Shown piece by piece: positions 1-64,000 of a DNA stretch of 64,000 bases. The position numbers and the translations under genes are program-made. The stretch is from Desulfuromonas sp. CSMB_57 (GTDB lineage: Bacteria > Desulfobacterota > Desulfuromonadia > Desulfuromonadales > Syntrophotaleaceae). Location of the stretch: NCBI RefSeq assembly GCF_020194955.2, contig NZ_JAFCIY020000045.1, positions 1 through 64,000 of the forward strand. The letters are read 5' to 3'. Each line of letters begins with the position of its first letter. Within the stretch, counting starts at the first letter, position 1. The notes under the pieces were generated by a model. That model worked only from the letters and a program-made list of their open reading frames with translations. It was not told the DNA's origin and made no database searches.

Positions 1-374
1 TTCATCGCGATCAAGGACTTGAACATGACGGTGGACGTCGGGTTGGTGGTCGGAGTGGCGGCAGCCAGAACACCGAAGGGCTCGGCAATGTACTTCACGC
101 CTTCCTTCTCGTCGATAACGCCGACGGACTTCTTGTCCTTGAAGTACTCGTAGACAACGTGGGCGCCGAGATGGTTTTTGATGGCTTTGTGGTCGGCGCG
201 GCCGATGCCGGTCTCTTCAACAGCCATCTCGCCGAGCTTCACTTCGTTGGCGACGCTGGCGGCGTCCATGGCGGCGCAAATCTTGTCGACCTGCTCCTGG
301 GTGAAGTTCTTGGTTATGTCCGCTGCCTTACGTGCCCGCGCTACCAAATCATTGATCTTCTGTTCTACTGACAT
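1..374 (-). CDS. Acylating acetaldehyde dehydrogenase (AdhE N-terminal domain or stand-alone), 3' part outside window
   Basis: Only the first 124 codons are in the window; the gene runs off its left edge. The ATG at 372-374 follows a strong ribosome site (AGGAGG, about 6 bases away). The product begins MSVEQKINDLVARARKA and reaches a proline/threonine stretch (PTTNPTSTVMFK) typical of the CoA-acylating aldehyde dehydrogenases that interconvert acetyl-CoA and acetaldehyde with NAD(H). The catalytic cysteine lies beyond the edge, so it cannot be told whether this is the N-terminal half of a bifunctional AdhE or a single-domain enzyme. It has its own promoter and a leader of about 280 bases and is separated from the upstream NuoF-like gene by a terminator, so it is probably transcribed alone. 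Family assignment is firm; the exact subtype is not. Confidence 0.85.
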   Translation of the reverse strand, partial: MSVEQKINDLVARARKAADITKNFTQEQVDKICAAMDAASVANEVKLGEMAVEETGIGRADHKAIKNHLGAHVVYEYFKDKKSVGVIDEKEGVKYIAEPFGVLAAATPTTNPTSTVMFKSLIAM

Positions 375-654
375 ACCTGATCCTCCTAGTTGTGTGTTGA
401 ACACTCACCTTACCCGACTTCCAGACAACACGCGTGAAATGGCCCCACGCCCGAAACAAAGCAGGCAATCCGGGACCATTTTGGGTTCGATTAATCCGAA
501 GATGCAAGGGGCCGCCCCATGCGCAGCGATTGGTGACGAAGGAATCCGTACAGCCACGCGCAACAGGGTTCGAATGAGCCATATGCTCAATTCAACAAAG
601 GTCGTCCGGGCCCATCCGCCAGCCTTCCGCGGGCGCCCGTTCGGACCGGAAACC
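375..654 (-). other. Long untranslated leader of the aldehyde dehydrogenase gene
   Basis: There is no credible gene between the aldehyde dehydrogenase start and the terminator near 811-851. If the promoter at 661-689 is used, the transcript carries about 280 untranslated bases. Inside are a short palindrome GTGTTGAACAC (394-404) just upstream of the ribosome site and a GC-rich self-complementary stretch (about 507-518). No known riboswitch was recognised. The palindrome could be a regulator site, but this rests on symmetry alone. Confidence 0.35.
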
Positions 655-660
655 TTGGTA

Positions 661-689
661 GTTATAACAGGGTTTTGGACCCCTTGCAA
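661..689 (-). promoter_or_regulatory. Sigma-70 type promoter of the aldehyde dehydrogenase gene
   Basis: On the minus strand TTGCAA (684-689) and TATAAC (661-666) are separated by exactly 17 bases. Transcription would start near 654. Confidence 0.5.
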
Positions 690-810
690 GTAAATAATCG
701 GAGCAAAATTCTGCTTTTCTGGGCGTCAACCGGCAACCGCCCATGCCCCTGCCAGGCCCTCGATGAGCGTATCGGCTGAGACACAACCAGCGTGTCGGCC
801 CTCCCACCGC

Positions 811-851
811 AAAAAAATGCGCGCCGGTCAGGAGGGAAAAACCGGGCGCGC
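811..851 (-). terminator. Rho-independent terminator after the NuoF-like gene
   Basis: Reading the minus strand, an 11-base arm (841-851) pairs with a 10-base arm (819-828) with one bulge, around a 12-base loop, followed by a run of seven T (811-817). It lies about 120 bases past the stop codon of the NuoF-like gene. Confidence 0.75.
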
Positions 852-969
852 CAAAAATTGAGGAGACTGCGGAGATGCTCAGAAGCGACCTCATGGTTCA
901 ACAATAGCATCCCCGGTGACAATGGCAAGGGGCACCACCGTCAAGGCATGCCCAGGAAACGATCCGGAG

Positions 970-2436
<1,467 letters not shown>

Positions 2437-2502
2437 GGCAGGCTCTCCTTTTGACGGCCAGGGTCCGGAGAAAGGAAGGTTGGGTTGGGGTGCTCGGCCA
2501 AT

Positions 2503-2508
2503 AGTATA
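2503..2508 (-). promoter_or_regulatory. Possible -10 box (TATACT) for the NuoF-like gene
   Basis: TATACT on the minus strand lies about 67 bases before the start codon, but no good -35 match stands at the right distance, so this is tentative. Confidence 0.3.
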
Positions 2509-2580
2509 CCGCATCCAAAGCCGCCGACAGGGCTTCTCCGTCGAAAAACCTGCTTTTGACGCAAAACCGAAGCTGCCATG

Positions 2581-4011
2581 TCAAAGGATGGGATCGGCGA
2601 TGACATCCTCCCCGGTGCGGGCCCGCAATCGCTCGCGCTCAGCCTCGGCGGCCCGTTGTTCCTCGGCGCTGACCTTGCCGCCCACCCACCGATCCAGCAC
2701 CAGGGCCGCGACCAGATCGCCGGCCACATTGATGGCGGTGCGACACATGTCGAGGATCCGGTCCACGCCCATGATCAGGGCAATGCCGGACGGCGGAATC
2801 CCGACGGAACCCAGCACCATGGACAGCACGACGATGCCCACACCGGGGGTGGCGGGCGCCCCGATGGAAGCGCCGACGGCGGTCACCACAATCAAGGCCA
2901 TGCCCGGCAAGGTGATATCGATGCCGTAGACCTGGGCCAGGAACAGGGCCGCCACGCCCTGATAGAGAGCCGTGCCATTCATGTTGATGGTGGCGCCCAG
3001 GGGAATCACGAACTGCGCCACGGAGGGCCGCACTGCCAAACGATCCTCGGCGGTTTTGATGGACAGGGGCATGACGGCCGCGGAACTGGAAGTGGAGAAG
3101 GCCAGCAGCAGCACCTCTCGCACCGCCTTGAGAAACACCAGCGGTGAACGCCGGGCCAGAAGCAGCAGCAGGAGCATGTAGACCGCAAACAGTACCAGCA
3201 ACCCCAGCAGTACCGTCGCCACGTAAACAGCCATGCCCAGCAGGGCATCCAGCCCCAGTTTGGCGGTCAGCTGGGCGAGCAGTCCGAAGACCGCCACCGG
3301 CGCCAGCAGCATGGCCCAACGCACCACCGTCATGCAGACCGCCTGCAGGGAGCCAAGCAGTTCCAGCAGAGGCTTGGATTGCTGCGGCGGCAGCATGACC
3401 AAGGCGACACCCACCACCATGGCGAACACAACCACCTGCAGCATGTTGCTTTCTGCCATGGAAGAAAGCGGATTGGCGGGCAACAACGTGATCACCATCT
3501 GTGGCAGATCCCGCAAATCGACCAGGTCCCGCGCCTCTGCCGCAACGGCCGGGGCGGGGCGCGGCAACGGCAGGGTCTGGCTGTCGACAAACCGGCCCGG
3601 TTGCACCAGGCTGGCCACCAGCAGGCCGATAACGATGGAAAGGGCGGTGATGGCGAGAAAAAAACCTACGGCGCGACTGCCCATGCGGCGTAACTGTTCA
3701 AAATCTTCCGTGGCAGCCAGGCCGCGAATAATGGAGGCAAACACCAGGGGGATGACGATCATCTGGATCAGGGCCAGAAACAACCGACCCGGCAGGGCCA
3801 GCCAGTCGCCGAGGGTGGCGGCGGAAGCCGGATCCAGCCAGCCGACGGAGGGCCCCAGCAAGACCCCGACCGCCACCCCCGCCGTCATGCCGATAAGCAC
3901 CTGCAACCACAAACGGCCACGCACCAGGGCCTGCAGGGAATGGGCCAGATGTTTCAGAGAGCGGGGATGGAGTACTTCCAGGGGTACGAAAGGAACCGAA
4001 TGGCGCTGCAT
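2581..4011 (-). CDS. Proton/sodium:dicarboxylate (glutamate-type) symporter, DAACS family
   Basis: The 476-residue inner-membrane protein carries the hallmarks of the GltP/DctA family: a serine-rich re-entrant loop (AFSTSSSAAVMP), the unwound helix motif GATINMNGTALYQ, and a second hairpin loop followed by GVDRILDMCRTAINVAGD. Members take up C4-dicarboxylates, glutamate or aspartate with H+ or Na+. Substrate cannot be settled from sequence alone. The start is taken at ATG 4009-4011, which follows AAAGGAGGCCGTG; an in-frame ATG 11 codons upstream has no ribosome site. The C-terminal tail is charged and probably cytoplasmic. It lies 50 bases after the J-domain gene in the same direction and may be cotranscribed with it. 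Confidence 0.9.
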   Translation of the reverse strand: MQRHSVPFVPLEVLHPRSLKHLAHSLQALVRGRLWLQVLIGMTAGVAVGVLLGPSVGWLDPASAATLGDWLALPGRLFLALIQMIVIPLVFASIIRGLAATEDFEQLRRMGSRAVGFFLAITALSIVIGLLVASLVQPGRFVDSQTLPLPRPAPAVAAEARDLVDLRDLPQMVITLLPANPLSSMAESNMLQVVVFAMVVGVALVMLPPQQSKPLLELLGSLQAVCMTVVRWAMLLAPVAVFGLLAQLTAKLGLDALLGMAVYVATVLLGLLVLFAVYMLLLLLLARRSPLVFLKAVREVLLLAFSTSSSAAVMPLSIKTAEDRLAVRPSVAQFVIPLGATINMNGTALYQGVAALFLAQVYGIDITLPGMALIVVTAVGASIGAPATPGVGIVVLSMVLGSVGIPPSGIALIMGVDRILDMCRTAINVAGDLVAALVLDRWVGGKVSAEEQRAAEAERERLRARTGEDVIADPIL

Positions 4012-4061
4012 CACGGCCTCCTTTTTAGGATTCAAGATTTCCAACCAGAAGGGGATGCGGG

Positions 4062-4370
4062 TCAGCCTTCAGCCGCACCGGTCCCATCCCGGCCCCAGAC
4101 CGGATCGTCCTGAAACTGGGCCCGCAGGCGTTCTTCCGGGACCTGTTCGAAAAATTCCTCGGGACCGAAGCAGTAGCGATAATCGGCCAGATATTGCAAC
4201 ACCAAGCGGTAAGCAGCATTCAGTTGCCGAATTCGCTCCGGATCCTGCCCGCCGGCATCGGGGTGGCAGCGTTTGACCAGCCTGCGGTAGCCGGCCTTGA
4301 CCTCCCGCAAGGTAGCTCTCTGTCCGAGCTCGAGGACTCGAACAGCTTTTTGTAATTCAGCCAAAGTCAT
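4062..4370 (-). CDS. Small J-domain protein
   Basis: A 102-residue protein whose first 70 residues form a J domain, with the HPD signature intact in the segment KRCHPDAGGQDPERI. It has no zinc-finger, glycine-rich or C-terminal substrate domain, so it is not DnaJ itself but a short (type III-like) cochaperone that would stimulate a DnaK partner. The last 30 residues are acidic and match nothing recognised. ATG at 4370 follows AAGGGG. It sits between an aminotransferase and a dicarboxylate symporter in the same direction; the client is unknown. Confidence 0.85.
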   Translation of the reverse strand: MTLAELQKAVRVLELGQRATLREVKAGYRRLVKRCHPDAGGQDPERIRQLNAAYRLVLQYLADYRYCFGPEEFFEQVPEERLRAQFQDDPVWGRDGTGAAEG

Positions 4371-4434
4371 GATTATCCCCTTCCCGGTCGAGCGGACAAG
4401 TTCACGTTGCCGGAGCGCGCAAACGCTCTGCCTG

Positions 4435-5706
4435 TCACAGCGTCAACAGGTAATCCTCCAGTCGATGGCAACCGGCGATAATACGCGGAAACAGTTGCCC
4501 CGCCAGTTCATCGGTCATGGCCGCCGACCCCGGCCAGGATTGCAGCGCTGCCGCGCCGTCATAATCGACCGGCGCCACCCGCACGCCCAGGGCGGTAGCG
4601 GCCAAATAAAAATCGACCCCCGGCAACACGGCCACATGAACCTGCTGCAGCAGTTCGTCACACAGCCTCTGGCCGGTAAGGATGCCCTTTTTCCGCAGTC
4701 GATCGCGCTGGTTCTGAAAATCGGGAAACAGATAAAACGCTCCCTCCGGACGCGGGCAGTTGAGGCCCATGGTTAGCAACCGTTGGTACACATATTCGCA
4801 CACATACCGGTGAATGTCACAGGTGCGGCGGACAAAGGGGCGCACGGCCTCGAAATTGCCGTAGGCTTCCAGGGCCGCATACTGGATGGGGGCGCTGACG
4901 GCGCTGAAGGTCTCGCTGATGACCGACTGCAAGGCCTCCAGGACCAGCCGCAACGGCTTGGGCACCAGCAGCACTCCCAAACGGTAGCCGCCGGCCGCAA
5001 AGGACTTGGACAATCCGCCCGATACGATGGTGCCTTCCGGATAGTAATGAGCCATGCTGGCGTGGGAGCGGTCGGTGAAATTAAGCATGGCGTAGATTTC
5101 ATCGGAGATCACCAGCACCTGGTAGGCGCGGCAGATCTCCGCCAGCTCCTCCATTTCGCTCTGCTTGTAAAAGCCGCCGGTGGGATTGTTGGGATTGTTG
5201 AGTATCAACAGCTTCTGGCACTGGCCAAGGCTGTGGCAGGCCCGGTCCAGTTCATCCGCCTGCAGCCGATAACCGTTTTCCCGTTGCGTGGCAATGGGCA
5301 CGATTCCCTTGCCGCGCAAGGCCGCCTGCGGGCCGTAACTGACCCAGCTCGGCGCCGGCACCAACAGCGGCCCCTCCACTAGGTAGATGGTCTGGAAGAT
5401 CAGTTCCTTGCTGCCGGGCCCGATGCAGACATCCTCGGCCGAATAGTCGAAATTGAATTCCCGGCGGTAAAAACTCGCCACCGCCCGGCACAACTCGGGC
5501 AGTCCGCGGGTCGGCAGATAGTCTTTCTGGTGGACGTTGCGACGCAACGCCTCCTGCAAGGACTCGGGCACCGGAAATGGCGACTGGCCAAAACCGAAAT
5601 GGAAGATGGTTTGGCCTTTGCGTCGCAATTCCAGGGCCTTGCGGTTAATAGCCAGGGTCGCGGACTCGCGCAGACTGAGAACCAGGGGATTGAGTGCCGG
5701 AAACAT
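4435..5706 (-). CDS. Class I/II PLP-dependent aminotransferase
   Basis: A 423-residue fold-type I aminotransferase. Visible landmarks are the substrate-side FGQSPFPVP segment, ILNNPNNPTGG with the asparagine that contacts the cofactor, SDEIYAMLNF with the PLP-ring aspartate, and the Schiff-base lysine in GGLSKSFAAGGYRLG. The C-terminal arginine that binds substrate carboxylate is probably in LGVRVAPVDYDG. The family includes aspartate and aromatic aminotransferases; substrate is not predictable. Length is normal. The start at 5706 has AAAGGAG at good spacing. It is the first gene of a possible minus-strand group that continues into the J-domain gene 64 bases on. Confidence 0.88.
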   Translation of the reverse strand: MFPALNPLVLSLRESATLAINRKALELRRKGQTIFHFGFGQSPFPVPESLQEALRRNVHQKDYLPTRGLPELCRAVASFYRREFNFDYSAEDVCIGPGSKELIFQTIYLVEGPLLVPAPSWVSYGPQAALRGKGIVPIATQRENGYRLQADELDRACHSLGQCQKLLILNNPNNPTGGFYKQSEMEELAEICRAYQVLVISDEIYAMLNFTDRSHASMAHYYPEGTIVSGGLSKSFAAGGYRLGVLLVPKPLRLVLEALQSVISETFSAVSAPIQYAALEAYGNFEAVRPFVRRTCDIHRYVCEYVYQRLLTMGLNCPRPEGAFYLFPDFQNQRDRLRKKGILTGQRLCDELLQQVHVAVLPGVDFYLAATALGVRVAPVDYDGAAALQSWPGSAAMTDELAGQLFPRIIAGCHRLEDYLLTL

Positions 5707-5814
5707 GGCCGACTCCTTTTCTCGGGTTGCCGCACAAACGGACCAGGGTCACTGCCAACCGGCGAGTCCGTCTAAGGGACTGTGTCCACCCGGCAGACGC
5801 TCCCGCAACCGCCT

Positions 5815-6762
5815 TCATCGCCCGGTGCGCAGATGCAGTTCCATGGGATGCGGGTGCAGGTACAACTGTTCAGCCAGGTAGGGCGGACGGTATTTGCGAA
5901 CGAAATGGTTGATCAGGGTGATGGGAATGTTGATGGGGACCTGGCCGTGGCGATATTGCTCGATCAGTTCCAGCATTTCCTGCTTTTCGTCCGCCTCCAG
6001 ATGCTTTTTGAAATACCCCATCAAATGCTGCAGAACATTGACATGTTTGGCGACGCTGGGTAGTTGCCGAATCGCCTTCATGAGCAGCTGCTGGTATTCC
6101 GGAAACAACTCCGTCCCAGTCAATTGCCCGGCCCGCGCCACCAGCTTGCCCATCTGCCGCGCCAGTTCCACGTTATGGCTCATCAACAAATATTTATGCC
6201 GGGCATGAAAGTCGACCAGATGCGCAGCGGCCGGACTGATGCTTAACATCTGCCGCCAACGCTGGAAAGTAAAGATCGCTTCAATGAAATTTTCCCGCAG
6301 CCGCGGATCGTTCAAACGACCGTCCTCCTCAACCGGCAGCAGCGGAAAATGCTCCATGAACAGGCCCGCGAACAGGCCCACGCCGTTCTTGTTGGGAATG
6401 CCGTTGCGATCGTAGAGTTTGACCCGGGCCATGCCGCTGCTCGGCGAACGCCCTTTGAAAACAAAACCGCACAACCCTTCCTGCTCGAGTTCGGCCAGGC
6501 GTGTTTGCGCCCAACGTGTCATGGCATCCGTCACATCCTCGCCGCTCCCGGAGAAAACCAGTCGCTGGGCGCCCGGCTCGCCCACCAGTCGCAGGGTCGG
6601 CCGGGGGATGGGCAGCCCCATTTCCACTTCGGGACAGACCGGCACCCAATCGACATAGCGGCCAAGGGTGTCGCGCAGGAAGCGATCCAGTTGATGACCA
6701 CCGTCGTAGCGCACATTGGCGCCGAGCAGACAGGCGCTGATGCCGAGCCGAATCTTTTCCAT
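5815..6762 (-). CDS. DUF523-DUF1722 fusion protein (YbgA-type)
   Basis: The 315-residue protein joins two uncharacterised domains. Residues about 1-150 are DUF523, with conserved cysteines and glycines in ISACLLGANVRYDGGH and PVCPEVEMGLPIPRP. Residues about 190-305 are DUF1722, recognisable from FHARHKYLLMSHN and the C-terminal PINIPITLINHFVRKY. The same fusion is widespread; DUF1722 proteins often lie near photolyase genes, and here a class II photolyase lies 3 kb away on the other strand, with corA and a transporter between. Biochemical function is unknown to me. The ATG at 6760-6762 follows AAAGGCAGGAT; an upstream in-frame ATG lacks a ribosome site. Confidence 0.85.
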   Translation of the reverse strand: MEKIRLGISACLLGANVRYDGGHQLDRFLRDTLGRYVDWVPVCPEVEMGLPIPRPTLRLVGEPGAQRLVFSGSGEDVTDAMTRWAQTRLAELEQEGLCGFVFKGRSPSSGMARVKLYDRNGIPNKNGVGLFAGLFMEHFPLLPVEEDGRLNDPRLRENFIEAIFTFQRWRQMLSISPAAAHLVDFHARHKYLLMSHNVELARQMGKLVARAGQLTGTELFPEYQQLLMKAIRQLPSVAKHVNVLQHLMGYFKKHLEADEKQEMLELIEQYRHGQVPINIPITLINHFVRKYRPPYLAEQLYLHPHPMELHLRTGR

Positions 6763-6911
6763 ATCCTGCCTTTCTTTGCGGCCGCCTGCAACGGGCGGCA
6801 AGGAATATGCCGTGTCGCCGCCGAATGCAAAAAGATATATTTCCGACCCCGGCGTATTAGGGTACATTCTAACAGAAACCCGTCACGGCAAAAGCGACCG
6901 GAGGAGAATTC

Positions 6912-8039
6912 ATGAGCAAGCCGGGAAAACGAAGACCTCGCCCCCCTTCAGATCGAAACCACCAAAAACCGGTGCGTCGAAAGCTGCTGCCCAAGACCTC
7001 TCACAAGGCCGGCTTGCCCCCCGGAACCCTGCTCCATATAGGAGAAAAGCACCCCTTTGAGGTGCAACTCCAGCTCATAGATTATGGTCCTGACCACCTT
7101 TGTGAACAGATTTTGGACAATCCTGAGGATTGTCGCACCTTTCTCCACAGCCCTTCCGTCAGCTGGATCAATTTCGACGGAGTCCACGAGACGGACCTGC
7201 TGCAGCAAGTCGCTGCCCTGTTCAACCTGCACCCGCTGGTTCCGGAAGATATCGTCAACACCACCCACCGTCCCAAACTGGAAGAATTCGACAACTATCT
7301 GTTCGTGGTTCTGAAAATGCTGCATTACGATGCCGAGCAGGTCAACATCCGCCTGGAACAGGTCAGCCTGGTCCTGGGACCGGGCTTTGTGCTCTCCTTC
7401 CAGGAACAGCGGGGCGACGTCTTCGACGGGGTGCGCCAACGGCTGCGCAACAACAAGGGCCGGCTCCGCAAAATGGGTTCCGATTACCTGGCCTACGCCC
7501 TTTTGGATGCCGTGGTCGACAGCTATTTTGCCATCCTGGAAAACCTCGGCGAGCAGATTGAATGGCTCGAAGACGAAGTCATCAATCGGCCCACCCCGGA
7601 AACCCTCTCGCAAATCCACCATTTCAAACGGGAAATGATCCTGCTGCGCAAGGCGGTCTGGCCCCTGCGGGAAATCATCGGCGGCCTGCAACGTCTCGGC
7701 CCGCCCCTGGTCCAGAACAGTACCGCGCTCTACCTGCGCGACATCCACGACCATACCGTTCAGATCATCGATACCATCGAAACTTTTCGCGACATTCTCT
7801 CCGGGCTGCTGGATCTTTATCTGTCCAGTATCAGCAACCGCATGAATGAAATCATGAAAGTGTTGACCATCATCGCCACCATTTTCATTCCCCTCACCTT
7901 CGTCGCCGGCGTCTACGGCATGAACTTCGAATTCATGCCGGAGCTGCATTGGCCTTGGAGCTATCCTGTACTGCTGCTGCTCATGCTGGGCATGGCCGGC
8001 GGCATGATGATCTTTTTCCGCCGCAAAAATTGGCTCTGA
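6912..8039 (+). CDS. corA: CorA-family magnesium/cobalt channel
   Basis: The 375-residue protein has the large N-terminal cytoplasmic alpha/beta domain, the long stalk helix (about residues 200-310) and two C-terminal membrane helices of CorA. The selectivity motif GMN is present in the segment VAGVYGMNFEFMPEL between the helices, followed by a short acidic periplasmic loop and a basic C-terminal end (FFRRKNWL). The first 40 residues are unusually basic and proline-rich compared with the E. coli protein. ATG 6912 follows GGAGGAG at ideal spacing. It is divergent from the DUF523-DUF1722 gene and first in a plus-strand run with the SLC13 transporter and photolyase genes. The ion carried (Mg2+, Co2+ or Ni2+) is not determined by sequence. 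Confidence 0.93.
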   Translation: MSKPGKRRPRPPSDRNHQKPVRRKLLPKTSHKAGLPPGTLLHIGEKHPFEVQLQLIDYGPDHLCEQILDNPEDCRTFLHSPSVSWINFDGVHETDLLQQVAALFNLHPLVPEDIVNTTHRPKLEEFDNYLFVVLKMLHYDAEQVNIRLEQVSLVLGPGFVLSFQEQRGDVFDGVRQRLRNNKGRLRKMGSDYLAYALLDAVVDSYFAILENLGEQIEWLEDEVINRPTPETLSQIHHFKREMILLRKAVWPLREIIGGLQRLGPPLVQNSTALYLRDIHDHTVQIIDTIETFRDILSGLLDLYLSSISNRMNEIMKVLTIIATIFIPLTFVAGVYGMNFEFMPELHWPWSYPVLLLLMLGMAGGMMIFFRRKNWL

Positions 8040-8061
8040 AGGAAAAAACGCGCAATTTTTC

Positions 8062-8096
8062 CCAGGCGCCGGTGCGGCTGCCTGGCTGCGGTTTTT
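8062..8096 (+). terminator. Weak rho-independent terminator after corA
   Basis: Arms CCAGGC (8062-8067) and GCCTGG (8080-8085) are followed after a six-base gap by five T (8092-8096). The gap before the T run makes it a weak candidate. Confidence 0.3.
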
Positions 8097-8123
8097 AAAC
8101 GCTGACTGTGAGTGAATGGGGTT

Positions 8124-9353
8124 ATGGATTGGCTGGTTCTGGTTACTTTCATTCTGGTCTATCTCGGCATGATCCTAGGCGGCTTGCCCGGCTTGGCTCT
8201 GGATCGCGCCGGCTTGGCACTGCTCGGCGCTTTGCTGCTGATCATCACCGGCCGTTTGGATCTGAATCAGGCCTGGGCAGCAGTTGATCTGCCGACCATG
8301 GCCCTGCTGTTCGGCCTCATGATCCTGTCGGCACAGTTGCGCCTGGGGGGCTTTTACACCCGCCTGACCCGGGGCATGGCCGCGGCCTCCTTGGGGCCGC
8401 AACGCCTGCTGGCGGTGCTCATCATCGTCGCAGGAGCACTGTCGGCGTTGCTGGTCAACGATATCGTCTGCCTGGCCATGGCACCGATTCTGGTTGAAGG
8501 CTGCACCCGGCGGGCCCTCAACCCCCGCCCCTATCTCCTGGCCCTGGCCTGCGCCGCCAATATCGGCTCGGCCGCCACCCTCATCGGCAATCCCCAGAAC
8601 ATCCTTATCGGCCAGGCCCTGCAGTTGTCCTTTGTCGGGTATCTGGGCATCGCCGCTGTTCCGGTGGCCCTGGGCTTGGCGGCCACCTGGTGGATTATCG
8701 CTCGTGGATATCGCGGTTGCTGGCACCTGGAGCTTCCGACCGGCGCCGTGCAGGCACCGCCCTTCAGTTCCTGGCAGACCGGCAAAGGTCTGCTGGTGCT
8801 GCTGCTGGTGACCGGCGCCTTTCTGGGGACGGCCTGGCCACGGGAGTTGGTGGTCCTGGCCGCCGCCGCCCTGCTGTTGACCAGTCGCAGCACCGCCTCC
8901 GGTCGCCTGCTGGCTCTGGTCGATTGGCAACTGCTGCTGCTCTTCATGGGCTTGTTCGTCATCAACCAGGCCCTGGCGGCGACCGGTCTCCCGACCCGAT
9001 TACTGGCCGACCTGGCCGAGGGGGGCTTGCATGTGGGCCGGCCCCATTGGCTGTTTCTGCTCACCGCCGGTCTCTCCAACCTGGTCTCCAACGTGCCGGC
9101 GGTCATGCTGCTGCTACCCGCCGCCGGCCATCCCCTGGCGGGACCCATCCTGGCCCTGTCCAGCACCTTGGCCGGCAACCTGCTGGTGGTGGGCAGCATC
9201 GCCAACATCATCGTGGTGGACCAGGCAGCCCGCCTGGGCAGCCCCATCGGCTGGCGCGATCATGCCCGCATCGGCATTCCCGTTACCCTCCTCAGCCTGG
9301 TCTGTTGCGCCGCGTGGCTGTGGCTGGTCATGCATGTCAGCAGCAACGGATAG
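8124..9353 (+). CDS. SLC13/ArsB-NhaD superfamily anion or ion transporter
   Basis: A 409-residue polytopic membrane protein of about 11-12 helices. Two inverted-repeat signature loops of the ion transporter superfamily can be seen: NIGSAATLIGNPQN near residue 155, and the C-terminal counterpart STLAGNLLVVGSIANIIV near residue 355. LVNDIVCLAMAPI and NLVSNVPAVMLLLP are the paired substrate-site segments. This fits the ArsB/NhaD/CitT group; substrate (arsenite, sodium, dicarboxylate, sulfate) cannot be chosen. No arsR, arsC or related gene is nearby, so an arsenic role is unsupported. The start may be ATG 8124 or GTG 8112; both have weak ribosome sites. The photolyase gene follows after 53 bases and is probably cotranscribed. 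Confidence 0.83.
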   Translation: MDWLVLVTFILVYLGMILGGLPGLALDRAGLALLGALLLIITGRLDLNQAWAAVDLPTMALLFGLMILSAQLRLGGFYTRLTRGMAAASLGPQRLLAVLIIVAGALSALLVNDIVCLAMAPILVEGCTRRALNPRPYLLALACAANIGSAATLIGNPQNILIGQALQLSFVGYLGIAAVPVALGLAATWWIIARGYRGCWHLELPTGAVQAPPFSSWQTGKGLLVLLLVTGAFLGTAWPRELVVLAAAALLLTSRSTASGRLLALVDWQLLLLFMGLFVINQALAATGLPTRLLADLAEGGLHVGRPHWLFLLTAGLSNLVSNVPAVMLLLPAAGHPLAGPILALSSTLAGNLLVVGSIANIIVVDQAARLGSPIGWRDHARIGIPVTLLSLVCCAAWLWLVMHVSSNG

Positions 9354-9406
9354 ACCGGCAATCGGTTATTGCCGCGAAGCTTCCACCCCGGCCGAAAGGA
9401 TTTGGC

Positions 9407-10888
9407 ATGAACCAGGTTTCTCTTTTGCGCCGGCGCGCCCTGAACGCCGGGCCCATCCACGCGGATGGCGCTTTTGTGTTGTACTGGATGAATGCGGCGC
9501 GACGCTGCGGCTGGAACCATGGCCTGGAGCATGCCGCGGATTGGGCGCGGCGCCTGGCCAGGCCCTTGGTCATTCTGGAGACCCTGTCCTGCGATTATCC
9601 CTGGGCCAACCTGCGCCTGCACCGTTTCGCCCTGCAGGGCATGGCCGACAATGCCCGACGGTTGGCCACCAAGCCGGTCATCTATCATCCCTTTGTTGAA
9701 GACCGTCGCGGGCAGATCCCCGCCCTGCTGCGGGAATGGGGCGGGGCCGCCTGCCTGGTGGTCACCGACGAATATCCCCTGCGCTGGCACCGGCAACTGC
9801 TGGTCCGGACCGCCGCCCATCTAGCCGTGCGCTGCGAAGCGGTGGACAGCTGCGGACTGCTGCCGCTGCGGGCCACGGAGCATGATTTTCCCAGCGCCTA
9901 TGCCTTTCGACGCTTTCTGCAGCGCGAATTGCTGCCCCACCTGCTGAGCCCGCCTGCCGCGGATCCCCTGGACGAGGCCGGGCTGGCCGTGTCGGACCCG
10001 TTGCCGGCATCCCTGGCGGAAAACTGGCCGGCGGCTGCAGCGACGCTGCTGGCCGGCGATGAGCGGGCCATGGCGTCCCTGCCCATCGACCAGCAGATAC
10101 CACCCGTCGCCACCAGAGGTGGCGCCGACGCCGCCGACCAGTTGCTTGAAGGCTTTCTCGGGCAGGGACTGGATGCCTACCAGTCCCTGCGCAACCAGCC
10201 GCAAGCAGCGGTCACCAGCGGTCTTTCGGCCCACCTTAGGTGGGGACACATCTCCAGTCACGAAATCGTCCTGCGCCTGCTGACCCGGGAACAGTGGAGC
10301 CCGGACCGCCTCGCCCCTGACAGTCGCGGTCGGCGCAGCGGCTGGTGGGGGCTGAGCGGCAACGCCGAAGCTTTTCTGGACCAACTGGTGACCTGGCGGG
10401 AACTGGGCTACAATTACACCCAGCATCACGACGACTATGACCGGTTTGACGCCCTGCCCCCATGGGCGAGGCAGACCCTGCAAAAGCATGCCCGGGACCC
10501 TCGTCCGGAACTTTACTCGCCGGAGGCCCTGGCGGCGGGCCGTACTGCCGATGGGCTGTGGAGCGCGGCCCAGGGGCAATTGCTGCGGGAAGGACAGATC
10601 CACAATTACCTGCGCATGCTGTGGGGCAAGAAGATCCTGGAATGGAGTCCCGATCCGCACCAGGCCCTGGAAGTCATGATCGATCTCAACAACCGCTTGG
10701 CCCTGGATGGCGGCGACCCCAACTCCTACAGCGGCATCGCCTGGTGCCTGGGACGCTTCGACCGGCCCTGGGGTCCGGAACGACCCATCTTCGGCACGGT
10801 TCGTTACATGAGTTCACGCAATACCGCCCGCAAGGTGGCGGTGGACCGTTATATCCAAGAATATGGGGTGGACCGGGAAGCACCCTGA
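9407..10888 (+). CDS. phr: Class II deoxyribodipyrimidine (CPD) photolyase
   Basis: The 493-residue protein repairs cyclobutane pyrimidine dimers using FAD and blue light. Class II features are the N-terminal VLYWMNAARR motif in the antenna domain, LRWGHISSHEIVLRLL and FLDQLVTWRELGYN in the helical FAD domain, and the C-terminal DLNNRLALDGGDPNSY followed by GTVRYMSSRNTARK, the classical class II signature. Length is normal for the class. ATG 9407 is preceded by GAAAGGA. It follows the SLC13 transporter by 53 bases and precedes the DJ-1/PfpI gene by 31 bases, so the three may form an operon. A light-dependent repair enzyme in an apparent anaerobe suggests exposure at sediment or water surfaces (inference). 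Confidence 0.93.
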   Translation: MNQVSLLRRRALNAGPIHADGAFVLYWMNAARRCGWNHGLEHAADWARRLARPLVILETLSCDYPWANLRLHRFALQGMADNARRLATKPVIYHPFVEDRRGQIPALLREWGGAACLVVTDEYPLRWHRQLLVRTAAHLAVRCEAVDSCGLLPLRATEHDFPSAYAFRRFLQRELLPHLLSPPAADPLDEAGLAVSDPLPASLAENWPAAAATLLAGDERAMASLPIDQQIPPVATRGGADAADQLLEGFLGQGLDAYQSLRNQPQAAVTSGLSAHLRWGHISSHEIVLRLLTREQWSPDRLAPDSRGRRSGWWGLSGNAEAFLDQLVTWRELGYNYTQHHDDYDRFDALPPWARQTLQKHARDPRPELYSPEALAAGRTADGLWSAAQGQLLREGQIHNYLRMLWGKKILEWSPDPHQALEVMIDLNNRLALDGGDPNSYSGIAWCLGRFDRPWGPERPIFGTVRYMSSRNTARKVAVDRYIQEYGVDREAP

Positions 10889-10919
10889 TCGGGTGGAGCA
10901 ACAAGGAAAGGAGGCAGAA

Positions 10920-11441
10920 ATGTCGATCCAGGAAAAACGCGTTGCAGTGCTGGTGGAGGATCTCTACGAGGACCTGGAACTCTGGTATCCCGTATTGCGG
11001 CTGCGCGAGGCCGGCGCCCGAGTCCAAATCGTCGGTCCCCGGCACCAGGAATACCGTTCCAAGCACGGCTACCCGGCTACGGCCGACACTGCCATGGACG
11101 AGGTACGAGGCGAGGATTTCGATGCCGTCATCATTCCGGGGGGCTATGCTCCCGACCGGATGCGGCGTTTTGCGCCCTTGGTCGCCCTGGTGCGCCAGGC
11201 GGCCCAGGCCGGGCGGGTGGTGGCCGCCATCTGTCATGGCGGCTGGATGCTGGCGTCGGCGGATGTCGTCCGGGACAAAACGGTGACCGGCTTTTTCGCC
11301 ATCCGCGATGACCTGGTCAATGCCGGCGGCCGCTATGTCGACCGGGAAGTGGTGCGGGACGGCAACCTGGTCACCTCGCGTCGCCCCGAGGACCTGCCGG
11401 CATTCTGCCGCACCATTCTGGAGGCCTTGGCGGAAGCCTGA
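10920..11441 (+). CDS. DJ-1/PfpI-family protein (class I glutamine amidotransferase-like)
   Basis: A 173-residue single-domain protein of the PfpI/YhbO branch. The nucleophile elbow is present as AAICHGGWMLASADV, with Cys followed by His as in PfpI-type proteases and deglycases, and the acidic partner residue is in EDLYEDLELWYPVLRL near the N-terminus. VIIPGGYAPDRMRR is the other family signature. Members act as stress-induced chaperones, glyoxalases or deglycases of glycated protein and nucleotides; which applies cannot be told. ATG 10920 has GGAAAGGAGG upstream. It ends 14 bases from the convergent NtrC-type regulator with no visible terminator between. Confidence 0.9.
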   Translation: MSIQEKRVAVLVEDLYEDLELWYPVLRLREAGARVQIVGPRHQEYRSKHGYPATADTAMDEVRGEDFDAVIIPGGYAPDRMRRFAPLVALVRQAAQAGRVVAAICHGGWMLASADVVRDKTVTGFFAIRDDLVNAGGRYVDREVVRDGNLVTSRRPEDLPAFCRTILEALAEA

Positions 11442-11455
11442 GACGATCTGCGGCG

Positions 11456-12868
11456 TTACATGAAGCCGAACTTTTTCATGCGATAGCGAAAAGCGTCGAC
11501 ACCGAGGCGCAGCAACCGTGCGGCCCGCGACTGGTTGCCCTCGGCCATCTCCAGGGCCTGCCGGATCAGTTCCCGCTCCACCTCTTCGATGTCGATACCG
11601 TCCGGCGGCAGCTGGAAATTGAGCGGCCCGAAATTACCGCCGACCGACTGGCCGATCAGTTCCCGCGGCAGATGTTCCACCAGCAGCATATCCTCGCATT
11701 CGAGAATGATGGCTCGTTCGACGGCATTTTTCAGTTCCCGGATATTGCCCGGCCAGGCATATTCCAGGAGAATTTTCTGGGCCATCTTGGAAATGCCGCG
11801 GACCTGCTTGCCGAATTCGGTGCTGAACTGGGCGACAAAATGCTCGGCCAGGGGCAGAATATCGTCCCGGCGCTCCCGCAGCGGCGGCAGGATAATGGGA
11901 ATCACGCCGATGCGGTAATAGAGGTCGGGACGAAAGGTCTTTTCCTCCATGGCCTGCTGCAGGTTGCGGTTGGTCGCCGAGATGATGCGCACATCGACCG
12001 TGATATCGCGGGTGCCGCCGACCCGGCGGAACGAGCGTTCCTCCAGAACCCGCAGCAGTTTGGCCTGCATGGCCGGGTCCATGTCGCCGATTTCATCCAG
12101 GAACACGGTACCGCCGTCAGCCAGTTCGAAAAGCCCCTTCTTCAGGGCCTTGGCATCGGTAAAAGCGCCCCGCTCATGACCCAGCAACTCGCTTTCCAGC
12201 AAGGTCTGCGGCACGGCGGCGCAGTTGATGGCCATGAAGGGCTGGTCGCGGCGGGCGCTTTGGCAATGGATGGCCCGGGCAATCAATTCCTTGCCGGTGC
12301 CGCTTTCCCCCTGTATGAAAATGGTGCTGGCATCGCTGCCGGCCACCTTGTCCACCATGGCGAGCACCTGACGCATCTCCCGACTGCGGGCGACAATGAC
12401 CGGTTTCCCGGTCCGCGCCACCTTCTGGGAGCGCAGCTGTGCCACCTCGCGCTTGAGCTCTTCCGTTGCCAGCGCCCGTTTGACGGCCAGCAGGACCTCA
12501 TCGCCGGACGCCGGCTTGCGCAGATAATCGCCCAGCCCGCTGCGCAGGGCGCAGGCCGCCCGCTCCGGCAAGTCGCGGCCGGTCACCACGATGATCGGCA
12601 CTTCGCCGTCGATGCCGCGAATCTGCTCGAACACTTCCCAGCCGTCCAGATCCGGCAACTGCAGATCCAACAGCAGCAGATCGGGCTGCAATTCCTCAAA
12701 CCGATCCAGCCCTGCCTGCCCCGTATCGGCCAGCAGGATCTGGTAACCCGCCCGGGCCAACCCGTCCCCGAGTTCCCCGCTCCACTGCGGATCTTCATCA
12801 ACAATCAGAATTTTTGCCCGTCGCTCCACTCTCGGTTTCCGTCCCTGTTGCGGGTTGCCTTCCGACAC
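11456..12868 (-). CDS. NtrC-family sigma-54-dependent response regulator
   Basis: The 470-residue protein has three domains: receiver (about 18-135, acidic pair at 24-26, phospho-acceptor Asp68 in LLLLDLQLP, lysine in YLRKPAS), AAA+ (about 155-395, Walker A GESGTGKE, Walker B VFLDEIGD) and a Fis-type helix-turn-helix (about 425-470, NQSRAARLLRLGVDAFRYRMKK). The sigma-54 contact loop, normally GAFTGA, reads GAFTDA here; such variants occur naturally, but it is worth noting. The start is a GTG at 12866-12868, one base after the stop of the transketolase C-terminal gene, so the two are almost certainly cotranscribed. No sensor kinase is adjacent; the signal and targets are unknown. Confidence 0.9.
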   Translation of the reverse strand: MSEGNPQQGRKPRVERRAKILIVDEDPQWSGELGDGLARAGYQILLADTGQAGLDRFEELQPDLLLLDLQLPDLDGWEVFEQIRGIDGEVPIIVVTGRDLPERAACALRSGLGDYLRKPASGDEVLLAVKRALATEELKREVAQLRSQKVARTGKPVIVARSREMRQVLAMVDKVAGSDASTIFIQGESGTGKELIARAIHCQSARRDQPFMAINCAAVPQTLLESELLGHERGAFTDAKALKKGLFELADGGTVFLDEIGDMDPAMQAKLLRVLEERSFRRVGGTRDITVDVRIISATNRNLQQAMEEKTFRPDLYYRIGVIPIILPPLRERRDDILPLAEHFVAQFSTEFGKQVRGISKMAQKILLEYAWPGNIRELKNAVERAIILECEDMLLVEHLPRELIGQSVGGNFGPLNFQLPPDGIDIEEVERELIRQALEMAEGNQSRAARLLRLGVDAFRYRMKKFGFM

Positions 12869-12869
12869 C

Positions 12870-13802
12870 TCAGCCCTTGCGCCCCAACACCCGGCGGGCG
12901 GCTGCCACCAGGTGGGTGGAGGTCAGACCGTAATGTTCCAGCAGCGCATCGGCCGGCCCCGACTGACCGAACACGTCCGGCATGCCGATACGCTCGACGG
13001 GTACCGGACAACCCTCGGCCAGGACCTCGCAGACCGCACTGCCCAAACCGCCGATGATGGAATGTTCCTCGGCGGTAACCACCGCGCCGGTTTCCCTTCC
13101 GGCTTGCAGCACCAGGTCCCGGTCGAGGGGCTTGATGGTACCGAAATGCAGCACCCGGGCATCGATCCCCTCGCCCGCCAGGGACGCGGCGGCAGCCAGG
13201 GCGGCCGCGGTCATCAGGCCGGTGCCCATGAAGGTCAGGTCACCACCGGCGCGCAGGGTCACGCCGCGGCCGATGGCAAAGGGGCAGGCTTCGGCAAAGA
13301 TCACCGGCACCTTGCCGCGCCCGAGGCGGACGAATACCGGCCCGTCGAAAGCTGCCGCAGCGCGAATGGCGGCCGCCGTTTCCGGGCCGTCCGCCGGGCA
13401 GAGCACGGTCATGTTGGGCAGCGCCCGCATGATGGCCAGATCCTCTACCGACTGATGGGAGCCGCCATCTTCGCCGACGGTGATGCCGCCGTGGGTGGCG
13501 ACGATTTTGACATTCAGACGCGGATAGGCCACCGACTGACGAATTTGTTCGAAGGCCCGTCCGGCGGCGAACACGGCGAAGGTCGAGGCGAAGGGAATCA
13601 TTCCGCCGGCCGCCAGGCCCGCCGCCATACCGACCATGTTGGCCTCGGCAATACCGGCATTGAAGAACCGGTCGGGAAATTCCTTGGCGAACTGGGCGGT
13701 TTTGGTCGAGCCGGACAGATCGGCATCCAGGGCGACAATGCGGGAATCGGACCGACCCAGTTCCACCAGGGCCTGACCGTAAGCATCTCGAGTTGCAATC
13801 AT
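12870..13802 (-). CDS. Transketolase, C-terminal subunit (split enzyme)
   Basis: The 310-residue protein corresponds to the pyrimidine-binding and C-terminal domains of transketolase: FFNAGIAEANMVGMAAGLA (with the glutamate that activates thiamine diphosphate), VATHGGITVGEDGGSHQ, and a C-terminal domain with VTAEEHSIIGGLGSAVCE. Together with the N-terminal subunit encoded just upstream it forms the two-chain transketolase common in anaerobes and archaea, for pentose phosphate interconversion. The start chosen is ATG 13800-13802 (MIATRDAYGQAL), the conserved beginning; an in-frame ATG at 13817 would add five residues and neither ribosome site is strong. It follows the N-terminal gene after 87 bases and is followed one base later by the NtrC-type regulator. 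Confidence 0.9.
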   Translation of the reverse strand: MIATRDAYGQALVELGRSDSRIVALDADLSGSTKTAQFAKEFPDRFFNAGIAEANMVGMAAGLAAGGMIPFASTFAVFAAGRAFEQIRQSVAYPRLNVKIVATHGGITVGEDGGSHQSVEDLAIMRALPNMTVLCPADGPETAAAIRAAAAFDGPVFVRLGRGKVPVIFAEACPFAIGRGVTLRAGGDLTFMGTGLMTAAALAAAASLAGEGIDARVLHFGTIKPLDRDLVLQAGRETGAVVTAEEHSIIGGLGSAVCEVLAEGCPVPVERIGMPDVFGQSGPADALLEHYGLTSTHLVAAARRVLGRKG

Positions 13803-13889
13803 GGCACTCACAAACATCCTCATTGACGAGCGCAGCCGGTATGGCCGCGGCAATCCTACCGGCTGAGCCGGTGTGCGAAAGATAAGATA

Positions 13890-14711
13890 TCAGGCACCAA
13901 GGGTCTGCAGCGCGAACCGCAGTTCCTCGTCGCTGGGCGCAACGCCATGATATTTGGCCTTGTTCTCGAAAATGGACACGCCTTTGCCCTTGACGGTATG
14001 GGCCACCAGCACCGTCGGCCGTTCCGGCGCCTCGGCTTCGGCCAAGCCCCGGCAGATGGCTGCCATGTCATGTCCGTCGATTTCCAGCACATGCCAATTG
14101 AAAGCGGCAAACTTGTCACCGACCGGCGTCACGTTCATGACCTGTTCGATAAAGCCGTCGATCTGCAATCGATTGTGATCGACGATGACACACAGGTTGT
14201 CGAGTCCGTAATGGGCGGCGGCCATGACCGCTTCCCAAATCTGGCCTTCCTGCAGTTCGCCATCGCCCAGCAGGGCATAGACGCGATGGCGGCCGCCGCC
14301 GAGGCGCGCCGCCAGGGCCAGACCGACGGCTTGGGACAAGCCCTGGCCGAGGGAACCGGTGCAGACGTCGACGCCGGGCGTCTTTTTCATGTCCGGGTGG
14401 CCCTGCAGGTGGCTGCCCAGCCGGCGCAGCGTGGCCAGATCCTCGGCCGGAAAATAACCGGCAGCTGCCAGGCAGGCATAAAGGGCCGGCGCGGCATGCC
14501 CCTTGGACAGCACGAAACGGTCCCGCTCCGGCCAGTCCGGCCGCTGCGCATCATGTCGCATATGGTGGAAATAAAGAGCGGTCATGATGTCGATGGCCGA
14601 CAAACTTCCGCCCGTATGTCCGGACTGGGAGGCATGCAACATTTTCAGGATGTCCATCCGCAAACTTTTGGCTTGCGCCTCCAGGCTCCGAACGGTCTGC
14701 TCGTTCAACAT
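13890..14711 (-). CDS. Transketolase, N-terminal subunit (split enzyme)
   Basis: The 273-residue protein is the thiamine-pyrophosphate binding half of transketolase: HASQSGHTGGSLSAIDI near residue 27, DRFVLSKGHAAPALYA, the glycine-rich TGSLGQGLSQAVGLALA, and the metal/diphosphate motif ALLGDGELQEGQIWEA followed by the asparagine in VDHNRLQIDG. Its partner is the next gene downstream. Ribosome site AAAGGAAG precedes ATG 14711. It lies inside a minus-strand run that begins at murI and ends at the NtrC-type regulator, with intergenic gaps of 1-90 bases and no terminators seen, so cotranscription is likely though not proved. Confidence 0.92.
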   Translation of the reverse strand: MLNEQTVRSLEAQAKSLRMDILKMLHASQSGHTGGSLSAIDIMTALYFHHMRHDAQRPDWPERDRFVLSKGHAAPALYACLAAAGYFPAEDLATLRRLGSHLQGHPDMKKTPGVDVCTGSLGQGLSQAVGLALAARLGGGRHRVYALLGDGELQEGQIWEAVMAAAHYGLDNLCVIVDHNRLQIDGFIEQVMNVTPVGDKFAAFNWHVLEIDGHDMAAICRGLAEAEAPERPTVLVAHTVKGKGVSIFENKAKYHGVAPSDEELRFALQTLGA

Positions 14712-14775
14712 CTGCCAGGCTTCCTTTCATCCATAAGCGCAACGACTGCGGCCTCCCCGGCCGGCGTCACGACAG

Positions 14776-15189
14776 TCATCGGGATTGATAACGCCGGTCG
14801 TTGCCGGCCAGGTAAGCAAAAACCAGTTCTTCCAGCTGCCCGGTGGGGGGCACCGGCACGGCAGGCGGGGGGACAACCATCGACGCGGCCGCCGTGTCCG
14901 CGGCGCTGTCATCGGCTGCCGGAATGCAGCGCGCCAGCTCGCGGTCCAACTCGCCATCCCGCAGGCGGCGCAACATTTCCTTGTGTTGTGCCCGCATCAG
15001 TTGTTCCACCACCTGGCGCAGATCGGGGTCCTGCAGGCGGTCGGCATAGGACTGACGCTGGCTTGCGAGAATGGTGCCGCCGTGATAGAGGTGGGTGACG
15101 ATCTGGGGGTTCTTCCGTCCGCTGTCCTCGGTCTGAACGTGGAACAGCTGCCCCTGATGGCGAAAGTTGTGGTTGAATCCGCCCAGCAT
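14776..15189 (-). CDS. Conserved hypothetical protein
   Basis: A 137-residue soluble protein of unknown function. The first 60 residues are a compact block (NFRHQGQLFHVQTEDSG, then VTHLYHGGTILASQRQSY) that resembles a small conserved domain I associate with deltaproteobacterial proteins, probably beta-rich. After an arginine-rich helix (about 65-95) comes a proline and alanine-rich linker and a C-terminal LEELVFAYLAGNDRRY. ATG 15187-15189 is preceded by GGAGGGG. It sits 67 bases after metH and 64 bases before the transketolase genes in the same direction. No function is suggested. Confidence 0.78.
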   Translation of the reverse strand: MLGGFNHNFRHQGQLFHVQTEDSGRKNPQIVTHLYHGGTILASQRQSYADRLQDPDLRQVVEQLMRAQHKEMLRRLRDGELDRELARCIPAADDSAADTAAASMVVPPPAVPVPPTGQLEELVFAYLAGNDRRYQSR

Positions 15190-15256
15190 GGTCACCCCTC
15201 CGCAGGTGAAATGGTTACGTTCCTCACACGCCCCGGCGCCTGGGCCTCTGTCCCCA

Positions 15257-17671
15257 TCAGGTGTGCTCCCGACCCGGAGCCAGCAGGACCTTGGCCTTGG
15301 CGACAGCTTCCAGAGCATCCGCGGCATAAAGATCGGCGCCGATACTGTCGGCGTACTCCTGGGTCACCACCGCGCCACCGACCATGGTGAAAACCTTGAC
15401 CCCGGCCGCCCGTAAACGCTCGATGGTCACTTCCATCTGCTGGATGGTGGTGGTCATAAGGGCCGACAGACCGACGGCATCGACCTGCAGAGCCCGAGCC
15501 TGCTCGACAATGCGATCGGCCGGCACGTTCTTGCCCAGGTCGATGACCTCGAAACCGTGGTTCTCGAGGAGGGTGCAGACGATATTCTTGCCGATGTCGT
15601 GAATGTCGCCCTCGACGGTCGCCATGAGAATGCGGCCGAGGCTGACTACCCCGGCCCCCTTGAGCTCCAGTTTCAGTCGTCCGAAAGCGGTCTGCATGGT
15701 TTCCGCCGACTGCATGACCTGGGGCAGGAAAATGCGGTTTTCTGCGAACCGCCGGCCGACCTCCTCCAGGCCCGGCAGCAGACCCTCGTTGCTGATGGCC
15801 CCCGCGTCCAGGCCTTCGGCCAGAGCCTGCTCCACCAACCCCGCTATGCCATCCTTGTCGCCTTCGATCACGGCGGCGCTCAACCGCTCGCGGATACCGG
15901 CCTCGGTACCGGCCGCCACCGGAGCCGTCGGCGCCTGGACCTGCCCGGCATAGGCGCTGATGTATTGCTCCGCGCGCAGATCCCGACCCAGCAGCACCAT
16001 GCCGGCCCGGAAGGCATCCATCATGCGCTCTTCCTGGGGATTGATGATGGCGGCGCTCAGCCCGGCTTCCAGGGCCATGGCGAAGAAGGTCGCGGACAAC
16101 ACCGAACGACTGGGCAGGCCGAAGGAGATGTTGCTGACCCCGAGCACCGTCGGCAGACCCAATTCTTCGCGCACCAGGCGCAGGGTGCGGATGGTTTCCA
16201 TGGCTCGCCGCTGCTCGGCGGATACGGTCAGGGTCAGGCAGTCGATGACGACGTCTTCCCGGGCCAAACCGGCATGGCAGGCGGCATCCAGGATGCGCCG
16301 TGCCACGGCCAATCGGTCCTCGGCCGCCTCGGGAATCCCGCCGCCGTCCAGGGCCAGGCCGATGACCGCAGCGCCGTATTTGCGGGCCAGGGGCAGAATC
16401 GCCTGCAGGCTCTTCTCCTCGCCCGAAACGGAGTTGATCAGCACCTTGCCGTCGGCCACCTTGAGGGCCCGTTCCAGGGCCGCCGGATCCGAGGAATCGA
16501 GCACCAGGGGCGTGCCTGTGACACCTACGGCCGCCAGCACCGCACGCTCCAGGGCGGCCGGTTCGTCGACGCCGGGCGCTCCGCAATTGAGATCCAGCAG
16601 AGTCGCTCCGGCCGCCACCTGATCCTGGGCCGCGCGCCGAATATAGGCGGTTTTGCCTTCGCGCAGTTCCGCGGCATAGAGTTTCTTGCCCGTCGGATTG
16701 ATGCGTTCACCGATAATGGCGCAGGGCGCCGTGCCGCCAATCTCGGTGACGGCGGTGCGACTGGACAGAAGGCTGCGCCGCGGTGGCGGCGTCCAGCGCA
16801 GATCGCGGCCGGCCAGGGCCTCGCGCATGGCGCGGATATGGGCCGGGGTGGTGCCGCAACAGCCGCCGATAACCCGGACGCCCAGGGCCAGCAGGCGGTC
16901 ATGGTAGCCGATCATCTCCTCCGGGGTGGCCGAAAACACGGTTTGCCCGTCGATCAACTGCGGCAGACCGGCGTTGGGCTGGGCGATGAGGGGCAGGGAG
17001 GTGACGCCGCGCATCCGTTCCAGCACCTGGCAGATGCCGTCGACCCCTAGGCCGCAGTTGGAGCCGACTACCGTGACGCCCAGGGCTTCCAGGGTCACGG
17101 CAGCCGCTTCCGGCGGCGTCCCGAGAACGCTGCGGCCCTGGTCCTCGAAGGTCATCAGGGCCATGATCGGCAGACTGGAAAATTCCCGGCAGGCAATGAC
17201 CGCGGCCCGCAGTTCGGCAATATCCAAAAAGGTTTCCAGGGTGACGAGGTCGGCGCCGGCCGCGGCAAAGGCTTTGACCTGTTCGCCGAACACCGCCACC
17301 ATTGCATCGAAATCCGCATCCCCCACCGGCCGCAGAAAACACCCGGTGGGCCCCATGGAGGCGGCCACAAAGCGCCCGGCGCCCGCCGCCCGCCGGGCCA
17401 GCTCCACGGATCGGGCATTGATCTCGTAAACCCGATTCGCCAGTCCGTAATGGTCCAGTTTAAGACGACTGCCGCCAAAACTGTTGGTGACGATGATATC
17501 GGCGCCCGCCTCGGCATATTCCCGATGCACGGCCTCCACCACCTCGGGAGCCGTCAGGTTCATTTCTTCCGGACAACCGCCGGGGGACAGGCCGCGCTCC
17601 TGGAGCATGGTGCCCATGGCGCCATCGAGTATCAGCACCCGGTCGCGAATGGTAGCGGTAAAATCAGCCAT
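15257..17671 (-). CDS. metH: Cobalamin-dependent methionine synthase lacking the reactivation domain
   Basis: The 804-residue protein transfers a methyl group from methyltetrahydrofolate through cobalamin to homocysteine. Domains in order: homocysteine-binding barrel (about 1-290, zinc ligands in VVGSNCGLG and GGCCGTTP), pterin-binding barrel (about 320-570, starting at IIGERINPTGKK), cap domain (about 590-675) and B12-binding domain (about 690-800) with the cobalamin histidine in GDIHDIGKNIV. It stops there: the C-terminal AdoMet-binding reactivation domain of the 1227-residue E. coli enzyme is absent, as in the Thermotoga-type enzymes. ATG 17669-17671 starts 2 bases after the upstream gene's stop. 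An internal homocysteine-to-B12 architecture this complete makes the family call firm. Confidence 0.95.
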   Translation of the reverse strand: MADFTATIRDRVLILDGAMGTMLQERGLSPGGCPEEMNLTAPEVVEAVHREYAEAGADIIVTNSFGGSRLKLDHYGLANRVYEINARSVELARRAAGAGRFVAASMGPTGCFLRPVGDADFDAMVAVFGEQVKAFAAAGADLVTLETFLDIAELRAAVIACREFSSLPIMALMTFEDQGRSVLGTPPEAAAVTLEALGVTVVGSNCGLGVDGICQVLERMRGVTSLPLIAQPNAGLPQLIDGQTVFSATPEEMIGYHDRLLALGVRVIGGCCGTTPAHIRAMREALAGRDLRWTPPPRRSLLSSRTAVTEIGGTAPCAIIGERINPTGKKLYAAELREGKTAYIRRAAQDQVAAGATLLDLNCGAPGVDEPAALERAVLAAVGVTGTPLVLDSSDPAALERALKVADGKVLINSVSGEEKSLQAILPLARKYGAAVIGLALDGGGIPEAAEDRLAVARRILDAACHAGLAREDVVIDCLTLTVSAEQRRAMETIRTLRLVREELGLPTVLGVSNISFGLPSRSVLSATFFAMALEAGLSAAIINPQEERMMDAFRAGMVLLGRDLRAEQYISAYAGQVQAPTAPVAAGTEAGIRERLSAAVIEGDKDGIAGLVEQALAEGLDAGAISNEGLLPGLEEVGRRFAENRIFLPQVMQSAETMQTAFGRLKLELKGAGVVSLGRILMATVEGDIHDIGKNIVCTLLENHGFEVIDLGKNVPADRIVEQARALQVDAVGLSALMTTTIQQMEVTIERLRAAGVKVFTMVGGAVVTQEYADSIGADLYAADALEAVAKAKVLLAPGREHT

Positions 17672-17673
17672 CC

Positions 17674-18276
17674 TCAGTTCAACTCCTGTGAGTTCGCCGG
17701 GGCGAGACTCTCCGGCGACTGCGTATAGCGAAAATCGGCCGCAACCGGGTTGCGCAGATCGATATGGCCTTTGAGGGTTTCCACCGGTTGACCTTCCAGC
17801 ATGATGCGCACCTGGCGGACATGAGGGTAGTTGACGGCCAGGGTATCCGCCAAGGCATAGACGGTGAGCAGTTCCGTCATGCTGCCGCCGGGATGATCCG
17901 CAGCCAGCTCCCGGCTGAAATCGACCGTGGCAATCCCTTCCGCCACCTGGACGGAGCGCACCACGGTCCGGGGCGGAAACAGGGGCACCAGATTGCCGCG
18001 CGGTCCCGCGATCAGGGCTTCCACCAACTGCGTCAGACAGACTTCCAGTTCCGTGCATTGGGGCAGGTCCCGCGCCTCGGCGATCAGGCCGGTTCCTTCC
18101 GGATGGGCAAAATATAGCACGGCTTCGCGGCGCACCGGCACCGCTTGCTCCTGAGGTGCCACCGGCCGTGCCGCCCGGTAGCTCAGCCAGAGGTGCCGGG
18201 CAAGCAGGGCCAGCAGCAGCACCAACAGCAGCAACCCGGCCACCACGGCCAACCGCATGGGATGGATTTTATTCAT
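17674..18276 (-). CDS. Membrane-anchored GerMN-domain protein
   Basis: A 200-residue protein with a short basic N-terminus, one membrane helix (about residues 8-30, LAVVAGLLLLVLLLALLARHLWL) and an external GerMN domain (about 55-180; VEALIAGPRGNLVPLFPP, VDFSRELAADHPGGSMTELL, VYALADTLAVNYPHVRQVRIML). GerMN was defined in Bacillus germination and sporulation proteins, but in non-sporulating bacteria it is found in envelope lipoproteins of unknown role. ATG 18276 follows AAGGAGCC. It lies between murI (46 bases upstream) and metH (2 bases downstream), so it is translated from the same message; a cell-wall role would fit murI but is only inference. Confidence 0.83.
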   Translation of the reverse strand: MNKIHPMRLAVVAGLLLLVLLLALLARHLWLSYRAARPVAPQEQAVPVRREAVLYFAHPEGTGLIAEARDLPQCTELEVCLTQLVEALIAGPRGNLVPLFPPRTVVRSVQVAEGIATVDFSRELAADHPGGSMTELLTVYALADTLAVNYPHVRQVRIMLEGQPVETLKGHIDLRNPVAADFRYTQSPESLAPANSQELN

Positions 18277-18322
18277 CGCTTCAGGCTCCTTACCGTGAGG
18301 GCCCCGCATCGGGCCGTCATCG

Positions 18323-19120
18323 TCAGTCCAGAACCACCTGCTCGACCTCATTCAGGGCGGTGCCGAGAAAGGCTCCGCCGACCCGTTGAAAACGCTCCGG
18401 CACGTCGGTAACAAAAAACCGGGCGCGAGACGGTTCGACCACCCGCAACCGGTTTTCGGCCCGCAGGCATTCAGCCACCGTCAAGGCGGTTGCTTCAGCA
18501 GAATCGATTAGCTGCACCTGCTCGCCGAGAACCTCCTGCAACACCCCCTTCAACAAAGGGTAATGGGTGCAACCCAGCACCAGAGTATCGATATTGCGGT
18601 TCAGCAGCGGTTGCAGATATTCGCGGGCGGTCAGGCGGGTAACCTGATGTTCGAGCCAGCCCTCTTCGACCAGGGGAACAAACAGGGGACAGGCGGCGGC
18701 GAAGACCTCGACACATGGATCCAGGGACTGGATGGCCCGGGTATAAGCTTGGCTCTTGATGGTCCCCTCGGTACCAATAACACCGATCCGTCCGTTGCGA
18801 GTGAGACTCACCGCGCGGCGGGCGCCGGGCTCGATGACGCCGATGACCGGCAGGCGAAACCGCTCGGCCAGTTCGTCAAGGGCCACAGAAGAGGCGGTAT
18901 TGCACGCCACGACCAGCATCTTGACCTGGTGATGAACCAGAAATGCTGCCGCTTCCAGGGCATAGCGCCGCACCGTAGCGGGGCTTTTGCTGCCGTAGGG
19001 CACCCGGGCCGTATCTCCCAGGTACAGCAATTGTTCGCCGGGCAGCAACTGCAAAATCTGTTTGAGAACGGTCAGACCACCGACCCCTGAATCAAAAACC
19101 CCGATACTGCGTTCCGACAA
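18323..19120 (-). CDS. murI: Glutamate racemase (TTG start proposed)
   Basis: Converts L- to D-glutamate for peptidoglycan. The 265-residue product starts SERSIGVFDSGVGGLTVLK and has both catalytic cysteines, in VVACNTASSVAL and VLGCTHYPLL, and the YGSKSP motif. The only in-frame ATG (19208-19210) has no ribosome site and would lie within about 14 bases of the transcription start predicted from the promoter at 19232-19261. It would also add 30 atypical residues. A TTG at 19118-19120, preceded by GGGGTG, gives a protein of typical length, so that start is proposed. It opens the minus-strand run that continues with the GerMN gene and metH. Confidence 0.88.
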   Translation of the reverse strand: MSERSIGVFDSGVGGLTVLKQILQLLPGEQLLYLGDTARVPYGSKSPATVRRYALEAAAFLVHHQVKMLVVACNTASSVALDELAERFRLPVIGVIEPGARRAVSLTRNGRIGVIGTEGTIKSQAYTRAIQSLDPCVEVFAAACPLFVPLVEEGWLEHQVTRLTAREYLQPLLNRNIDTLVLGCTHYPLLKGVLQEVLGEQVQLIDSAEATALTVAECLRAENRLRVVEPSRARFFVTDVPERFQRVGGAFLGTALNEVEQVVLD

Positions 19121-19231
19121 CGTACACCCCGTCCGTGTTCCAGGTTTGTGTCCCCTCGAAAAACCATTCAGCAGTCGTGGCGAAGGGCCTTGCGCCTCCA
19201 ATTCAGCCATGGAAGCGGAATTAAATTGGTA

Positions 19232-19261
19232 ATACTAGGGGCAAAATGTCCGGCAAGTCAA
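19232..19261 (-). promoter_or_regulatory. Sigma-70 type promoter of murI
   Basis: Minus strand TTGACT (19256-19261), an 18-base spacer and TAGTAT (19232-19237). It implies an untranslated leader of about 100 bases before the TTG start. Confidence 0.5.
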
Positions 19262-19283
19262 GAACCATCACCATTTTGCCCCT

Positions 19284-19311
19284 TTGTTTCAGAATGAGAA
19301 TCTGCTATGAT
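19284..19311 (+). promoter_or_regulatory. Sigma-70 type promoter of the small membrane protein and archerase operon
   Basis: TTGTTT (19284-19289), 16-base spacer, TATGAT (19306-19311). Transcription would start near 19318, back to back with the murI promoter. Confidence 0.5.
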
Positions 19312-19426
19312 TGAAAACTCGTTTACGGCACCCTTCGCCAGGGCCATCTCAAGGGCTGGAAAAACCCCTCTACCAACCCATGGATGGGCTTTTTCGCCAC
19401 CCTGCCAAGGAAAAGGACGACCGCCC

Positions 19427-19759
19427 ATGGATATGAATGCTGTCCGGGAATATCTCGAACCGTTCCGCACCGAGCGTATCGTCGCCCTGCTGCAGGAAAT
19501 CAACCTGGGCGATCTGCTCTACAACCGTTGGTTCCTGGCCGGCCTGGCCCTGTTCACCATCGTGGCCCTGAGCCTGCGCCGCCAGGCCCTGGTGCTGACG
19601 GTTCTGGCGGCCCTGGCCTTTGCCTGCCTGGTCGACTACTCCCTGCAGAAGAACCCGGCCATCGATCGGGTCGGCAGTGAACCGGTGCTGGTTTTTGTAG
19701 CCGGCGGCCTGGTGCTGATTTTCGTCATGATCTATTTTCTTTTTATCAAACACGACTGA
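19427..19759 (+). CDS. Small two-helix membrane protein of unknown function
   Basis: A 110-residue protein that I do not recognise. The first 35 residues are soluble and amphipathic (VREYLEPFRTERIVALLQEINLGD without the initial MDMNA). They are followed by a membrane helix (about 36-70, interrupted by a basic SLRRQ turn) and a second at the C-terminus (about 88-107), with a charged loop between. ATG 19427 follows AAGGAAAAGGACG. It is 17 bases upstream of the HgdB-like gene, with its own promoter ahead, so it is probably the first gene of that operon and could tether or partner the dehydratase pair; this is inference. Confidence 0.75.
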   Translation: MDMNAVREYLEPFRTERIVALLQEINLGDLLYNRWFLAGLALFTIVALSLRRQALVLTVLAALAFACLVDYSLQKNPAIDRVGSEPVLVFVAGGLVLIFVMIYFLFIKHD

Positions 19760-19776
19760 AAGCCTGAAAACGTTTT

Positions 19777-20760
19777 ATGGTTGGATTCACCACTACCGTT
19801 CCCCTGGAAATCATCATCGCCGCCGGACGGCGCCCCGTTGATCTGAACAACCTCTTCATCAGCGATCCTGCCTGCCAGAGTCTCCTCGACGAGGCGGAAC
19901 TGGCTGGTTTTCCGCGCAATTGCTGCGGCTGGATCAAGGGCCTGTACAGCGTCGCCCGCCGCGCCGGCATCGAGGAAATCGTCGCCGTCACGGAAGGCGA
20001 CTGTTCCAATACCAAGGCCCTGATGGAGGTACTGCAACTGCAGGGCGTCACCACCATCCCGTTCGCCTACCCCTATGACCGCTCCTCGGCCACCCTGGCT
20101 CACGAAATCGCCAAGCTGGCCGATCATTTCGGCGTCAGCCCTGAGCAGACGAATCGCGCCTGGCGCGAACTGAACCGGGTGCGTCGACTGGTCCATGAAA
20201 TCGATCGCCTGACCTGGCAGGAGGATTTGGTCACCGGCCAGGAAAATCACCTCTGGCAGGTCAGCACATCAGACCTGAACGGCGATCCAGAAACCTTTGC
20301 GGGACAAGCCGCGGTCTTTCTGGACGAGGCGCGCCGACGGCCGCCCCTGAAGGCAGGTTTGCGCCTGGCCTACATCGGCGTGCCACCCATATTCACCGAC
20401 CTTTATGCTACCCTGGAAAGTCTCGGAGCACGGGTGGTTTTCAATGAAACCCAGCGCCAGTTCTCCATGCCCTATGCCGCCGAGTCCCTGATCGATCAGT
20501 ACCGGCGTTACACCTACCCCTACGACATCTTTACCCGGCTGGCGGACATCGAGGAAGAAATTGCCCGCCGTCGCATCGATGGCGTGATCCATTATGTCCA
20601 GTCCTTCTGCTTCCGCCAGATTGAAGATCTGATCGTCCGGCAACGGCTGGCCCCCCTGCCCATACTGACTCTGGAGGGGGATCGTCCCGGGCCCCTGGAT
20701 GCGCGGACCCGCATCCGGCTGGAGGGTTTCGTGGAGTTGCTGAAAGGGCGGCGGCGATGA
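19777..20760 (+). CDS. HgdB/BcrB-like Fe-S protein, probable double-cubane cluster protein
   Basis: The 327-residue protein belongs to the 2-hydroxyacyl-CoA dehydratase / benzoyl-CoA reductase D-component superfamily. It opens with the family's VPLEIIIAAGRRPVDLNN segment and ends with a cysteine-containing helix (SFCFRQIEDLIV, Cys278) and TLEGDRPGPLDARTRIRLE. Cysteines lie at 33, 49, 50, 76 and 278. Unlike the true dehydratases and reductases, there is no second HgdA/BcrC-like subunit and no CoA-transferase or acyl-CoA gene nearby. A lone subunit with its own ATPase is the arrangement of the double-cubane [8Fe-9S] cluster protein and its reductase described in Carboxydothermus, which reduces small molecules such as acetylene. 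The next gene overlaps it by 4 bases (ATGA). The in vivo substrate is unknown. Confidence 0.82.
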   Translation: MVGFTTTVPLEIIIAAGRRPVDLNNLFISDPACQSLLDEAELAGFPRNCCGWIKGLYSVARRAGIEEIVAVTEGDCSNTKALMEVLQLQGVTTIPFAYPYDRSSATLAHEIAKLADHFGVSPEQTNRAWRELNRVRRLVHEIDRLTWQEDLVTGQENHLWQVSTSDLNGDPETFAGQAAVFLDEARRRPPLKAGLRLAYIGVPPIFTDLYATLESLGARVVFNETQRQFSMPYAAESLIDQYRRYTYPYDIFTRLADIEEEIARRRIDGVIHYVQSFCFRQIEDLIVRQRLAPLPILTLEGDRPGPLDARTRIRLEGFVELLKGRRR

Positions 20761-21533
20761 CCGGCATCGGCATCGATCTCGGCAGTCGCCAGGTCAAACT
20801 GGCCGCCCTGGACGGCGAGCGCCTGTTGTGGCTGCACGCCTTTGACACCATCCCCTTCTACAAGCGCTATGCCAGCCGCCGGGACGGCCAACTGCGTCTG
20901 CGTTTTGAGGAACTCGGCCTGCTCTCTACGGAGCAGTGGTGCACCACGCCCCTGGTGGTGACCGGCTACGGCCGCAATACCATCGATCTGGTCGGGGCCC
21001 GGGTCATCCCGGAAATCCAGGCGCACATCGAGGGCGCCCGGTTCCAGACCGGCCTGGAGACCTTCACCCTGCTTGATCTGGGCGGCCAGGACACCAAGGT
21101 GGCACGGTTGGAAAACGGCATCCTCATGGATTTCATTATGAACGACAAATGCGCCGCTTCTTCCGGCCGCTACCTGGAAAACATGGCCCAGGTCCTCGAC
21201 ATCTCCCTGGAGGAACTGGCCCGGCATCACCAGCATCCGGTTGCCCTGGACGCCACCTGCGGCATCTTCGGCGAGAGCGAACTGATCGGCAAGATCATCG
21301 AAGGGCATTCCCTGGAAAGCCTGTGCGCCGGGGTCAACCAAACCCTGATCAAACGGGTCGGGCCGATGCTGGCGCGTTTTCCCCAGGACACTTTGGTGCT
21401 GACCGGCGGCGTAGCGCGAAATACGGCATTTGTGATTCTGCTGCGAGACATCACCCGCGCCGAACTCATCGTCCCGCCCCACCCCCAGCACAACGGCGCC
21501 CTGGGCTGCGCCGTCGCCGCCGGACGCGGCTGA
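20757..21533 (+). CDS. BadF/BcrA/HgdC-type ATPase activator (archerase)
   Basis: A 258-residue ASKHA-fold ATPase that would bind a [4Fe-4S] cluster at the dimer interface and drive electrons at very low potential into the protein encoded just upstream. Visible motifs: phosphate loops GIDLGSRQVKLA (residue 4 on) and LLDLGGQDTKVA, the cluster cysteines Cys132 in NDKCAASSGRYLE and Cys168 in DATCGIFGESEL, and the adenosine motif VLTGGVARNTAF. Length matches HgdC (about 260). The ATGA overlap with the HgdB-like gene implies translational coupling and one-to-one partnership. It ends 33 bases from the convergent queH. No other dehydratase gene is in view. Confidence 0.92.
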   Translation: MTGIGIDLGSRQVKLAALDGERLLWLHAFDTIPFYKRYASRRDGQLRLRFEELGLLSTEQWCTTPLVVTGYGRNTIDLVGARVIPEIQAHIEGARFQTGLETFTLLDLGGQDTKVARLENGILMDFIMNDKCAASSGRYLENMAQVLDISLEELARHHQHPVALDATCGIFGESELIGKIIEGHSLESLCAGVNQTLIKRVGPMLARFPQDTLVLTGGVARNTAFVILLRDITRAELIVPPHPQHNGALGCAVAAGRG

Positions 21534-21566
21534 CGCCCGCCGTCGCCGCGAGATCCCGGTCGCGAA

Positions 21567-22232
21567 TCAGCCCGACAAAGCCTCCGCATCACAGGCTATC
21601 GGCGGCCTGCCTTGGGCCAGCCGCCACGCGTTGCCGTCGCGCAGACTGAAGCGGCAACCGCAGTATTCCTGCTGATAAAAATCCTCCTGCCGCGCCACTT
21701 CGACCATGCGTTGGGCACCGCCGCCTTTGCGCCAGTTGGCAGGCAGGAAGGAAACCCCGGGTTGCCCTGCGGCGGCGGCCCGTCCCGCGGCATTGACCTG
21801 TTCCAGGATTTTCCAGCGCGAAATGCCGAGAGTGGTGGCAAAGGCCGAAAAACCCAGGCGGGCCGCCAGACCGGCCGAATTTTCCAATCGCATTCGAAAG
21901 CAGAGGTCGCAACGTTCACCCCGCTCCGGGCAGTCCTCCAACCCTTTCATCGCCGCCAGCCAAATGCTCGGCTGGTAGTCTGCACACAGGAGGGGAACCC
22001 CCAAACGATCGGCGAAACGGCGCATTTCTTCCAGACGCCGCGCATATTCGCTGCGCGGATGAATATTGCTGTTGTCGAACCAAAGCGTCACCACCACCGC
22101 GGCCTTGAGCAGGTCTTGGAGAATCCCGCCGGCACAGGGCGCGCAGCAGACATGCAGCAGCAGGGCTGCGGGAAGGGCTCTGTCGGGACGCCCCTGCAGC
22201 GCAGCCGAACCTTTATGGGGTGACCGGTTCAT
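21567..22232 (-). CDS. queH: Epoxyqueuosine reductase QueH
   Basis: The 221-residue protein catalyses the last step of tRNA queuosine synthesis, the B12-independent reduction of epoxyqueuosine. The cysteine sets that bind the [4Fe-4S] cluster and a neighbouring metal are all present: LHVCCAPCAGG near residue 28, CPERGERCDLCFRMRLE near residue 101, and EYCGCRFSLRD near residue 192. The aspartate/asparagine-rich TLWFDNSNIHP motif and TTLGISRWK fit the family. ATG 22232 follows CGGAG. queC and folE2, earlier steps of the same pathway, lie at 47.5-49.0 kb. The promoter overlaps a striking palindrome (see 22290-22332). Confidence 0.93.
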   Translation of the reverse strand: MNRSPHKGSAALQGRPDRALPAALLLHVCCAPCAGGILQDLLKAAVVVTLWFDNSNIHPRSEYARRLEEMRRFADRLGVPLLCADYQPSIWLAAMKGLEDCPERGERCDLCFRMRLENSAGLAARLGFSAFATTLGISRWKILEQVNAAGRAAAAGQPGVSFLPANWRKGGGAQRMVEVARQEDFYQQEYCGCRFSLRDGNAWRLAQGRPPIACDAEALSG

Positions 22233-22278
22233 CTCAGCTCCGAAAAAGCGGGGTCTTGGGAAAAATCATAACTGCCGT

Positions 22279-22307
22279 AGTATAGCCTGGGCGGCAAGGA
22301 GGGGCAA
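22279..22307 (-). promoter_or_regulatory. Probable queH promoter overlapping a long palindrome
   Basis: Minus strand TTGCCC (22302-22307), 17-base spacer and TATACT (22279-22284). The -35 box falls inside the inverted repeat at 22290-22332. Confidence 0.45.
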
Positions 22308-22332
22308 AGATTCTTTTCCCCACCTTGCCGCC
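22290..22332. repeat. 43-bp near-perfect inverted repeat between queH and the DUF2059 gene
   Basis: The left arm GGCGGCAAGGAGGGG (22290-22304) matches the reverse complement of the right arm (22318-22332) at 14 of 15 positions. The centre (AAAG-ATT-CTTT) adds four more pairs. There is no T run on either side, so it is not a typical terminator. It lies upstream of two divergent genes and covers the -35 region of the probable queH promoter, which suggests an operator or a leader hairpin. Confidence 0.7.
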
Positions 22333-22449
22333 GGTGGTGGATATTACCGGTTTGCTTATCTATTTTTCCACGGTTAAACTGTTGCTGGGCCTGTGCTCCG
22401 CCATGCGGCCCGACCTGCAACCCAACCTTCTTCCCAAGGAGAACCCATC

Positions 22450-22932
22450 ATGAAAAAACTGCTCCTGTTCCTCAGCGCCTGGCTGCTGCTTCTCAGTGGA
22501 CCGAGTCTGGCCGCAAGCCGGGAGGACCTGGCTCGAGAGATGCTGCGACTCACCGATACGCGCCAGATGATGGATCAGATTATTGCCCAGATCCAGCAAC
22601 TGCAGGCGGCCCAACTGGAAGACCTGCACATTCCGGAGGCGGAGCGGGCCCGGGTGCAGGAATTCCAGCAGCTGGCCAACCAAAAAATCTTTGCCGCCCT
22701 GAGCTGGGAGCAGTTGGAACCCGACTACATTCAACTATTCGCGCGTTTTTACACCACCGAAGAACTGGAAGCGATTATCGCTTTCTGCAAATCGCCGGCG
22801 GGCCAGAGCATGTTGAAAAAGCAGCCACTGCTGATGCAGGAATCGATGCTGCTGGCGCAGCAGAAACTGGCGACGATTTTGCCGGAAATCGAAGCCATGA
22901 CCGAAGATTTTCTTCACTCCCTGCACCGCTGA
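22450..22932 (+). CDS. Secreted DUF2059-domain protein
   Basis: A 160-residue protein with a clear signal peptide (MKKLLLFLSAWLLLLSGPSLA, cleavage near residue 22). A helical DUF2059 domain follows (about 60-130) with the typical YIQLFARFYTTEELEAIIAFCKSPAGQSML segment split across residues 93-122. The family is periplasmic and of unknown function. ATG 22450 follows CAAGGAGAAC. It stands alone between the divergent queH and the VKOR gene downstream, which has its own ribosome site and possible promoter. Confidence 0.85.
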   Translation: MKKLLLFLSAWLLLLSGPSLAASREDLAREMLRLTDTRQMMDQIIAQIQQLQAAQLEDLHIPEAERARVQEFQQLANQKIFAALSWEQLEPDYIQLFARFYTTEELEAIIAFCKSPAGQSMLKKQPLLMQESMLLAQQKLATILPEIEAMTEDFLHSLHR

Positions 22933-22984
22933 ACTTGCCGCGCACCTTTTTTCGACAAAGTGGTAACCCTGTGCCTCGCGCCCC

Positions 22985-23013
22985 TTGCCTGATAGTCCAT
23001 TTAGGATTAGAGT
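22985..23013 (+). promoter_or_regulatory. Possible promoter of the VKOR-thioredoxin gene
   Basis: TTGCCT (22985-22990), 17-base spacer, TAGAGT (23008-23013); start codon at 23057. Confidence 0.35.
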
Positions 23014-23056
23014 ACGGCGCAAAAAGAATTAACAATTTGCACAGAGGAGTCTCACC

Positions 23057-24007
23057 ATGTCCTGGATTACCGCCGGACCGCATTGGTGCCGGCCGGCCAT
23101 GCAATGCCTTTGCCTGCTGGGCAGTCTCTTTTGCCTGGCCAACGCCTTTGGCGCCGATCTGCTGTGTGTCACCCAAGGCTGCCGGATTTACCAGGGCTAC
23201 GGTCTGTTCGGCATTCCCTTTTATATCCTCGGCGCGGCGGGGTTCCTGGCCTTGCTGGCGGTGATCAGCCTCAGATTTCTGCAGCCTTTGCTGGCACTGG
23301 CACTGTTCTCTGCCCTGGCTCTGGATACCCTGTTCCTGGTCTACCAGTACCTGTTCTGGCCCTGTGCCAGCTGTATGGTCGTTGCCCTGCTGATGGGCGC
23401 CGTTGCCGGGTTGGGTCTGCTTGGCATGCCGTCCCTGCGCAAATCCTGGCTGCTGGGCACCGGACTGGTTTGGCTGACCTTTTTCCTGGTCGTCGGTTTG
23501 GCCACCATCAAGGAGGTGGCCTTCCGCCCCTGGACCATGTGGGGCTCGCCGACTGCTGCCATCAAGGTATACTTCTCGCCCAACTGCCCGGCCTGCCGGG
23601 AGGCGGTGGAGCAACTCCTCGAGGTGGCCGAGCCGACCACCATCGCTCTTTTTCCGGTCGCCAAATCCGCCGCCGATCTCGCCCCCCTGGCTCGCGCCCT
23701 GGCAACACTGCGTCCGGGCGAGACCGATACCCTCCGCAGCAGCCTGGAGGAAATGTTTTCCGCTGCAACCCCCGACCAAACGGACAAGGCGCCCATGCAG
23801 CTGGGCTGGCGCATCCGACTGGGTCTTTGGTCCAACAAGATGATGCTGGCCCGCATGGGTTCGGCCGAGGTGCCGAAGATCATCGCCCCCGGTCCCATCC
23901 AAAGTCGACCGCGACCGCAAACGCCGGCCCCCGGAAGCTGGCAATGGCCCGGGCTGCCGACCGCTCCGGGCTGCCCGGCCTTCGCCGACGAAGGGGTATG
24001 CGAATAA
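23057..24007 (+). CDS. Vitamin K epoxide reductase-like disulfide-forming enzyme fused to a thioredoxin-like domain
   Basis: The 316-residue membrane protein probably oxidises periplasmic thiol oxidoreductases and passes electrons to quinone, like DsbB. Residues about 15-155 are a VKOR domain of four or five helices, with the loop cysteines in LLCVTQGCRIYQGYG and the redox CxxC in FWPCASCMVVALL. Residues about 165-250 resemble a thioredoxin-like domain with YFSPNCPACREAV. The C-terminal tail holds two more cysteines (PGCPAFADEGVCE). VKOR-thioredoxin fusions are known from bacteria and plants. ATG 23057 follows GAGGAG at good spacing. No DsbA partner is adjacent. Confidence 0.83.
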   Translation: MSWITAGPHWCRPAMQCLCLLGSLFCLANAFGADLLCVTQGCRIYQGYGLFGIPFYILGAAGFLALLAVISLRFLQPLLALALFSALALDTLFLVYQYLFWPCASCMVVALLMGAVAGLGLLGMPSLRKSWLLGTGLVWLTFFLVVGLATIKEVAFRPWTMWGSPTAAIKVYFSPNCPACREAVEQLLEVAEPTTIALFPVAKSAADLAPLARALATLRPGETDTLRSSLEEMFSAATPDQTDKAPMQLGWRIRLGLWSNKMMLARMGSAEVPKIIAPGPIQSRPRPQTPAPGSWQWPGLPTAPGCPAFADEGVCE

Positions 24008-24080
24008 TTCGACGGCCGCGGCCAGAAGGGTCCCACGGTTCGGGATAGCATCACTTGTTCAAGCAGGATTGGGGAGCTTC

Positions 24081-24842
24081 ATGCTTCGAGCGGTTCTGAT
24101 CGATCTCAGCGGCACCCTGCACATCGCCCACCGAGCCCTGCCCGGTGCCGTGGAAGCCGTCCTCCGCCTGCGGCGGGCCGGTTTGCAGGTGCGCTTCGTC
24201 AGCAACACCTCCAGCCGCAGTCGTAGGCAGTTGCTCGACATTCTCAACGGGCTGGATCTGCCCGTCAACCCCACCGAGCTGTTCACCGCCCCGATGGCGG
24301 TAGTCCGGCACCTGGCCGACTTGCACCTGCGGCCCTTCCTCTTGGTGCATCCCGACCTGGAAGAAGAATTCGCCGGCCTGCAGACAGGTGATCCCAATGC
24401 GGTGGTAGTCGGTTTTGCCGCGGAACATTTTACTTATCCCCGCCTGAACCGTGCGTTCCAGCTGCTGCTTCAAGGTGCTCCGCTCCTCGCAACGGGCAAA
24501 GGGCGCTACTTTCAGGGTGAAAACGGCCTGCAGCTCGATGCCGGACCATTCCTGGCCGCCCTGGAGTATGCCGCCGGCACCCGGGCCTTGGTCCTGGGCA
24601 AACCGGCCCCGGAATTTTTCCGGGCCGCGCTGGCTGACCTGGATTGCCCGCCGGAGGCGGCGGTGATGATCGGAGATGATGTCGAGATGGACATCAACGG
24701 AGCTCTGGCTGCGGGCCTGCAGGCCATGCTGGTTCGTTCCGGAAAATTTCGGCCGGGCGATGAAAAACGCATCGCCCGGCCGGAGGCGTCAACCGTAGAG
24801 GACTTGGCAGCTGCTGCAGACCTGCTACTTTCAGGTCGATAG
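24081..24842 (+). CDS. HAD-superfamily subfamily IIA hydrolase (HDHD2/LHPP-like)
   Basis: A 253-residue phosphatase-like protein with the four HAD motifs: I, AVLIDLSGTLH (nucleophile Asp; the usual second Asp of DxDGT is Ser here); II, VRFVSNTSS; III, LVLGKPAPEFF; IV, AVMIGDDVEMDINGA. The capping domain lies between motifs II and III, as in the NagD/phosphoglycolate phosphatase group. The DLSGTL variant is typical of the HDHD2/LHPP branch. Substrate unknown. ATG 24081 follows GGGGAG. It converges on hsp20, 47 bases away. Confidence 0.88.
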   Translation: MLRAVLIDLSGTLHIAHRALPGAVEAVLRLRRAGLQVRFVSNTSSRSRRQLLDILNGLDLPVNPTELFTAPMAVVRHLADLHLRPFLLVHPDLEEEFAGLQTGDPNAVVVGFAAEHFTYPRLNRAFQLLLQGAPLLATGKGRYFQGENGLQLDAGPFLAALEYAAGTRALVLGKPAPEFFRAALADLDCPPEAAVMIGDDVEMDINGALAAGLQAMLVRSGKFRPGDEKRIARPEASTVEDLAAAADLLLSGR

Positions 24843-24889
24843 CGAAAAACGGCCCGGGGAAAGTCGGCAGCGAATGCCGGCCCGCCCCA

Positions 24890-25384
24890 TCATTCGATTT
24901 CGATTTTACGCTTTTTCTGCTTGGATTCCTCGGTTTTCGGCACCCGGATTTCCAGGACTCCATCCTTGAAGTTGGCCTTGGCCTGCTCCGACAGGACCTC
25001 ACCCGGGAGCCGCAGGGAACGTGAAAAACGTCCGTAGGAGCGTTCCAGGCGATAATAATCCGATTTTTCGACCTTTTCTTCCGCCTTCTTCTCTCCGGTG
25101 ATGGTGACCACATTGTTGCTGATGTTCACCTCGATATCTTCCTTGCCGATGCCCGGCAGCTCCGCCTTGACCACCACCGCATCCGGCTCTTCATAGATAT
25201 CCACCGATGGCGACATGCCCCCTGCCCCCTCGCCGCGCCAGCGGAACGGCCACATGGGCGGGAACACGGGACGATTGAAAAAATCCCCGAACCAGCGCTC
25301 CATGTCTTCGAAGGGCGAGACCACCTCGGCCCGTTCCGGAACCAGCAGATCCTTGTCTTCCGGCTTCTTTTCTTTCTTGGCCAT
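24890..25384 (-). CDS. Hsp20-family small heat-shock protein
   Basis: The 164-residue ATP-independent holdase has a variable N-terminal region (about 1-60, with WFGDFFNRPVFPPMWPF) and an alpha-crystallin domain (about 65-155). That domain begins SVDIYEEPDAVVVKAELPG and includes the family motif FSRSLRLPGEV and KANFKDGVLEIRVPK. The IxI-like tail (KIEIE) that mediates oligomer contacts is at the end. Two adjacent ATGs exist; the second (25382-25384) is better spaced from GGGAGG. No CIRCE or clear RpoH promoter could be identified upstream. Confidence 0.93.
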   Translation of the reverse strand: MAKKEKKPEDKDLLVPERAEVVSPFEDMERWFGDFFNRPVFPPMWPFRWRGEGAGGMSPSVDIYEEPDAVVVKAELPGIGKEDIEVNISNNVVTITGEKKAEEKVEKSDYYRLERSYGRFSRSLRLPGEVLSEQAKANFKDGVLEIRVPKTEESKQKKRKIEIE

Positions 25385-25550
25385 CATAAACCTCCCGTGG
25401 TTTGGTATGGAGGGCGGCGAAGGCCGCAGACCCATGCCGCCAACGGCATCAACCCCGCAACCGGCCGCCGCCCGCAAGGCTTTTGCCTATCAAGCTTAGC
25501 AACCGGCGTGCGCCCTTCAACCCTTTCACAAAAACGAGACAAGGAGCCGC

Positions 25551-25589
25551 AAAAAAAATGGGCCGAAGGCATTTTCAGCGCTTCGGCCC
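25551..25589 (-). terminator. Rho-independent terminator of the DEAD-box helicase gene
   Basis: Arms GGGCCGAAG and CTTCGGCCC (25560-25568 and 25581-25589) around a 12-base loop, followed on the minus strand by eight T (25551-25558). Confidence 0.88.
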
Positions 25590-25606
25590 GTGGTGCAGAT
25601 CTGGTA

Positions 25607-26890
25607 TCAGCGAATCCGGCTGGTGGCGGCTTGCTGGGGTCGTCGGCCCTTGCCCGCCCCCCCCTTCACCTCCGGTCGCCCGGCGGAACGTGCCGGTCGG
25701 TTGCGCGGAGGTCCGCTGCGTCGCTTGTCCCGGCCGGCATCGGCGGCCAGAGGCCGGGTCGGTTCCAGCCCCGGAATTTCATGGCGGGGCAGGGTCCGGC
25801 CGATATAGTGCTGAATACGCTTCAGCGCCCCCAGATCCGATCCGGACACAAAGGAGATGGCAATTCCCGTGGCTCCGGCGCGGCCGGTCCGGCCGATGCG
25901 GTGGACGTAATCTTCGGCGAATTTGGGCAGATCGAAGTTGATGACATGGCTGATTCCGCTGATATCGATACCGCGGGCAGCCACATCGGTGGCCACCAGC
26001 AGCTTGATGCGGCCACGACGCAGATCCTGCAGGGTGCGATTGCGCGCCCCTTGGTTCATATCGCCATGCAGAGCGGCGGCCCGATGGCCCTGGCTGGACA
26101 ATTCGCGGGCCAAGGTATCCGCATCCCGCTTGGTGGCGGAAAAGATGATGGCCTGCTGCAGGGCCGGATCCGTGGCCAAGTGAGCCAGCAGGCGCTGCTT
26201 GTGCTGCAGGTTGTCGGCCACGTGCAGGCGCTGCTCGATGCTGGCGCCCTGCTTGGCGGTGGACGGGACATCGATCCGAACCGGTTCGCGCAGCCACTTA
26301 TTGGCCAATTGCGCCATGGTCTGGTTCATGGTCGCGGTAAAGAGCATGGTCTGACGCTGGACCGGCGACGCGGCGACGATTTTTTCCATATCGTCCTTGA
26401 AACCCAGGTCGAGCATGCGATCGGCTTCGTCCAGAACCAGAACTTCCAGCCCAGACAGATCGACACTGCCCCGCTCCATGTGATCGATGAGACGACCGGG
26501 CGTCGCGACAATCAGATCCAGGGGCTGGGCCAAGGCCTGGAACTGGCTGCGATAGGGCATGCCGCCCAGCAGTACGGCGGTCCGCAGTTTCACGTAACGA
26601 CCATAGGTGCGGGCCGCTTCGAGCACCTGTCCGGCCAGTTCACGGGTCGGAGCCAGAATCAGCACGCGCGGTGCGCCCTTGCGACCCCGGGTCGGCGGCT
26701 GCAGGCGTTCCAGGGCCGGGATGACGAAAGCCGCTGTTTTGCCGGTACCGGTCCCGGCGCTGCCAATGAGATCGCGCCCGGCCAGGGCTTCCGGGATGGC
26801 TTGCGCCTGGATGGGAGTCGGTACGGCGTAGCCGCAATCGGCTACGGCCTTGAGAATGGGGGCGGAAAGATTGAGTTCTGCAAAAGTCAT
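25607..26890 (-). CDS. DEAD-box RNA helicase, RhlE-like
   Basis: A 427-residue ATP-dependent RNA helicase with all core motifs: Q motif PTPIQAQAIP, Walker A AGTGTGKT, Ia PTRELA, II DEAD, III TAT (in FTATMNQ), and VI HRIGRTGRAG. The two RecA domains cover about 1-370. The rest is a basic, arginine and glycine-rich tail (DKRRSGPPRNRPARSAGR), typical of RhlE proteins that act on ribosomal precursors or the degradosome. ATG 26888-26890 follows CAGGAAA. The probable promoter lies about 330 bases upstream, giving a long leader like those of cold-inducible helicases. A terminator follows. Confidence 0.93.
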   Translation of the reverse strand: MTFAELNLSAPILKAVADCGYAVPTPIQAQAIPEALAGRDLIGSAGTGTGKTAAFVIPALERLQPPTRGRKGAPRVLILAPTRELAGQVLEAARTYGRYVKLRTAVLLGGMPYRSQFQALAQPLDLIVATPGRLIDHMERGSVDLSGLEVLVLDEADRMLDLGFKDDMEKIVAASPVQRQTMLFTATMNQTMAQLANKWLREPVRIDVPSTAKQGASIEQRLHVADNLQHKQRLLAHLATDPALQQAIIFSATKRDADTLARELSSQGHRAAALHGDMNQGARNRTLQDLRRGRIKLLVATDVAARGIDISGISHVINFDLPKFAEDYVHRIGRTGRAGATGIAISFVSGSDLGALKRIQHYIGRTLPRHEIPGLEPTRPLAADAGRDKRRSGPPRNRPARSAGRPEVKGGAGKGRRPQQAATSRIR

Positions 26891-27210
26891 GATGGTTTCC
26901 TGCGCTCGCAGGGCGAACGCCGGCCTTCCGCCTTCGCGGGGCCCTTTCCCCCGCGACCGGAACAACCCGGCTCGCTGCTGAAGCAAATCTGGAGTGGAGT
27001 GCTGACCGGCAGGACAGACAATTGTCCCACATAGCACTGCGGCCATGGCACACGCATAGCACGAACGCTTCGTCGCCAACCGGATATGCTGCAGCAATTT
27101 CCCAGGAGGACTGGATGCAGAGGAGGGTCAGTGACCTGTAACGCGGGAGCTGGCAACCGGCTCAGAACCGGCTGTTAATGGGAGTTTCCGCTGGAGCGTT
27201 GACGCTTGAA
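26891..27210 (-). other. Long untranslated leader of the DEAD-box helicase gene
   Basis: No gene is supported between the helicase start and 27364. If the promoter at 27217-27244 is used, the leader is about 320 bases. Long structured leaders are known for cold-shock helicases and CspA-type genes. Regular secondary structure was not worked out. Confidence 0.45.
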
Positions 27211-27216
27211 TGGGGC

Positions 27217-27244
27217 ATCATACAGTTTTTTGGAGAAAAGACAA
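27217..27244 (-). promoter_or_regulatory. Sigma-70 type promoter of the DEAD-box helicase gene
   Basis: Minus strand TTGTCT (27239-27244), 16-base spacer, TATGAT (27217-27222), embedded in an A/T-rich patch. Confidence 0.5.
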
Positions 27245-27319
27245 GCTATTTTTGCAACCGTAGCGCATCCGCGAAAAGAATTTCGCGTCCCGTTACTGCA
27301 ATTTTCCCTCCTTGAAATA

Positions 27320-27353
27320 CTTCCGGACCTGGCGCCATGGCCAGGTCCGGAAG
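27320..27353 (-). terminator. Terminator hairpin after the Spy-like gene
   Basis: Two 13-base perfectly complementary arms (27320-27332 and 27341-27353, CTTCCGGACCTGG and its complement) around an 8-base loop lie 12 bases after the stop codon. The downstream T content is modest, so efficiency is uncertain. Confidence 0.6.
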
Positions 27354-27364
27354 CAGGACGGCAA

Positions 27365-27910
27365 CTATTTAGGCACCGGAGCGGGCTCGGCCTGCAACCC
27401 CCAACCACCCGGCCGGCGGCCAGGACGCCCTTTACACTCGGCACGGTGCATGCGGTGCAGCCTGTGCATCAGCTCTGCGGTTTTCTTCTGTTCCGGAGTC
27501 AGTAGCGCATGAATACGGCTTTGGGTCCGGGCCCGATTGATGAGCAGCTCGGTGCGGATATCGGCTTCCTTTTTCGCCAGGCCACGCAGAGCCTTTTCAT
27601 CGAAGGACTGCGGCGCCTGGGCCTGCCGCAGCTCCTGGCGAACCGTCCGCAGTTGCTCTTGCAGGGGCTCGGCCTGTTGGCGGCCGGCCTTGAACAGCTG
27701 TTCCATATCCGCCTGCTGCTTTTCAGTCAACTCCAGCACCTCGGCCATGCGCTGCCAATGGCGCCCTGCACCCGGTTGCCGGTCGGCTCGGCGGGCCATG
27801 CGCGGCCCTTCGCACGATCCGCCCTTGCGCCACGGCTGGGCGCTGGCCGAAAACCCGACTCCCAATACCATGGCCCCAACCAGCAACGATGTGATAACGC
27901 GTTTTTTCAT
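27365..27910 (-). CDS. Spy/CpxP-like periplasmic chaperone
   Basis: The 181-residue protein has a signal peptide (MKKRVITSLLVGAMVLGVGFSASA, split near residue 24) and a highly helical, charged mature part with two LTxxQ-type motifs, LTEKQQADMEQLF and LTPEQKKTAELMH, the signature of the Spy/CpxP/ZraP family. Such proteins are ATP-independent periplasmic chaperones or signalling cofactors induced by envelope stress. The proline and arginine-rich tail is unusual. ATG 27910 follows AAAGGAG. It is divergent from the sensor kinase and response regulator genes, 273 bases away, exactly the relation expected for a target or auxiliary of that two-component system. Confidence 0.87.
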   Translation of the reverse strand: MKKRVITSLLVGAMVLGVGFSASAQPWRKGGSCEGPRMARRADRQPGAGRHWQRMAEVLELTEKQQADMEQLFKAGRQQAEPLQEQLRTVRQELRQAQAPQSFDEKALRGLAKKEADIRTELLINRARTQSRIHALLTPEQKKTAELMHRLHRMHRAECKGRPGRRPGGWGLQAEPAPVPK

Positions 27911-28183
27911 GACGATTCTCCTTTAGCTGGCGGCAGTCCCGGATTCCGGTCCCGCCGCGCGGTTTGCGAAGCTCCAGCCGCCTGGCAACATGTTGGTTGT
28001 GCCCCTCTCTCGAGGCTGACGGCCAACCATGGTTATTCTTTTACCCCATGAATATGCAGGAAAAATGGAAGAAATAAGGAAAACCGCGAGCATGCTGCGC
28101 CAACGGTGGCGCCGGGCGGAAAAGATATGGTACTAGATAGACAGGCGCGGGACCTTCTTGAACCCGCATGATTCGGAGCCGCC

Positions 28184-29632
28184 ATGTTCCTCAGTATCAG
28201 AAACCGCTTGTTCCTGGCCTTTCTGCTGGCGACCTGCAGTGTCGTGGCCAGCATGTATTTCATCATGAAGGCCAGCTTTGACCGCAGCCTGCTGCGCTAC
28301 GTGGATACGGTGGAAGGGGAACGCCTGGAACGGCTGGCGGACTCCCTGGAAGGCGCCTACCGCCAGCATGGCAGCTGGGATTTTCTGCGCGACGATCCCG
28401 TCACCTGGCTGCAGTTGGTGGCGGCTTCGCGCCCCGACCGGCGGATGCCGCCCCACCATCGGGAACAGCTCGAACGCTGGCTGGCCGAGCGGCCGCCGCG
28501 CGACTTTCGGCCGCCCCCCGGCCTTCCGCGCCGCATGCGGCAGATGTTCGAATGGCGGGTGGTTCTCCTGGACGAAAAGCGCCAGGTGCTGTTCGGTGGA
28601 CCGGAGGCGCCGCCCCTCAAATATCGGCCTTTGCTCCTGAACCATCGCACCATCGGGTACCTGGGCGTGACACCGCCGCGCATCATCATCGACGTCCACC
28701 AGCAGCGCTTCGCCGAGGAACAGCGCCGCTCCAGCGCCCTTATCGCATTGTTGGTGGCCGCTGCGGCCGCCCTGCTGTCCCTGCCCCTGTCCCGGCGCCT
28801 GGTGCAACGCATCACCGTTCTGGCCAACGCAACCCATGGGTTGGCCGCCGGAGCTTACGAGATCCGGGTACCGGTCACCAGTGCCGACGAATTGGGCCAA
28901 CTGGCCCGGGATTTCAATGCCCTGGCCGACACCCTGGCCCGCAACGAAAAGTTGCGCCGGCGCTGGGTGGCCGACATCTCCCATGAACTGCGCACCCCGC
29001 TGGCGGTCCTGCGCGGCGAACTGGAGGCGGTCCAGGATGGCGTGCGGGAAGTGACGCCGCAAACCATCGAGACCCTGCATGGCGAGGTCATGCGCCTTGG
29101 TCGATTGATCAACGACCTGTACGAACTGTCCCTGGCGGACATCGGCGGTCTAAATTACCGCAAACAGCCGGTGGATCTGGCTCGAATTCTGACGCAGGCA
29201 GTCGATTCGTTTCAAACCGAAATCGGGGCCCGCCAACTGCAGCTGGATTGCGACCTTCCGGCACAGCCGGTCATGGTGCAGGCCGATGCCGAACGCCTGC
29301 ATCAGCTATTTGCCAATCTGCTCGAGAATTCCTTGCGCTATACCGATCCCGGCGGCAGCCTGCGCATCACGCTGACCACCGGCGAGGGACGGGCGGTGAT
29401 TGATTTCCAGGATTCCGCCCCCGGTGTCGCCGACATGGATTTGAGCCGCCTGTTCGAACGCCTGTATCGAGTCGAATCTTCGCGCAGTCGGGCCCATGGC
29501 GGTGCCGGCCTGGGCCTGGCCCTCTGTCAGAGCATCGTTGAGGCGCACCAAGGCAGCATCGTCCCCCGCCACTCACCCTTGGGTGGATTGTGGCTCAGCG
29601 TCGACCTGCCAGTGCTAAAATCCACCGGATGA
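28184..29632 (+). CDS. Sensor histidine kinase, BaeS/CpxA-like
   Basis: The 482-residue inner-membrane kinase has helices at about 8-28 and 182-204 enclosing a periplasmic sensor region of some 150 residues rich in arginine and proline. Then come a HAMP linker (about 205-258), the HisKA dimerisation helix with the phospho-acceptor His267 in DISHELRTPLAVLRGE, and a HATPase domain with the N box NLLENSLRYTDPGG, DSAPGV and the G box HGGAGLGLALCQSIV. Envelope-stress sensors of the BaeS/CpxA type look like this. It precedes its response regulator by 40 bases and is divergent from the Spy-like gene. Confidence 0.92.
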   Translation: MFLSIRNRLFLAFLLATCSVVASMYFIMKASFDRSLLRYVDTVEGERLERLADSLEGAYRQHGSWDFLRDDPVTWLQLVAASRPDRRMPPHHREQLERWLAERPPRDFRPPPGLPRRMRQMFEWRVVLLDEKRQVLFGGPEAPPLKYRPLLLNHRTIGYLGVTPPRIIIDVHQQRFAEEQRRSSALIALLVAAAAALLSLPLSRRLVQRITVLANATHGLAAGAYEIRVPVTSADELGQLARDFNALADTLARNEKLRRRWVADISHELRTPLAVLRGELEAVQDGVREVTPQTIETLHGEVMRLGRLINDLYELSLADIGGLNYRKQPVDLARILTQAVDSFQTEIGARQLQLDCDLPAQPVMVQADAERLHQLFANLLENSLRYTDPGGSLRITLTTGEGRAVIDFQDSAPGVADMDLSRLFERLYRVESSRSRAHGGAGLGLALCQSIVEAHQGSIVPRHSPLGGLWLSVDLPVLKSTG

Positions 29633-29672
29633 ACGGACCGAGGTCCGTTCAATCAACGACGAGGTTGATAGT

Positions 29673-30347
29673 ATGGAACAGGTGATTTTGATCGTGGAGG
29701 ATGAAGAGCGTCTGGCGGGGTTGCTGCGCGATTATCTGGCACAGGCGGGTTTCGGCAGCCACTGCATGACCGATGGCCGGGAGGTGGTCGGCTGGGTGCG
29801 CGAGCGGCAACCGTCACTGATTCTCCTCGACCTCATGCTGCCCGGTCGGGATGGCATGGAAATCTGCAAGGAGATTCGCTCCTTTTCCACCGTCCCCATC
29901 ATCATGGTCACGGCCCGCATCGAAGAGATCGATCGCCTGCTCGGCCTGGAGCTGGGCGCCGACGACTATATCTGCAAGCCCTACAGCCCCCGCGAAGTGG
30001 TGGCCCGGGTAAAAGCCGTGCTGCGCCGCACCGACGGCCGCCAAGGCCTGCGGGCCGCCGGCCTGTGCCTGGCCGAAGAGACCCTGGGCGCCACCCTGAA
30101 CGGCCAGGAACTGTCCCTGACGGCGGTGGAATTCAAGTTGCTGCAGCACCTGGCGGCGCATCCCGGGCGGATTTTCTCCCGGGACCAGCTCATGGAACGC
30201 ATTTACGCCGACCAGCGCATCGTCTGCGATCGCACCATTGACAGCCACATCAAAAAACTGCGCAAGAAGATCCAGACCATCGCCCCGGAAACCGACCTCA
30301 TCCGTTCCGTTTACGGGGTCGGCTACAAATTCGAACCGAGCGACTGA
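29673..30347 (+). CDS. OmpR-family response regulator, BaeR-like
   Basis: The 224-residue protein has a receiver domain (about 1-118; acidic pocket VEDEE at 9-12, phospho-acceptor Asp53 in LILLDLMLPGRDG, Lys near 103 in ICKPYSPRE) and a winged-helix DNA-binding domain (about 130-222; LTAVEFKLLQHLA, RTIDSHIKKLRKKI, IRSVYGVGYKFE). Its partner is the kinase gene just upstream; together they probably regulate the divergent Spy-like gene. It converges on the SurA-like gene after 31 bases. Confidence 0.93.
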   Translation: MEQVILIVEDEERLAGLLRDYLAQAGFGSHCMTDGREVVGWVRERQPSLILLDLMLPGRDGMEICKEIRSFSTVPIIMVTARIEEIDRLLGLELGADDYICKPYSPREVVARVKAVLRRTDGRQGLRAAGLCLAEETLGATLNGQELSLTAVEFKLLQHLAAHPGRIFSRDQLMERIYADQRIVCDRTIDSHIKKLRKKIQTIAPETDLIRSVYGVGYKFEPSD

Positions 30348-30378
30348 ACAACAACCGCGCTCTCTCCACTTTTATCCG

Positions 30379-31335
30379 TTACAGCCGAATTTCGATATCG
30401 GCATTCTTTTGCAGACTTTCAGCCCATTCGTTGATGGCCTCTTCGCGCTTGGCCTCCATCAACTGCCTGCGGATTTCCTCCCGGACACTGTCGAAGCTGC
30501 GCATCTCTCCGGCACTGCGCTCGTCGACTCGCAGTATATGAAAGCCGAGACTGGTCTCGATCACCTCCGAGTACTGGCCGGCAGCCAGATTGTCGACCGC
30601 CGTGCTGAAAGGCGGGGTCAGGGTTCCAGGGGTAAAGGTGCCCATGTCGCCGCCCTCGATGTTGGGATCGGCAGCGTTCAGGCGCTCCAGCAACTGCTGA
30701 GGAGTTTCGCCGCTCCGCAGGCGCTGCAGGGCCTCCTCGGCCTTGGCGCGCACCGCCCCGATGCGGGCGGGCCCGGCATCGCTCGGCAGGTTGAAGGTAA
30801 TCCGGCTGAGGCGCTTATAGGGTGCGGTGCGGTATTGATCCTGATGGGCCTGGTAGTAATCGCGCAATTCCTGGTTGGTCACTTCGATTTTGCGCCGGAT
30901 TTCCCGGTTCACCAACTTGAAGTTCAGCAACTGGCTGCGCATCTGCTCTCGGTAAGCCTGGAAGCTCAGTCCCTGAGCGGCCAGAGCCTGCTCGAGTTGC
31001 GGGCGGTCGATGTTGTTCTGCCGCTGCACATCTTCGATGGCCTGGCTGACCTCTTCATCCGTCACCTCAATCCCCAGAGCGGCGACCCGCTGCTGAATCA
31101 GGGTGTCCTCGATCATCTTCTGCAGCAGTTGCCGACGCAAAGCCGGCAGTTGTTCGGCGGCAGGCTCTCGATCCGGCGGCGCCTGCGCCAACAGCTCCCG
31201 CATTTCCCGATCCAGCTGAGCGGTGGTAATGATTTCCTGGTTGACGATGGCGGCAATCCGGCTAACGGTTTCGGCCGACAAGGGGTAAGTGCCCAGCAGT
31301 ACCAGGGCGGCAACCATGACCAGAATTCGTTTCAT
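30379..31335 (-). CDS. SurA-like periplasmic peptidyl-prolyl isomerase/chaperone
   Basis: The 318-residue protein has a signal peptide (about 1-22), an N-terminal SurA_N helical domain (about 25-160; ETVSRIAAIVNQEIITTAQLDRE without its last residues) and one parvulin domain (about 175-275; GETPQQLLERL, EGGDMGTFTPGTL, LGFHILRVDER), with a C-terminal helix. E. coli SurA has two parvulin domains (428 residues); single-domain versions are usual in deltaproteobacteria. It would assist outer-membrane protein folding. ATG 31333-31335 is used; TTG five codons upstream is an unlikely alternative. It lies 106 bases after mfd, with a possible terminator between. Confidence 0.88.
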   Translation of the reverse strand: MKRILVMVAALVLLGTYPLSAETVSRIAAIVNQEIITTAQLDREMRELLAQAPPDREPAAEQLPALRRQLLQKMIEDTLIQQRVAALGIEVTDEEVSQAIEDVQRQNNIDRPQLEQALAAQGLSFQAYREQMRSQLLNFKLVNREIRRKIEVTNQELRDYYQAHQDQYRTAPYKRLSRITFNLPSDAGPARIGAVRAKAEEALQRLRSGETPQQLLERLNAADPNIEGGDMGTFTPGTLTPPFSTAVDNLAAGQYSEVIETSLGFHILRVDERSAGEMRSFDSVREEIRRQLMEAKREEAINEWAESLQKNADIEIRL

Positions 31336-31399
31336 AAGGCGCGTCCTCAAAAGGGGAGAAATAGTCCGATGCGATTCCGGGTTCCGCTACCGGTTCGGC

Positions 31400-31442
31400 A
31401 AAAGCGTTACCTTCCCGGCCGGAAGGCGAAACGGTAACACGC
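31400..31442 (-). terminator. Possible terminator after mfd
   Basis: A nested hairpin directly after the mfd stop codon: outer arms (31404-31411 and 31433-31442, two-base bulge) and an inner GC-rich stem, followed on the minus strand by four T. The T run is short. Confidence 0.4.
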
Positions 31443-34400
31443 TAAAATAGGCTGTGCAACGCTTTTTTGGCTTCGGCCAGAAGGGTCTCGCCAGGCTGTC
31501 GTCCGAGGCGGACGGCCAACCGGTAATCGGGAGAAAAATGATATTTTTTGGCATCCTGGGCCAACAGGGCGACCATCTTTTCTGCTGCCGCCGGCGTATC
31601 TTCCCGGAAGGCGAAGATTAGGTTGCTGCCGTCGAAATCCGCGGTGACGATGCGCAACTGCTTCATCAGGACCCGCAAAGACATGAGCTCCAGCAACCGC
31701 AGGGTCGGCTCCGGCAGCGCACCGAAGCGATCGGCCAACTCGTCGGCCAGATCATCGAGGGTCTGCTGCTCGTCGGCCGCTGCCAACTGCTTGTAAAACA
31801 CCAGCCGCTGGTTGGGATCGGGCAGATATTTTTCGGGCAGGAAAGCCGACAGGCCGAGGCGGATTTCGGGATCTATGCGATTTTCCCGTTCCTGGCCCTT
31901 GAGCTCGGCGATGGTCTCTTCCAGCAACTCGGTGTACAACTCGAAACCGATGGCGGCAATTTGTCCCGATTGCTTGGGCCCGAGGAGATCTCCGGCGCCG
32001 CGCAGTTCCAGGTCATGGCTGGCAATGCGGAAACCGGCGCCGAGTTCGGTCAGTTCCTGCAGTACCCGCAATCGCTCCCGGGCCTCGTGGGTCAGGGTGC
32101 CTTCTCCGGGAATCAACAGATAGGCATAGGCCCGCTGGTGTGACCGGCCGACCCGGCCGCGCAACTGATAGAGCTGGGACAGGCCGAAACAGTCGGCGCG
32201 ATTCACGATGATGGTATTGGCCCGCGGGATGTCGAGGCCGTTCTCGATGATGGTGCTGCACACCAGCACGTTGCTGCGCCCTTCGACAAAATCGAGCATC
32301 ACCTGTTCGAGGTCTTTTTCCGGCATCTGACCATGACCGACGGCGATTTTGGCCTCCGGCACCAGTTGCCGCAGAAATTCGGCCATGGCATCGATGTTCT
32401 GCACCCGGTTATGGACGAAAAAAACCTGGCCGCCGCGCCGTAATTCGCGCAGGATCGCCTCCCTCACCAGGTCGTCGTCGAAGCGCGTCACATAGGTCCG
32501 GATCGCCTGCCGATCCACCGGCGGCGTATCGATTACCGACAGGTCGCGCAATCCCAGCAAACCCATATGCAGGGTGCGGGGGATGGGTGTGGCGGTCAGG
32601 GTCAGCAGATCCACCTCGGCCCGCAGCTTTTTCAACCGCTCCTTGTGAGTCACGCCGAACCGCTGCTCTTCGTCGACAATCAGCAGACCCAGGTCGCGAA
32701 ACCGCACATCGCGCTGCAACAGGCGGTGGGTACCGATGAGGACATCGACCTTGCCCTCCGCGGCCCGCTGCAGAATCCGTTTCTGCTCGCCGGTGGTGAC
32801 CAGGCGCGACAGCATTTCCACGGTAACGGGGAGATTGCTGAAACGCTCGCGGAAGGTTTGACAGTGCTGCCGGGCCAGCAGGGTGGTGGGCACCAGAACC
32901 GCCACCTGCTTGCCGTCCAGCACCGCCTTCAGCGCGGCGCGGATGGCCACCTCGGTCTTGCCGTAACCGACATCGCCGCAGATCAGGCGGTCCATGGCTT
33001 GCGGCGACTGCATGTCCGCCAACACCTCGTTGATGGCCGCGAGCTGGTCGGGGGTCTCCTCGTAAGGGAAGGCGGCCTCGAATTCCCGGAACAGTGCGTC
33101 GGGCGGCGAATAGACAAAGCCTTCGTGCATCTGCCGCCGCGCGTAGATCTGCAGCAGATCGCGGGCCAGTTCCTCCACCGCCGCCCTGGCACGCAGCTTG
33201 GCTTTTTCCCAGGCCCCGCCGCCCATGCGATCGAGGCGCGGCGTCTGGCCTTCGGCGCCGACATACTTCTGCACCTTTTCGATGCGGTCCACCGGCAGGT
33301 ACAGCCGGTCTCCCCCGGCATATTCCAGGTGCAGAAAATCCCCTTCGACGCCCTGCAGTTCCAGATGCAGCAGACCCTGAAAGCGGCCGATGCCGTGATC
33401 CGTATGCACCACCAGGTCGCCATCCCGCAGTTCTGCCAGGGAGGAAAGCCGCGCTCGCGCCCGGGCCTCGGCGGTGGCGCTGCGTCGACGGGCGCGAGGA
33501 CCGAAGATCTCCTCTTCGGTAATGACCGCCAGACGCTCCTCGGGCAACCGGAATCCCGCCGACAGATCGCCCAAGGCAATGACCGCCTGGCCCGGGGCCA
33601 GGGAGGCAAGACGGGCCGCCGGCTCGACGGGCAGGTTCAGACCGCGGCCCAGGAACAAATCCTGGAGACGGGCTGCCTGTCCCGGCTGATGACAAACCAA
33701 TAGCAAACGCCAGCCTTCCTGCTGCCAGGCCCGGAACGCCGCGGCCAGACGGGCTGCCGGGCCGCCTTCGGCCGGATGTTTATCGGCACGCAGGTCGGCA
33801 TTGGCTTCGCTGCGAAAAACCAGCACCGGACGCTCGGAGAGATGGTAGAGGCGCAGGGAGAGCACATCGATACGCGGCCGGCACGCCAGCTGCGCCTCGA
33901 ACTCCCGGGCGGAAAGGTAAAGGGCCGCACCCGGCAGGTAGAGCTCGCCACGGTCGGCCATGCGACCCTCGCCGGTGACCACTTCCCCTTCCAGACGATC
34001 CATCTCCTGCTCGATGGCGGGCGGATCGAGGAACAGCCAACGCCCCTCGGGCACATAGTCGAAAATACTGTCCAGGGCCCCGTAGCAGAGGGGCATCAGA
34101 AAGCAGTGCCCGGGAGCCAGCAAGCCGTCCCGGGCCTCTTCGAGAATGGCATCGCGCTGGGCACGGGGCAGACCGAGTTGGTCGGCCCGCTCTTTCAGGC
34201 CGTGAGCGAAAGTTTCCAGGGTTGCGCCGGACAGCAGCATTTCGCGGGCCGGCAGCAATGGCAATTGCGCCAGGGCGGTCTCGGCCGAGCGCTGGGTGGC
34301 GGCATCGAAGGGCCGGATGCGTTCCAGCAGGTCGCCGAAAAAATCCAGGCGCAAGGGCTGCGGTTGGCTGGGAGGAAACAGATCGAGGAGATCGCCACGA

Positions 34401-34927
34401 ACGGCGAAGGTGCCCGGATCCTCCACCAGGGGCACGGCATGGTATCCCATCTCCACCAGTTGCCGCAGCAAGGCATCGCGGTCATATTCCTCGCCGCTCT
34501 GCAGAACCTGCAGGTGTTCGGCCAGTACCCGGCGTGGCATGACCCGCTGCAGCGCGGCGCCGACCGTAAGCACCACGGCGTCAACCTGGCCGGTCGCGGC
34601 GGCAGCCAGAGTCGCCAGCCGGGTGGCCTCAACTTCGGGATGCGGCAGCAGGGCTTCATAGGGACGCAACTCCCAATGGGGCAGCAGGTGGATGGCCGCG
34701 CCGGGGCCGGCGAAAAAAGCCAGGTCGGCGGCAAACCGATCGGCCTGTTTCTGATCCGGGGCCAGCACGATGAGGGGACCGGGACCGGCGCCAAGCAGCC
34801 GTGCCGCCAGAAAAGCACCGCAACTGCCCGTCAGACCATGGACTTCGGCCCGTGGCAGCGGAGTGACGGCGGCGGCAAAATCGCTGCTGAGAGGATACAG
34901 TTCGGATGTGGATGGCGCAGTGGTCAT
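31442..34927 (-). CDS. mfd: Transcription-repair coupling factor
   Basis: The 1161-residue ATPase removes stalled RNA polymerase and recruits UvrA. Domains: UvrB-like N-terminal part (about 15-380), RNA-polymerase interaction domain (about 490-560; LRDGDLVVHTDHGIGRF), helicase core (about 600-960; GDVGYGKTEVAIRAA, DEEQRFGV, TATPIPRTLHM) with the RecG-like TRG region, and the C-terminal regulatory domain (about 1010-1161). Size is normal. The start is taken at ATG 34925-34927; it has no clear ribosome site and lies only 4 bases after the T run of the nadA terminator. A GTG at 34948 is inside that terminator stem. uvrB, its pathway partner, lies 4.5 kb away. Confidence 0.95.
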   Translation of the reverse strand: MTTAPSTSELYPLSSDFAAAVTPLPRAEVHGLTGSCGAFLAARLLGAGPGPLIVLAPDQKQADRFAADLAFFAGPGAAIHLLPHWELRPYEALLPHPEVEATRLATLAAAATGQVDAVVLTVGAALQRVMPRRVLAEHLQVLQSGEEYDRDALLRQLVEMGYHAVPLVEDPGTFAVRGDLLDLFPPSQPQPLRLDFFGDLLERIRPFDAATQRSAETALAQLPLLPAREMLLSGATLETFAHGLKERADQLGLPRAQRDAILEEARDGLLAPGHCFLMPLCYGALDSIFDYVPEGRWLFLDPPAIEQEMDRLEGEVVTGEGRMADRGELYLPGAALYLSAREFEAQLACRPRIDVLSLRLYHLSERPVLVFRSEANADLRADKHPAEGGPAARLAAAFRAWQQEGWRLLLVCHQPGQAARLQDLFLGRGLNLPVEPAARLASLAPGQAVIALGDLSAGFRLPEERLAVITEEEIFGPRARRRSATAEARARARLSSLAELRDGDLVVHTDHGIGRFQGLLHLELQGVEGDFLHLEYAGGDRLYLPVDRIEKVQKYVGAEGQTPRLDRMGGGAWEKAKLRARAAVEELARDLLQIYARRQMHEGFVYSPPDALFREFEAAFPYEETPDQLAAINEVLADMQSPQAMDRLICGDVGYGKTEVAIRAALKAVLDGKQVAVLVPTTLLARQHCQTFRERFSNLPVTVEMLSRLVTTGEQKRILQRAAEGKVDVLIGTHRLLQRDVRFRDLGLLIVDEEQRFGVTHKERLKKLRAEVDLLTLTATPIPRTLHMGLLGLRDLSVIDTPPVDRQAIRTYVTRFDDDLVREAILRELRRGGQVFFVHNRVQNIDAMAEFLRQLVPEAKIAVGHGQMPEKDLEQVMLDFVEGRSNVLVCSTIIENGLDIPRANTIIVNRADCFGLSQLYQLRGRVGRSHQRAYAYLLIPGEGTLTHEARERLRVLQELTELGAGFRIASHDLELRGAGDLLGPKQSGQIAAIGFELYTELLEETIAELKGQERENRIDPEIRLGLSAFLPEKYLPDPNQRLVFYKQLAAADEQQTLDDLADELADRFGALPEPTLRLLELMSLRVLMKQLRIVTADFDGSNLIFAFREDTPAAAEKMVALLAQDAKKYHFSPDYRLAVRLGRQPGETLLAEAKKALHSLF

Positions 34928-34931
34928 GGGC

Positions 34932-34962
34932 AAAAAAAGTGGGGGCACACCTGGGTGCCCCC
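34932..34962 (-). terminator. Rho-independent terminator of nadA abutting the mfd start
   Basis: Minus strand arms GGGGGCAC and its complement (34955-34962 and 34941-34948) around a 6-base loop, then seven T at 34932-34938. The mfd ATG follows at 34927. Confidence 0.85.
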
Positions 34963-34983
34963 GCTCATCGAGAATTTGGCAGT

Positions 34984-35898
34984 TCAGTCACGCGGTACCG
35001 CCAGCATGCGGTCCAAGGCCACCCGCGCCCGACGGGCAACATCCTCGGGCACCACGATGCGCGGAGCCAGGGTTTCCAGGCTCCGCAGGACATCTTCCAG
35101 GGTAATGTCCTTCATGGTCGGGCAACGCAGCAGGGAGTTGGGCAGAATGAATTCCTTGTCCGGATTTTCCTTGCGCAGGCGGTAAAGGATCCCCATTTCC
35201 GTGCCGAGAATAAACTTTCGCACCGGACTGTTGCGCACAAAGTCGATCATACCGCTGGTCGACGCGACATGGTCGGCCATTCGCAGGATTTGCGGACGAC
35301 ACTCGGGGTGAGCCAGAAACAGGGCGTCAGGGTGGGCCTCCTTGGCCGCCAGTACGTCCTCTTCCGGCAACTGGTCGTGAAAGGGGCAATAACCTTCCCA
35401 AAAATGGCATTTTTTATCCGTATGGGCGGCGATATAGCGCCCCAGGTTGCGATCCGGAACCAGAATGACTTCGTCCTCGGCCAGGGAGTTGACCACTCGC
35501 ACCGCATTGGCGCTGGTACAGCAGATGTCGCTCTCGGCCTTGACGGCGGCGCTGGTGTTGACATAGCTGACCACCGGCCGCCCGGGAAGCCGGGCTTTCA
35601 TGGCGCGCAACTGGTCCGCCGTCACCATGTCGGCCATGGGGCAACCGGCATCGGGCCGCGGCAGCAGAACGGTTTTTTCCGGAGCGAGAATGGCCGCGCT
35701 TTCCGCCATGAAGTGCACCCCGCACAGCACGATCACCTGCCGTTCGGTGCGCGCCGCTTCCATGGCCATGGCCAGGGAGTCTCCGGCCACATGGGCGATT
35801 TCCTGGATCTCGTCGCGCTGGTAGAAATGGGCCATGAGCAGGGCGTTGCGCTCCTCTGCCAACTGGCGAATTTGCTGTTTGAGCTGTTGCTGGTTCAT
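34984..35898 (-). CDS. nadA: Quinolinate synthase A
   Basis: The 304-residue [4Fe-4S] enzyme condenses iminoaspartate with dihydroxyacetone phosphate to quinolinate, the precursor of NAD. It has the three-fold pseudosymmetric NadA fold with the three cluster cysteines in [18 protein letters not shown] and LRCPTMKDI. Other conserved segments are [32 protein letters not shown] and [18 protein letters not shown] 35896-35898 follows GGAGGAAG; a frame extending further upstream runs into the promoter, so this start is well supported. No nadB or nadC is adjacent. A terminator follows. Confidence 0.95.
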
Positions 35899-35944
35899 GA
35901 TCAGGTCTTCCTCCGGAGGATAAACGCTGTTATAAGTGGCCGAG

Positions 35945-35973
35945 ATGATAGTGCAAAAGGCCTTATTTGTCAA
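35945..35973 (-). promoter_or_regulatory. Sigma-70 promoter of nadA
   Basis: Consensus TTGACA (35968-35973), 17-base spacer and TATCAT (35945-35950) on the minus strand; leader of about 40 bases. Confidence 0.7.
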
Positions 35974-35995
35974 ACCGTTATCCCGCTCCCCGGGC

Positions 35996-36024
35996 TTGAC
36001 AGAGGCGCCGATTCCCGCTATGGT
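35996..36024 (+). promoter_or_regulatory. Sigma-70 promoter of tatA-tatC
   Basis: Consensus TTGACA (35996-36001), 17-base spacer and TATGGT (36019-36024), back to back with the nadA promoter; only 22 bases separate the two -35 boxes. Confidence 0.65.
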
Positions 36025-36066
36025 TGACCGCTATGACAAATTTATCCATTACCACAAGGTGTTACC

Positions 36067-36321
36067 ATGTTTAATCTTGGCCCCACGGAACTGCTGCTGA
36101 TCCTGGCCCTGGCGCTGATTGTGCTGGGCCCCCGGCGTCTCCCGGAACTGGCCCGGGCTTTAGGCAAGGGCCTGGCCGAGTTCAAACGCGCCACCCGGGA
36201 AATCCACGACGATGCAACCACGGAGGTGCCGCCCGCCGCATCGGACCGGACCCTACCGAACTGCGACCAGGACCAGGGCGAGAACCGCAAAGGTGACGAT
36301 TTGCCGTCCTGCGATGGCTGA
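36067..36321 (+). CDS. tatA: TatA/TatB-family twin-arginine translocase subunit
   Basis: An 84-residue protein with the short N-terminal membrane helix ([15 protein letters not shown], about 8-22), the [16 protein letters not shown] amphipathic helix and a hydrophilic tail. It polymerises into, or helps form, the Tat pore for folded proteins. The glycine-proline hinge is conserved. Only this one TatA/B-like gene precedes tatC, so it may serve both TatA and TatB roles, or another copy lies elsewhere. ATG 36067 follows AAGGTG. It overlaps tatC by 8 bases. Confidence 0.9.
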
Positions 36322-37051
36322 CCTGTCCCTCACCGGCCACCTCGAGGAACTGCGAAGACGCCTCCTGGTCTGCGCGTGCACCTGGCTGTCCGGTTTCGCC
36401 GTCTGCTATGCCTTCGCCCGGCCCCTGTTTCACATGCTGGCGGCACCGCTGCTGGCGGCCCTGCCCCGTCATCGTGAACTGGTGTTCATACACGCCACCG
36501 AGCCCTTCGTCACCTATCTCAAAGTCGCGGCCCTGGGCGGCGCGATTCTGGCACTGCCGGTGATCCTGTGGCAGGCCTGGGCCTTCGTGGTACCGGCCTT
36601 GGAAGGACGGGAGCGCCGGCATGCCCTGCCTTTCGTCCTGGCCAGTTGCTGCTGTTTCGGCCTCGGCGTGTGGTTCGGCTTCGGCTATGTTTTCCCCCAG
36701 ATTTTCCGTTTCCTCATCGGTTACGGAACCGTGACCGGGGAAATCCAACCGATGCTCTCCATGGCTTCCTACCTGTCCCTGTCCTGCCAATTGCTGACCG
36801 CTTTCGGCCTGGTCTTCGAACTGCCCATCGTGGTATATTTTCTCGCCCGGATGGGGATAATCGACCATCGCTGGCTCGCCGCCCGGCGCCGCTATGCCCT
36901 GTTGGCGGCATTCATCGTTGGCGGCGTGCTGTCGCCGCCCGACATCGTTTCCCAGACCGCCCTGGCCATTCCTTTCATGGTGCTTTACGAGATCGGCATC
37001 CTGGTGGCACGGTTTCTGGTCCGCCCGCAGGACCAAACCTCGCCGCTGTGA
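36314..37051 (+). CDS. tatC: Twin-arginine translocase subunit TatC
   Basis: The 245-residue six-helix membrane protein recognises the twin-arginine signal peptide. It begins [13 protein letters not shown], the hallmark N-terminus with the signal-peptide-binding glutamate and arginines, and carries the PFVTYLKVA loop, [18 protein letters not shown], and the late [24 protein letters not shown] segment. The start codon lies within the end of tatA (8-base overlap), implying translational coupling. The ABC exporter genes follow after 54 bases and could be cotranscribed. Confidence 0.95.
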
Positions 37052-37105
37052 ACTGGGACAACCCGAGACAAACCAGAAGGGGTTCATGGTTGGAATGTTG
37101 AGAAA

Positions 37106-38044
37106 ATGACACCTGCCCTGGAAATCCAACATCTGCAAAAGCGTTTCGGGACTACGGTGGCGGTGCGGGATCTGTCCCTGACCATCGCCCCGGGGGAGAT
37201 TTTCGGGCTGTTGGGACCCAACGGCGCGGGCAAAAGTACCACCATCAACATGATCAGCGGCGTCTGCCGCATCGACCACGGCACGGTCAAAATCTTCGGG
37301 CACGACAACCGCCATGACTACCGCACCACGCGGCGCATCACCGGCGTCATGCACCAGGAAATCGTCACCGACAACTTTTTCACCATCGACCGGGCGCTGA
37401 AGATCCACGCCGGCTTCTACGGCGTGCCGCGCGACGAAATCTGGCGCCAATTGCTCATTGAAAGACTTGGCCTGGGACCGCATCTGCACAAACCCATGAA
37501 CAAGCTTTCCGGCGGCATGAAACGGCGCTTCATGGTCGCCAAGGCCCTGATCCACAAACCGCGGCTCCTGATCCTGGACGAACCGACGGCCGGTGTCGAC
37601 GTCGAATTGCGCCGCGCCCTCTGGCAGTTCGTCCGGGAAATCAACCGGGAAGGAACCACCATCCTGCTGACGACCCACTACCTGGAAGAAGCCGAGCAGA
37701 TGTGCGACCGTATCGCCATCATGAACCGGGGCGACCTGGTGGCCCTGGATCGGACCAAACAGTTGCTGGCCCGCATCCAACAACGCCAGGTGATCGTGCA
37801 TCTGGCAACGCCCCTGTCCAAGCCGCCCGCGGAATTGACCGATTTTGGAGCGACTCTGCGGGAAAACGGCCAAACCCTGTGCCTTGAACTGCCCAAGGAG
37901 GGCGGCATCGGCGCCCTGTTACCCAAATTGTGCGGCCTGGGCCTGCCGGTTCGCGATCTGGAAATGCCGCGGCCGGGACTGGAGGAGGTCTTCATCACCT
38001 TGACCGGCTCTCAGCAGCGGTCCGACCCCGGAGGCCGTCAATGA
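37106..38044 (+). CDS. ABC-2 type exporter, ATP-binding protein (YadG/NodI-like)
   Basis: A 312-residue nucleotide-binding subunit: Walker A GPNGAGKSTTIN, Q-loop region HQEIVTDNFF, signature LSGGMKRR, Walker B LLILDEPTAGVD and switch His in LTTHYLEEAEQ. The C-terminal 90 residues are the extra domain of the DrrA/NodI/YadG subfamily. Substrates of this subfamily include drugs, polysaccharides and lipids; none can be picked here. It overlaps the permease gene by four bases (ATGA), so they form one transporter. ATG 37106 has only a weak ribosome site, GGAATGTTGAG. Confidence 0.92.
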   Translation: MTPALEIQHLQKRFGTTVAVRDLSLTIAPGEIFGLLGPNGAGKSTTINMISGVCRIDHGTVKIFGHDNRHDYRTTRRITGVMHQEIVTDNFFTIDRALKIHAGFYGVPRDEIWRQLLIERLGLGPHLHKPMNKLSGGMKRRFMVAKALIHKPRLLILDEPTAGVDVELRRALWQFVREINREGTTILLTTHYLEEAEQMCDRIAIMNRGDLVALDRTKQLLARIQQRQVIVHLATPLSKPPAELTDFGATLRENGQTLCLELPKEGGIGALLPKLCGLGLPVRDLEMPRPGLEEVFITLTGSQQRSDPGGRQ

Positions 38045-38835
38045 TCGCGCCATTGCGCCAACCGCCAAGCTTCGTACCCTGGCTGCCCTTCATCACTCTG
38101 TTGAAAAAGGAGGTCCTGCGATTCCTGCGGGTTTCCTTTCAAACGCTGTTGGCGCCCATTGTCACCGCCTCATTGTATCTGTTCGTGTTCGGCGCCACCC
38201 TCGGCGAGCGCCTTTCAGTGGTTGAAGGGTTCAGTTATGCCCAGTTCGTAGTGCCCGGCCTGGTGCTCATGGGAGTCATCAGCAACAGTTTCGCCAACAC
38301 CTCGTCGTCGGTGTTCATTTCCCGTTATCTCGGCAACTTCGTCGATCTGTTGGTCACACCCATCACCGGCTGGCAGTTCATCCTGGCCTATACCCTGGCG
38401 GCCATGCTGCGCGGCTTGCTGGTCGGGTCCGCCGTCTGGGGCATTTCCACCCTGTTCGTCGACCTGCCTTGGAGCCATCCCCTCGCCGCCCTGCTGATGG
38501 CGGCCATGGCCAGTTTCCTGTTCGCCCAATTCGGCCTGATTGCCGCCATCCATGCCAACACCATGGATGCCCTTTCCATGTTCAACAACTTCCTGATCCT
38601 GCCCCTCATCTACCTGGGCGGAGTCTTCTATCCCGTCTCCATTCTGCCGCCCCTGTGGGCCCGCTTGTCCCGTTTCAATCCGCTGCTGTATCTCATCGAC
38701 GGCTTTCGCCAGGCCATTCTCGGCGTCGGGGATGTGCCCCTGCTGCAAGCCTTTGCCGTTACCAGCCTGCTGGCCCTGACCCTGTTCGGTTGGGCGGCAT
38801 TGCTCATCGGTCGCGGCTACAAACTGCGTACCTGA
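38041..38835 (+). CDS. ABC-2 type exporter, permease (YadH/NodJ-like)
   Basis: The 264-residue membrane protein has the cytoplasmic coupling helix (LKKEVLRFLRVSFQTLLAP) and six membrane helices of the ABC-2 permeases. The family signature lies in the last third: NNFLILPLIYLGGVFYPVS followed by RFNPLLYLIDGFRQAILG. It is translationally coupled to the ATPase gene upstream. It is a half-transporter that would dimerise. Nothing nearby identifies the cargo. Confidence 0.92.
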   Translation: MIAPLRQPPSFVPWLPFITLLKKEVLRFLRVSFQTLLAPIVTASLYLFVFGATLGERLSVVEGFSYAQFVVPGLVLMGVISNSFANTSSSVFISRYLGNFVDLLVTPITGWQFILAYTLAAMLRGLLVGSAVWGISTLFVDLPWSHPLAALLMAAMASFLFAQFGLIAAIHANTMDALSMFNNFLILPLIYLGGVFYPVSILPPLWARLSRFNPLLYLIDGFRQAILGVGDVPLLQAFAVTSLLALTLFGWAALLIGRGYKLRT

Positions 38836-38914
38836 CCAACCCTGTCTGCCAGGGCCAGGGGGGTTATCCGGTCCGCACCTCGCTCTTTTGCCACCGCTAT
38901 GTATACTGGGGATA

Positions 38915-38952
38915 GCTGCCGGCATGGCAGCACCGCGTCCGGCCCCGGACGC
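38915..38952 (+). repeat. Two adjacent hairpins in the leader of the 67-residue protein gene
   Basis: GCTGCC/GGCAGC (38915-38920 and 38926-38931, 5-base loop) and GCGTCCGG/CCGGACGC (38935-38942 and 38945-38952, 2-base loop). Neither has a T run. They end 48 bases before the start codon. Confidence 0.55.
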
Positions 38953-39000
38953 GACACCCGCCGGGGGAGGAATTGACCAACGGATACATAGGAGGGACGC

Positions 39001-39204
39001 ATGGATCTGATGGCCGTTTACAGTCGCATGACCGCCGCCCACACCTACGTCATCGTCCGCGATATCGACGAGGGCAGCTATATGCTCATGATTGACGATG
39101 AACCCTACAGCGAAGGTGGCCAGACCTTTCTCGGCACCTTCTACGCCATCAACCAACTTATGGAAACGCTTATTGCCGCCGAAGATCTGGCAACCCTGCC
39201 CTGA
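39001..39204 (+). CDS. Small acidic protein of unknown function
   Basis: A 67-residue soluble acidic protein (MDLMAVYSRMTAAHTYVIV, then an acidic middle with DIDEGSYMLMIDDEPYSEGG and a helical C-terminus). It has no cysteine and no signal or membrane segment, and I do not recognise it. A near-consensus ribosome site (AGGAGGGACGC) precedes the ATG, which supports real expression. It stands alone between the ABC exporter and uvrB, behind a leader with two strong hairpins. Confidence 0.7.
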   Translation: MDLMAVYSRMTAAHTYVIVRDIDEGSYMLMIDDEPYSEGGQTFLGTFYAINQLMETLIAAEDLATLP

Positions 39205-39373
39205 GGGCGACGGGCCTCTTGCTGCAAAAGTATCATTTTTCATTAAAAATTAAAAAATTCTCTTGCATTTCCATTCTCGAGAGCGGAAAATGAGCGTCGT
39301 CTACTCTGATAGCCGTCGCTGTCGCCTCTTTTTTGCTCCTCGGGGAGTCCGGCCCGCATTCCGGGAGTCCGGC

Positions 39374-39490
39374 ATGGATCGCACGCCCTTTGTCGCACTG
39401 CTCATCATCGCCATGGTGGTCGCCTTTTGCCTGCTGGTCAACCATGTCTGGGCTCGCCTGGCATGTTCGCCCCTGATGAGCTGTTTTTGA
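39374..39490 (+). CDS. Possible 38-residue single-helix membrane protein
   Basis: A short frame, MDRTPFVALLIIAMVV continuing to a total of one hydrophobic helix (about 6-25) and a tail with two cysteines. GGGAG stands 6 bases before the ATG. It lies in the gap between the 67-residue gene and the convergent uvrB. The hydrophobic stretch and ribosome site favour a real small membrane protein, but the frame is too short for certainty. Confidence 0.35.
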   Translation: MDRTPFVALLIIAMVVAFCLLVNHVWARLACSPLMSCF

Positions 39491-39518
39491 GCCCCGGCCT
39501 CCACCTTTCCATCCGGCC

Positions 39519-41522
39519 TCAATCCCCTTCCCGCCAGAGCAGTTCCTGTTTTTCCAACTCCAACATGCGATCGCGCAATTGGGCGGCCCGCTCGAACTCC
39601 AGTCCGGCGGCAGCGCGCAACATCTCCTGTCGAACGGCCTCGATGTCCCGACGCAGGGCATTGGCATCGCCGTAGGCGGTCAGTTCTTCGGCAACCTGCG
39701 GCAGTTGGACATAATCGTGCTGGGACAGATCCTCGAGGATGGAACGCAGGGACTTTTTAACCGATTGGGGGGTGATGCCATGGGTCGCGTTGAACTCCAG
39801 CTGTGCCGTCCGGCGGCGTTCCGTTTCATCGATGCAGGCGCGCATGGAGCGGGTGATCTGGTCGGCATACATGATGACACGGCCGGCCACGTTGCGCGCC
39901 GCCCGACCGCAGGTCTGGATCAGAGAACGCTCAGAGCGGAGAAAGCCCTCCTTGTCGGCATCCAAAATGGCGACCAGGGCCACCTCCGGAATATCCAGCC
40001 CCTCGCGCAACAGGTTGATGCCGACCAGCACATCGAACAGACCCTGGCGCAAATCGCGAATAATCTGCATGCGCTGCACCGTGTCGATATCCGAATGCAG
40101 ATAACGCACCCGAATGCCGATCTCCGCCAGGTAGTTGGTGAGTTCCTCGGCCATGCGCTTGGTCAAGGTGGTGACCAGCACCCGTTCCTCCGCAGCCACC
40201 GCACGACGAATTTCATCGATGAGATCGTCGACCTGAACCCGGGCCGGGCGCACCTCGATGGGCGGATCGAGCAGGCCGGTGGGCCGGACGATTTGTTCCA
40301 CCACCACGCCGCCGGCCTGGGTCAGCTCATACTCGGCCGGCGTGGCCGATACATAGACTGTCTGGATCCCCTTGGCTTGAAATTCCTCGAAGGTCAGGGG
40401 TCGGTTGTCCAGAGCCGAAGGCAGCCGAAAGCCGTAACGCACCAGGGTTTCCTTGCGGGACCGATCGCCGCGATACATGGCCCCCAGTTGCGATACGGTG
40501 ACATGGGACTCGTCGATGAACAGCAGGGCATCGTCGGGGAAATAATCGAACAGAGTCGCGGGTGGGGTGCCCGGCGCCCGGCCGTCCAAAAAGCGCGAAT
40601 AATTCTCGATGCCCTGGCAATAACCCATCTCCTCGATCATCTCGATGTCGAACAGAGTGCGTTGTTCGATGCGTTGGGCTTCCAGCAGCATGTTCTGCCC
40701 GCGGAACCAGGTGATGCGTTCGCGCAGTTCGTCCTGGATTTCACGGATGGCCCGATCCAGGGTCGGCCGCGTGGCCACGTAGTGACTGGCGGGGAAGACG
40801 GCGGTGCGCGGCAGACTATCCAGTACCTGACCGCGCAGGGGATCGATCTCCTTGATGGCTTCGATCTCGTCGCCGAAAAATTCAATCCGCAAAGCCCGTT
40901 TCTCCTCGTAGGCCGGGAAGATCTCCACCGTATCGCCGCGCACCCGAAATGTGCCGCGATGGAAATCCACATCGTTGCGGGTGTACTGGATTTCCACCAG
41001 GCGCCGCAACAGGTCGTTGCGTCCCAGTTCCATCCCGGTTTCCAGGGATATGAGCATGCCGTAATAGGCTTCGGGCGAACCGAGACCGTAGATGCATGAA
41101 ACGGATGCCACGATGAGCACATCGCGGCGGCACAACAGGCTGCGGGTGGCGCTGTGACGCAGCTTGTCGATTTCCTCATTGATGGCCGAATCCTTCTCGA
41201 TGAAGGTATCCGTACTCGGCACGTAGGCTTCCGGTTGATAGTAATCGTAATAGGATACAAAGTATTCGACGGCGTTGTCGGGAAACAGTTCCTTGAATTC
41301 ACCATACAACTGCGCAGCCAGGGTCTTGTTGTGAGCCAGTACCAAGGTTGGCCGCTGCACCTGTGCCACCACGTTGGCCATGGTGAAGGTTTTGCCGGAA
41401 CCGGTCACGCCCAGCAGTACCTGATGGGAATCCCCCCGCCCCAAGCCGTCCACCAGTTCGGCAATGGCCTGCGGTTGATCCCCCTGAGGCTGATAAGTGG
41501 ATTTGAGTACGAATCGGGCCAT
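39519..41522 (-). CDS. uvrB: Excinuclease ABC subunit B
   Basis: The 667-residue DNA-damage verification helicase of nucleotide excision repair. Seen are Walker [15 protein letters not shown] near residue 40, the beta-hairpin region [21 protein letters not shown], the DEAH-like FIDESHVT motif, [10 protein letters not shown], helicase motifs [16 protein letters not shown] and QTCGRAARN, and a C-terminal UVR motif (about 625-660) that binds UvrC. Size is normal. AAGGTGG precedes ATG 41522. The MITE-like insertion begins 60 bases upstream of its start codon and could carry or displace promoter elements. Confidence 0.97.
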
Positions 41523-41839
41523 GCAGCCACCTTATCCCGAAATGCCCGTCAGAAACAAGACCGGTGACCCTAAGGATACTCGTAACCATTCAGCATCGTG
41601 GAGCAGAGGCTCGCCCCAGTCCGAGGGCCGCATGAACCCATGCAAGGGACTTGATGGTTGCCATCCGGGTGCCAGTCACCCTCGAAAAGTTGCCCCGAGC
41701 CCTGTGCTGAACCGTTATGGATACTCAATGATGACGACCTCTATGTGAAATCCTGGAATTTGCGCGAGGGCCTGGAAAATGGCCCAGGTTGCTATACACT
41801 TCAAAAGTTACTTAGAATTTCATTCAGAAAGGAATTTTC
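41523..41839. other. Intergenic region between uvrB and the fasciclin-domain gene
   Basis: 317 bases with no gene. It holds the divergent upstream regions of uvrB and the fasciclin-domain gene with the 137-bp MITE-like element in the middle. A possible plus-strand promoter (TTGCTA, 18-base spacer, TAGAAT at 41813-41818) lies just before the fasciclin-domain gene. Confidence 0.5.
41582..41718. mobile_element. 137-bp MITE-like element, probably IS66-derived
   Basis: The element starts GTAACCATTCAGCA and ends TGCTGAACCGTTAT, an imperfect 14-base terminal inverted repeat (11 of 14 matches). It is flanked on both sides by the same 8 bases, GGATACTC (41574-41581 and 41719-41726), as a target-site duplication. 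IS66-family elements end in GTAA and make 8-base duplications, which fits, although the right end reads ATAA. It encodes nothing. Inside are three short consecutive hairpins: GCATG/CATGC (41630-41643), GATGG/CCATC (41653-41665) and GGGTG/CACCC (41667-41681), enclosed by GGCTCG/CGAGCC (41608-41613 and 41696-41701). Confidence 0.65.
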
Positions 41840-42268
41840 ATGCACAACATGCTGGAGACCATCGCCGCCAACCCCTCCCTGCGGATTTTACGGCGAGCCC
41901 TGGAAATTGCCGGCCTGGAGGAACGCTTGACCATGACCGGGCCGCACACCTTTTTCGCGCCTTCCGATGCCGCCTTCGATCGTCTCAACCTGGAGGAGTT
42001 GCTGGTCGACCGACCCCGGTTGACGGAGATCCTGCGCTATCACCTGGTTTCGGAACAACGCCATACCCGCGAGTTGGATGTGGTCATCGTCGATACCCTG
42101 CTCACCGAACAGGGCAAAAGCCTGTCCGTCTATTTCGACGAAAACAACGTCATGATCGATAATGCGCACATCGTCGAAGGGAACATTGAATGCACCAACG
42201 GCCTAATCCATATCATCGACAACGTGTTTCTGCCGCAGCATTCCGGCTGGTATGAAACCCTGGCCTGA
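41840..42268 (+). CDS. Fasciclin (FAS1) domain protein without signal peptide
   Basis: A 142-residue protein made of one FAS1 domain: TIAANPSLRILRRALEIAG, then TFFAPSDAAFDRL (the H1-like motif), LRYHLVSEQ, and IECTNGLIHIIDNVFLP (the H2-like motif). FAS1 proteins are usually secreted adhesion or matrix proteins; here there is no signal peptide or lipobox, so it appears cytoplasmic or its export signal is missing. ATG 41840 follows AGAAAGGA. Alternative upstream starts do not add a signal sequence. A strong bidirectional terminator follows. Confidence 0.85.
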   Translation: MHNMLETIAANPSLRILRRALEIAGLEERLTMTGPHTFFAPSDAAFDRLNLEELLVDRPRLTEILRYHLVSEQRHTRELDVVIVDTLLTEQGKSLSVYFDENNVMIDNAHIVEGNIECTNGLIHIIDNVFLPQHSGWYETLA

Positions 42269-42280
42269 AAAACAGCCCAA

Positions 42281-42319
42281 AACGGAAAAAGGCGGCCTGA
42301 AGGCCGCCTTTTTCCGTTG
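42281..42319. terminator. Bidirectional rho-independent terminator between the FAS1 gene and cpoB
   Basis: Perfect stem AAAAAGGCGGCC (42286-42297) with loop TGAA and GGCCGCCTTTTT (42302-42313), extended by further A/T and G/C pairs on both sides. T runs occur on both strands, so it serves the two convergent genes. Confidence 0.92.
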
Positions 42320-42358
42320 ATTACTATCTGAAAAAACTCAGTGCTCGGCAACACCGGA

Positions 42359-43153
42359 CTAACGGCCGAGGGTTTTGAGTTTTTCCCGAGCCTGCTTGGT
42401 CTCCTCGGCCATGGGAAAGGTATCGACCAGCTTCTGCAAAAGGACACGAGCGCTCTGCCGATCGCCTAGGGCATCGAAGGATAAGCCCTGCTTATAAAGC
42501 GCGGAAGCGGCGCGCGGATGTTCGCCATGCTTCTGGATCACATCCTGGTACTGCAGAATGGCCTGCTCGTATTGCTTCTGGACAAAATAGGATTCCCCAA
42601 TCCAGAAGGCCGCGTCCGGAGCCAGAGCATGGCCGGGGTGCTTCTGCAGGAAATCCTGTAGTTGCCGGCGTCCCTCCATCGGCTTTCCCTGTTTCCGGAT
42701 CAGGTCCACCCCCTGCAGGTAAAAGGCCTCCGGCTGCTGAGGCGGCACGATGCCGGTGGTCGGGGCAGCCGTTGCTGCCGGGGCACCTCCCTGACGTTCC
42801 AGGGCTGCAATTTTCAGCCCCAGATCGTCTCGCACCAGGGCCAGTTCGTCGCGCAGTTCGCGGCCATCCCGGTTGAGATCTTCAAACCGGCCGCCGAGGG
42901 TCTGCATCTCCATGCGCAGGCTGTCCAGCCCGGCCTGCTGCTCGGCCTGGCGGCGGGCGAAATCGTCCAGGCGCTGCTGCATCTCCCCGCTCCGTTCATT
43001 CTGCTGGGCAACCAGGCTGCGCTCGGTGGCGGCCAGGCGCCGTTTCATTTCGTCCAGATCCCGCTCCACGGCCAATTGCCGCTGGGAGGGAATACAACCG
43101 GCCAGTATGGCCATCAGAGCCAGGCCGGGAAGGGCGACTTTAACGATTTTCAC
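42359..43153 (-). CDS. cpoB: Tol-Pal system protein YbgF/CpoB (lipoprotein, GTG start)
   Basis: The 264-residue protein starts at GTG 43151-43153, preceded by AAGGACA. Its N-terminus (VKIVKVALPGLALMAILAGC) is a signal with the lipobox LAGC, so it is probably an outer or inner membrane lipoprotein. A coiled coil (about 25-110, rich in Glu, Arg and Gln) follows, then a TPR domain (about 140-262; AFYLQGVDLIRKQGK, AFWIGESYFVQKQYEQAILQYQ). CpoB coordinates peptidoglycan synthesis with outer-membrane constriction. The E. coli protein is periplasmic, not lipidated. It directly follows pal (76 bases). Confidence 0.9.
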   Translation of the reverse strand: MKIVKVALPGLALMAILAGCIPSQRQLAVERDLDEMKRRLAATERSLVAQQNERSGEMQQRLDDFARRQAEQQAGLDSLRMEMQTLGGRFEDLNRDGRELRDELALVRDDLGLKIAALERQGGAPAATAAPTTGIVPPQQPEAFYLQGVDLIRKQGKPMEGRRQLQDFLQKHPGHALAPDAAFWIGESYFVQKQYEQAILQYQDVIQKHGEHPRAASALYKQGLSFDALGDRQSARVLLQKLVDTFPMAEETKQAREKLKTLGR

Positions 43154-43229
43154 GGCAGCATGTCCTTGTAAAGACGGCAGGGCCGGTACGTCTGTTACCG
43201 GCCCTGCCTTGGGGTGCATGGATGGGAAA

Positions 43230-43805
43230 TTAGCGGGTCACGAACTCGGCGCGGCGATTCAGGGCATAAGCCGCTTCGGTCCGGGCCGGATCCAGGGGCC
43301 GCTCTTCGCCATAGGAGATGACGCTCAGGCGATCGGCGGGAACGCCGAGGGACACCAGATAGTTCTTGGCGGCCAGGGCACGCCGCTCGCCCAGGGCCAG
43401 GTTGTATTCATCGGAACCGCGTTCATCGCAGTGCCCTTCGATCTGTACCTTGGCGGCGGGGTTGGCTTTAATCCAAGTGGCGTTATTGGCCAGAATCGCC
43501 TGGGCTTCGGCGGACAGGTCAAAACGATCGAAGCCGAAGTGGATGCGCTCCAGGGTTGCGACCTGAGCGGCGGCGGCAGCCTGATCGGCGGCGGCGCTTT
43601 CGTCCACGGCCGCCACGCCATAGCCGGGGCCCATGGCCTGCTCGGTCACGGGCATGGTCTCGGCAACAGCCGGCGCCGCAGCGGCAGCCGGGGCGGCCGT
43701 TTCATCGGGCTTGACCCGGCAGGCTGCGCAGCCGGAAGCCAGCAGAGCCACCAAGGCCAGCAAAACAAACCACTGTGCACGGAAGCCTTTAAATCCTTTT
43801 TTCAT
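43230..43805 (-). CDS. pal: Peptidoglycan-associated lipoprotein Pal
   Basis: A 191-residue outer-membrane lipoprotein. It has a signal peptide with lipobox (LLASGC, Cys near residue 26), an alanine-rich linker and an OmpA-like peptidoglycan-binding domain (about 85-190) with FGFDRFDLSAEAQAIL, IEGHCDERGSDEYNLALGERRA (diaminopimelate-binding Asp and Arg) and LNRRAEFV. ATG 43803-43805 follows AAAGGAG. Its promoter lies about 150 bases upstream. It is separated from tolB by 246 bases and transcribed in the same direction. Confidence 0.95.
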   Translation of the reverse strand: MKKGFKGFRAQWFVLLALVALLASGCAACRVKPDETAAPAAAAAPAVAETMPVTEQAMGPGYGVAAVDESAAADQAAAAAQVATLERIHFGFDRFDLSAEAQAILANNATWIKANPAAKVQIEGHCDERGSDEYNLALGERRALAAKNYLVSLGVPADRLSVISYGEERPLDPARTEAAYALNRRAEFVTR

Positions 43806-43945
43806 GTTTGCCACTCCTTTTTTGATGTGCGTTACCAACGGTTGACAACATTGCAAAAACCCGGCCCCGATAGGCAGCGAAAAGAAGCAGCGGCGGGGGA
43901 AAGCCGTGCCGACCCGATCCTGCTTCAGGGAGGTGGACTGGCATC

Positions 43946-43973
43946 ATTATACTGAAGGCTTGGAAAAAAACAA
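43946..43973 (-). promoter_or_regulatory. Sigma-70 type promoter of pal-cpoB
   Basis: Minus strand TTGTTT (43968-43973), 16-base spacer and consensus TATAAT (43946-43951); leader of about 130 bases. Confidence 0.6.
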
Positions 43974-44051
43974 CCGCTTACCCCTTGCCCGGTGGCCCTG
44001 CCGCCCCCTCACGACAGGCCGCCTGCGGCATCGGACCGAGCTGGGGCCTTG

Positions 44052-45344
44052 TTACCAGGGCCCGGACCAGGCCGGATGCTGGCAACTGCCGCCGCCCGCC
44101 GAAATGCGCCGGTTTCCGGTGCCGTCCGCGCGCATGATGTAAATGGCGTTGCTGCCCCCCTGGTCGGAGGAATAGACCAGAAAGCGTCCGTCCGGACTCC
44201 AGCGCGGATGCTCCTTGGTGCCGGGGCCGAAGGTAAGACGCCGTTCATCGCTGCCATCGGGCTTGATGGTGTAGATATCGAACTGGCTGCCTTCCATGCG
44301 ACTGAAAGCGATGCGATCGCCGTCGGGACTCCAGGCGGGCGTGGCATTGTAGCGTCCGTTCAGGGTCAGACGGCGCGGCGCACCGCCGCCGACCCCGACG
44401 ATAAATATGTGGGGATTGCCCAGGCGATCGGAGACAAAGGCGATCTGATCCCCCTTCGGACTCCAACTGGCATCGACATCGATCCCCCAGTGATCGGTCA
44501 GACGCCGCCCCAGGCTGCCGTCCGTGCCGAGCAGAAACAACTCTGGATTCCCGACATGGGAGAGCGTGGCGGCCACCTGGCGGCCGTCGGGACTGTAGCG
44601 CCCGCTGATATTGAGGCCGGGGCGCGCGGAAAGGGGGACTTCCCGGCCGGAAGCAATGTCCTTGCGGTACAGATCGGGATTTCCGGCCTTGTAGGAGGTG
44701 AACAGCAACTCCCGGCCCCCCGGAGCGAAATCGGGGTTCAGGACGATGCCGCGATGGTTGGTCAACCGCACCGCATTGTGGCCGTCGACCTCCATCAGAT
44801 AGAGTTCCTTGTGGCCGCTGGCATTGCTGATATAGGCGATGCGGCTGTCGAAAGGCCCGGCCTTGCCGGTCAGATCCTTGAGTACCTGGTCGACAAAGCG
44901 GTGGGTCATGCGCCGCAGATCCTGGCGGGTCCCGACAAAACGGCGACCGGTCAGCATGCGCCGGTTGACGACATCGAACAACCGCGCCTCCAGGATCAGT
45001 TGGCCGCCTTCCATGCGATAGGCGCCCTTGATGACCACTTCGCTGCCGAGCAACTGCCACTGGTTGAAGTCCACCTCGGCGCTGTTCAGCCCCAGGCGCT
45101 GGGCGTCGCTGAGGAAGGCCGCCGGATCGACAAAACTGAACAGTCCGGTCAGTTCCAGATCGAAGGTCAGCACTTCGTTGATTTCGCGAGCGATGTCGGC
45201 CGCCACGGGGCCGCCCTGGGGCAGAAAGGAGGTCAGGGCCAGGGAGATGGTCTGCTGGCCGGGAGCGCGGATTTCGATGGGGGCCGCCACCGCCGGGGCC
45301 GAAACGGCGCACAGGGTCAGGAGGGCGAACAGCAAATAGCGCAT
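44052..45344 (-). CDS. tolB: Periplasmic Tol-Pal protein TolB
   Basis: A 430-residue periplasmic protein with a signal peptide (about 1-21), an N-terminal alpha/beta domain (about 25-160) and a six-bladed beta-propeller made of WD40-like PD40 repeats (FAPGGRELLFTSYKAGNPDLYR, WSPKGDQIAFVSDRLGNPHIF, WSPDGDRIAFSRMEGSQFDIY each in part). It bridges TolA and Pal. ATG 45344 follows GGAGTGACC. It is the last gene of tolQRAB, 4 bases after tolA. Size and features are standard. Confidence 0.95.
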   Translation of the reverse strand: MRYLLFALLTLCAVSAPAVAAPIEIRAPGQQTISLALTSFLPQGGPVAADIAREINEVLTFDLELTGLFSFVDPAAFLSDAQRLGLNSAEVDFNQWQLLGSEVVIKGAYRMEGGQLILEARLFDVVNRRMLTGRRFVGTRQDLRRMTHRFVDQVLKDLTGKAGPFDSRIAYISNASGHKELYLMEVDGHNAVRLTNHRGIVLNPDFAPGGRELLFTSYKAGNPDLYRKDIASGREVPLSARPGLNISGRYSPDGRQVAATLSHVGNPELFLLGTDGSLGRRLTDHWGIDVDASWSPKGDQIAFVSDRLGNPHIFIVGVGGGAPRRLTLNGRYNATPAWSPDGDRIAFSRMEGSQFDIYTIKPDGSDERRLTFGPGTKEHPRWSPDGRFLVYSSDQGGSNAIYIMRADGTGNRRISAGGGSCQHPAWSGPW

Positions 45345-45348
45345 GAGG

Positions 45349-46176
45349 TCACTCCATCAGGTCCTTGAGGTTGAAAATTACCGGGATGTCCAGACGCTGG
45401 CCGGGCTGAAAGGGCAGTTCCCGGGACTTGAGGATGGCACGTCGCACCGACTCGTCAAAGGTCGCATCGCCCGAATCCTCCAGGAACCGGTAGTCGATCA
45501 GTCTGCCTTGCGCATCATAACTGACCCGCACCTGGGCTTCGAGATCGCGCCGCAGCACCTGATATCTGCCCAGGCTCCAGTTGGATTTCAGCAATTCCTG
45601 CAGCCACAGGGCCTGGCTGACGCCGGTCTGATTGCCGGTACCATCCGGCATCCCCAGAGGCGCGTCGCTGCGTCCGGTACCCGCCAGCCCGGCGATGCGC
45701 TCGGCCACCGCCGCCCGCTCCTGGTCGCGCCGCAGGCGCTCCATGGTCTGCTGCAGATGTTTCTGATCCGCGGCGGCATCGCCCTTGGCGGGGGCCGAGG
45801 TTTCCTTGGTCTTGGCCGGGGCCTCCTTGACCGGGGCGGTCCGGGAGACGGTTGGTTGTGGTTTCAAAGCCGGCGCCGCGGTTTTCACCGGAGCCGGTTC
45901 CGGCTGGGGCTGAGTAGAGGGTGGCTTTGGCGGAGTCGGTCTGGCCTGCCTGACGCCGCCGCCATCGGGCCGCCCCGCCTGGGGATTGGCCACCGGCAAC
46001 TGGCTGAGATCGACATAATAGATCGGCGGCCGTTCCACTTCCGGCCGCGGCATGAGGCGGCCGGAAAACAAAATGGCCAGCCCCACGTGCAGGCCGACGG
46101 ACAGCAGCAGCAGGTTGCTGAAGCGCGGTTCGGGGCGAAAGAATTGGCGCGGGAAATGGGGAGCGGGATCAACCAT
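45349..46176 (-). CDS. tolA: TolA/TonB-like energy-transducing protein
   Basis: The 275-residue protein has one N-terminal membrane helix (about 20-40, LLLLSVGLHVGLAILFSG), a proline, glutamine and alanine-rich periplasm-spanning region (about 70-135) and a C-terminal TonB/TolA-like domain (about 185-275; AQVRVSYDAQGRLIDYRFLEDSGDATFD in part). The SVGLH histidine in the helix matches that used for coupling to TolQR. Position in tolQ-tolR-tolA-tolB makes TolA the natural assignment although the C-terminal fold is closer to TonB. AAGGAACC precedes ATG 46176. Confidence 0.9.
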   Translation of the reverse strand: MVDPAPHFPRQFFRPEPRFSNLLLLSVGLHVGLAILFSGRLMPRPEVERPPIYYVDLSQLPVANPQAGRPDGGGVRQARPTPPKPPSTQPQPEPAPVKTAAPALKPQPTVSRTAPVKEAPAKTKETSAPAKGDAAADQKHLQQTMERLRRDQERAAVAERIAGLAGTGRSDAPLGMPDGTGNQTGVSQALWLQELLKSNWSLGRYQVLRRDLEAQVRVSYDAQGRLIDYRFLEDSGDATFDESVRRAILKSRELPFQPGQRLDIPVIFNLKDLME

Positions 46177-46205
46177 GAGGTTCCTTCCGACGCCGTCGGC
46201 GCCGG

Positions 46206-46643
46206 CTAGCGGCGCCGGCCGTCGGTTTCGGGAAGTTGGGAAACCATGCCCAGCTTTTCGATGCCGGCGCCCTTGATGGCGGCCATGACCTGCACCACCC
46301 GCCCGTAGGGCACATTGCGGTCCGCTTCGAGAAACACTTCCTGCTCTTCGCGACCAAGCATGATCTGCTGCAGCACCGGCATCAGTTTGTCCGGACTCGG
46401 CACCTGGGTATCGCCGATGCTGATGGCGCCGTCCTGCTGCACGGTGACCACCAGCGGTTCCTTGGCGGCCTGCAGGCCGGGCGAATCCGCCACCTCGGGC
46501 AACTTGACCTCGACCCCCTGAGTCAGCATGGGCGCGGTCACCATGAAGATGATCAGCAGCACCAGGGCCACATCCACCAGCGGGGTGACATTGATCTGAG
46601 CCAGGGTGCTGCCCGGCTTGCGGTTACGCTGCCCGATCTCCAT
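46206..46643 (-). CDS. tolR: TolR/ExbD-type proton-channel subunit
   Basis: A 145-residue protein with the short cytoplasmic N-terminus (QRNRKPGSTLAQINVTPLVDVALVL, split at residue 20), a single membrane helix bearing the conserved proton-path aspartate in LVDVALVLLIIFMV, and a periplasmic domain (about 45-140; ISIGDTQVPSPDKLMPVL, EVFLEADRNVPYGRVVQVM). It works with TolQ. The ATG overlaps the tolQ stop by one base (TGATG), so the two are translationally coupled. Confidence 0.95.
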   Translation of the reverse strand: MEIGQRNRKPGSTLAQINVTPLVDVALVLLIIFMVTAPMLTQGVEVKLPEVADSPGLQAAKEPLVVTVQQDGAISIGDTQVPSPDKLMPVLQQIMLGREEQEVFLEADRNVPYGRVVQVMAAIKGAGIEKLGMVSQLPETDGRRR

Positions 46644-47314
46644 CAGGGCCTCCGCAGCATGCGATCGACGATGTTCAGGAACTCCTGGCAGAAGTTGTCC
46701 ATTTCACCGATCAACACGTTGACCTTGTTGAGGAAATGGTTGTAGGCCATGACCGCCGGGATGGCCGCCACCAAGCCGATGGCGGTGGTCACCAGGGCCT
46801 CGGAGATGCCCGGCGCCACTACCGCCAGGGAGGCGCTGCCGGTTTTACCGATGCTGTGAAAGGCGCTCATCAGCCCCCAGACGGTGCCGAACAGGCCGAT
46901 GAAGGGCGCCGTGGAACTGGTGGTGGCCAAAAAGGTGAGATACTTTTCCAGCCGCGCGGTTTCCTGCGTGGTGGCGCGTCGCAGGGCCCGGGCGACGTTC
47001 TCCGCCTTGCCCAACTCCGCCGTCAGCACCGGCCCCTCGTCACCGTTGCGGGTGCGCTGGTCGCGCTGCAGTTCCTGATAGCCGTCGCGAAACAGCACCG
47101 CCAGAGGGGAGCCCGGGTAATGCTTCAGGCCCTGACTGATGGCATCGAACCGCCGCTTGTTCCAGAAGAACTGCAGAAACGCTTCCGAGTCCCGGGTCGC
47201 CCGACGGATGACCCGCACCTTGTAGAAGATGATGGCCCAGGATACGACGGAAAAATAAACTAGCAAGAGCAGGACCAGCTTGACCACCAGTCCAACGCTC
47301 GTAATCATTTCCAA
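46643..47314 (-). CDS. tolQ: TolQ/ExbB-type proton-channel subunit (TTG start favoured)
   Basis: The 223-residue three-helix protein has the MotA/TolQ/ExbB channel domain, with TAPFIGLFGTVWGLMSAFHSIG at the second helix and ATTAIGLVAAIPAVMAYNHF at the third. It uses the proton-motive force to drive TolA. GGGAGG lies 7-8 bases from a TTG at 47312-47314 but 14 from the ATG two codons later, so TTG is the more likely start. First gene of tolQRAB, with its own promoter. Confidence 0.93.
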   Translation of the reverse strand: MEMITSVGLVVKLVLLLLVYFSVVSWAIIFYKVRVIRRATRDSEAFLQFFWNKRRFDAISQGLKHYPGSPLAVLFRDGYQELQRDQRTRNGDEGPVLTAELGKAENVARALRRATTQETARLEKYLTFLATTSSTAPFIGLFGTVWGLMSAFHSIGKTGSASLAVVAPGISEALVTTAIGLVAAIPAVMAYNHFLNKVNVLIGEMDNFCQEFLNIVDRMLRRP

Positions 47315-47354
47315 AACGGCACCTCCCTGTTTATGCGACGGAAATTACCCGGCG

Positions 47355-47383
47355 ATTATCATTTATCGGCGATTGCAAGTCAA
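47355..47383 (-). promoter_or_regulatory. Sigma-70 promoter of tolQRAB
   Basis: Minus strand TTGACT (47378-47383), 17-base spacer, GATAAT (47355-47360); about 35 bases of leader before the tolQ start. Confidence 0.65.
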
Positions 47384-47487
47384 CCGTCTTGGCGCAGCGC
47401 AACGGACCGCGTCCGGCACCGGGCAGGGAAGAAAAGTAATTCCGCAGGGAAACCATAATGCAGCGCTGGAATCAGAAACTCGCGCCG

Positions 47488-48321
47488 TCAACGGCCGCCG
47501 GGCACGCCGGCCGGATCGCTGTCGGCCTCCGGCTCTCCCGGCAGAGGGGGCGGGTATTCGACCATGGCATAGGCCGAATGGTTGTGGATCGACTCAAAGT
47601 TCTCGCATTCCACCCGGAACCAGACGATCTCCTCGATGGATTTGAGCTTTTCCGTGACCGCCCGCACGATATCCTCGACGAACATGGGGTTGTCGTAGGC
47701 CTGCTCGGTCACCGCCTTTTCGTCCTCGCGTTTGAGGAGCGAATATACCGGGGCGCTGCCGCAGGCCTCCACCCAGCTGATAAGGTCCTCGATCCAAAGG
47801 AACTTGCGCATGCGGACCTCGACCCGCACGGCGCTGCGCTGATTGTGGGCGCCGCGCTCGCTGATCTCCCGGGAACAGGGACACAGAGCGGTGACCGGCA
47901 CCTCGATGGCGAGAACGAAATCCCGCCGTTGGGCCAGGGTGCCGCGCAGCCGGCAACGGTATTCCATCAGGCTGCGGGCCCGGGATACGGGCGCTTCCTT
48001 CTCGATGAAATAGGGAAATTCCAGCTCGATGTGGGCACAGGTCGCCTCCAGGCGATCCTTCATCTCCTGCAGGATGCTGCCCATGTTGCGGATGGTGATT
48101 TCGCCGCGGTACTGGTTGAGGATCTCGATGAAGCGGCTCATGTGGGTGCCCTTGAAATGATGGGGCAGATCCACGTACATGTTGATGCGCGCTACAGTAT
48201 GCTGCTCGACCTTGCTCTTGTCCATGACCACGATGGGGTAATGGATGTCCTTGACCCCGACCTGGTCAATGGCGATGTTGCGGGTATCCCGCTCCATCTG
48301 CATGTCCCGCATGTCGCTCAT
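47488..48321 (-). CDS. folE2: GTP cyclohydrolase IB (FolE2)
   Basis: The 277-residue enzyme makes 7,8-dihydroneopterin triphosphate from GTP, the common precursor of folate and of queuosine. Type IB features: [19 protein letters not shown] near residue 42, [19 protein letters not shown] with the metal-binding cysteine, and [15 protein letters not shown] 48319-48321 follows GGGGGGAG and overlaps the queC stop by four bases (ATGA). The coupling to queC makes it likely that this copy serves queuosine as well as folate. The last 20 residues are a proline/acidic tail. Confidence 0.93.
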
Positions 48322-49010
48322 GAGCGTCTCCCCCCGGCATAGGGCACGGGATCTTCGATCCCGACCTCGGCAAAGCCTTTGAGACGCAGTTGGCAGGAAT
48401 CGCAGGCGCCACAGGCCAGACCTTCCGGCGTCGGGTCGTAGCAGGAATGGGTCAGGGCGTAGTCTACGCCCAGCTCGAGCCCGCGGCGGATGATTTGGGC
48501 CTTGGTCAGATGCAGCAGCGGGGCATGAATGCGAAACCGGTCGTGGCCTTCGACCCCGGCCCGGGTCGCCAGGTTGGCCAGGTTTTCGAAAGCGGCGATG
48601 AATTCCGGCCGGCAATCGGGATAACCGGAATAATCCAGGGCATTGACGCCGATGAAGATGTCGAAGGCGCCCAGCACCTCGGCCCAGCCCAGGGCCAGGG
48701 ACAGGAAGATGGTATTGCGGGCCGGCACATAGGTGACGGGAATCCGGTCATCCAGTTCACGTCCCTTGGGAACCTCCATATCCGCCGTCAGGGCGCTGCC
48801 GCCGAACTGGCGCAGGTCGATATCCAGCACCAGGTGCTCGGCGGCGCCGATGCGCGGCGCATACTCTCGGGCCTTGGCCAACTCCAGGGTATGGCGTTGG
48901 CCATAGGAAAAGCTCAGGGCATAGGGCGCGAACCCCGCCGCCCGGGCCTCGGCCAGGCAGGTGGTCGAATCCAGCCCACCGCTATATAGAACCACTGCTT
49001 GCTTGCTCAT
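48318..49010 (-). CDS. queC: 7-cyano-7-deazaguanine synthase QueC
   Basis: The 230-residue ATP-dependent enzyme makes preQ0 for queuosine. It starts with the PP-loop [13 protein letters not shown], followed by [30 protein letters not shown] and the four-cysteine zinc site spread over [19 protein letters not shown] (C190-C209 region). ATG 49008-49010 follows AAAGAGG. It lies 37 bases after pyk with no terminator between, so it may be part of a pyk-queC-folE2 message. queH lies at 21.6 kb. Confidence 0.96.
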
Positions 49011-49047
49011 CCGCACCTCTTTTTCGACCGGCCGAGCCGACCGATTT

Positions 49048-50496
49048 TCAATGAACTTCGTAAAAATCGCCCGTGCCCAGGCGATGAACCTTCATCAGAT
49101 TGGTGGTGCCGTGGGCGGCCACGGGACTGCCCATGGTAATCACCACCAGATCGCCCTTCTGCAATACCCCGGCCGCCAGCACCGCTTCTTCCAGGGAGTG
49201 AATCTGCGACTCCGTATCGCCGGCAAAATCGACCCGGATGGAGCGTATTCCCGAATAGAGGGCCAATCGCCGCCGCACCGAACGGGACGGCGTCACTGCG
49301 TAGACGGGAATGCCCGGCCGAAAGCGGGATACCATGGCCGCCGTCGAACCGGTCTGGGTAAAGGCGAGGATGGCGGCCGCGCCGATGATCTCCGCCGTGC
49401 GGCAGGCCGCTTCGCCGATGGCGTCGGCCAGGCTGCGCGGCCCGTCGGTGGCAAAAAAGGTATTGAACAGTTGTCCCCGCAAAGCCGGATCGCTCTCGAC
49501 GCTGTGTGCCACCCGATCCATCATGGCCACGGCCGCGGCCGGATATCGCCCCACCGCCGTTTCGCCGGAGAGCATCACGGCATCGGTGCCATCCAGAATG
49601 GCATTGGCCACGTCGGAGGTTTCGGCCCGGGTCGGCCGGGGATTGACAATCATGCTCTCCAGCATCTGGGTGGCGGTGATGACCGGTTTGCCGGCCGCCT
49701 GGCATTGCCGAATGATCCGCTTCTGGATCAGCGGCACCTGTTCCGGGCTGACCTCCACGCCCAAATCGCCACGGGCCACCATGATGCCATCGGCAGCTTC
49801 GAGAATGGCCGCAAAATCCTCCACCGCCTGGGGCTTTTCGATTTTGGCAATGACCGGCAGAGCGGCGCCGGCATCAAGCAGCAACTGCTTCAATTCCAGG
49901 ACATCCGCCGCCCTCCGGACAAAGGAGAGGGCCAGGTAATCCACGCCCTCCCGAACACAGAACAGGGCATCTTCCCGATCCTGCTCGGTAATGGCCGGGG
50001 CCGCCTGTCCGCCTCCCGGCAGATTGACCCCCTTGCGGTCCCGCAGCAGGCCGCCGACAAGAACGCGGCATCGAACCTGCCCGGCCTGCACCGCCTCGAC
50101 CTCCAATTCCAGCAGACCGTCATCCAGAAGGATGCGGGCTCCGACTGTCGCCTCGTCGGACAGGTGCGGATAGCGCACCGGCACCACATCCTCCTCGCCG
50201 ACGACCTCGGCGGTGGTCAGCACCACGGTCTGCCCCGAGGTCAGCAGCAATTCGCCGCCCCGCAGGGTGCCGACGCGGATCTTCGGTCCCTGCAAATCCC
50301 CGAGAATGGCCAACGGCAGTTGCCGCTCGCGGCTGAGATCGCGAAGGCGTTGGATCACCACGGCCTTGTCCTGGCGGTTGCCGTGGGAGAAATTGAGCCG
50401 GAAGACCTCCGCCCCGGCCTGCAGCAGGGCCGCCAACTGTTCCCGGCTCTCACAGGAAGGGCCTACGGTGGCGATGATCTTGGTATGACGGAACAT
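49048..50496 (-). CDS. pyk: Pyruvate kinase
   Basis: The 482-residue glycolytic enzyme converts phosphoenolpyruvate and ADP to pyruvate and ATP. Landmarks: [17 protein letters not shown] at the N-terminus, [12 protein letters not shown], the B domain (about 70-165), the active-site signature [25 protein letters not shown] (around residues 207-231, containing IAKIEKPQ just before), [21 protein letters not shown] and a C-terminal allosteric domain. GGAGG precedes ATG 50496. It starts the run pyk-queC-folE2; the small cytochrome gene is 157 bases upstream in the same direction. Confidence 0.97.
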
Positions 50497-50653
50497 GCGA
50501 ACCTCCGCAGCCGTGATCGGGGGAAATCCTCAGGCCGGTCCAAGAAGAGCCGCCCGGATAAAATCCGCAACGGCAAAGACCCTGTCCATGGCGGTCCAGG
50601 GTCCCCGATCCCATCGTTGCAAGATATGAAACTTCGGCGCAGCAGGGCACCGG

Positions 50654-50977
50654 TCAGTGATGAAAACGTCCGAGGCGCTCGGTATGGGCCCGACTGGGGC
50701 TCTTATGACAACGGAAACAAGGCTCATCCACCAGCTTCTGCTGCTGGATGGGCGCCTCTTCCGCCGGCAGCACGGAGGTTTCCCGCTGCCAATGGTAGCG
50801 CCCCGTTTCATCGCCCAGGATCACCGGGCTGACGGTCACCTGCCAGTTGGCGGAGATGGGCAGGGTATGGCACTGATCGCAACCCCCGGGAGGCGGGATG
50901 GCTTTCCAGGTGGTGAACATGGCGCAGCCGAGTATCACGGCCGCGGCCGGCAGCAGAATCCACAGCCATTTTCGCAT
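50654..50977 (-). CDS. Small dihaem c-type cytochrome, probable lipoprotein
   Basis: A 107-residue exported protein with two CxxCH haem-binding motifs, CDQCH (about residue 33) and CFRCH (about residue 86). The N-terminal hydrophobic stretch (RKWLWILLPAAAVILGC) ends in a possible lipobox (ILGC, Cys near 18), so it may be lipid-anchored rather than free in the periplasm. Spacing of the haem motifs with a tryptophan and tyrosine-rich middle is unlike NapB, and no reductase gene is adjacent, so its electron partner is unknown. ATG 50975-50977 follows AAGGATGGAG. It has its own promoter. Confidence 0.88.
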   Translation of the reverse strand: MRKWLWILLPAAAVILGCAMFTTWKAIPPPGGCDQCHTLPISANWQVTVSPVILGDETGRYHWQRETSVLPAEEAPIQQQKLVDEPCFRCHKSPSRAHTERLGRFHH

Positions 50978-51025
50978 GCAAAGCTCCATCCTTGCGGTGT
51001 TACCGATAACATCAGGAATACCAGG

Positions 51026-51054
51026 ACTATAACACAGGACCCGTGGCAGGCCAA
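51026..51054 (-). promoter_or_regulatory. Sigma-70 type promoter of the dihaem cytochrome gene
   Basis: Minus strand TTGGCC (51049-51054), 17-base spacer, TATAGT (51026-51031). Confidence 0.5.
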
Positions 51055-51880
51055 TGTGAAATACCCCTGGAGTCCATCAGAAAACCCCCAGGATTGGCAA
51101 GGAGCGAAAAATCGTCACGGGAGCCTGAAAAAATTTTTGCTTGTGCTATTCTAGGTTCCGAGCGGCCAAAATGGTGCGAGCCACCTGAAATGCCGGCGCC
51201 AAAGGTGTGGTCAGGGCCGACCACCATAGCCACAAAATAGAACAGTCACTTAAATTTTGTTACAAAGAGAGCCAAACTTGAACATTCGGACAGAGGAGAT
51301 ATGGCTCAATCGGGCGCTTCATCCTCATTAAGCAGGGTAACGCGCAGAGCATTGCTGGCCGAGAAGACGCTGGCACTGTATTTGCGTACGAGTAGAACAG
51401 CTGTTTATTTGCTCCATCCGAACCACCGGTGCAGACTTTTCGGGTTTCTCTCCAGGAAAAGAAACCTTTGGGATCATGACCATTTTTAAAGTTTGATTTT
51501 TTCGAAAGCTGTTGCATCAGCCTGATGCTGTCAGCACAAATGGGGTGGATAAGGCAGCCTGCCAGTTCTTTGCCAATCAACCTGTTCCCCGGCCGCGCCG
51601 CAGGGTCTCCACCGGGTAGGAGATTCACCGGCACCGAGCGGCACCGCAATGCGGCTGTAATGTGTGGTTACAGTTGGGGAGCGGGCGACTTGCCGAAAAG
51701 TCTATCGGCGCAGCACATGCTGCGAACGAGGATAGTATGGGGGCGAGTCGCATGTAACGCGCGACGATCATCGGGATCGGGGCGCGATGTAATCCACGGC
51801 AGGCGCATATGTGGCATTCCCTGGCTCGCCAGGGAGTAAACTTCGTTGTTCAACAACGGATTAAAAGGGAGGAAGATTCG
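51055..51880 (+). other. Gene-poor, hairpin-rich stretch upstream of the AmiS-like gene
   Basis: About 830 bases with no convincing gene. Signals seen: an extended -10 box (TGCTATTCT, 51144-51152), and hairpins GTGGTC/GACCAC (about 51207-51224), GCATCA/TGATGC (about 51513-51527), CTGTAA/TTACAG (51655-51673) and TCCCTGG/CCAGGGA (51818-51835). A 15-base palindrome lies next to the ribosome site. A 62-codon frame at 51301-51489 has no similarity that I recognise. Base composition is more A/T-rich than the neighbours between 51060 and 51310. It could be a long regulatory leader, a small RNA locus or a decayed gene. Confidence 0.45.
51844..51858 (+). promoter_or_regulatory. Palindromic operator-like site before the AmiS-like gene
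   Basis: CGTTGTTCAACAACG is a perfect palindrome with a single central base, ending 22 bases before the start codon. The one-base centre rules out a hairpin loop, so a protein-binding site is more likely. Confidence 0.45.
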
Positions 51881-52366
51881 ATGACACCTGCACTTCTGGT
51901 CATGATCAGCATGATGTGGATTCCCCTGGGCATGCTTTTCCTGGGTCAGGGCGACGCCAAATCGAGCGGCTTTGTTACCGGCCTGGCCGGCATCCTGACG
52001 CTCATCGGCGCGTTTTACCAGGCGGCCCAGGCCGACCTGCTGACCGCTTCGGCCCTGTTCGTATTCGGCATGCTCTACCTGCAAGTTTCCCATGCCCTGC
52101 TGGCCGGCGTTTCGGATATGCGCACCGTCGGCTGGGGCGCGGCCGTGGTCGGCCTCGTCTGTCTGCTCATTGCCCTGATCATCGGCAGCGGCTATCTGTT
52201 CTTCATGTTCATCACCTTCGTCATCCTGTGCCTGGCCGTGTTCCTCAACTGCTACGGCAAACTGTCCGGCAAAATTGTCGGCTGGATGCTGATCATCCTG
52301 GCTCTGATCTGCCTCATCTACCCCGGCTATGCCCTGATGGGCCACTTCGGTGGGCTGCCCTTCTGA
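51881..52366 (+). CDS. AmiS/UreI-family urea/amide channel-like protein
   Basis: A 161-residue inner-membrane protein of six helices with short loops, resembling the proton-gated urea channel UreI and the AmiS amide transporter (MISMMWIPLGMLFLGQGDAKSSG at the start in part, AGILTLIGAFYQ, SHALLAGVSDMRTVGW in the middle, and FLNCYGKLSGK). The family moves urea or short amides, but there is no urease or amidase gene nearby, so the substrate is unknown. ATG 51881 follows GGGAGGAAG. It is monocistronic, closed by a terminator and preceded by an unusual long upstream region. Confidence 0.82.
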   Translation: MTPALLVMISMMWIPLGMLFLGQGDAKSSGFVTGLAGILTLIGAFYQAAQADLLTASALFVFGMLYLQVSHALLAGVSDMRTVGWGAAVVGLVCLLIALIIGSGYLFFMFITFVILCLAVFLNCYGKLSGKIVGWMLIILALICLIYPGYALMGHFGGLPF

Positions 52367-52389
52367 TTCCGGGTCTGATTTGTTGATGC

Positions 52390-52426
52390 AAAAACCCCGT
52401 CTCCTTGGAGGAGGCGGGGTTTTTTA
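52390..52426. terminator. Bidirectional terminator between the AmiS-like gene and fabH
   Basis: Stem AACCCCGTCTCC/GGAGGCGGGGTT (one G-T pair) with a T run on each side (six T on plus, five on minus), serving both convergent genes. Confidence 0.9.
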
Positions 52427-52463
52427 ATGGATCAAACCAGCGAAAAATTTTGGCCTATGGGCA

Positions 52464-53453
52464 TTACAGCCTTATCACCCCTCCGGCCCAGGTAAAGCCG
52501 GCACCAAAGGTGACCAGGCCGACCAGGGAGCCGGGACCGATGCGCCCGTCCCGGCGGGCCTCGTCAAACGCGATGGGGATGGACGCCGCCGAGGTATTGC
52601 CGTAACGATCGACATTGACGTAGGTCTGAGCCTCCGTGAGGCTCAGGCGCTTGCCCAAGGCTTCGATGATGCGCAGATTGGCCTGATGGGATATGACCAG
52701 GTCCAGATCCTTCACCGCCAGGTCGGCCCGCTTGAGGGCCTCCTTCATGGCCCGGCTCATGGCCACCACCGCGTGCCGGAACACCTCGCGGCCTTCCATG
52801 CGCAGAGTGTGAAGCTTTTCTGAAACATTTTCCACCGTCGGCGGGTTGATGCAGCCGCAGCCGGGGTTGTACAGCAGATCGCTGTAGGTGCCGTCGCTGC
52901 CCAGGAAGGTCGACAGGATTCCGGCCTCATCCGTGGAGGGGCCGAGCACCACGGCCCCGGCGCCGTCGCCAAACAGCACGCAGGTATTGCGATCCTCCCA
53001 GTTGACCATGGAAGTGAGGATTTCGCCGCCCACCACCAGGGCATGGCGATAGGTGCCGGTGCGAATCAGGCTGTCGGCCAACTGCAGAGCGTACAGGAAC
53101 CCGGAGCAGGCCGCGGATACGTCAAAGGCCGCCGCGTTGTCCGCCCCGATAAGGCGCTGGATGAAACAGGCCGTGGCGGGAAATTTCATGTCGCCGGTGA
53201 CCGTGGCCAGGATGATGACGTCGATATCCTCGCTCTTCAGTCCGGCATCCTGGATGGCGATCCGGCTCGCCTCGGCGGCCAGGTGCGACAGGGGTGTGCC
53301 CGGCTCGACGATGTGCCGCTCACGAATGCCGGAGCGTTCCAGTATCCATTCGTCGGTGGTATCGACGATTTTTTCCAGATCGGCATTGGTCAGGATGCGC
53401 TCGGGAACGTATCGGCCGCTGCCAAGGATTTTGCTGCGCGTGATGTCGTTCAT
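52464..53453 (-). CDS. fabH: Beta-ketoacyl-ACP synthase III
   Basis: The 329-residue condensing enzyme starts fatty-acid synthesis by joining acetyl-CoA (or another primer) to malonyl-ACP. The catalytic triad is intact: Cys116 in FDVSAACSGFLYAL, His in VISHQANLRII and Asn in VDRYGNTSAASIPIAFDEA. ATG 53451-53453 follows GAGGTGG; upstream in-frame starts lack a site. No other fab gene is adjacent; it is downstream of marC (115 bases) in the same direction, so it may be a stand-alone copy or an alternative primer-specific synthase. Confidence 0.94.
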   Translation of the reverse strand: MNDITRSKILGSGRYVPERILTNADLEKIVDTTDEWILERSGIRERHIVEPGTPLSHLAAEASRIAIQDAGLKSEDIDVIILATVTGDMKFPATACFIQRLIGADNAAAFDVSAACSGFLYALQLADSLIRTGTYRHALVVGGEILTSMVNWEDRNTCVLFGDGAGAVVLGPSTDEAGILSTFLGSDGTYSDLLYNPGCGCINPPTVENVSEKLHTLRMEGREVFRHAVVAMSRAMKEALKRADLAVKDLDLVISHQANLRIIEALGKRLSLTEAQTYVNVDRYGNTSAASIPIAFDEARRDGRIGPGSLVGLVTFGAGFTWAGGVIRL

Positions 53454-53568
53454 GCTGGCCACCTCATAGGTCATTTTGAATGCAAACTCGCTGAAAATAA
53501 CATGTTTGTCCCCGCTCCTCAAGGGAAAGATCCCCCTGCGTCGACACAGCCCGCAAACCGGAAACGTT

Positions 53569-54183
53569 TCAGCCCATGGCGTCCTTCCAGGCCAACAGCC
53601 CGTGCATAATCATCTCGATGGCAAAGGTACCCACCACCAGGGCCGTGATGCGGCCGGCGATGTCGATGTAGCGTTGGACGATTTCCTCATTGCGCTGGCG
53701 CACGAAATCATGCAGCCGCTTCAACAGCATCATCACCGTGACACTGAGGGTGACCGTGGCCAGGATGGCCAGCACGGCCCGCAACGGAGTCAGGCGCTGG
53801 CCGATGACGATGCAGGCGCCGATGGTGCCGGGACCGATCATCAGCGGCATGGCGATGGCCCCGGCGATGTACCGCGACTCGCCGCGCAGACCCTGGATGG
53901 CGGCGTTGCCTTCGAACACGAAACGCAGGCCAATGAGCAGAAAAACCACCCCGCCGAAAACTTGGAAAGAAGCGAATTCCGCCTGCAACACCTCGCGAAA
54001 CAGCATATCCCCGAGCAGGGCGGCCACGGCAAACACCGCGGAACTGATCAAGCCGGCCCGGACCACCACCCGGGCAAAGGTCGCCGCCGGCAGTTTTTCG
54101 AACACGTCGAGCAGATACACCACCAGCAAAAAGGGATTCAACAGCATGAACAGCAGGGCCGCGGCACTGAAAAATTCAGTCAT
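53569..54183 (-). CDS. MarC-family integral membrane protein
   Basis: A 204-residue protein of six predicted helices with family features: NPFLLVVYLLDVFEKLP near the N-terminus, GGVVFLLIGLRFVFEG, and AMPLMIGPGTIGACIVIGQ in the middle. MarC (COG2095) was once linked to antibiotic resistance, a role later withdrawn; its function is unknown. GGAAGGAG precedes ATG 54183. It follows ppnP by 67 bases and precedes fabH by 115 bases in the same direction. Confidence 0.88.
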   Translation of the reverse strand: MTEFFSAAALLFMLLNPFLLVVYLLDVFEKLPAATFARVVVRAGLISSAVFAVAALLGDMLFREVLQAEFASFQVFGGVVFLLIGLRFVFEGNAAIQGLRGESRYIAGAIAMPLMIGPGTIGACIVIGQRLTPLRAVLAILATVTLSVTVMMLLKRLHDFVRQRNEEIVQRYIDIAGRITALVVGTFAIEMIMHGLLAWKDAMG

Positions 54184-54250
54184 GACTCCTTCCCCGGCAA
54201 AGACGGAATAGTGTCTCTGCCCGAAAAAACGCGGATTCGGTACGTTTCAT

Positions 54251-54565
54251 TCAGACCAGGTACGAACAGCAATAGTCCACGACCACCGGCACCCGCAGGG
54301 AAAACTTGGCACCCGCCGGAACTTCGAACTGCTGTCCGGCCGCAAACGTCTGCCAGCTTTTGCCGCCCGGCAGCAATACGTCCATTTCGCCGGCCAGAAT
54401 TTCCATGATCTCCGCCGCCTCCGTACCAAATTCGTACTCGCCGGGCAGCATGATGCCCAGGGTCTTTTTGGATCCGTCGGCAAACAGCACGCTGCGGCTG
54501 GTGACTTTGCCGTCAAAATAGATATTGGCCTTCTTGACCACCGTTACATTGTTGAATTCCGTCAT
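54251..54565 (-). CDS. ppnP: Pyrimidine/purine nucleoside phosphorylase PpnP
   Basis: The 104-residue cupin protein (DUF1255, YaiE in E. coli) phosphorolyses a broad range of nucleosides. Family landmarks: [19 protein letters not shown] at the start, [20 protein letters not shown], the [13 protein letters not shown] strand pair and [13 protein letters not shown] followed by DYCCSYLV. Full length. ATG 54565 follows CAGGAAAGG. First of a minus-strand run with marC and fabH. Confidence 0.93.
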
Positions 54566-54793
54566 GTCGATCCCTTTCCTGATGTGGATGCAGTGGCATT
54601 ATGAACGAATCAGTCTCATCATCCATGGGCGGGAAAGGAATGTCAAAGGACTTTTTCCCGACGGCGGTGAATGCCCGCCACCTTGCCGGACGTTGACAAA
54701 CGGCTCCGTCGTGTAAGATTGACAGAACAGGGGGACGCCTCTCAGACGGCAGGGCAGGCGTCCTCCATTCATCATCCTTTTGGAGGGTTCGGA

Positions 54794-55729
54794 ATGAAAG
54801 AATGGCTGCTCGACCTGTTGATCTGCCCTGCCTGCCTGCCCGCCGAGCACTCGTTACGGGCTCGGGTTGATGACCGGCAGCGAGACGACATCCTGGAAGG
54901 CCGGCTGACCTGCTCTGCCTGCGGCGCCCATTATCCCATTTGCTCGGGCATCGCCTTTCTTGAACCGCACCGATCAGGGCCGCGGCCGGAATCCAAGTAC
55001 GAAACCGCGTCGGTGCTGTCCTCCTATCTGTGGAGTCATTACGGGGATCTGTTGCCGGATCCGGAAGCTTCGGACGCCTACCGCGCCTGGGCCGAGTTGC
55101 TGCGGGATAGTTGCGGTACGGGCCTCGACCTGGGATCGGCCGTCGGCCGCATGAGCTTTGAAATGTCCCGGTTTTGCGAACGGGTGGTGGGTATCGACAA
55201 CTCCGTGGCCTTCATCCGCACCGCCCGGGAGTTGCTGCAAACCGGCCGCAAAACCTTCGACCTGCGCCTGGAAGGCCTCCTGACAGAACCCGTCACCGTG
55301 ATTCTGCCCGAAACCTGGTCACGGGAAGGAGTGGAATTCATCGTCGGCGACGCCCTGGCCCTGCCGTTTCGCGGTGCCGGCTTCGCCAGCCTGGCATCCC
55401 TCAATCTCATCGACAAGGTTCCCCTGCCCCTGCAACACCTGCGGGAAATGAACCGGGTGGCGCGGGCCGAGGGGGCGCAACTGCTCCTCTCCGACCCCTT
55501 TTCCTGGTCCACCGACGCGGCGTCCGAAGCGGATTGGCTGGGGGGCAAACCGGCAGCGCCCTATGCCGGCCGAGGTCTGGACAATGTGTGCGAATTGTTG
55601 GCGGGTCGGGACCAACATCTGCAACCCGCCTGGCGCATCGCCGGGCAGGGCCACGTATGGTGGAAAATCCGCACCCACAGCAACCATTTCGAGTTGATTC
55701 GCAGTTGCTATGTCAAGGCCGGCCGCTGA
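54794..55729 (+). CDS. SAM-dependent methyltransferase with N-terminal Trm112-like zinc domain
   Basis: The 311-residue protein joins two parts. The first 60 residues form a Trm112p-like zinc-ribbon (LLICPACLPAE and LTCSACGAHYPI supply CxxC pairs). The rest is a class I methyltransferase with the AdoMet-binding GTGLDLGSAVGRMSFE near residue 112, VVGIDNSVAFI and DALALPFRGAGFASLASLNLIDKV (in part). Such fusions methylate small molecules, quinones or tRNA; the target is unknown. ATG 54794 follows GGAGGG. The molybdopterin enzyme follows 45 bases on and is probably cotranscribed. Confidence 0.85.
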   Translation: MKEWLLDLLICPACLPAEHSLRARVDDRQRDDILEGRLTCSACGAHYPICSGIAFLEPHRSGPRPESKYETASVLSSYLWSHYGDLLPDPEASDAYRAWAELLRDSCGTGLDLGSAVGRMSFEMSRFCERVVGIDNSVAFIRTARELLQTGRKTFDLRLEGLLTEPVTVILPETWSREGVEFIVGDALALPFRGAGFASLASLNLIDKVPLPLQHLREMNRVARAEGAQLLLSDPFSWSTDAASEADWLGGKPAAPYAGRGLDNVCELLAGRDQHLQPAWRIAGQGHVWWKIRTHSNHFELIRSCYVKAGR

Positions 55730-55774
55730 GGCCGCAAGCCTCGCCGCCTCGGCCCACCAGGGAAAGGACCCGGC

Positions 55775-57853
55775 ATGAAACGAAACACCGTCTGTCGTCT
55801 CTGTTCCTCCTGTTGTCCGGTGGAAGTCGAGGTGTCCGACAACCGCCTGCTGGCGGCACGACGCCGATCCCCGCTCCCGCCGGAGCAGCAGTGGCCCTGC
55901 CCGAAACTGGCGGCGGCGGCCCGCATCACCCATGCCCCCGAGCGCCTGCGGCGTCCCCTGCTGCGGGCCGGGGGCCGTCGGGACGGAACCTGGCGGGAGG
56001 TCGACTGGAACGAGGCTCTGGATTGGGTTGCGGAGCGGTTCCGGCATTTCCGGTCCCGACATGGCGCCGAATCCGTCTGCTGGCTGCGTGGCATGGCGGC
56101 GGACTGGGGTGCCCCCTGGGATTATGTCAACCGGTTGATGAATGCCTTCGGCTCGCCCAACACCATCGGCAACGGCTCGGTCTGCCATGTGGCGCGGGAG
56201 ATGGCCCACACCTATACCTACGGGGCCATGACCCTGCCCCAGGCGCGGGACGCGCGCTGCATCCTGGTCTGGGGCAAAAACGACATGAACACCAACCCGC
56301 CGGCTTGCGACGCCATCCTCGAAGCCTGCCGGCAGGGCACCAAACTCATTGTGGTCGATCCGGTGCGCACCGGCCTGGCGGAGCGTGCCGATCTCTGGCT
56401 GCCAATCAAGCCCGGCCACGACGGTTTGCTGGCCATGGCCATGATCCACGAGATCCTGGCTAACGACCTGCACGATGCCGCCTTCGTGCGCGACTGGACC
56501 TTGGGTCTGGAGGACTTGCGCCGTACCGCCGCGTCCTTCACTCCGGAGGCGGTCGCCGAGGCACTGTGGCTGCGGGCCGAGGACATCCGCGCCGCGGCCC
56601 GCATGTACGCCACCACCGCCCCGGCCTGCATCATCGACGGCAACGGCCTGGACATGCAGCTGCAGGTCTTCCAGGACACCCGCGCCGTGTGCCTGCTGCG
56701 CGCCCTGACCGGCAATCTCGACCGACCCGGCGGCGACCTGTTGCCGCAACCCGTCCCGACCCGCAACCTGCAACTGCGGGAGCGCCTGCCGGCGGAGCGG
56801 GCGCCCATAACCAGCGCCTACCCGCTGTTCAACCGCTTTCACTCCAACTGGGGTCTGCATGCCCAATCCTGCATCCCGGACGCAATCCTCGACGGCCGCC
56901 CCTATCCGGTGCGCATGCTGGTGGTGCAGTCGGGCAATCCCGCCGTGACCATGGCCGATTCCGGTCGGGTACGCGAGGCCCTGGCCAAGGTCCAATGCCT
57001 GGTCGTCATCGACCCGTTTTTGACCCGCACGGCCGCCTTCGCCGACGTGGTGCTGCCGGCCTGCGGCTGCTTTGAAAAAACCCAGCTCAACCGTGCCGCC
57101 CTACGCCACAACCGTGTGGTGCTGCAGGATCAGATCCTGCCGCCCATCGGCGACAGCCGCCCCGATTGGTGGATTATCTTCGAACTGGCCCGGCGCCTGG
57201 GCCTGGAACGGGAGTTCCCCTGGACAACCGTGGAAGAAGCCATCGACGAACAACTGCAACCGGCCGGCATCACCGTTGCCGACCTGCGCCGTCATCCGGA
57301 AGGCCTCAGCGTCGCCGAGACGGCCTTTCAGAAATTTCTGCAGCGGGGTTTTGCCACCCCGTCCGGCAAGGTGGAGCTCTTTTCCGCCCGCCTGGCTGAA
57401 GCCGGGCATGCGGGCGTTCCCTACGACGATGGCTGGCCGGCGGATCCCATCGGCTTCGCCGATCAGGCGGCGGAACTGCCCTGGATCGGCATCAGCGGTC
57501 CCCGCTCCGGTCGTTTCACCCATTCCCAGTTTCACCGCATCCCCGACCTGCTGAACGACGAGCCGGAAGGCCGGGTGGACATCCATCCCCAGGATGCCGT
57601 GCAACAGTGCATTGTCGACGGCGACCTGCTGCGGATCAGCACTCCAAGGGGCGAGCTACGGCTCAAAGCTCGCATCTGGGACGGCGTGCCGGTCGGCGCC
57701 CTGCTCATCGGCTGGGGCTGGGGGGAAACGGACCCGGCGGGCAATCTCAACGATCTGACCGACGATCATCGGCGCAACGCCGTCACGGCCACCCCTTCGA
57801 GCCGGACCTTTTATTGCCGCATGGAAAAAGTGCTGCCGTCGCCGCCGGCTTGA
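55775..57853 (+). CDS. Cytoplasmic molybdopterin (Mo/W-bis-PGD) oxidoreductase of unknown substrate
   Basis: The 692-residue enzyme belongs to the DMSO reductase superfamily. An N-terminal [4Fe-4S] site is present (CRLCSSCC at residues 7-14, fourth ligand in WPCPKL). The metal ligand is probably the cysteine in GNGSVCHVAREMAH near residue 137. Other landmarks are ILVWGKNDMNTNPPACD, LIVVDPVRTGLAERADLWLPIKPG (in part), VVQSGNPAVTMADSG and the C-terminal molydopterin domain (about 570-690). No twin-arginine signal is seen, so it is cytoplasmic, and no electron-transfer or membrane subunit is adjacent. It resembles thiosulfate/polysulfide reductases and acetylene hydratase, but lacks the latter's aspartate next to the second cluster cysteine (Ser11 here). 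Confidence 0.85.
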   Translation: MKRNTVCRLCSSCCPVEVEVSDNRLLAARRRSPLPPEQQWPCPKLAAAARITHAPERLRRPLLRAGGRRDGTWREVDWNEALDWVAERFRHFRSRHGAESVCWLRGMAADWGAPWDYVNRLMNAFGSPNTIGNGSVCHVAREMAHTYTYGAMTLPQARDARCILVWGKNDMNTNPPACDAILEACRQGTKLIVVDPVRTGLAERADLWLPIKPGHDGLLAMAMIHEILANDLHDAAFVRDWTLGLEDLRRTAASFTPEAVAEALWLRAEDIRAAARMYATTAPACIIDGNGLDMQLQVFQDTRAVCLLRALTGNLDRPGGDLLPQPVPTRNLQLRERLPAERAPITSAYPLFNRFHSNWGLHAQSCIPDAILDGRPYPVRMLVVQSGNPAVTMADSGRVREALAKVQCLVVIDPFLTRTAAFADVVLPACGCFEKTQLNRAALRHNRVVLQDQILPPIGDSRPDWWIIFELARRLGLEREFPWTTVEEAIDEQLQPAGITVADLRRHPEGLSVAETAFQKFLQRGFATPSGKVELFSARLAEAGHAGVPYDDGWPADPIGFADQAAELPWIGISGPRSGRFTHSQFHRIPDLLNDEPEGRVDIHPQDAVQQCIVDGDLLRISTPRGELRLKARIWDGVPVGALLIGWGWGETDPAGNLNDLTDDHRRNAVTATPSSRTFYCRMEKVLPSPPA

Positions 57854-57881
57854 CCCAGCTCCACCCAACCGCGTTGGATTT

Positions 57882-58784
57882 TCACTCCACGGTCAGAAAC
57901 TTGCGCAGCGGCAGCAGTTGCAGAAAGAAGGGAATGCTGTAGGTGGCGGCGAAGGTCGCTTCCACCGGTCCGAAAAACTGGCTGCTGAAGGCCAGGATGA
58001 GGATGTAGTTGGGGAACACGGTGCAGACCATGGCGGTGGTGCGGAAGGGGGGAGCCTGACGCCGAAAGACCAGCAAGCCGAGGGCCATGATCACGGCAGT
58101 CAGCAGGCAGCCGGCCAGCCAGGCCTCCAGGGCCAGGCCCGGATTGTCGCGGAAATAGCCGGAGTAGCGGGAAAAAACACCGACATTGGTGACGGCGATG
58201 GAGAGCATGGACAGGGGCAGGGTGCGACCGCTCAACCAGCGCGTCGGCCCCGGCAGCCAGCGGGCCCAGGCGCGCCCCATCAGGGCCGGGATGAAGATCA
58301 TCATGGCCAGCATCCGGATCATGGCGGCCAGATCCACCTCCATGACCTCCCCGGACAGCAGCGCCACCAGGGGTGGCAGGGTAAAAGGCAGCGCCAGGGA
58401 GGAGAGGATCACCACCGCCGCGGTCAGCACCACGTCGGCCGCCAGCAGGGCCGCCATGAAGGGCGACAACACCGCCGACGAGGCTCCGCCCATGATCAGC
58501 GCCGCCAGGGCATAGCGCGGCCAAAAAAGGCGAAACAGCAGCCAGGAAATCAGGGGCAGTGCCACCAGCTTGGCCACCAGCAGGCGGATCGTCGGCCACG
58601 GTGCCTGCCGGGCATGACCGACCAGCCGGCCCAGATCGATGGTCAAAAACGACAGAAACAGCAAAAACATGACAAAGCCCATGGGCGCGTATTTCAGGGG
58701 TTCGGCCCATTGCGGCACAAACACCCCCGCGGCCATGGACGAGAAGGTGATCAAAAGCAGCAGCAAATCCTGGCGACGAAACAT
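57882..58784 (-). CDS. BASS (bile acid:sodium symporter) superfamily transporter
   Basis: A 300-residue membrane protein of about nine or ten helices, in the SBF/BASS fold with related arsenite (ACR3) exporters. Two crossing segments are visible: MGGASSAVLSPFMAALLAADV near residue 96 and MVCTVFPNYILILAFSSQFFG near 250, which carry the family's broken-helix residues. It begins FRRQDLLLLLITFSSMAAGV. Substrate cannot be chosen. AAGGATATCGC precedes ATG 58784. It converges on the molybdopterin gene with 28 bases between and lies alone. Confidence 0.82.
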   Translation of the reverse strand: MFRRQDLLLLLITFSSMAAGVFVPQWAEPLKYAPMGFVMFLLFLSFLTIDLGRLVGHARQAPWPTIRLLVAKLVALPLISWLLFRLFWPRYALAALIMGGASSAVLSPFMAALLAADVVLTAAVVILSSLALPFTLPPLVALLSGEVMEVDLAAMIRMLAMMIFIPALMGRAWARWLPGPTRWLSGRTLPLSMLSIAVTNVGVFSRYSGYFRDNPGLALEAWLAGCLLTAVIMALGLLVFRRQAPPFRTTAMVCTVFPNYILILAFSSQFFGPVEATFAATYSIPFFLQLLPLRKFLTVE

Positions 58785-58924
58785 GCGATATCCTTGGGCA
58801 GGCAGGGGATGAATTGTGCCAGGCAGCCGAGCTGAGGCGGACGACGGGCACGCCTTCCCTTAACACAGTTGGGGCCAAAGCGCAATCGGCCCGCAGCACC
58901 CCTGGGGCCGGGGCGCGAGGCGGT

Positions 58925-59194
58925 TCAGCCTTCCCAGAACAGGTAATGAGGGTTTTCCGCCAGAAAATCCAGGCATTCCTCCAGGGTCCCGGCGAAATGG
59001 ATATGCTCCCAGCGTTCGCGATGGGCGAAATACTCCATGCGCCACTGTTCGGGCCGGTCCGTGGGGATCAGCCGGGCGAAACATTCTCCGCCCTTGGAGA
59101 GGTGCAGTTCCGGTCCGGCGATGGTAATCTCAAAGGCAGACAGTTGCGGATCCCGGCCGGCGACCTCCCGGGCTTGCTTGAGGTTGGCTTTCAT
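58925..59194 (-). CDS. Hypothetical protein
   Basis: An 89-residue acidic protein without cysteine-rich, membrane or signal segments that I do not recognise. It alternates strand-like and helical stretches (LSAFEITIAGPELHLSKGG, then MEYFAHRERWEHIHFAG and EECLDFLAENPHYLFWEG), rich in aromatic residues at the C-terminus. A strong ribosome site (AAAGGAGG) precedes ATG 59194, which favours a real gene. It is divergent from the XRE-cupin regulator. Confidence 0.68.
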   Translation of the reverse strand: MKANLKQAREVAGRDPQLSAFEITIAGPELHLSKGGECFARLIPTDRPEQWRMEYFAHRERWEHIHFAGTLEECLDFLAENPHYLFWEG

Positions 59195-59330
59195 CTGGGC
59201 CTCCTTTGCACAGAGAAAAAGGCATAAATTACCGACTGCCGCTTGCAGCAGCCTGCATGGTCAATTATAAAGGAAAATCGTTCTCGGCGCCGGGAGTGCC
59301 GGCCAATCCCGGCCCAAAACCAGAATTGGC

Positions 59331-59359
59331 TTGACTTGACTACCCGGTCAAGGTAGAAA
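59331..59359 (+). promoter_or_regulatory. Promoter with embedded operator for the XRE-cupin regulator
   Basis: TTGACT (59331-59336), 17-base spacer, TAGAAA (59354-59359). Between the boxes lies the inverted repeat TTGAC-6 bases-GTCAA (59336-59351), placed exactly where a repressor would block polymerase; autoregulation is likely. Confidence 0.6.
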
Positions 59360-59390
59360 ATTGCTGTAAAAACAGTGAGGTAAAGATCCA

Positions 59391-59987
59391 ATGCCGGATA
59401 TTCGCGAGGAAGTCAAAGACCTGCTCATCGGTCTTAAAATCCGCCGTCTGCGCCAGGAGCGGCGCATGACCCTGCAAAACCTGTCCGAGGCCACCGGACT
59501 GTCCAAGCCCCTGCTGTCCCAGGTCGAGAACGAGCAGGTCATCCCCCCGCTGGCCACCCTGCTGCGCATCGCGAAGGCCCTCAAGGTGGGTCTGCACACC
59601 TTTTTCCAGGAAGAGAGCAGCGCCGAAAAGTGCGTGCTGGTGCGCGCCGGCGAAGGCCAGCGGGCACAAAGCGGGGCCGCCCTCCGCGGACGCCGCCAGA
59701 GCCCGTACCACTATCTGTCCCTGGCTTACGGCAAGAAGCAGCGCAATCTCGAACCCTTCCTCATCGATTTCCAGGTTCAGCCCTGGCATGACGAATTGCT
59801 GGTCAATCACGATGGCGAGGAGTTTCTGTACATTCTCGAAGGGCAGGTGGAGTTCCATTACGGTACCCAGGTCATGACCGTGGGCCCGGGGGATTCCCTG
59901 TATTACGATTCCAACGAACCCCACGGTTTTATCGCCCTCGGCAGCGGACCGGCACGGGCCGTGGCGGTGCTTTATTCCAAGGACTAA
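59391..59987 (+). CDS. XRE-family regulator with C-terminal cupin domain
   Basis: The 198-residue regulator has an N-terminal helix-turn-helix (about 15-70; RRLRQERRMTLQNLSEATGL, SKPLLSQVENEQVIPP) and a C-terminal cupin (about 115-195; WHDELLVNHDGEEFLYILEGQ, VGPGDSLYYDSNEPHGFIAL). This type, like PuuR and related proteins, senses a small ligand through the cupin. The operator-like repeat in its promoter suggests it represses itself. elbB follows after 38 bases on the same strand, and is the likely coregulated gene. Confidence 0.92.
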   Translation: MPDIREEVKDLLIGLKIRRLRQERRMTLQNLSEATGLSKPLLSQVENEQVIPPLATLLRIAKALKVGLHTFFQEESSAEKCVLVRAGEGQRAQSGAALRGRRQSPYHYLSLAYGKKQRNLEPFLIDFQVQPWHDELLVNHDGEEFLYILEGQVEFHYGTQVMTVGPGDSLYYDSNEPHGFIALGSGPARAVAVLYSKD

Positions 59988-60025
59988 GTGCCCCGCCCGC
60001 GCACATCGACAAAGGAGATCAGCCC

Positions 60026-60682
60026 ATGAAAAAGATAGGCGTACTGCTTTCCGGTTGTGGCGTCTACGACGGCAGTGAAATTCATGAAGCGGTCATCACC
60101 CTGCTGGCCATCGACCGGGTCGGAGCCGAAGCGGTCTGCATGGCTCCGGACATGGGTCAGGTCCAGGTGGTCAACCATTTCAGCGGCCAGACCGAGGAGC
60201 GGGAAGGTCGCAATGTCCTGGTGGAAGCGGCCCGCATCGCCCGCGGCAAAATCGTCGACATCGCCACGGTGCAGATTCACGAAATCGACGCCCTGGTATT
60301 GCCCGGCGGTTACGGTGCGGCCAAGAATTTAAGCGACTTCGCGACCAAAGGCGCCGCCTGCAGCGTCCACCAGGAGGTCGAGCGACTGGTCAGGGCCATG
60401 GTGGATGCCGGCAAGCCGGTGGCCGGCATCTGCATCGCCCCGGCGGTGCTGGCCCGCATTCTCGGCGATCGCCGTCCGCGCCTGACCATCGGCAACGACG
60501 CGGATACCGCCGCGGCCCTGGCGGTCATGGGCTGCGAGCACGTGAACTGCGGCGCCGAAGAGGTGGTGGTGGACGAAAAGAACAAGCTGGTGTCCACGCC
60601 GGCCTACATGCTGGCGGCCGGCATCGCCGAGGCCGCCGTGGGCATCGACAAGGCCATCCAGACGTTGCTGGCGCTCATCTAA
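60026..60682 (+). CDS. elbB: Isoprenoid biosynthesis-associated glyoxalase-like protein ElbB
   Basis: A 218-residue DJ-1/PfpI-superfamily protein of the ElbB (YhbL, SCRP-27A) branch. It starts KIGVLLSGCGVYDGSEIHEAV, with VLPGGYGAAKNLSDFATKG in the middle and the nucleophile-elbow cysteine in GKPVAGICIAPAVLARILG. The E. coli protein was linked to isoprenoid synthesis and shows weak glyoxalase activity, but its role remains unsettled. ATG 60026 follows AAAGGAG. It lies 38 bases after the XRE-cupin regulator, and a terminator follows. Confidence 0.93.
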   Translation: MKKIGVLLSGCGVYDGSEIHEAVITLLAIDRVGAEAVCMAPDMGQVQVVNHFSGQTEEREGRNVLVEAARIARGKIVDIATVQIHEIDALVLPGGYGAAKNLSDFATKGAACSVHQEVERLVRAMVDAGKPVAGICIAPAVLARILGDRRPRLTIGNDADTAAALAVMGCEHVNCGAEEVVVDEKNKLVSTPAYMLAAGIAEAAVGIDKAIQTLLALI

Positions 60683-60744
60683 GCCCGGTGTCTTGCTGCC
60701 ATCGCCCAACAACCCGGAAGCCAATAATCCGGCGCACTTGACCA

Positions 60745-60778
60745 ACGGGACGGACACATGGTGTCCGTCCCGTTTTTA
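60745..60778 (+). terminator. Rho-independent terminator of elbB
   Basis: Thirteen-base arms ACGGGACGGACAC and its complement (60745-60757 and 60761-60773) around ATG, followed by a T run. Confidence 0.9.
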
Positions 60779-60806
60779 TTGAACCGCGCCGGTCTTAGGC
60801 TATTAT
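60779..60806 (+). promoter_or_regulatory. Sigma-70 type promoter of the glutamate synthase gene
   Basis: TTGAAC (60779-60784), 16-base spacer, TATTAT (60801-60806), directly after the elbB terminator. Start of transcription near 60813. Confidence 0.6.
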
Positions 60807-60903
60807 TGTTGGGGAGTAGCCGCAGACCACCGGATCCGCCCGCGATCATCGAAGGCCCCGGATTTTGCCTGTTCAGCCCCGCTGAACCCGTCAAGGAGAG
60901 ACC

Positions 60904-64000
<3,097 letters not shown>

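Follow-up and report, generated by a model that had tools for sequence, protein, structure and literature searches.

2-Hydroxyacyl-CoA dehydratases (HADs) hold their cluster at a three-cysteine site, and ATPases of the HgdC kind are homodimers with a bridging [4Fe-4S] cluster. The available text of the BzdNO paper (PMC11971306) names as characterised members of the BCR/HAD superfamily heterodimers acting on CoA esters, double-cubane cluster proteins (DCCPs) with two cubanes, and, as a distant relative, a thiouridine desulfidase with a [4Fe-5S] cluster. In the same text, the [8Fe-9S] cluster of BzdN is held by six cysteines, the [4Fe-4S] cluster of BzdO is held by three cysteines and a water or hydroxide, and loss of the distal sub-cluster is described as the origin of the catalytic [4Fe-4S]-OH2 site.

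Three co-directional genes, here named M, H, and A, occupy positions 19427-21533 on the plus strand of the window, i.e., the whole stretch of 64,000 nucleotides analysed (Table 1). The ATG of A at 20757 and the TGA of H at 20758-20760 overlap as ATGA, and the three-gene layout given by the sequence-only reading is borne out by the coordinates. The M-H-A order is kept in many genera, indicating that the arrangement is not due to chance, and the three-gene operon is real. The murI gene lies beside M in 24 of the 27 M-bearing loci of the host's order, the locus in the window counted in. The QueH gene on the other side was not found in the short loci of relatives from this order. The inverted repeat between murI and M consists of AGGGGCAAAATG at 19237-19248 and CATTTTGCCCCT at 19272-19283. 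Allowing up to one mismatch, the window contains no further copy of the 12-nt repeat, and the repeat was not found in the corresponding gaps of relatives, of which 15 of the 16 loci tried had a usable stretch. This search of the gaps covered perfect repeats of 8-14 nt within approximate bounds taken from open frames, and gave only one unrelated 8-nt repeat. A promoter scan detected no sigma-70-like site before M on the plus strand, so that a promoter belonging to M itself, as proposed earlier, is not supported. Rfam gave no match at the gathering threshold.

Table 1. Features in and around the M-H-A operon, with positions in the window
Feature	Position	Strand	Remarks
M, 110-residue membrane protein	19427..19759	+	No Pfam or NCBIfam match at E 0.01; directly 5' of H
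H, 327-residue lone HgdB-like protein (HGD-D), predicted single-cubane type	19777..20760	+	PF06050; AF2 model; own clade
A, 258-residue activator ATPase (BcrAD/HgdC type)	20757..21533	+	TIGR00241, 176 bits; C132 and C168 invariant
murI (glutamate racemase), divergent from M	18323..19210	-	PF01177; conserved context, not claimed as a part of the machine
QueH-type epoxyqueuosine reductase	21567-22232	convergent with A	PF02677, 202 bits
Perfect 12-nt inverted repeat with a 23-nt spacer in the murI-M gap	19237..19283		Possible operator
Cys50 codon, presumed cluster ligand of H	19924..19926	+	70/70 rows; aligns with C76 of the DCCP type
Cys76 codon, presumed cluster ligand of H	20002..20004	+	70/70 rows; aligns with C106 of the DCCP type
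Cys278 codon, presumed cluster ligand of H	20608..20610	+	69/69 rows reaching it; aligns with C333 of the DCCP type

H belongs to the BCR/HAD superfamily (HGD-D) with a PF06050 match of 117 bits (cut-off 28.4), and no other curated family in Pfam or NCBIfam is matched above its cut-off. The AF2 model of H (pLDDT 93.9, pTM 0.90) adopts the BCR/HAD fold, with 6eno as the best Foldseek match (E 1e-14). VIA Z scores are 32.8 for BzdN, 32.3 for DCCP, and 31.1 for HadC, where rows below Z 8 were read as common arrangements. The relatives of H were collected from the host's order, in which 30 of 58 genomes were matched, one weakly via another HGD-D type, and from named records, in which 160 loci encode one and 80 were kept. 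The seeds used for the named records, VTEGDCSN and VFNETQRQ, favour cysteine-bearing members. A match in G030 (L032, 18.5 bits) was disregarded because it is of another HGD-D type. In L099 and L106, two open frames share the H coding sequence, which may reflect a broken gene or a sequencing error.

The position of H relative to DCCP should be noted, since the sequence-only reading had assigned the layout to a DCCP and its reductase. H and A would then be a divergent pair of this kind with a double-cubane cluster. The sole NCBIfam match of H is indeed the double-cubane model, the best Foldseek match is 6eno, and a lone subunit accompanied by an activator is found as in DCCP. However, H scores 41 bits against this model, missing the curated cut-off of 350 by about 300, and four normal H rows score 37-55 bits. 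In a tree of 13 of the available H rows and 43 other HGD-D proteins of H-bearing genomes, H forms a separate clade, set off by a branch with 100/100 support and a length of 1.79 changes per column, and the true DCCP of the host is placed elsewhere. The tree rows that pass NCBIfam cut-offs are DCCPs (L001, L143, and L144, those tested) and BcrC (L155). As the sequence-only reading had expected, H does not fall within the HadB- and HadC-like rows, though these labels denote best scores below the curated cut-offs; no tested row reaches the HadB or HadC cut-off, and hence no certified dehydratase is known in the tree. On the sequences compared, H is a branch of its own in the BCR/HAD superfamily, outside the other HGD-D groups.

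The cysteines separate H from DCCP further. All 12 DCCP-type rows keep six cysteines (C38, C76, C106, C272, C300, and C333 in the numbering of the host protein), whereas the 11 normal H rows all keep the proximal trio and all lack the distal trio, i.e., three of the six DCCP cysteines are kept. With half of the cluster ligands missing, a double-cubane cluster in H is hardly credible. The trio of H, C50, C76, and C278, is conserved in the 70-row alignment, for which 11 of the 80 named loci were dropped (nine without the start motif and two with split frames), and also in 20 of 20 loci from 20 genomes of the phylum, among which L213 is the same locus as L077. Contrarily, C33 and C49, which had been proposed together with the trio as the cluster site, occur in only 9 and 6 of the 70 rows, respectively, so that only the trio part of that proposal holds. 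Because H keeps only C50, C76, and C278 of the six DCCP ligands, and because three cysteines suffice in BzdO according to the available text of PMC11971306, H should carry one [4Fe-4S] cluster that has an open site. The lost distal ligands align with, or lie beside, residues conserved in H, namely T5, E224 to Q228, and Y247 and Y249, although N223, T225, Q226, and H158 vary outside the class. The near-invariant residues T5, D22, N24, N25, N157, E224, Q228, Y247, Y249, H272, and R280 are candidate pocket residues.

A exceeds the TIGR00241 activase cut-off (125.4 bits) and matches PF01869 with 110 bits (cut-off 31.5) and 4eht with E 5e-40. C132 and C168, invariant in 18 of 18 sequences, we take to be the two cysteines per monomer for the bridging cluster. 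The assignment of H and A to an archerase-type pair thus agrees with the PF06050 and TIGR00241 matches.

The host genome (3.14 Mb, 94 contigs) encodes two PF06050 proteins, H and a 385-residue protein on another contig. The latter is a DCCP by its NCBIfam score (508 bits against a cut-off of 350) and has an activator of its own, so that a true DCCP pair exists apart from H and A, and H is a lone subunit as was read from the sequence; no second subunit was found among the PF06050 proteins of the host genome. The gene neighbouring the DCCP and its activator at L001 (C34:40045-44076) looks like selD (selenophosphate synthase) by eye. In G001, a one-contig genome, the one PF06050 protein and the one activator match are H and A themselves. 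The two different subunits of 2-hydroxyacyl-CoA dehydratases are thus missing in both genomes, the host having H and one DCCP and G001 having H only.

H and A might nevertheless be a 2-hydroxyacyl-CoA dehydratase acting on an acyl-CoA, either as a homodimer or together with a partner that was not recognised, considering the fold shared with HadC (Z 31.1) and the three-cysteine cluster site as in BzdO (available text of PMC11971306). However, besides the missing second subunit in the host and G001, H lies outside the HadB- and HadC-like rows (labels below cut-off), and no recognised acyl-CoA gene recurs among the clustered neighbours, while by eye an acyl-CoA-synthetase-like frame is repeated in 3 of the 20 phylum loci. 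The H model starts at about HadC residue 30, indicating that a part of the usual N-terminus is absent. We consider this assignment distinctly unlikely.

M is predicted to have three hydrophobic helices (residues 34-49, 53-73, and 85-108, in a low-confidence model) instead of the two read earlier. With a pLDDT of 62, the structure model was not good enough for a fold search. The alignment of M contains no conserved residue suggesting a mechanism, and no residue that tracks the presence of H was seen by eye between M of H-bearing and H-less genomes. Its gene position beside H is conserved. M precedes H in 27 of 27 loci of the host's order reaching far enough (two stop at contig ends) and in 44 of 44 named Desulfuromonadia-type loci with upstream sequence (three start at contig ends). 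Weaker M matches, of 22-48 bits, are found in L096, L098, and L099. Of 54 listed genomes having both M and H, 51 carry them on the same contig and strand, all adjacent and separated by 6-188 bp (median 23), and three carry them on different contigs. The pair counts for M, H, and the cytochrome described below were taken from the listed rows, with 20 of 79 H rows and 14 M rows (13 of f23 and f25 and one of f24) left out. In the class, 247 of 277 genomes have M, 238 have the cytochrome, and 79 have H, at thresholds of E 1e-3, E 1e-9, and E 1e-60, respectively; among the 187 well-completed ones, the numbers are 176, 170, and 59. M is therefore commoner than H in the class and mostly occurs without it.

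In H-less genomes, M is divergent from murI in 12 of 13 loci reaching upstream (L181 has no murI, and L135 ends too early upstream). The next gene after M encodes, in 14 of 14 such loci, a small protein that contains two CxxCH motifs and a single hydrophobic stretch at its N-terminus. This diheme c-type cytochrome has 83-92 residues in nine aligned sequences, and the one tested gave no Pfam match over the cut-off. The two genes are adjacent in 79 of 80 listed H-less genomes of the host's order (79 of 79 same-contig pairs), one pair being split between contigs; the count covers this order only, since many cytochrome rows of f22-f25 and 14 M rows were omitted. Of five left-out genomes inspected by eye, G150, G249, G254, and G256 have the two genes adjacent and G222 has them on different contigs. 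The cytochrome matches in f25 are often weak (E about 1e-13), making the pairing less sure there. The M-cytochrome pair (L183, L186-L191, and others) forms a nearly class-wide module without a name, usually beside murI.

In M-H-A operons, the cytochrome gene is located beyond A, with a gap of 781-1007 bp from H in 28 genomes and on another contig in one. The cytochrome search was negative for 11 of the 14 genomes in the host's own family, among them the host, and for family f6, another carrier of M-H-A. This distribution shows that the cytochrome is not a required electron source, because the host and most of its family possess M-H-A without it. Moreover, archerases need a very low potential, for which a periplasmic cytochrome is unlikely to be the donor, and the idea of an electron source is thus not supported on the cytochrome side. 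The sequence-only reading had regarded the membrane partner as a clue to an electron source or a transported substrate. M is conserved beside H in all 51 same-contig pairs, but is a clue of another kind, being nearly class-wide, mostly H-less, and in the H-less genomes paired with the cytochrome. Neither of the outcomes that would have told against the sequence-only reading, a placement of H inside the dehydratases or a second subunit elsewhere with M not conserved next to the pair, was observed. The nearest named loci to that of the host are from Pelobacter, for which few c-type cytochromes and their loss are described in the available parts of PMC3543383 and PMC2669807; the absence of the cytochrome in the host fits this loss if the host is of that kind. 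The cytochrome-free M-H-A families and the H-less M-cytochrome loci demonstrate that H-A and M-cytochrome each occur without the other. We propose that M and the cytochrome have a function of their own and that H-A is a losable addition.

Family f4 provides a different combination. In G016, G036, G047, and G132, both the dedicated A and the full cysteine trio of H are missing, whereas M, H, and the cytochrome remain, and the cytochrome directly follows H with a gap of 36-64 bp in the four. An H-type activator was not found in these genomes, the best matches scoring 127-146 bits, compared with 303-502 bits for six adjacent activator partners in the same search. The 90 normal rows have 57 near-invariant H positions; all four f4 proteins have lost 21 of these and all four retain 25, and the remaining 11 vary. 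The lost ones include N24, N25, N157, Y247, H272, Q275, and R280, and the presumed pocket residues T5, D22, E224, and Y249 are kept in all four. The dN/dS ratio of H is 0.155 for G036/G047 and 0.38 for G016/G132 (synonymous distance 1.1), compared with 0.04-0.08 for three normal pairs. H of f4 is under purifying selection in the closest pair, more weakly than normal H. This constraint on a protein without the cysteines suggests that H has a role beyond catalysis or is a slowly relaxing remnant, and H appears to be in one of these two states in f4. G055, a fifth f4 genome, has M and the cytochrome without H.

Judging from gene order and co-retention, M most likely serves in Desulfuromonadia and some other classes as an inner-membrane tether for H, though their adjacency may be synteny inherited beside murI. 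M and the cytochrome would in the latter case be unrelated to H-A, an old block retained beside murI, which is compatible with the enzymatic part of our main reading. The adjacency of M and the cytochrome without H-A in all 79 same-contig pairs, the occurrence of H-A beside murI without M in L075, L091, and L093, and the absence of M beside H in 16 of the 20 phylum loci agree with such retention. Contrarily, M lies directly 5' of H in four contexts, M-H-A-cytochrome, M-H-A, M-H-cytochrome (f4), and M-H alone (other classes), the gap is as small as 6-188 bp, and even the cysteine-less H is retained between M and the cytochrome. Mere retention is hence somewhat unlikely. A bolder extension of the tether is a third kind of archerase, in which a lone, ATP-driven single-cubane enzyme with a polar non-CoA substrate, docked on M near the periplasmic diheme cytochrome, ties cytoplasmic chemistry of extremely low potential to the respiratory or envelope state; we regard this extension as doubtful.

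H is not confined to the class. An even sample of 395 genomes from the phylum contained H in 117, with a single match in 116; some handles of this set duplicate genomes of the named loci (e.g., G455/L077 and G509/L098). In the 20 phylum loci, A is adjacent to H in four, M in four, and murI in one (L204, as murI-M-H), and L202 ends just after H. For the activator test outside the class, 60 of 109 H-bearing genomes were taken, of which 13 have an H-type activator above 200 bits and all 60 have some activator. The scarcity of adjacent A and of H-type activators indicates that A is not an obligate operon partner there. Some activator is also present in 17 of 36 H-less genomes (11 of 30 within the class, 6 of 6 in other classes), and co-occurrence of H and activators thus does not discriminate in the other classes. 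Ten named loci, from Firmicutes (such as Pelotomaculum and Desulfotomaculum) and one from Armatimonadetes, have murI directly before H, and A is found in three of them. At the Firmicutes-type loci, genes for a metallo-hydrolase, rph, and rdgB recur downstream (rph and rdgB by eye) and a cell-wall amidase gene recurs upstream. Since murI is linked to H in more than one phylum, D-glutamate or envelope metabolism is hinted at, but old synteny may also account for the link.

A PP-loop gene directly follows M-H in L096 (PF01171) and in L098, L201, L209, and L214 (by similarity or eye), all outside the class, suggesting another functional neighbour. A gene resembling the TldD/PmbA type by eye is found about 1.2-2.9 kb past the H start in L203, L212, and L213. 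The PP-loop genes in L096, L098, and the three phylum loci, and the distant relationship to the [4Fe-5S] thiouridine desulfidase given in the available text of PMC11971306, would be explained if H were a sulfur enzyme modifying RNA or nucleotides instead of an electron-driven reductase. However, H has a dedicated ATPase activator in the class, the activator and the cysteines are jointly absent in f4, no PP-loop gene adjoins H in the window, and none was recognised among the recurrent neighbours in the class. Such a function is highly improbable.

The reading that we favour, and hold to be rather probable, is that H and A are an archerase pair on a distinct branch of the BCR/HAD superfamily, in which a single-cubane H acts on a polar, non-CoA substrate and M serves as a tether. 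A would take an electron from ferredoxin or flavodoxin and drive it, with ATP hydrolysis, onto the single [4Fe-4S] cluster of H, which by homology would be held by C50, C76, and C278. The open fourth iron would face the space filled by the distal cubane in DCCP. As placed from the alignment, the polar near-invariant residues probably line that space, and such a lining suggests that the substrate is probably small and polar rather than an acyl-CoA. H probably reduces this substrate or dehydrates or deaminates it in a radical manner. It would need no second subunit of another type and is likely to work as a homodimer, and M most likely docks H at the inner membrane.

A literature search recognised no study of the H family. 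A transcriptome table in the available part of PMC5701242 lists a '2-hydroxyglutaryl-CoA dehydratase D-component', Ddes_0545, with a value of 3.97, an entry that could not be matched to H. H represents a further architecture of the BCR/HAD superfamily, with a conserved cluster site and a wide distribution in the phylum. The f4 lineage is a natural experiment separating catalysis from a second role, and G001, in which H is the sole HGD-D protein and A the sole activator match, allows the question to be addressed in a single organism. We know of no earlier membrane link for this superfamily, and M, if it is a true docking protein, would to our knowledge be the first.

Among the known systems, class I benzoyl-CoA reductase BzdNO (PDB 8s02) shares with H the fold (Z 32.8, chain B taken as BzdN) and the three-cysteine cluster of BzdO, but H has no second subunit and no aromatic-degradation genes are recognised near it. 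The fold and the activator family are also those of the (R)-2-hydroxyisocaproyl-CoA dehydratase HadBC and its activator (PDB 3o3m and 4eht), where a three-cysteine site is likewise expected, whereas H is one subunit instead of two, matches from about residue 30, and lies outside the HadB- and HadC-like rows. DCCP with its reductase DCCP-R (PDB 6eno, 7yyl, and 7yzm; NF040772) has in common with H-A the fold (VIA Z 32), a lone subunit with one activator, and the proximal three cysteines; H differs from it in that the match begins at DCCP residue 70, the distal three cysteines are absent, the clade is separate, and the operon contains a membrane protein.
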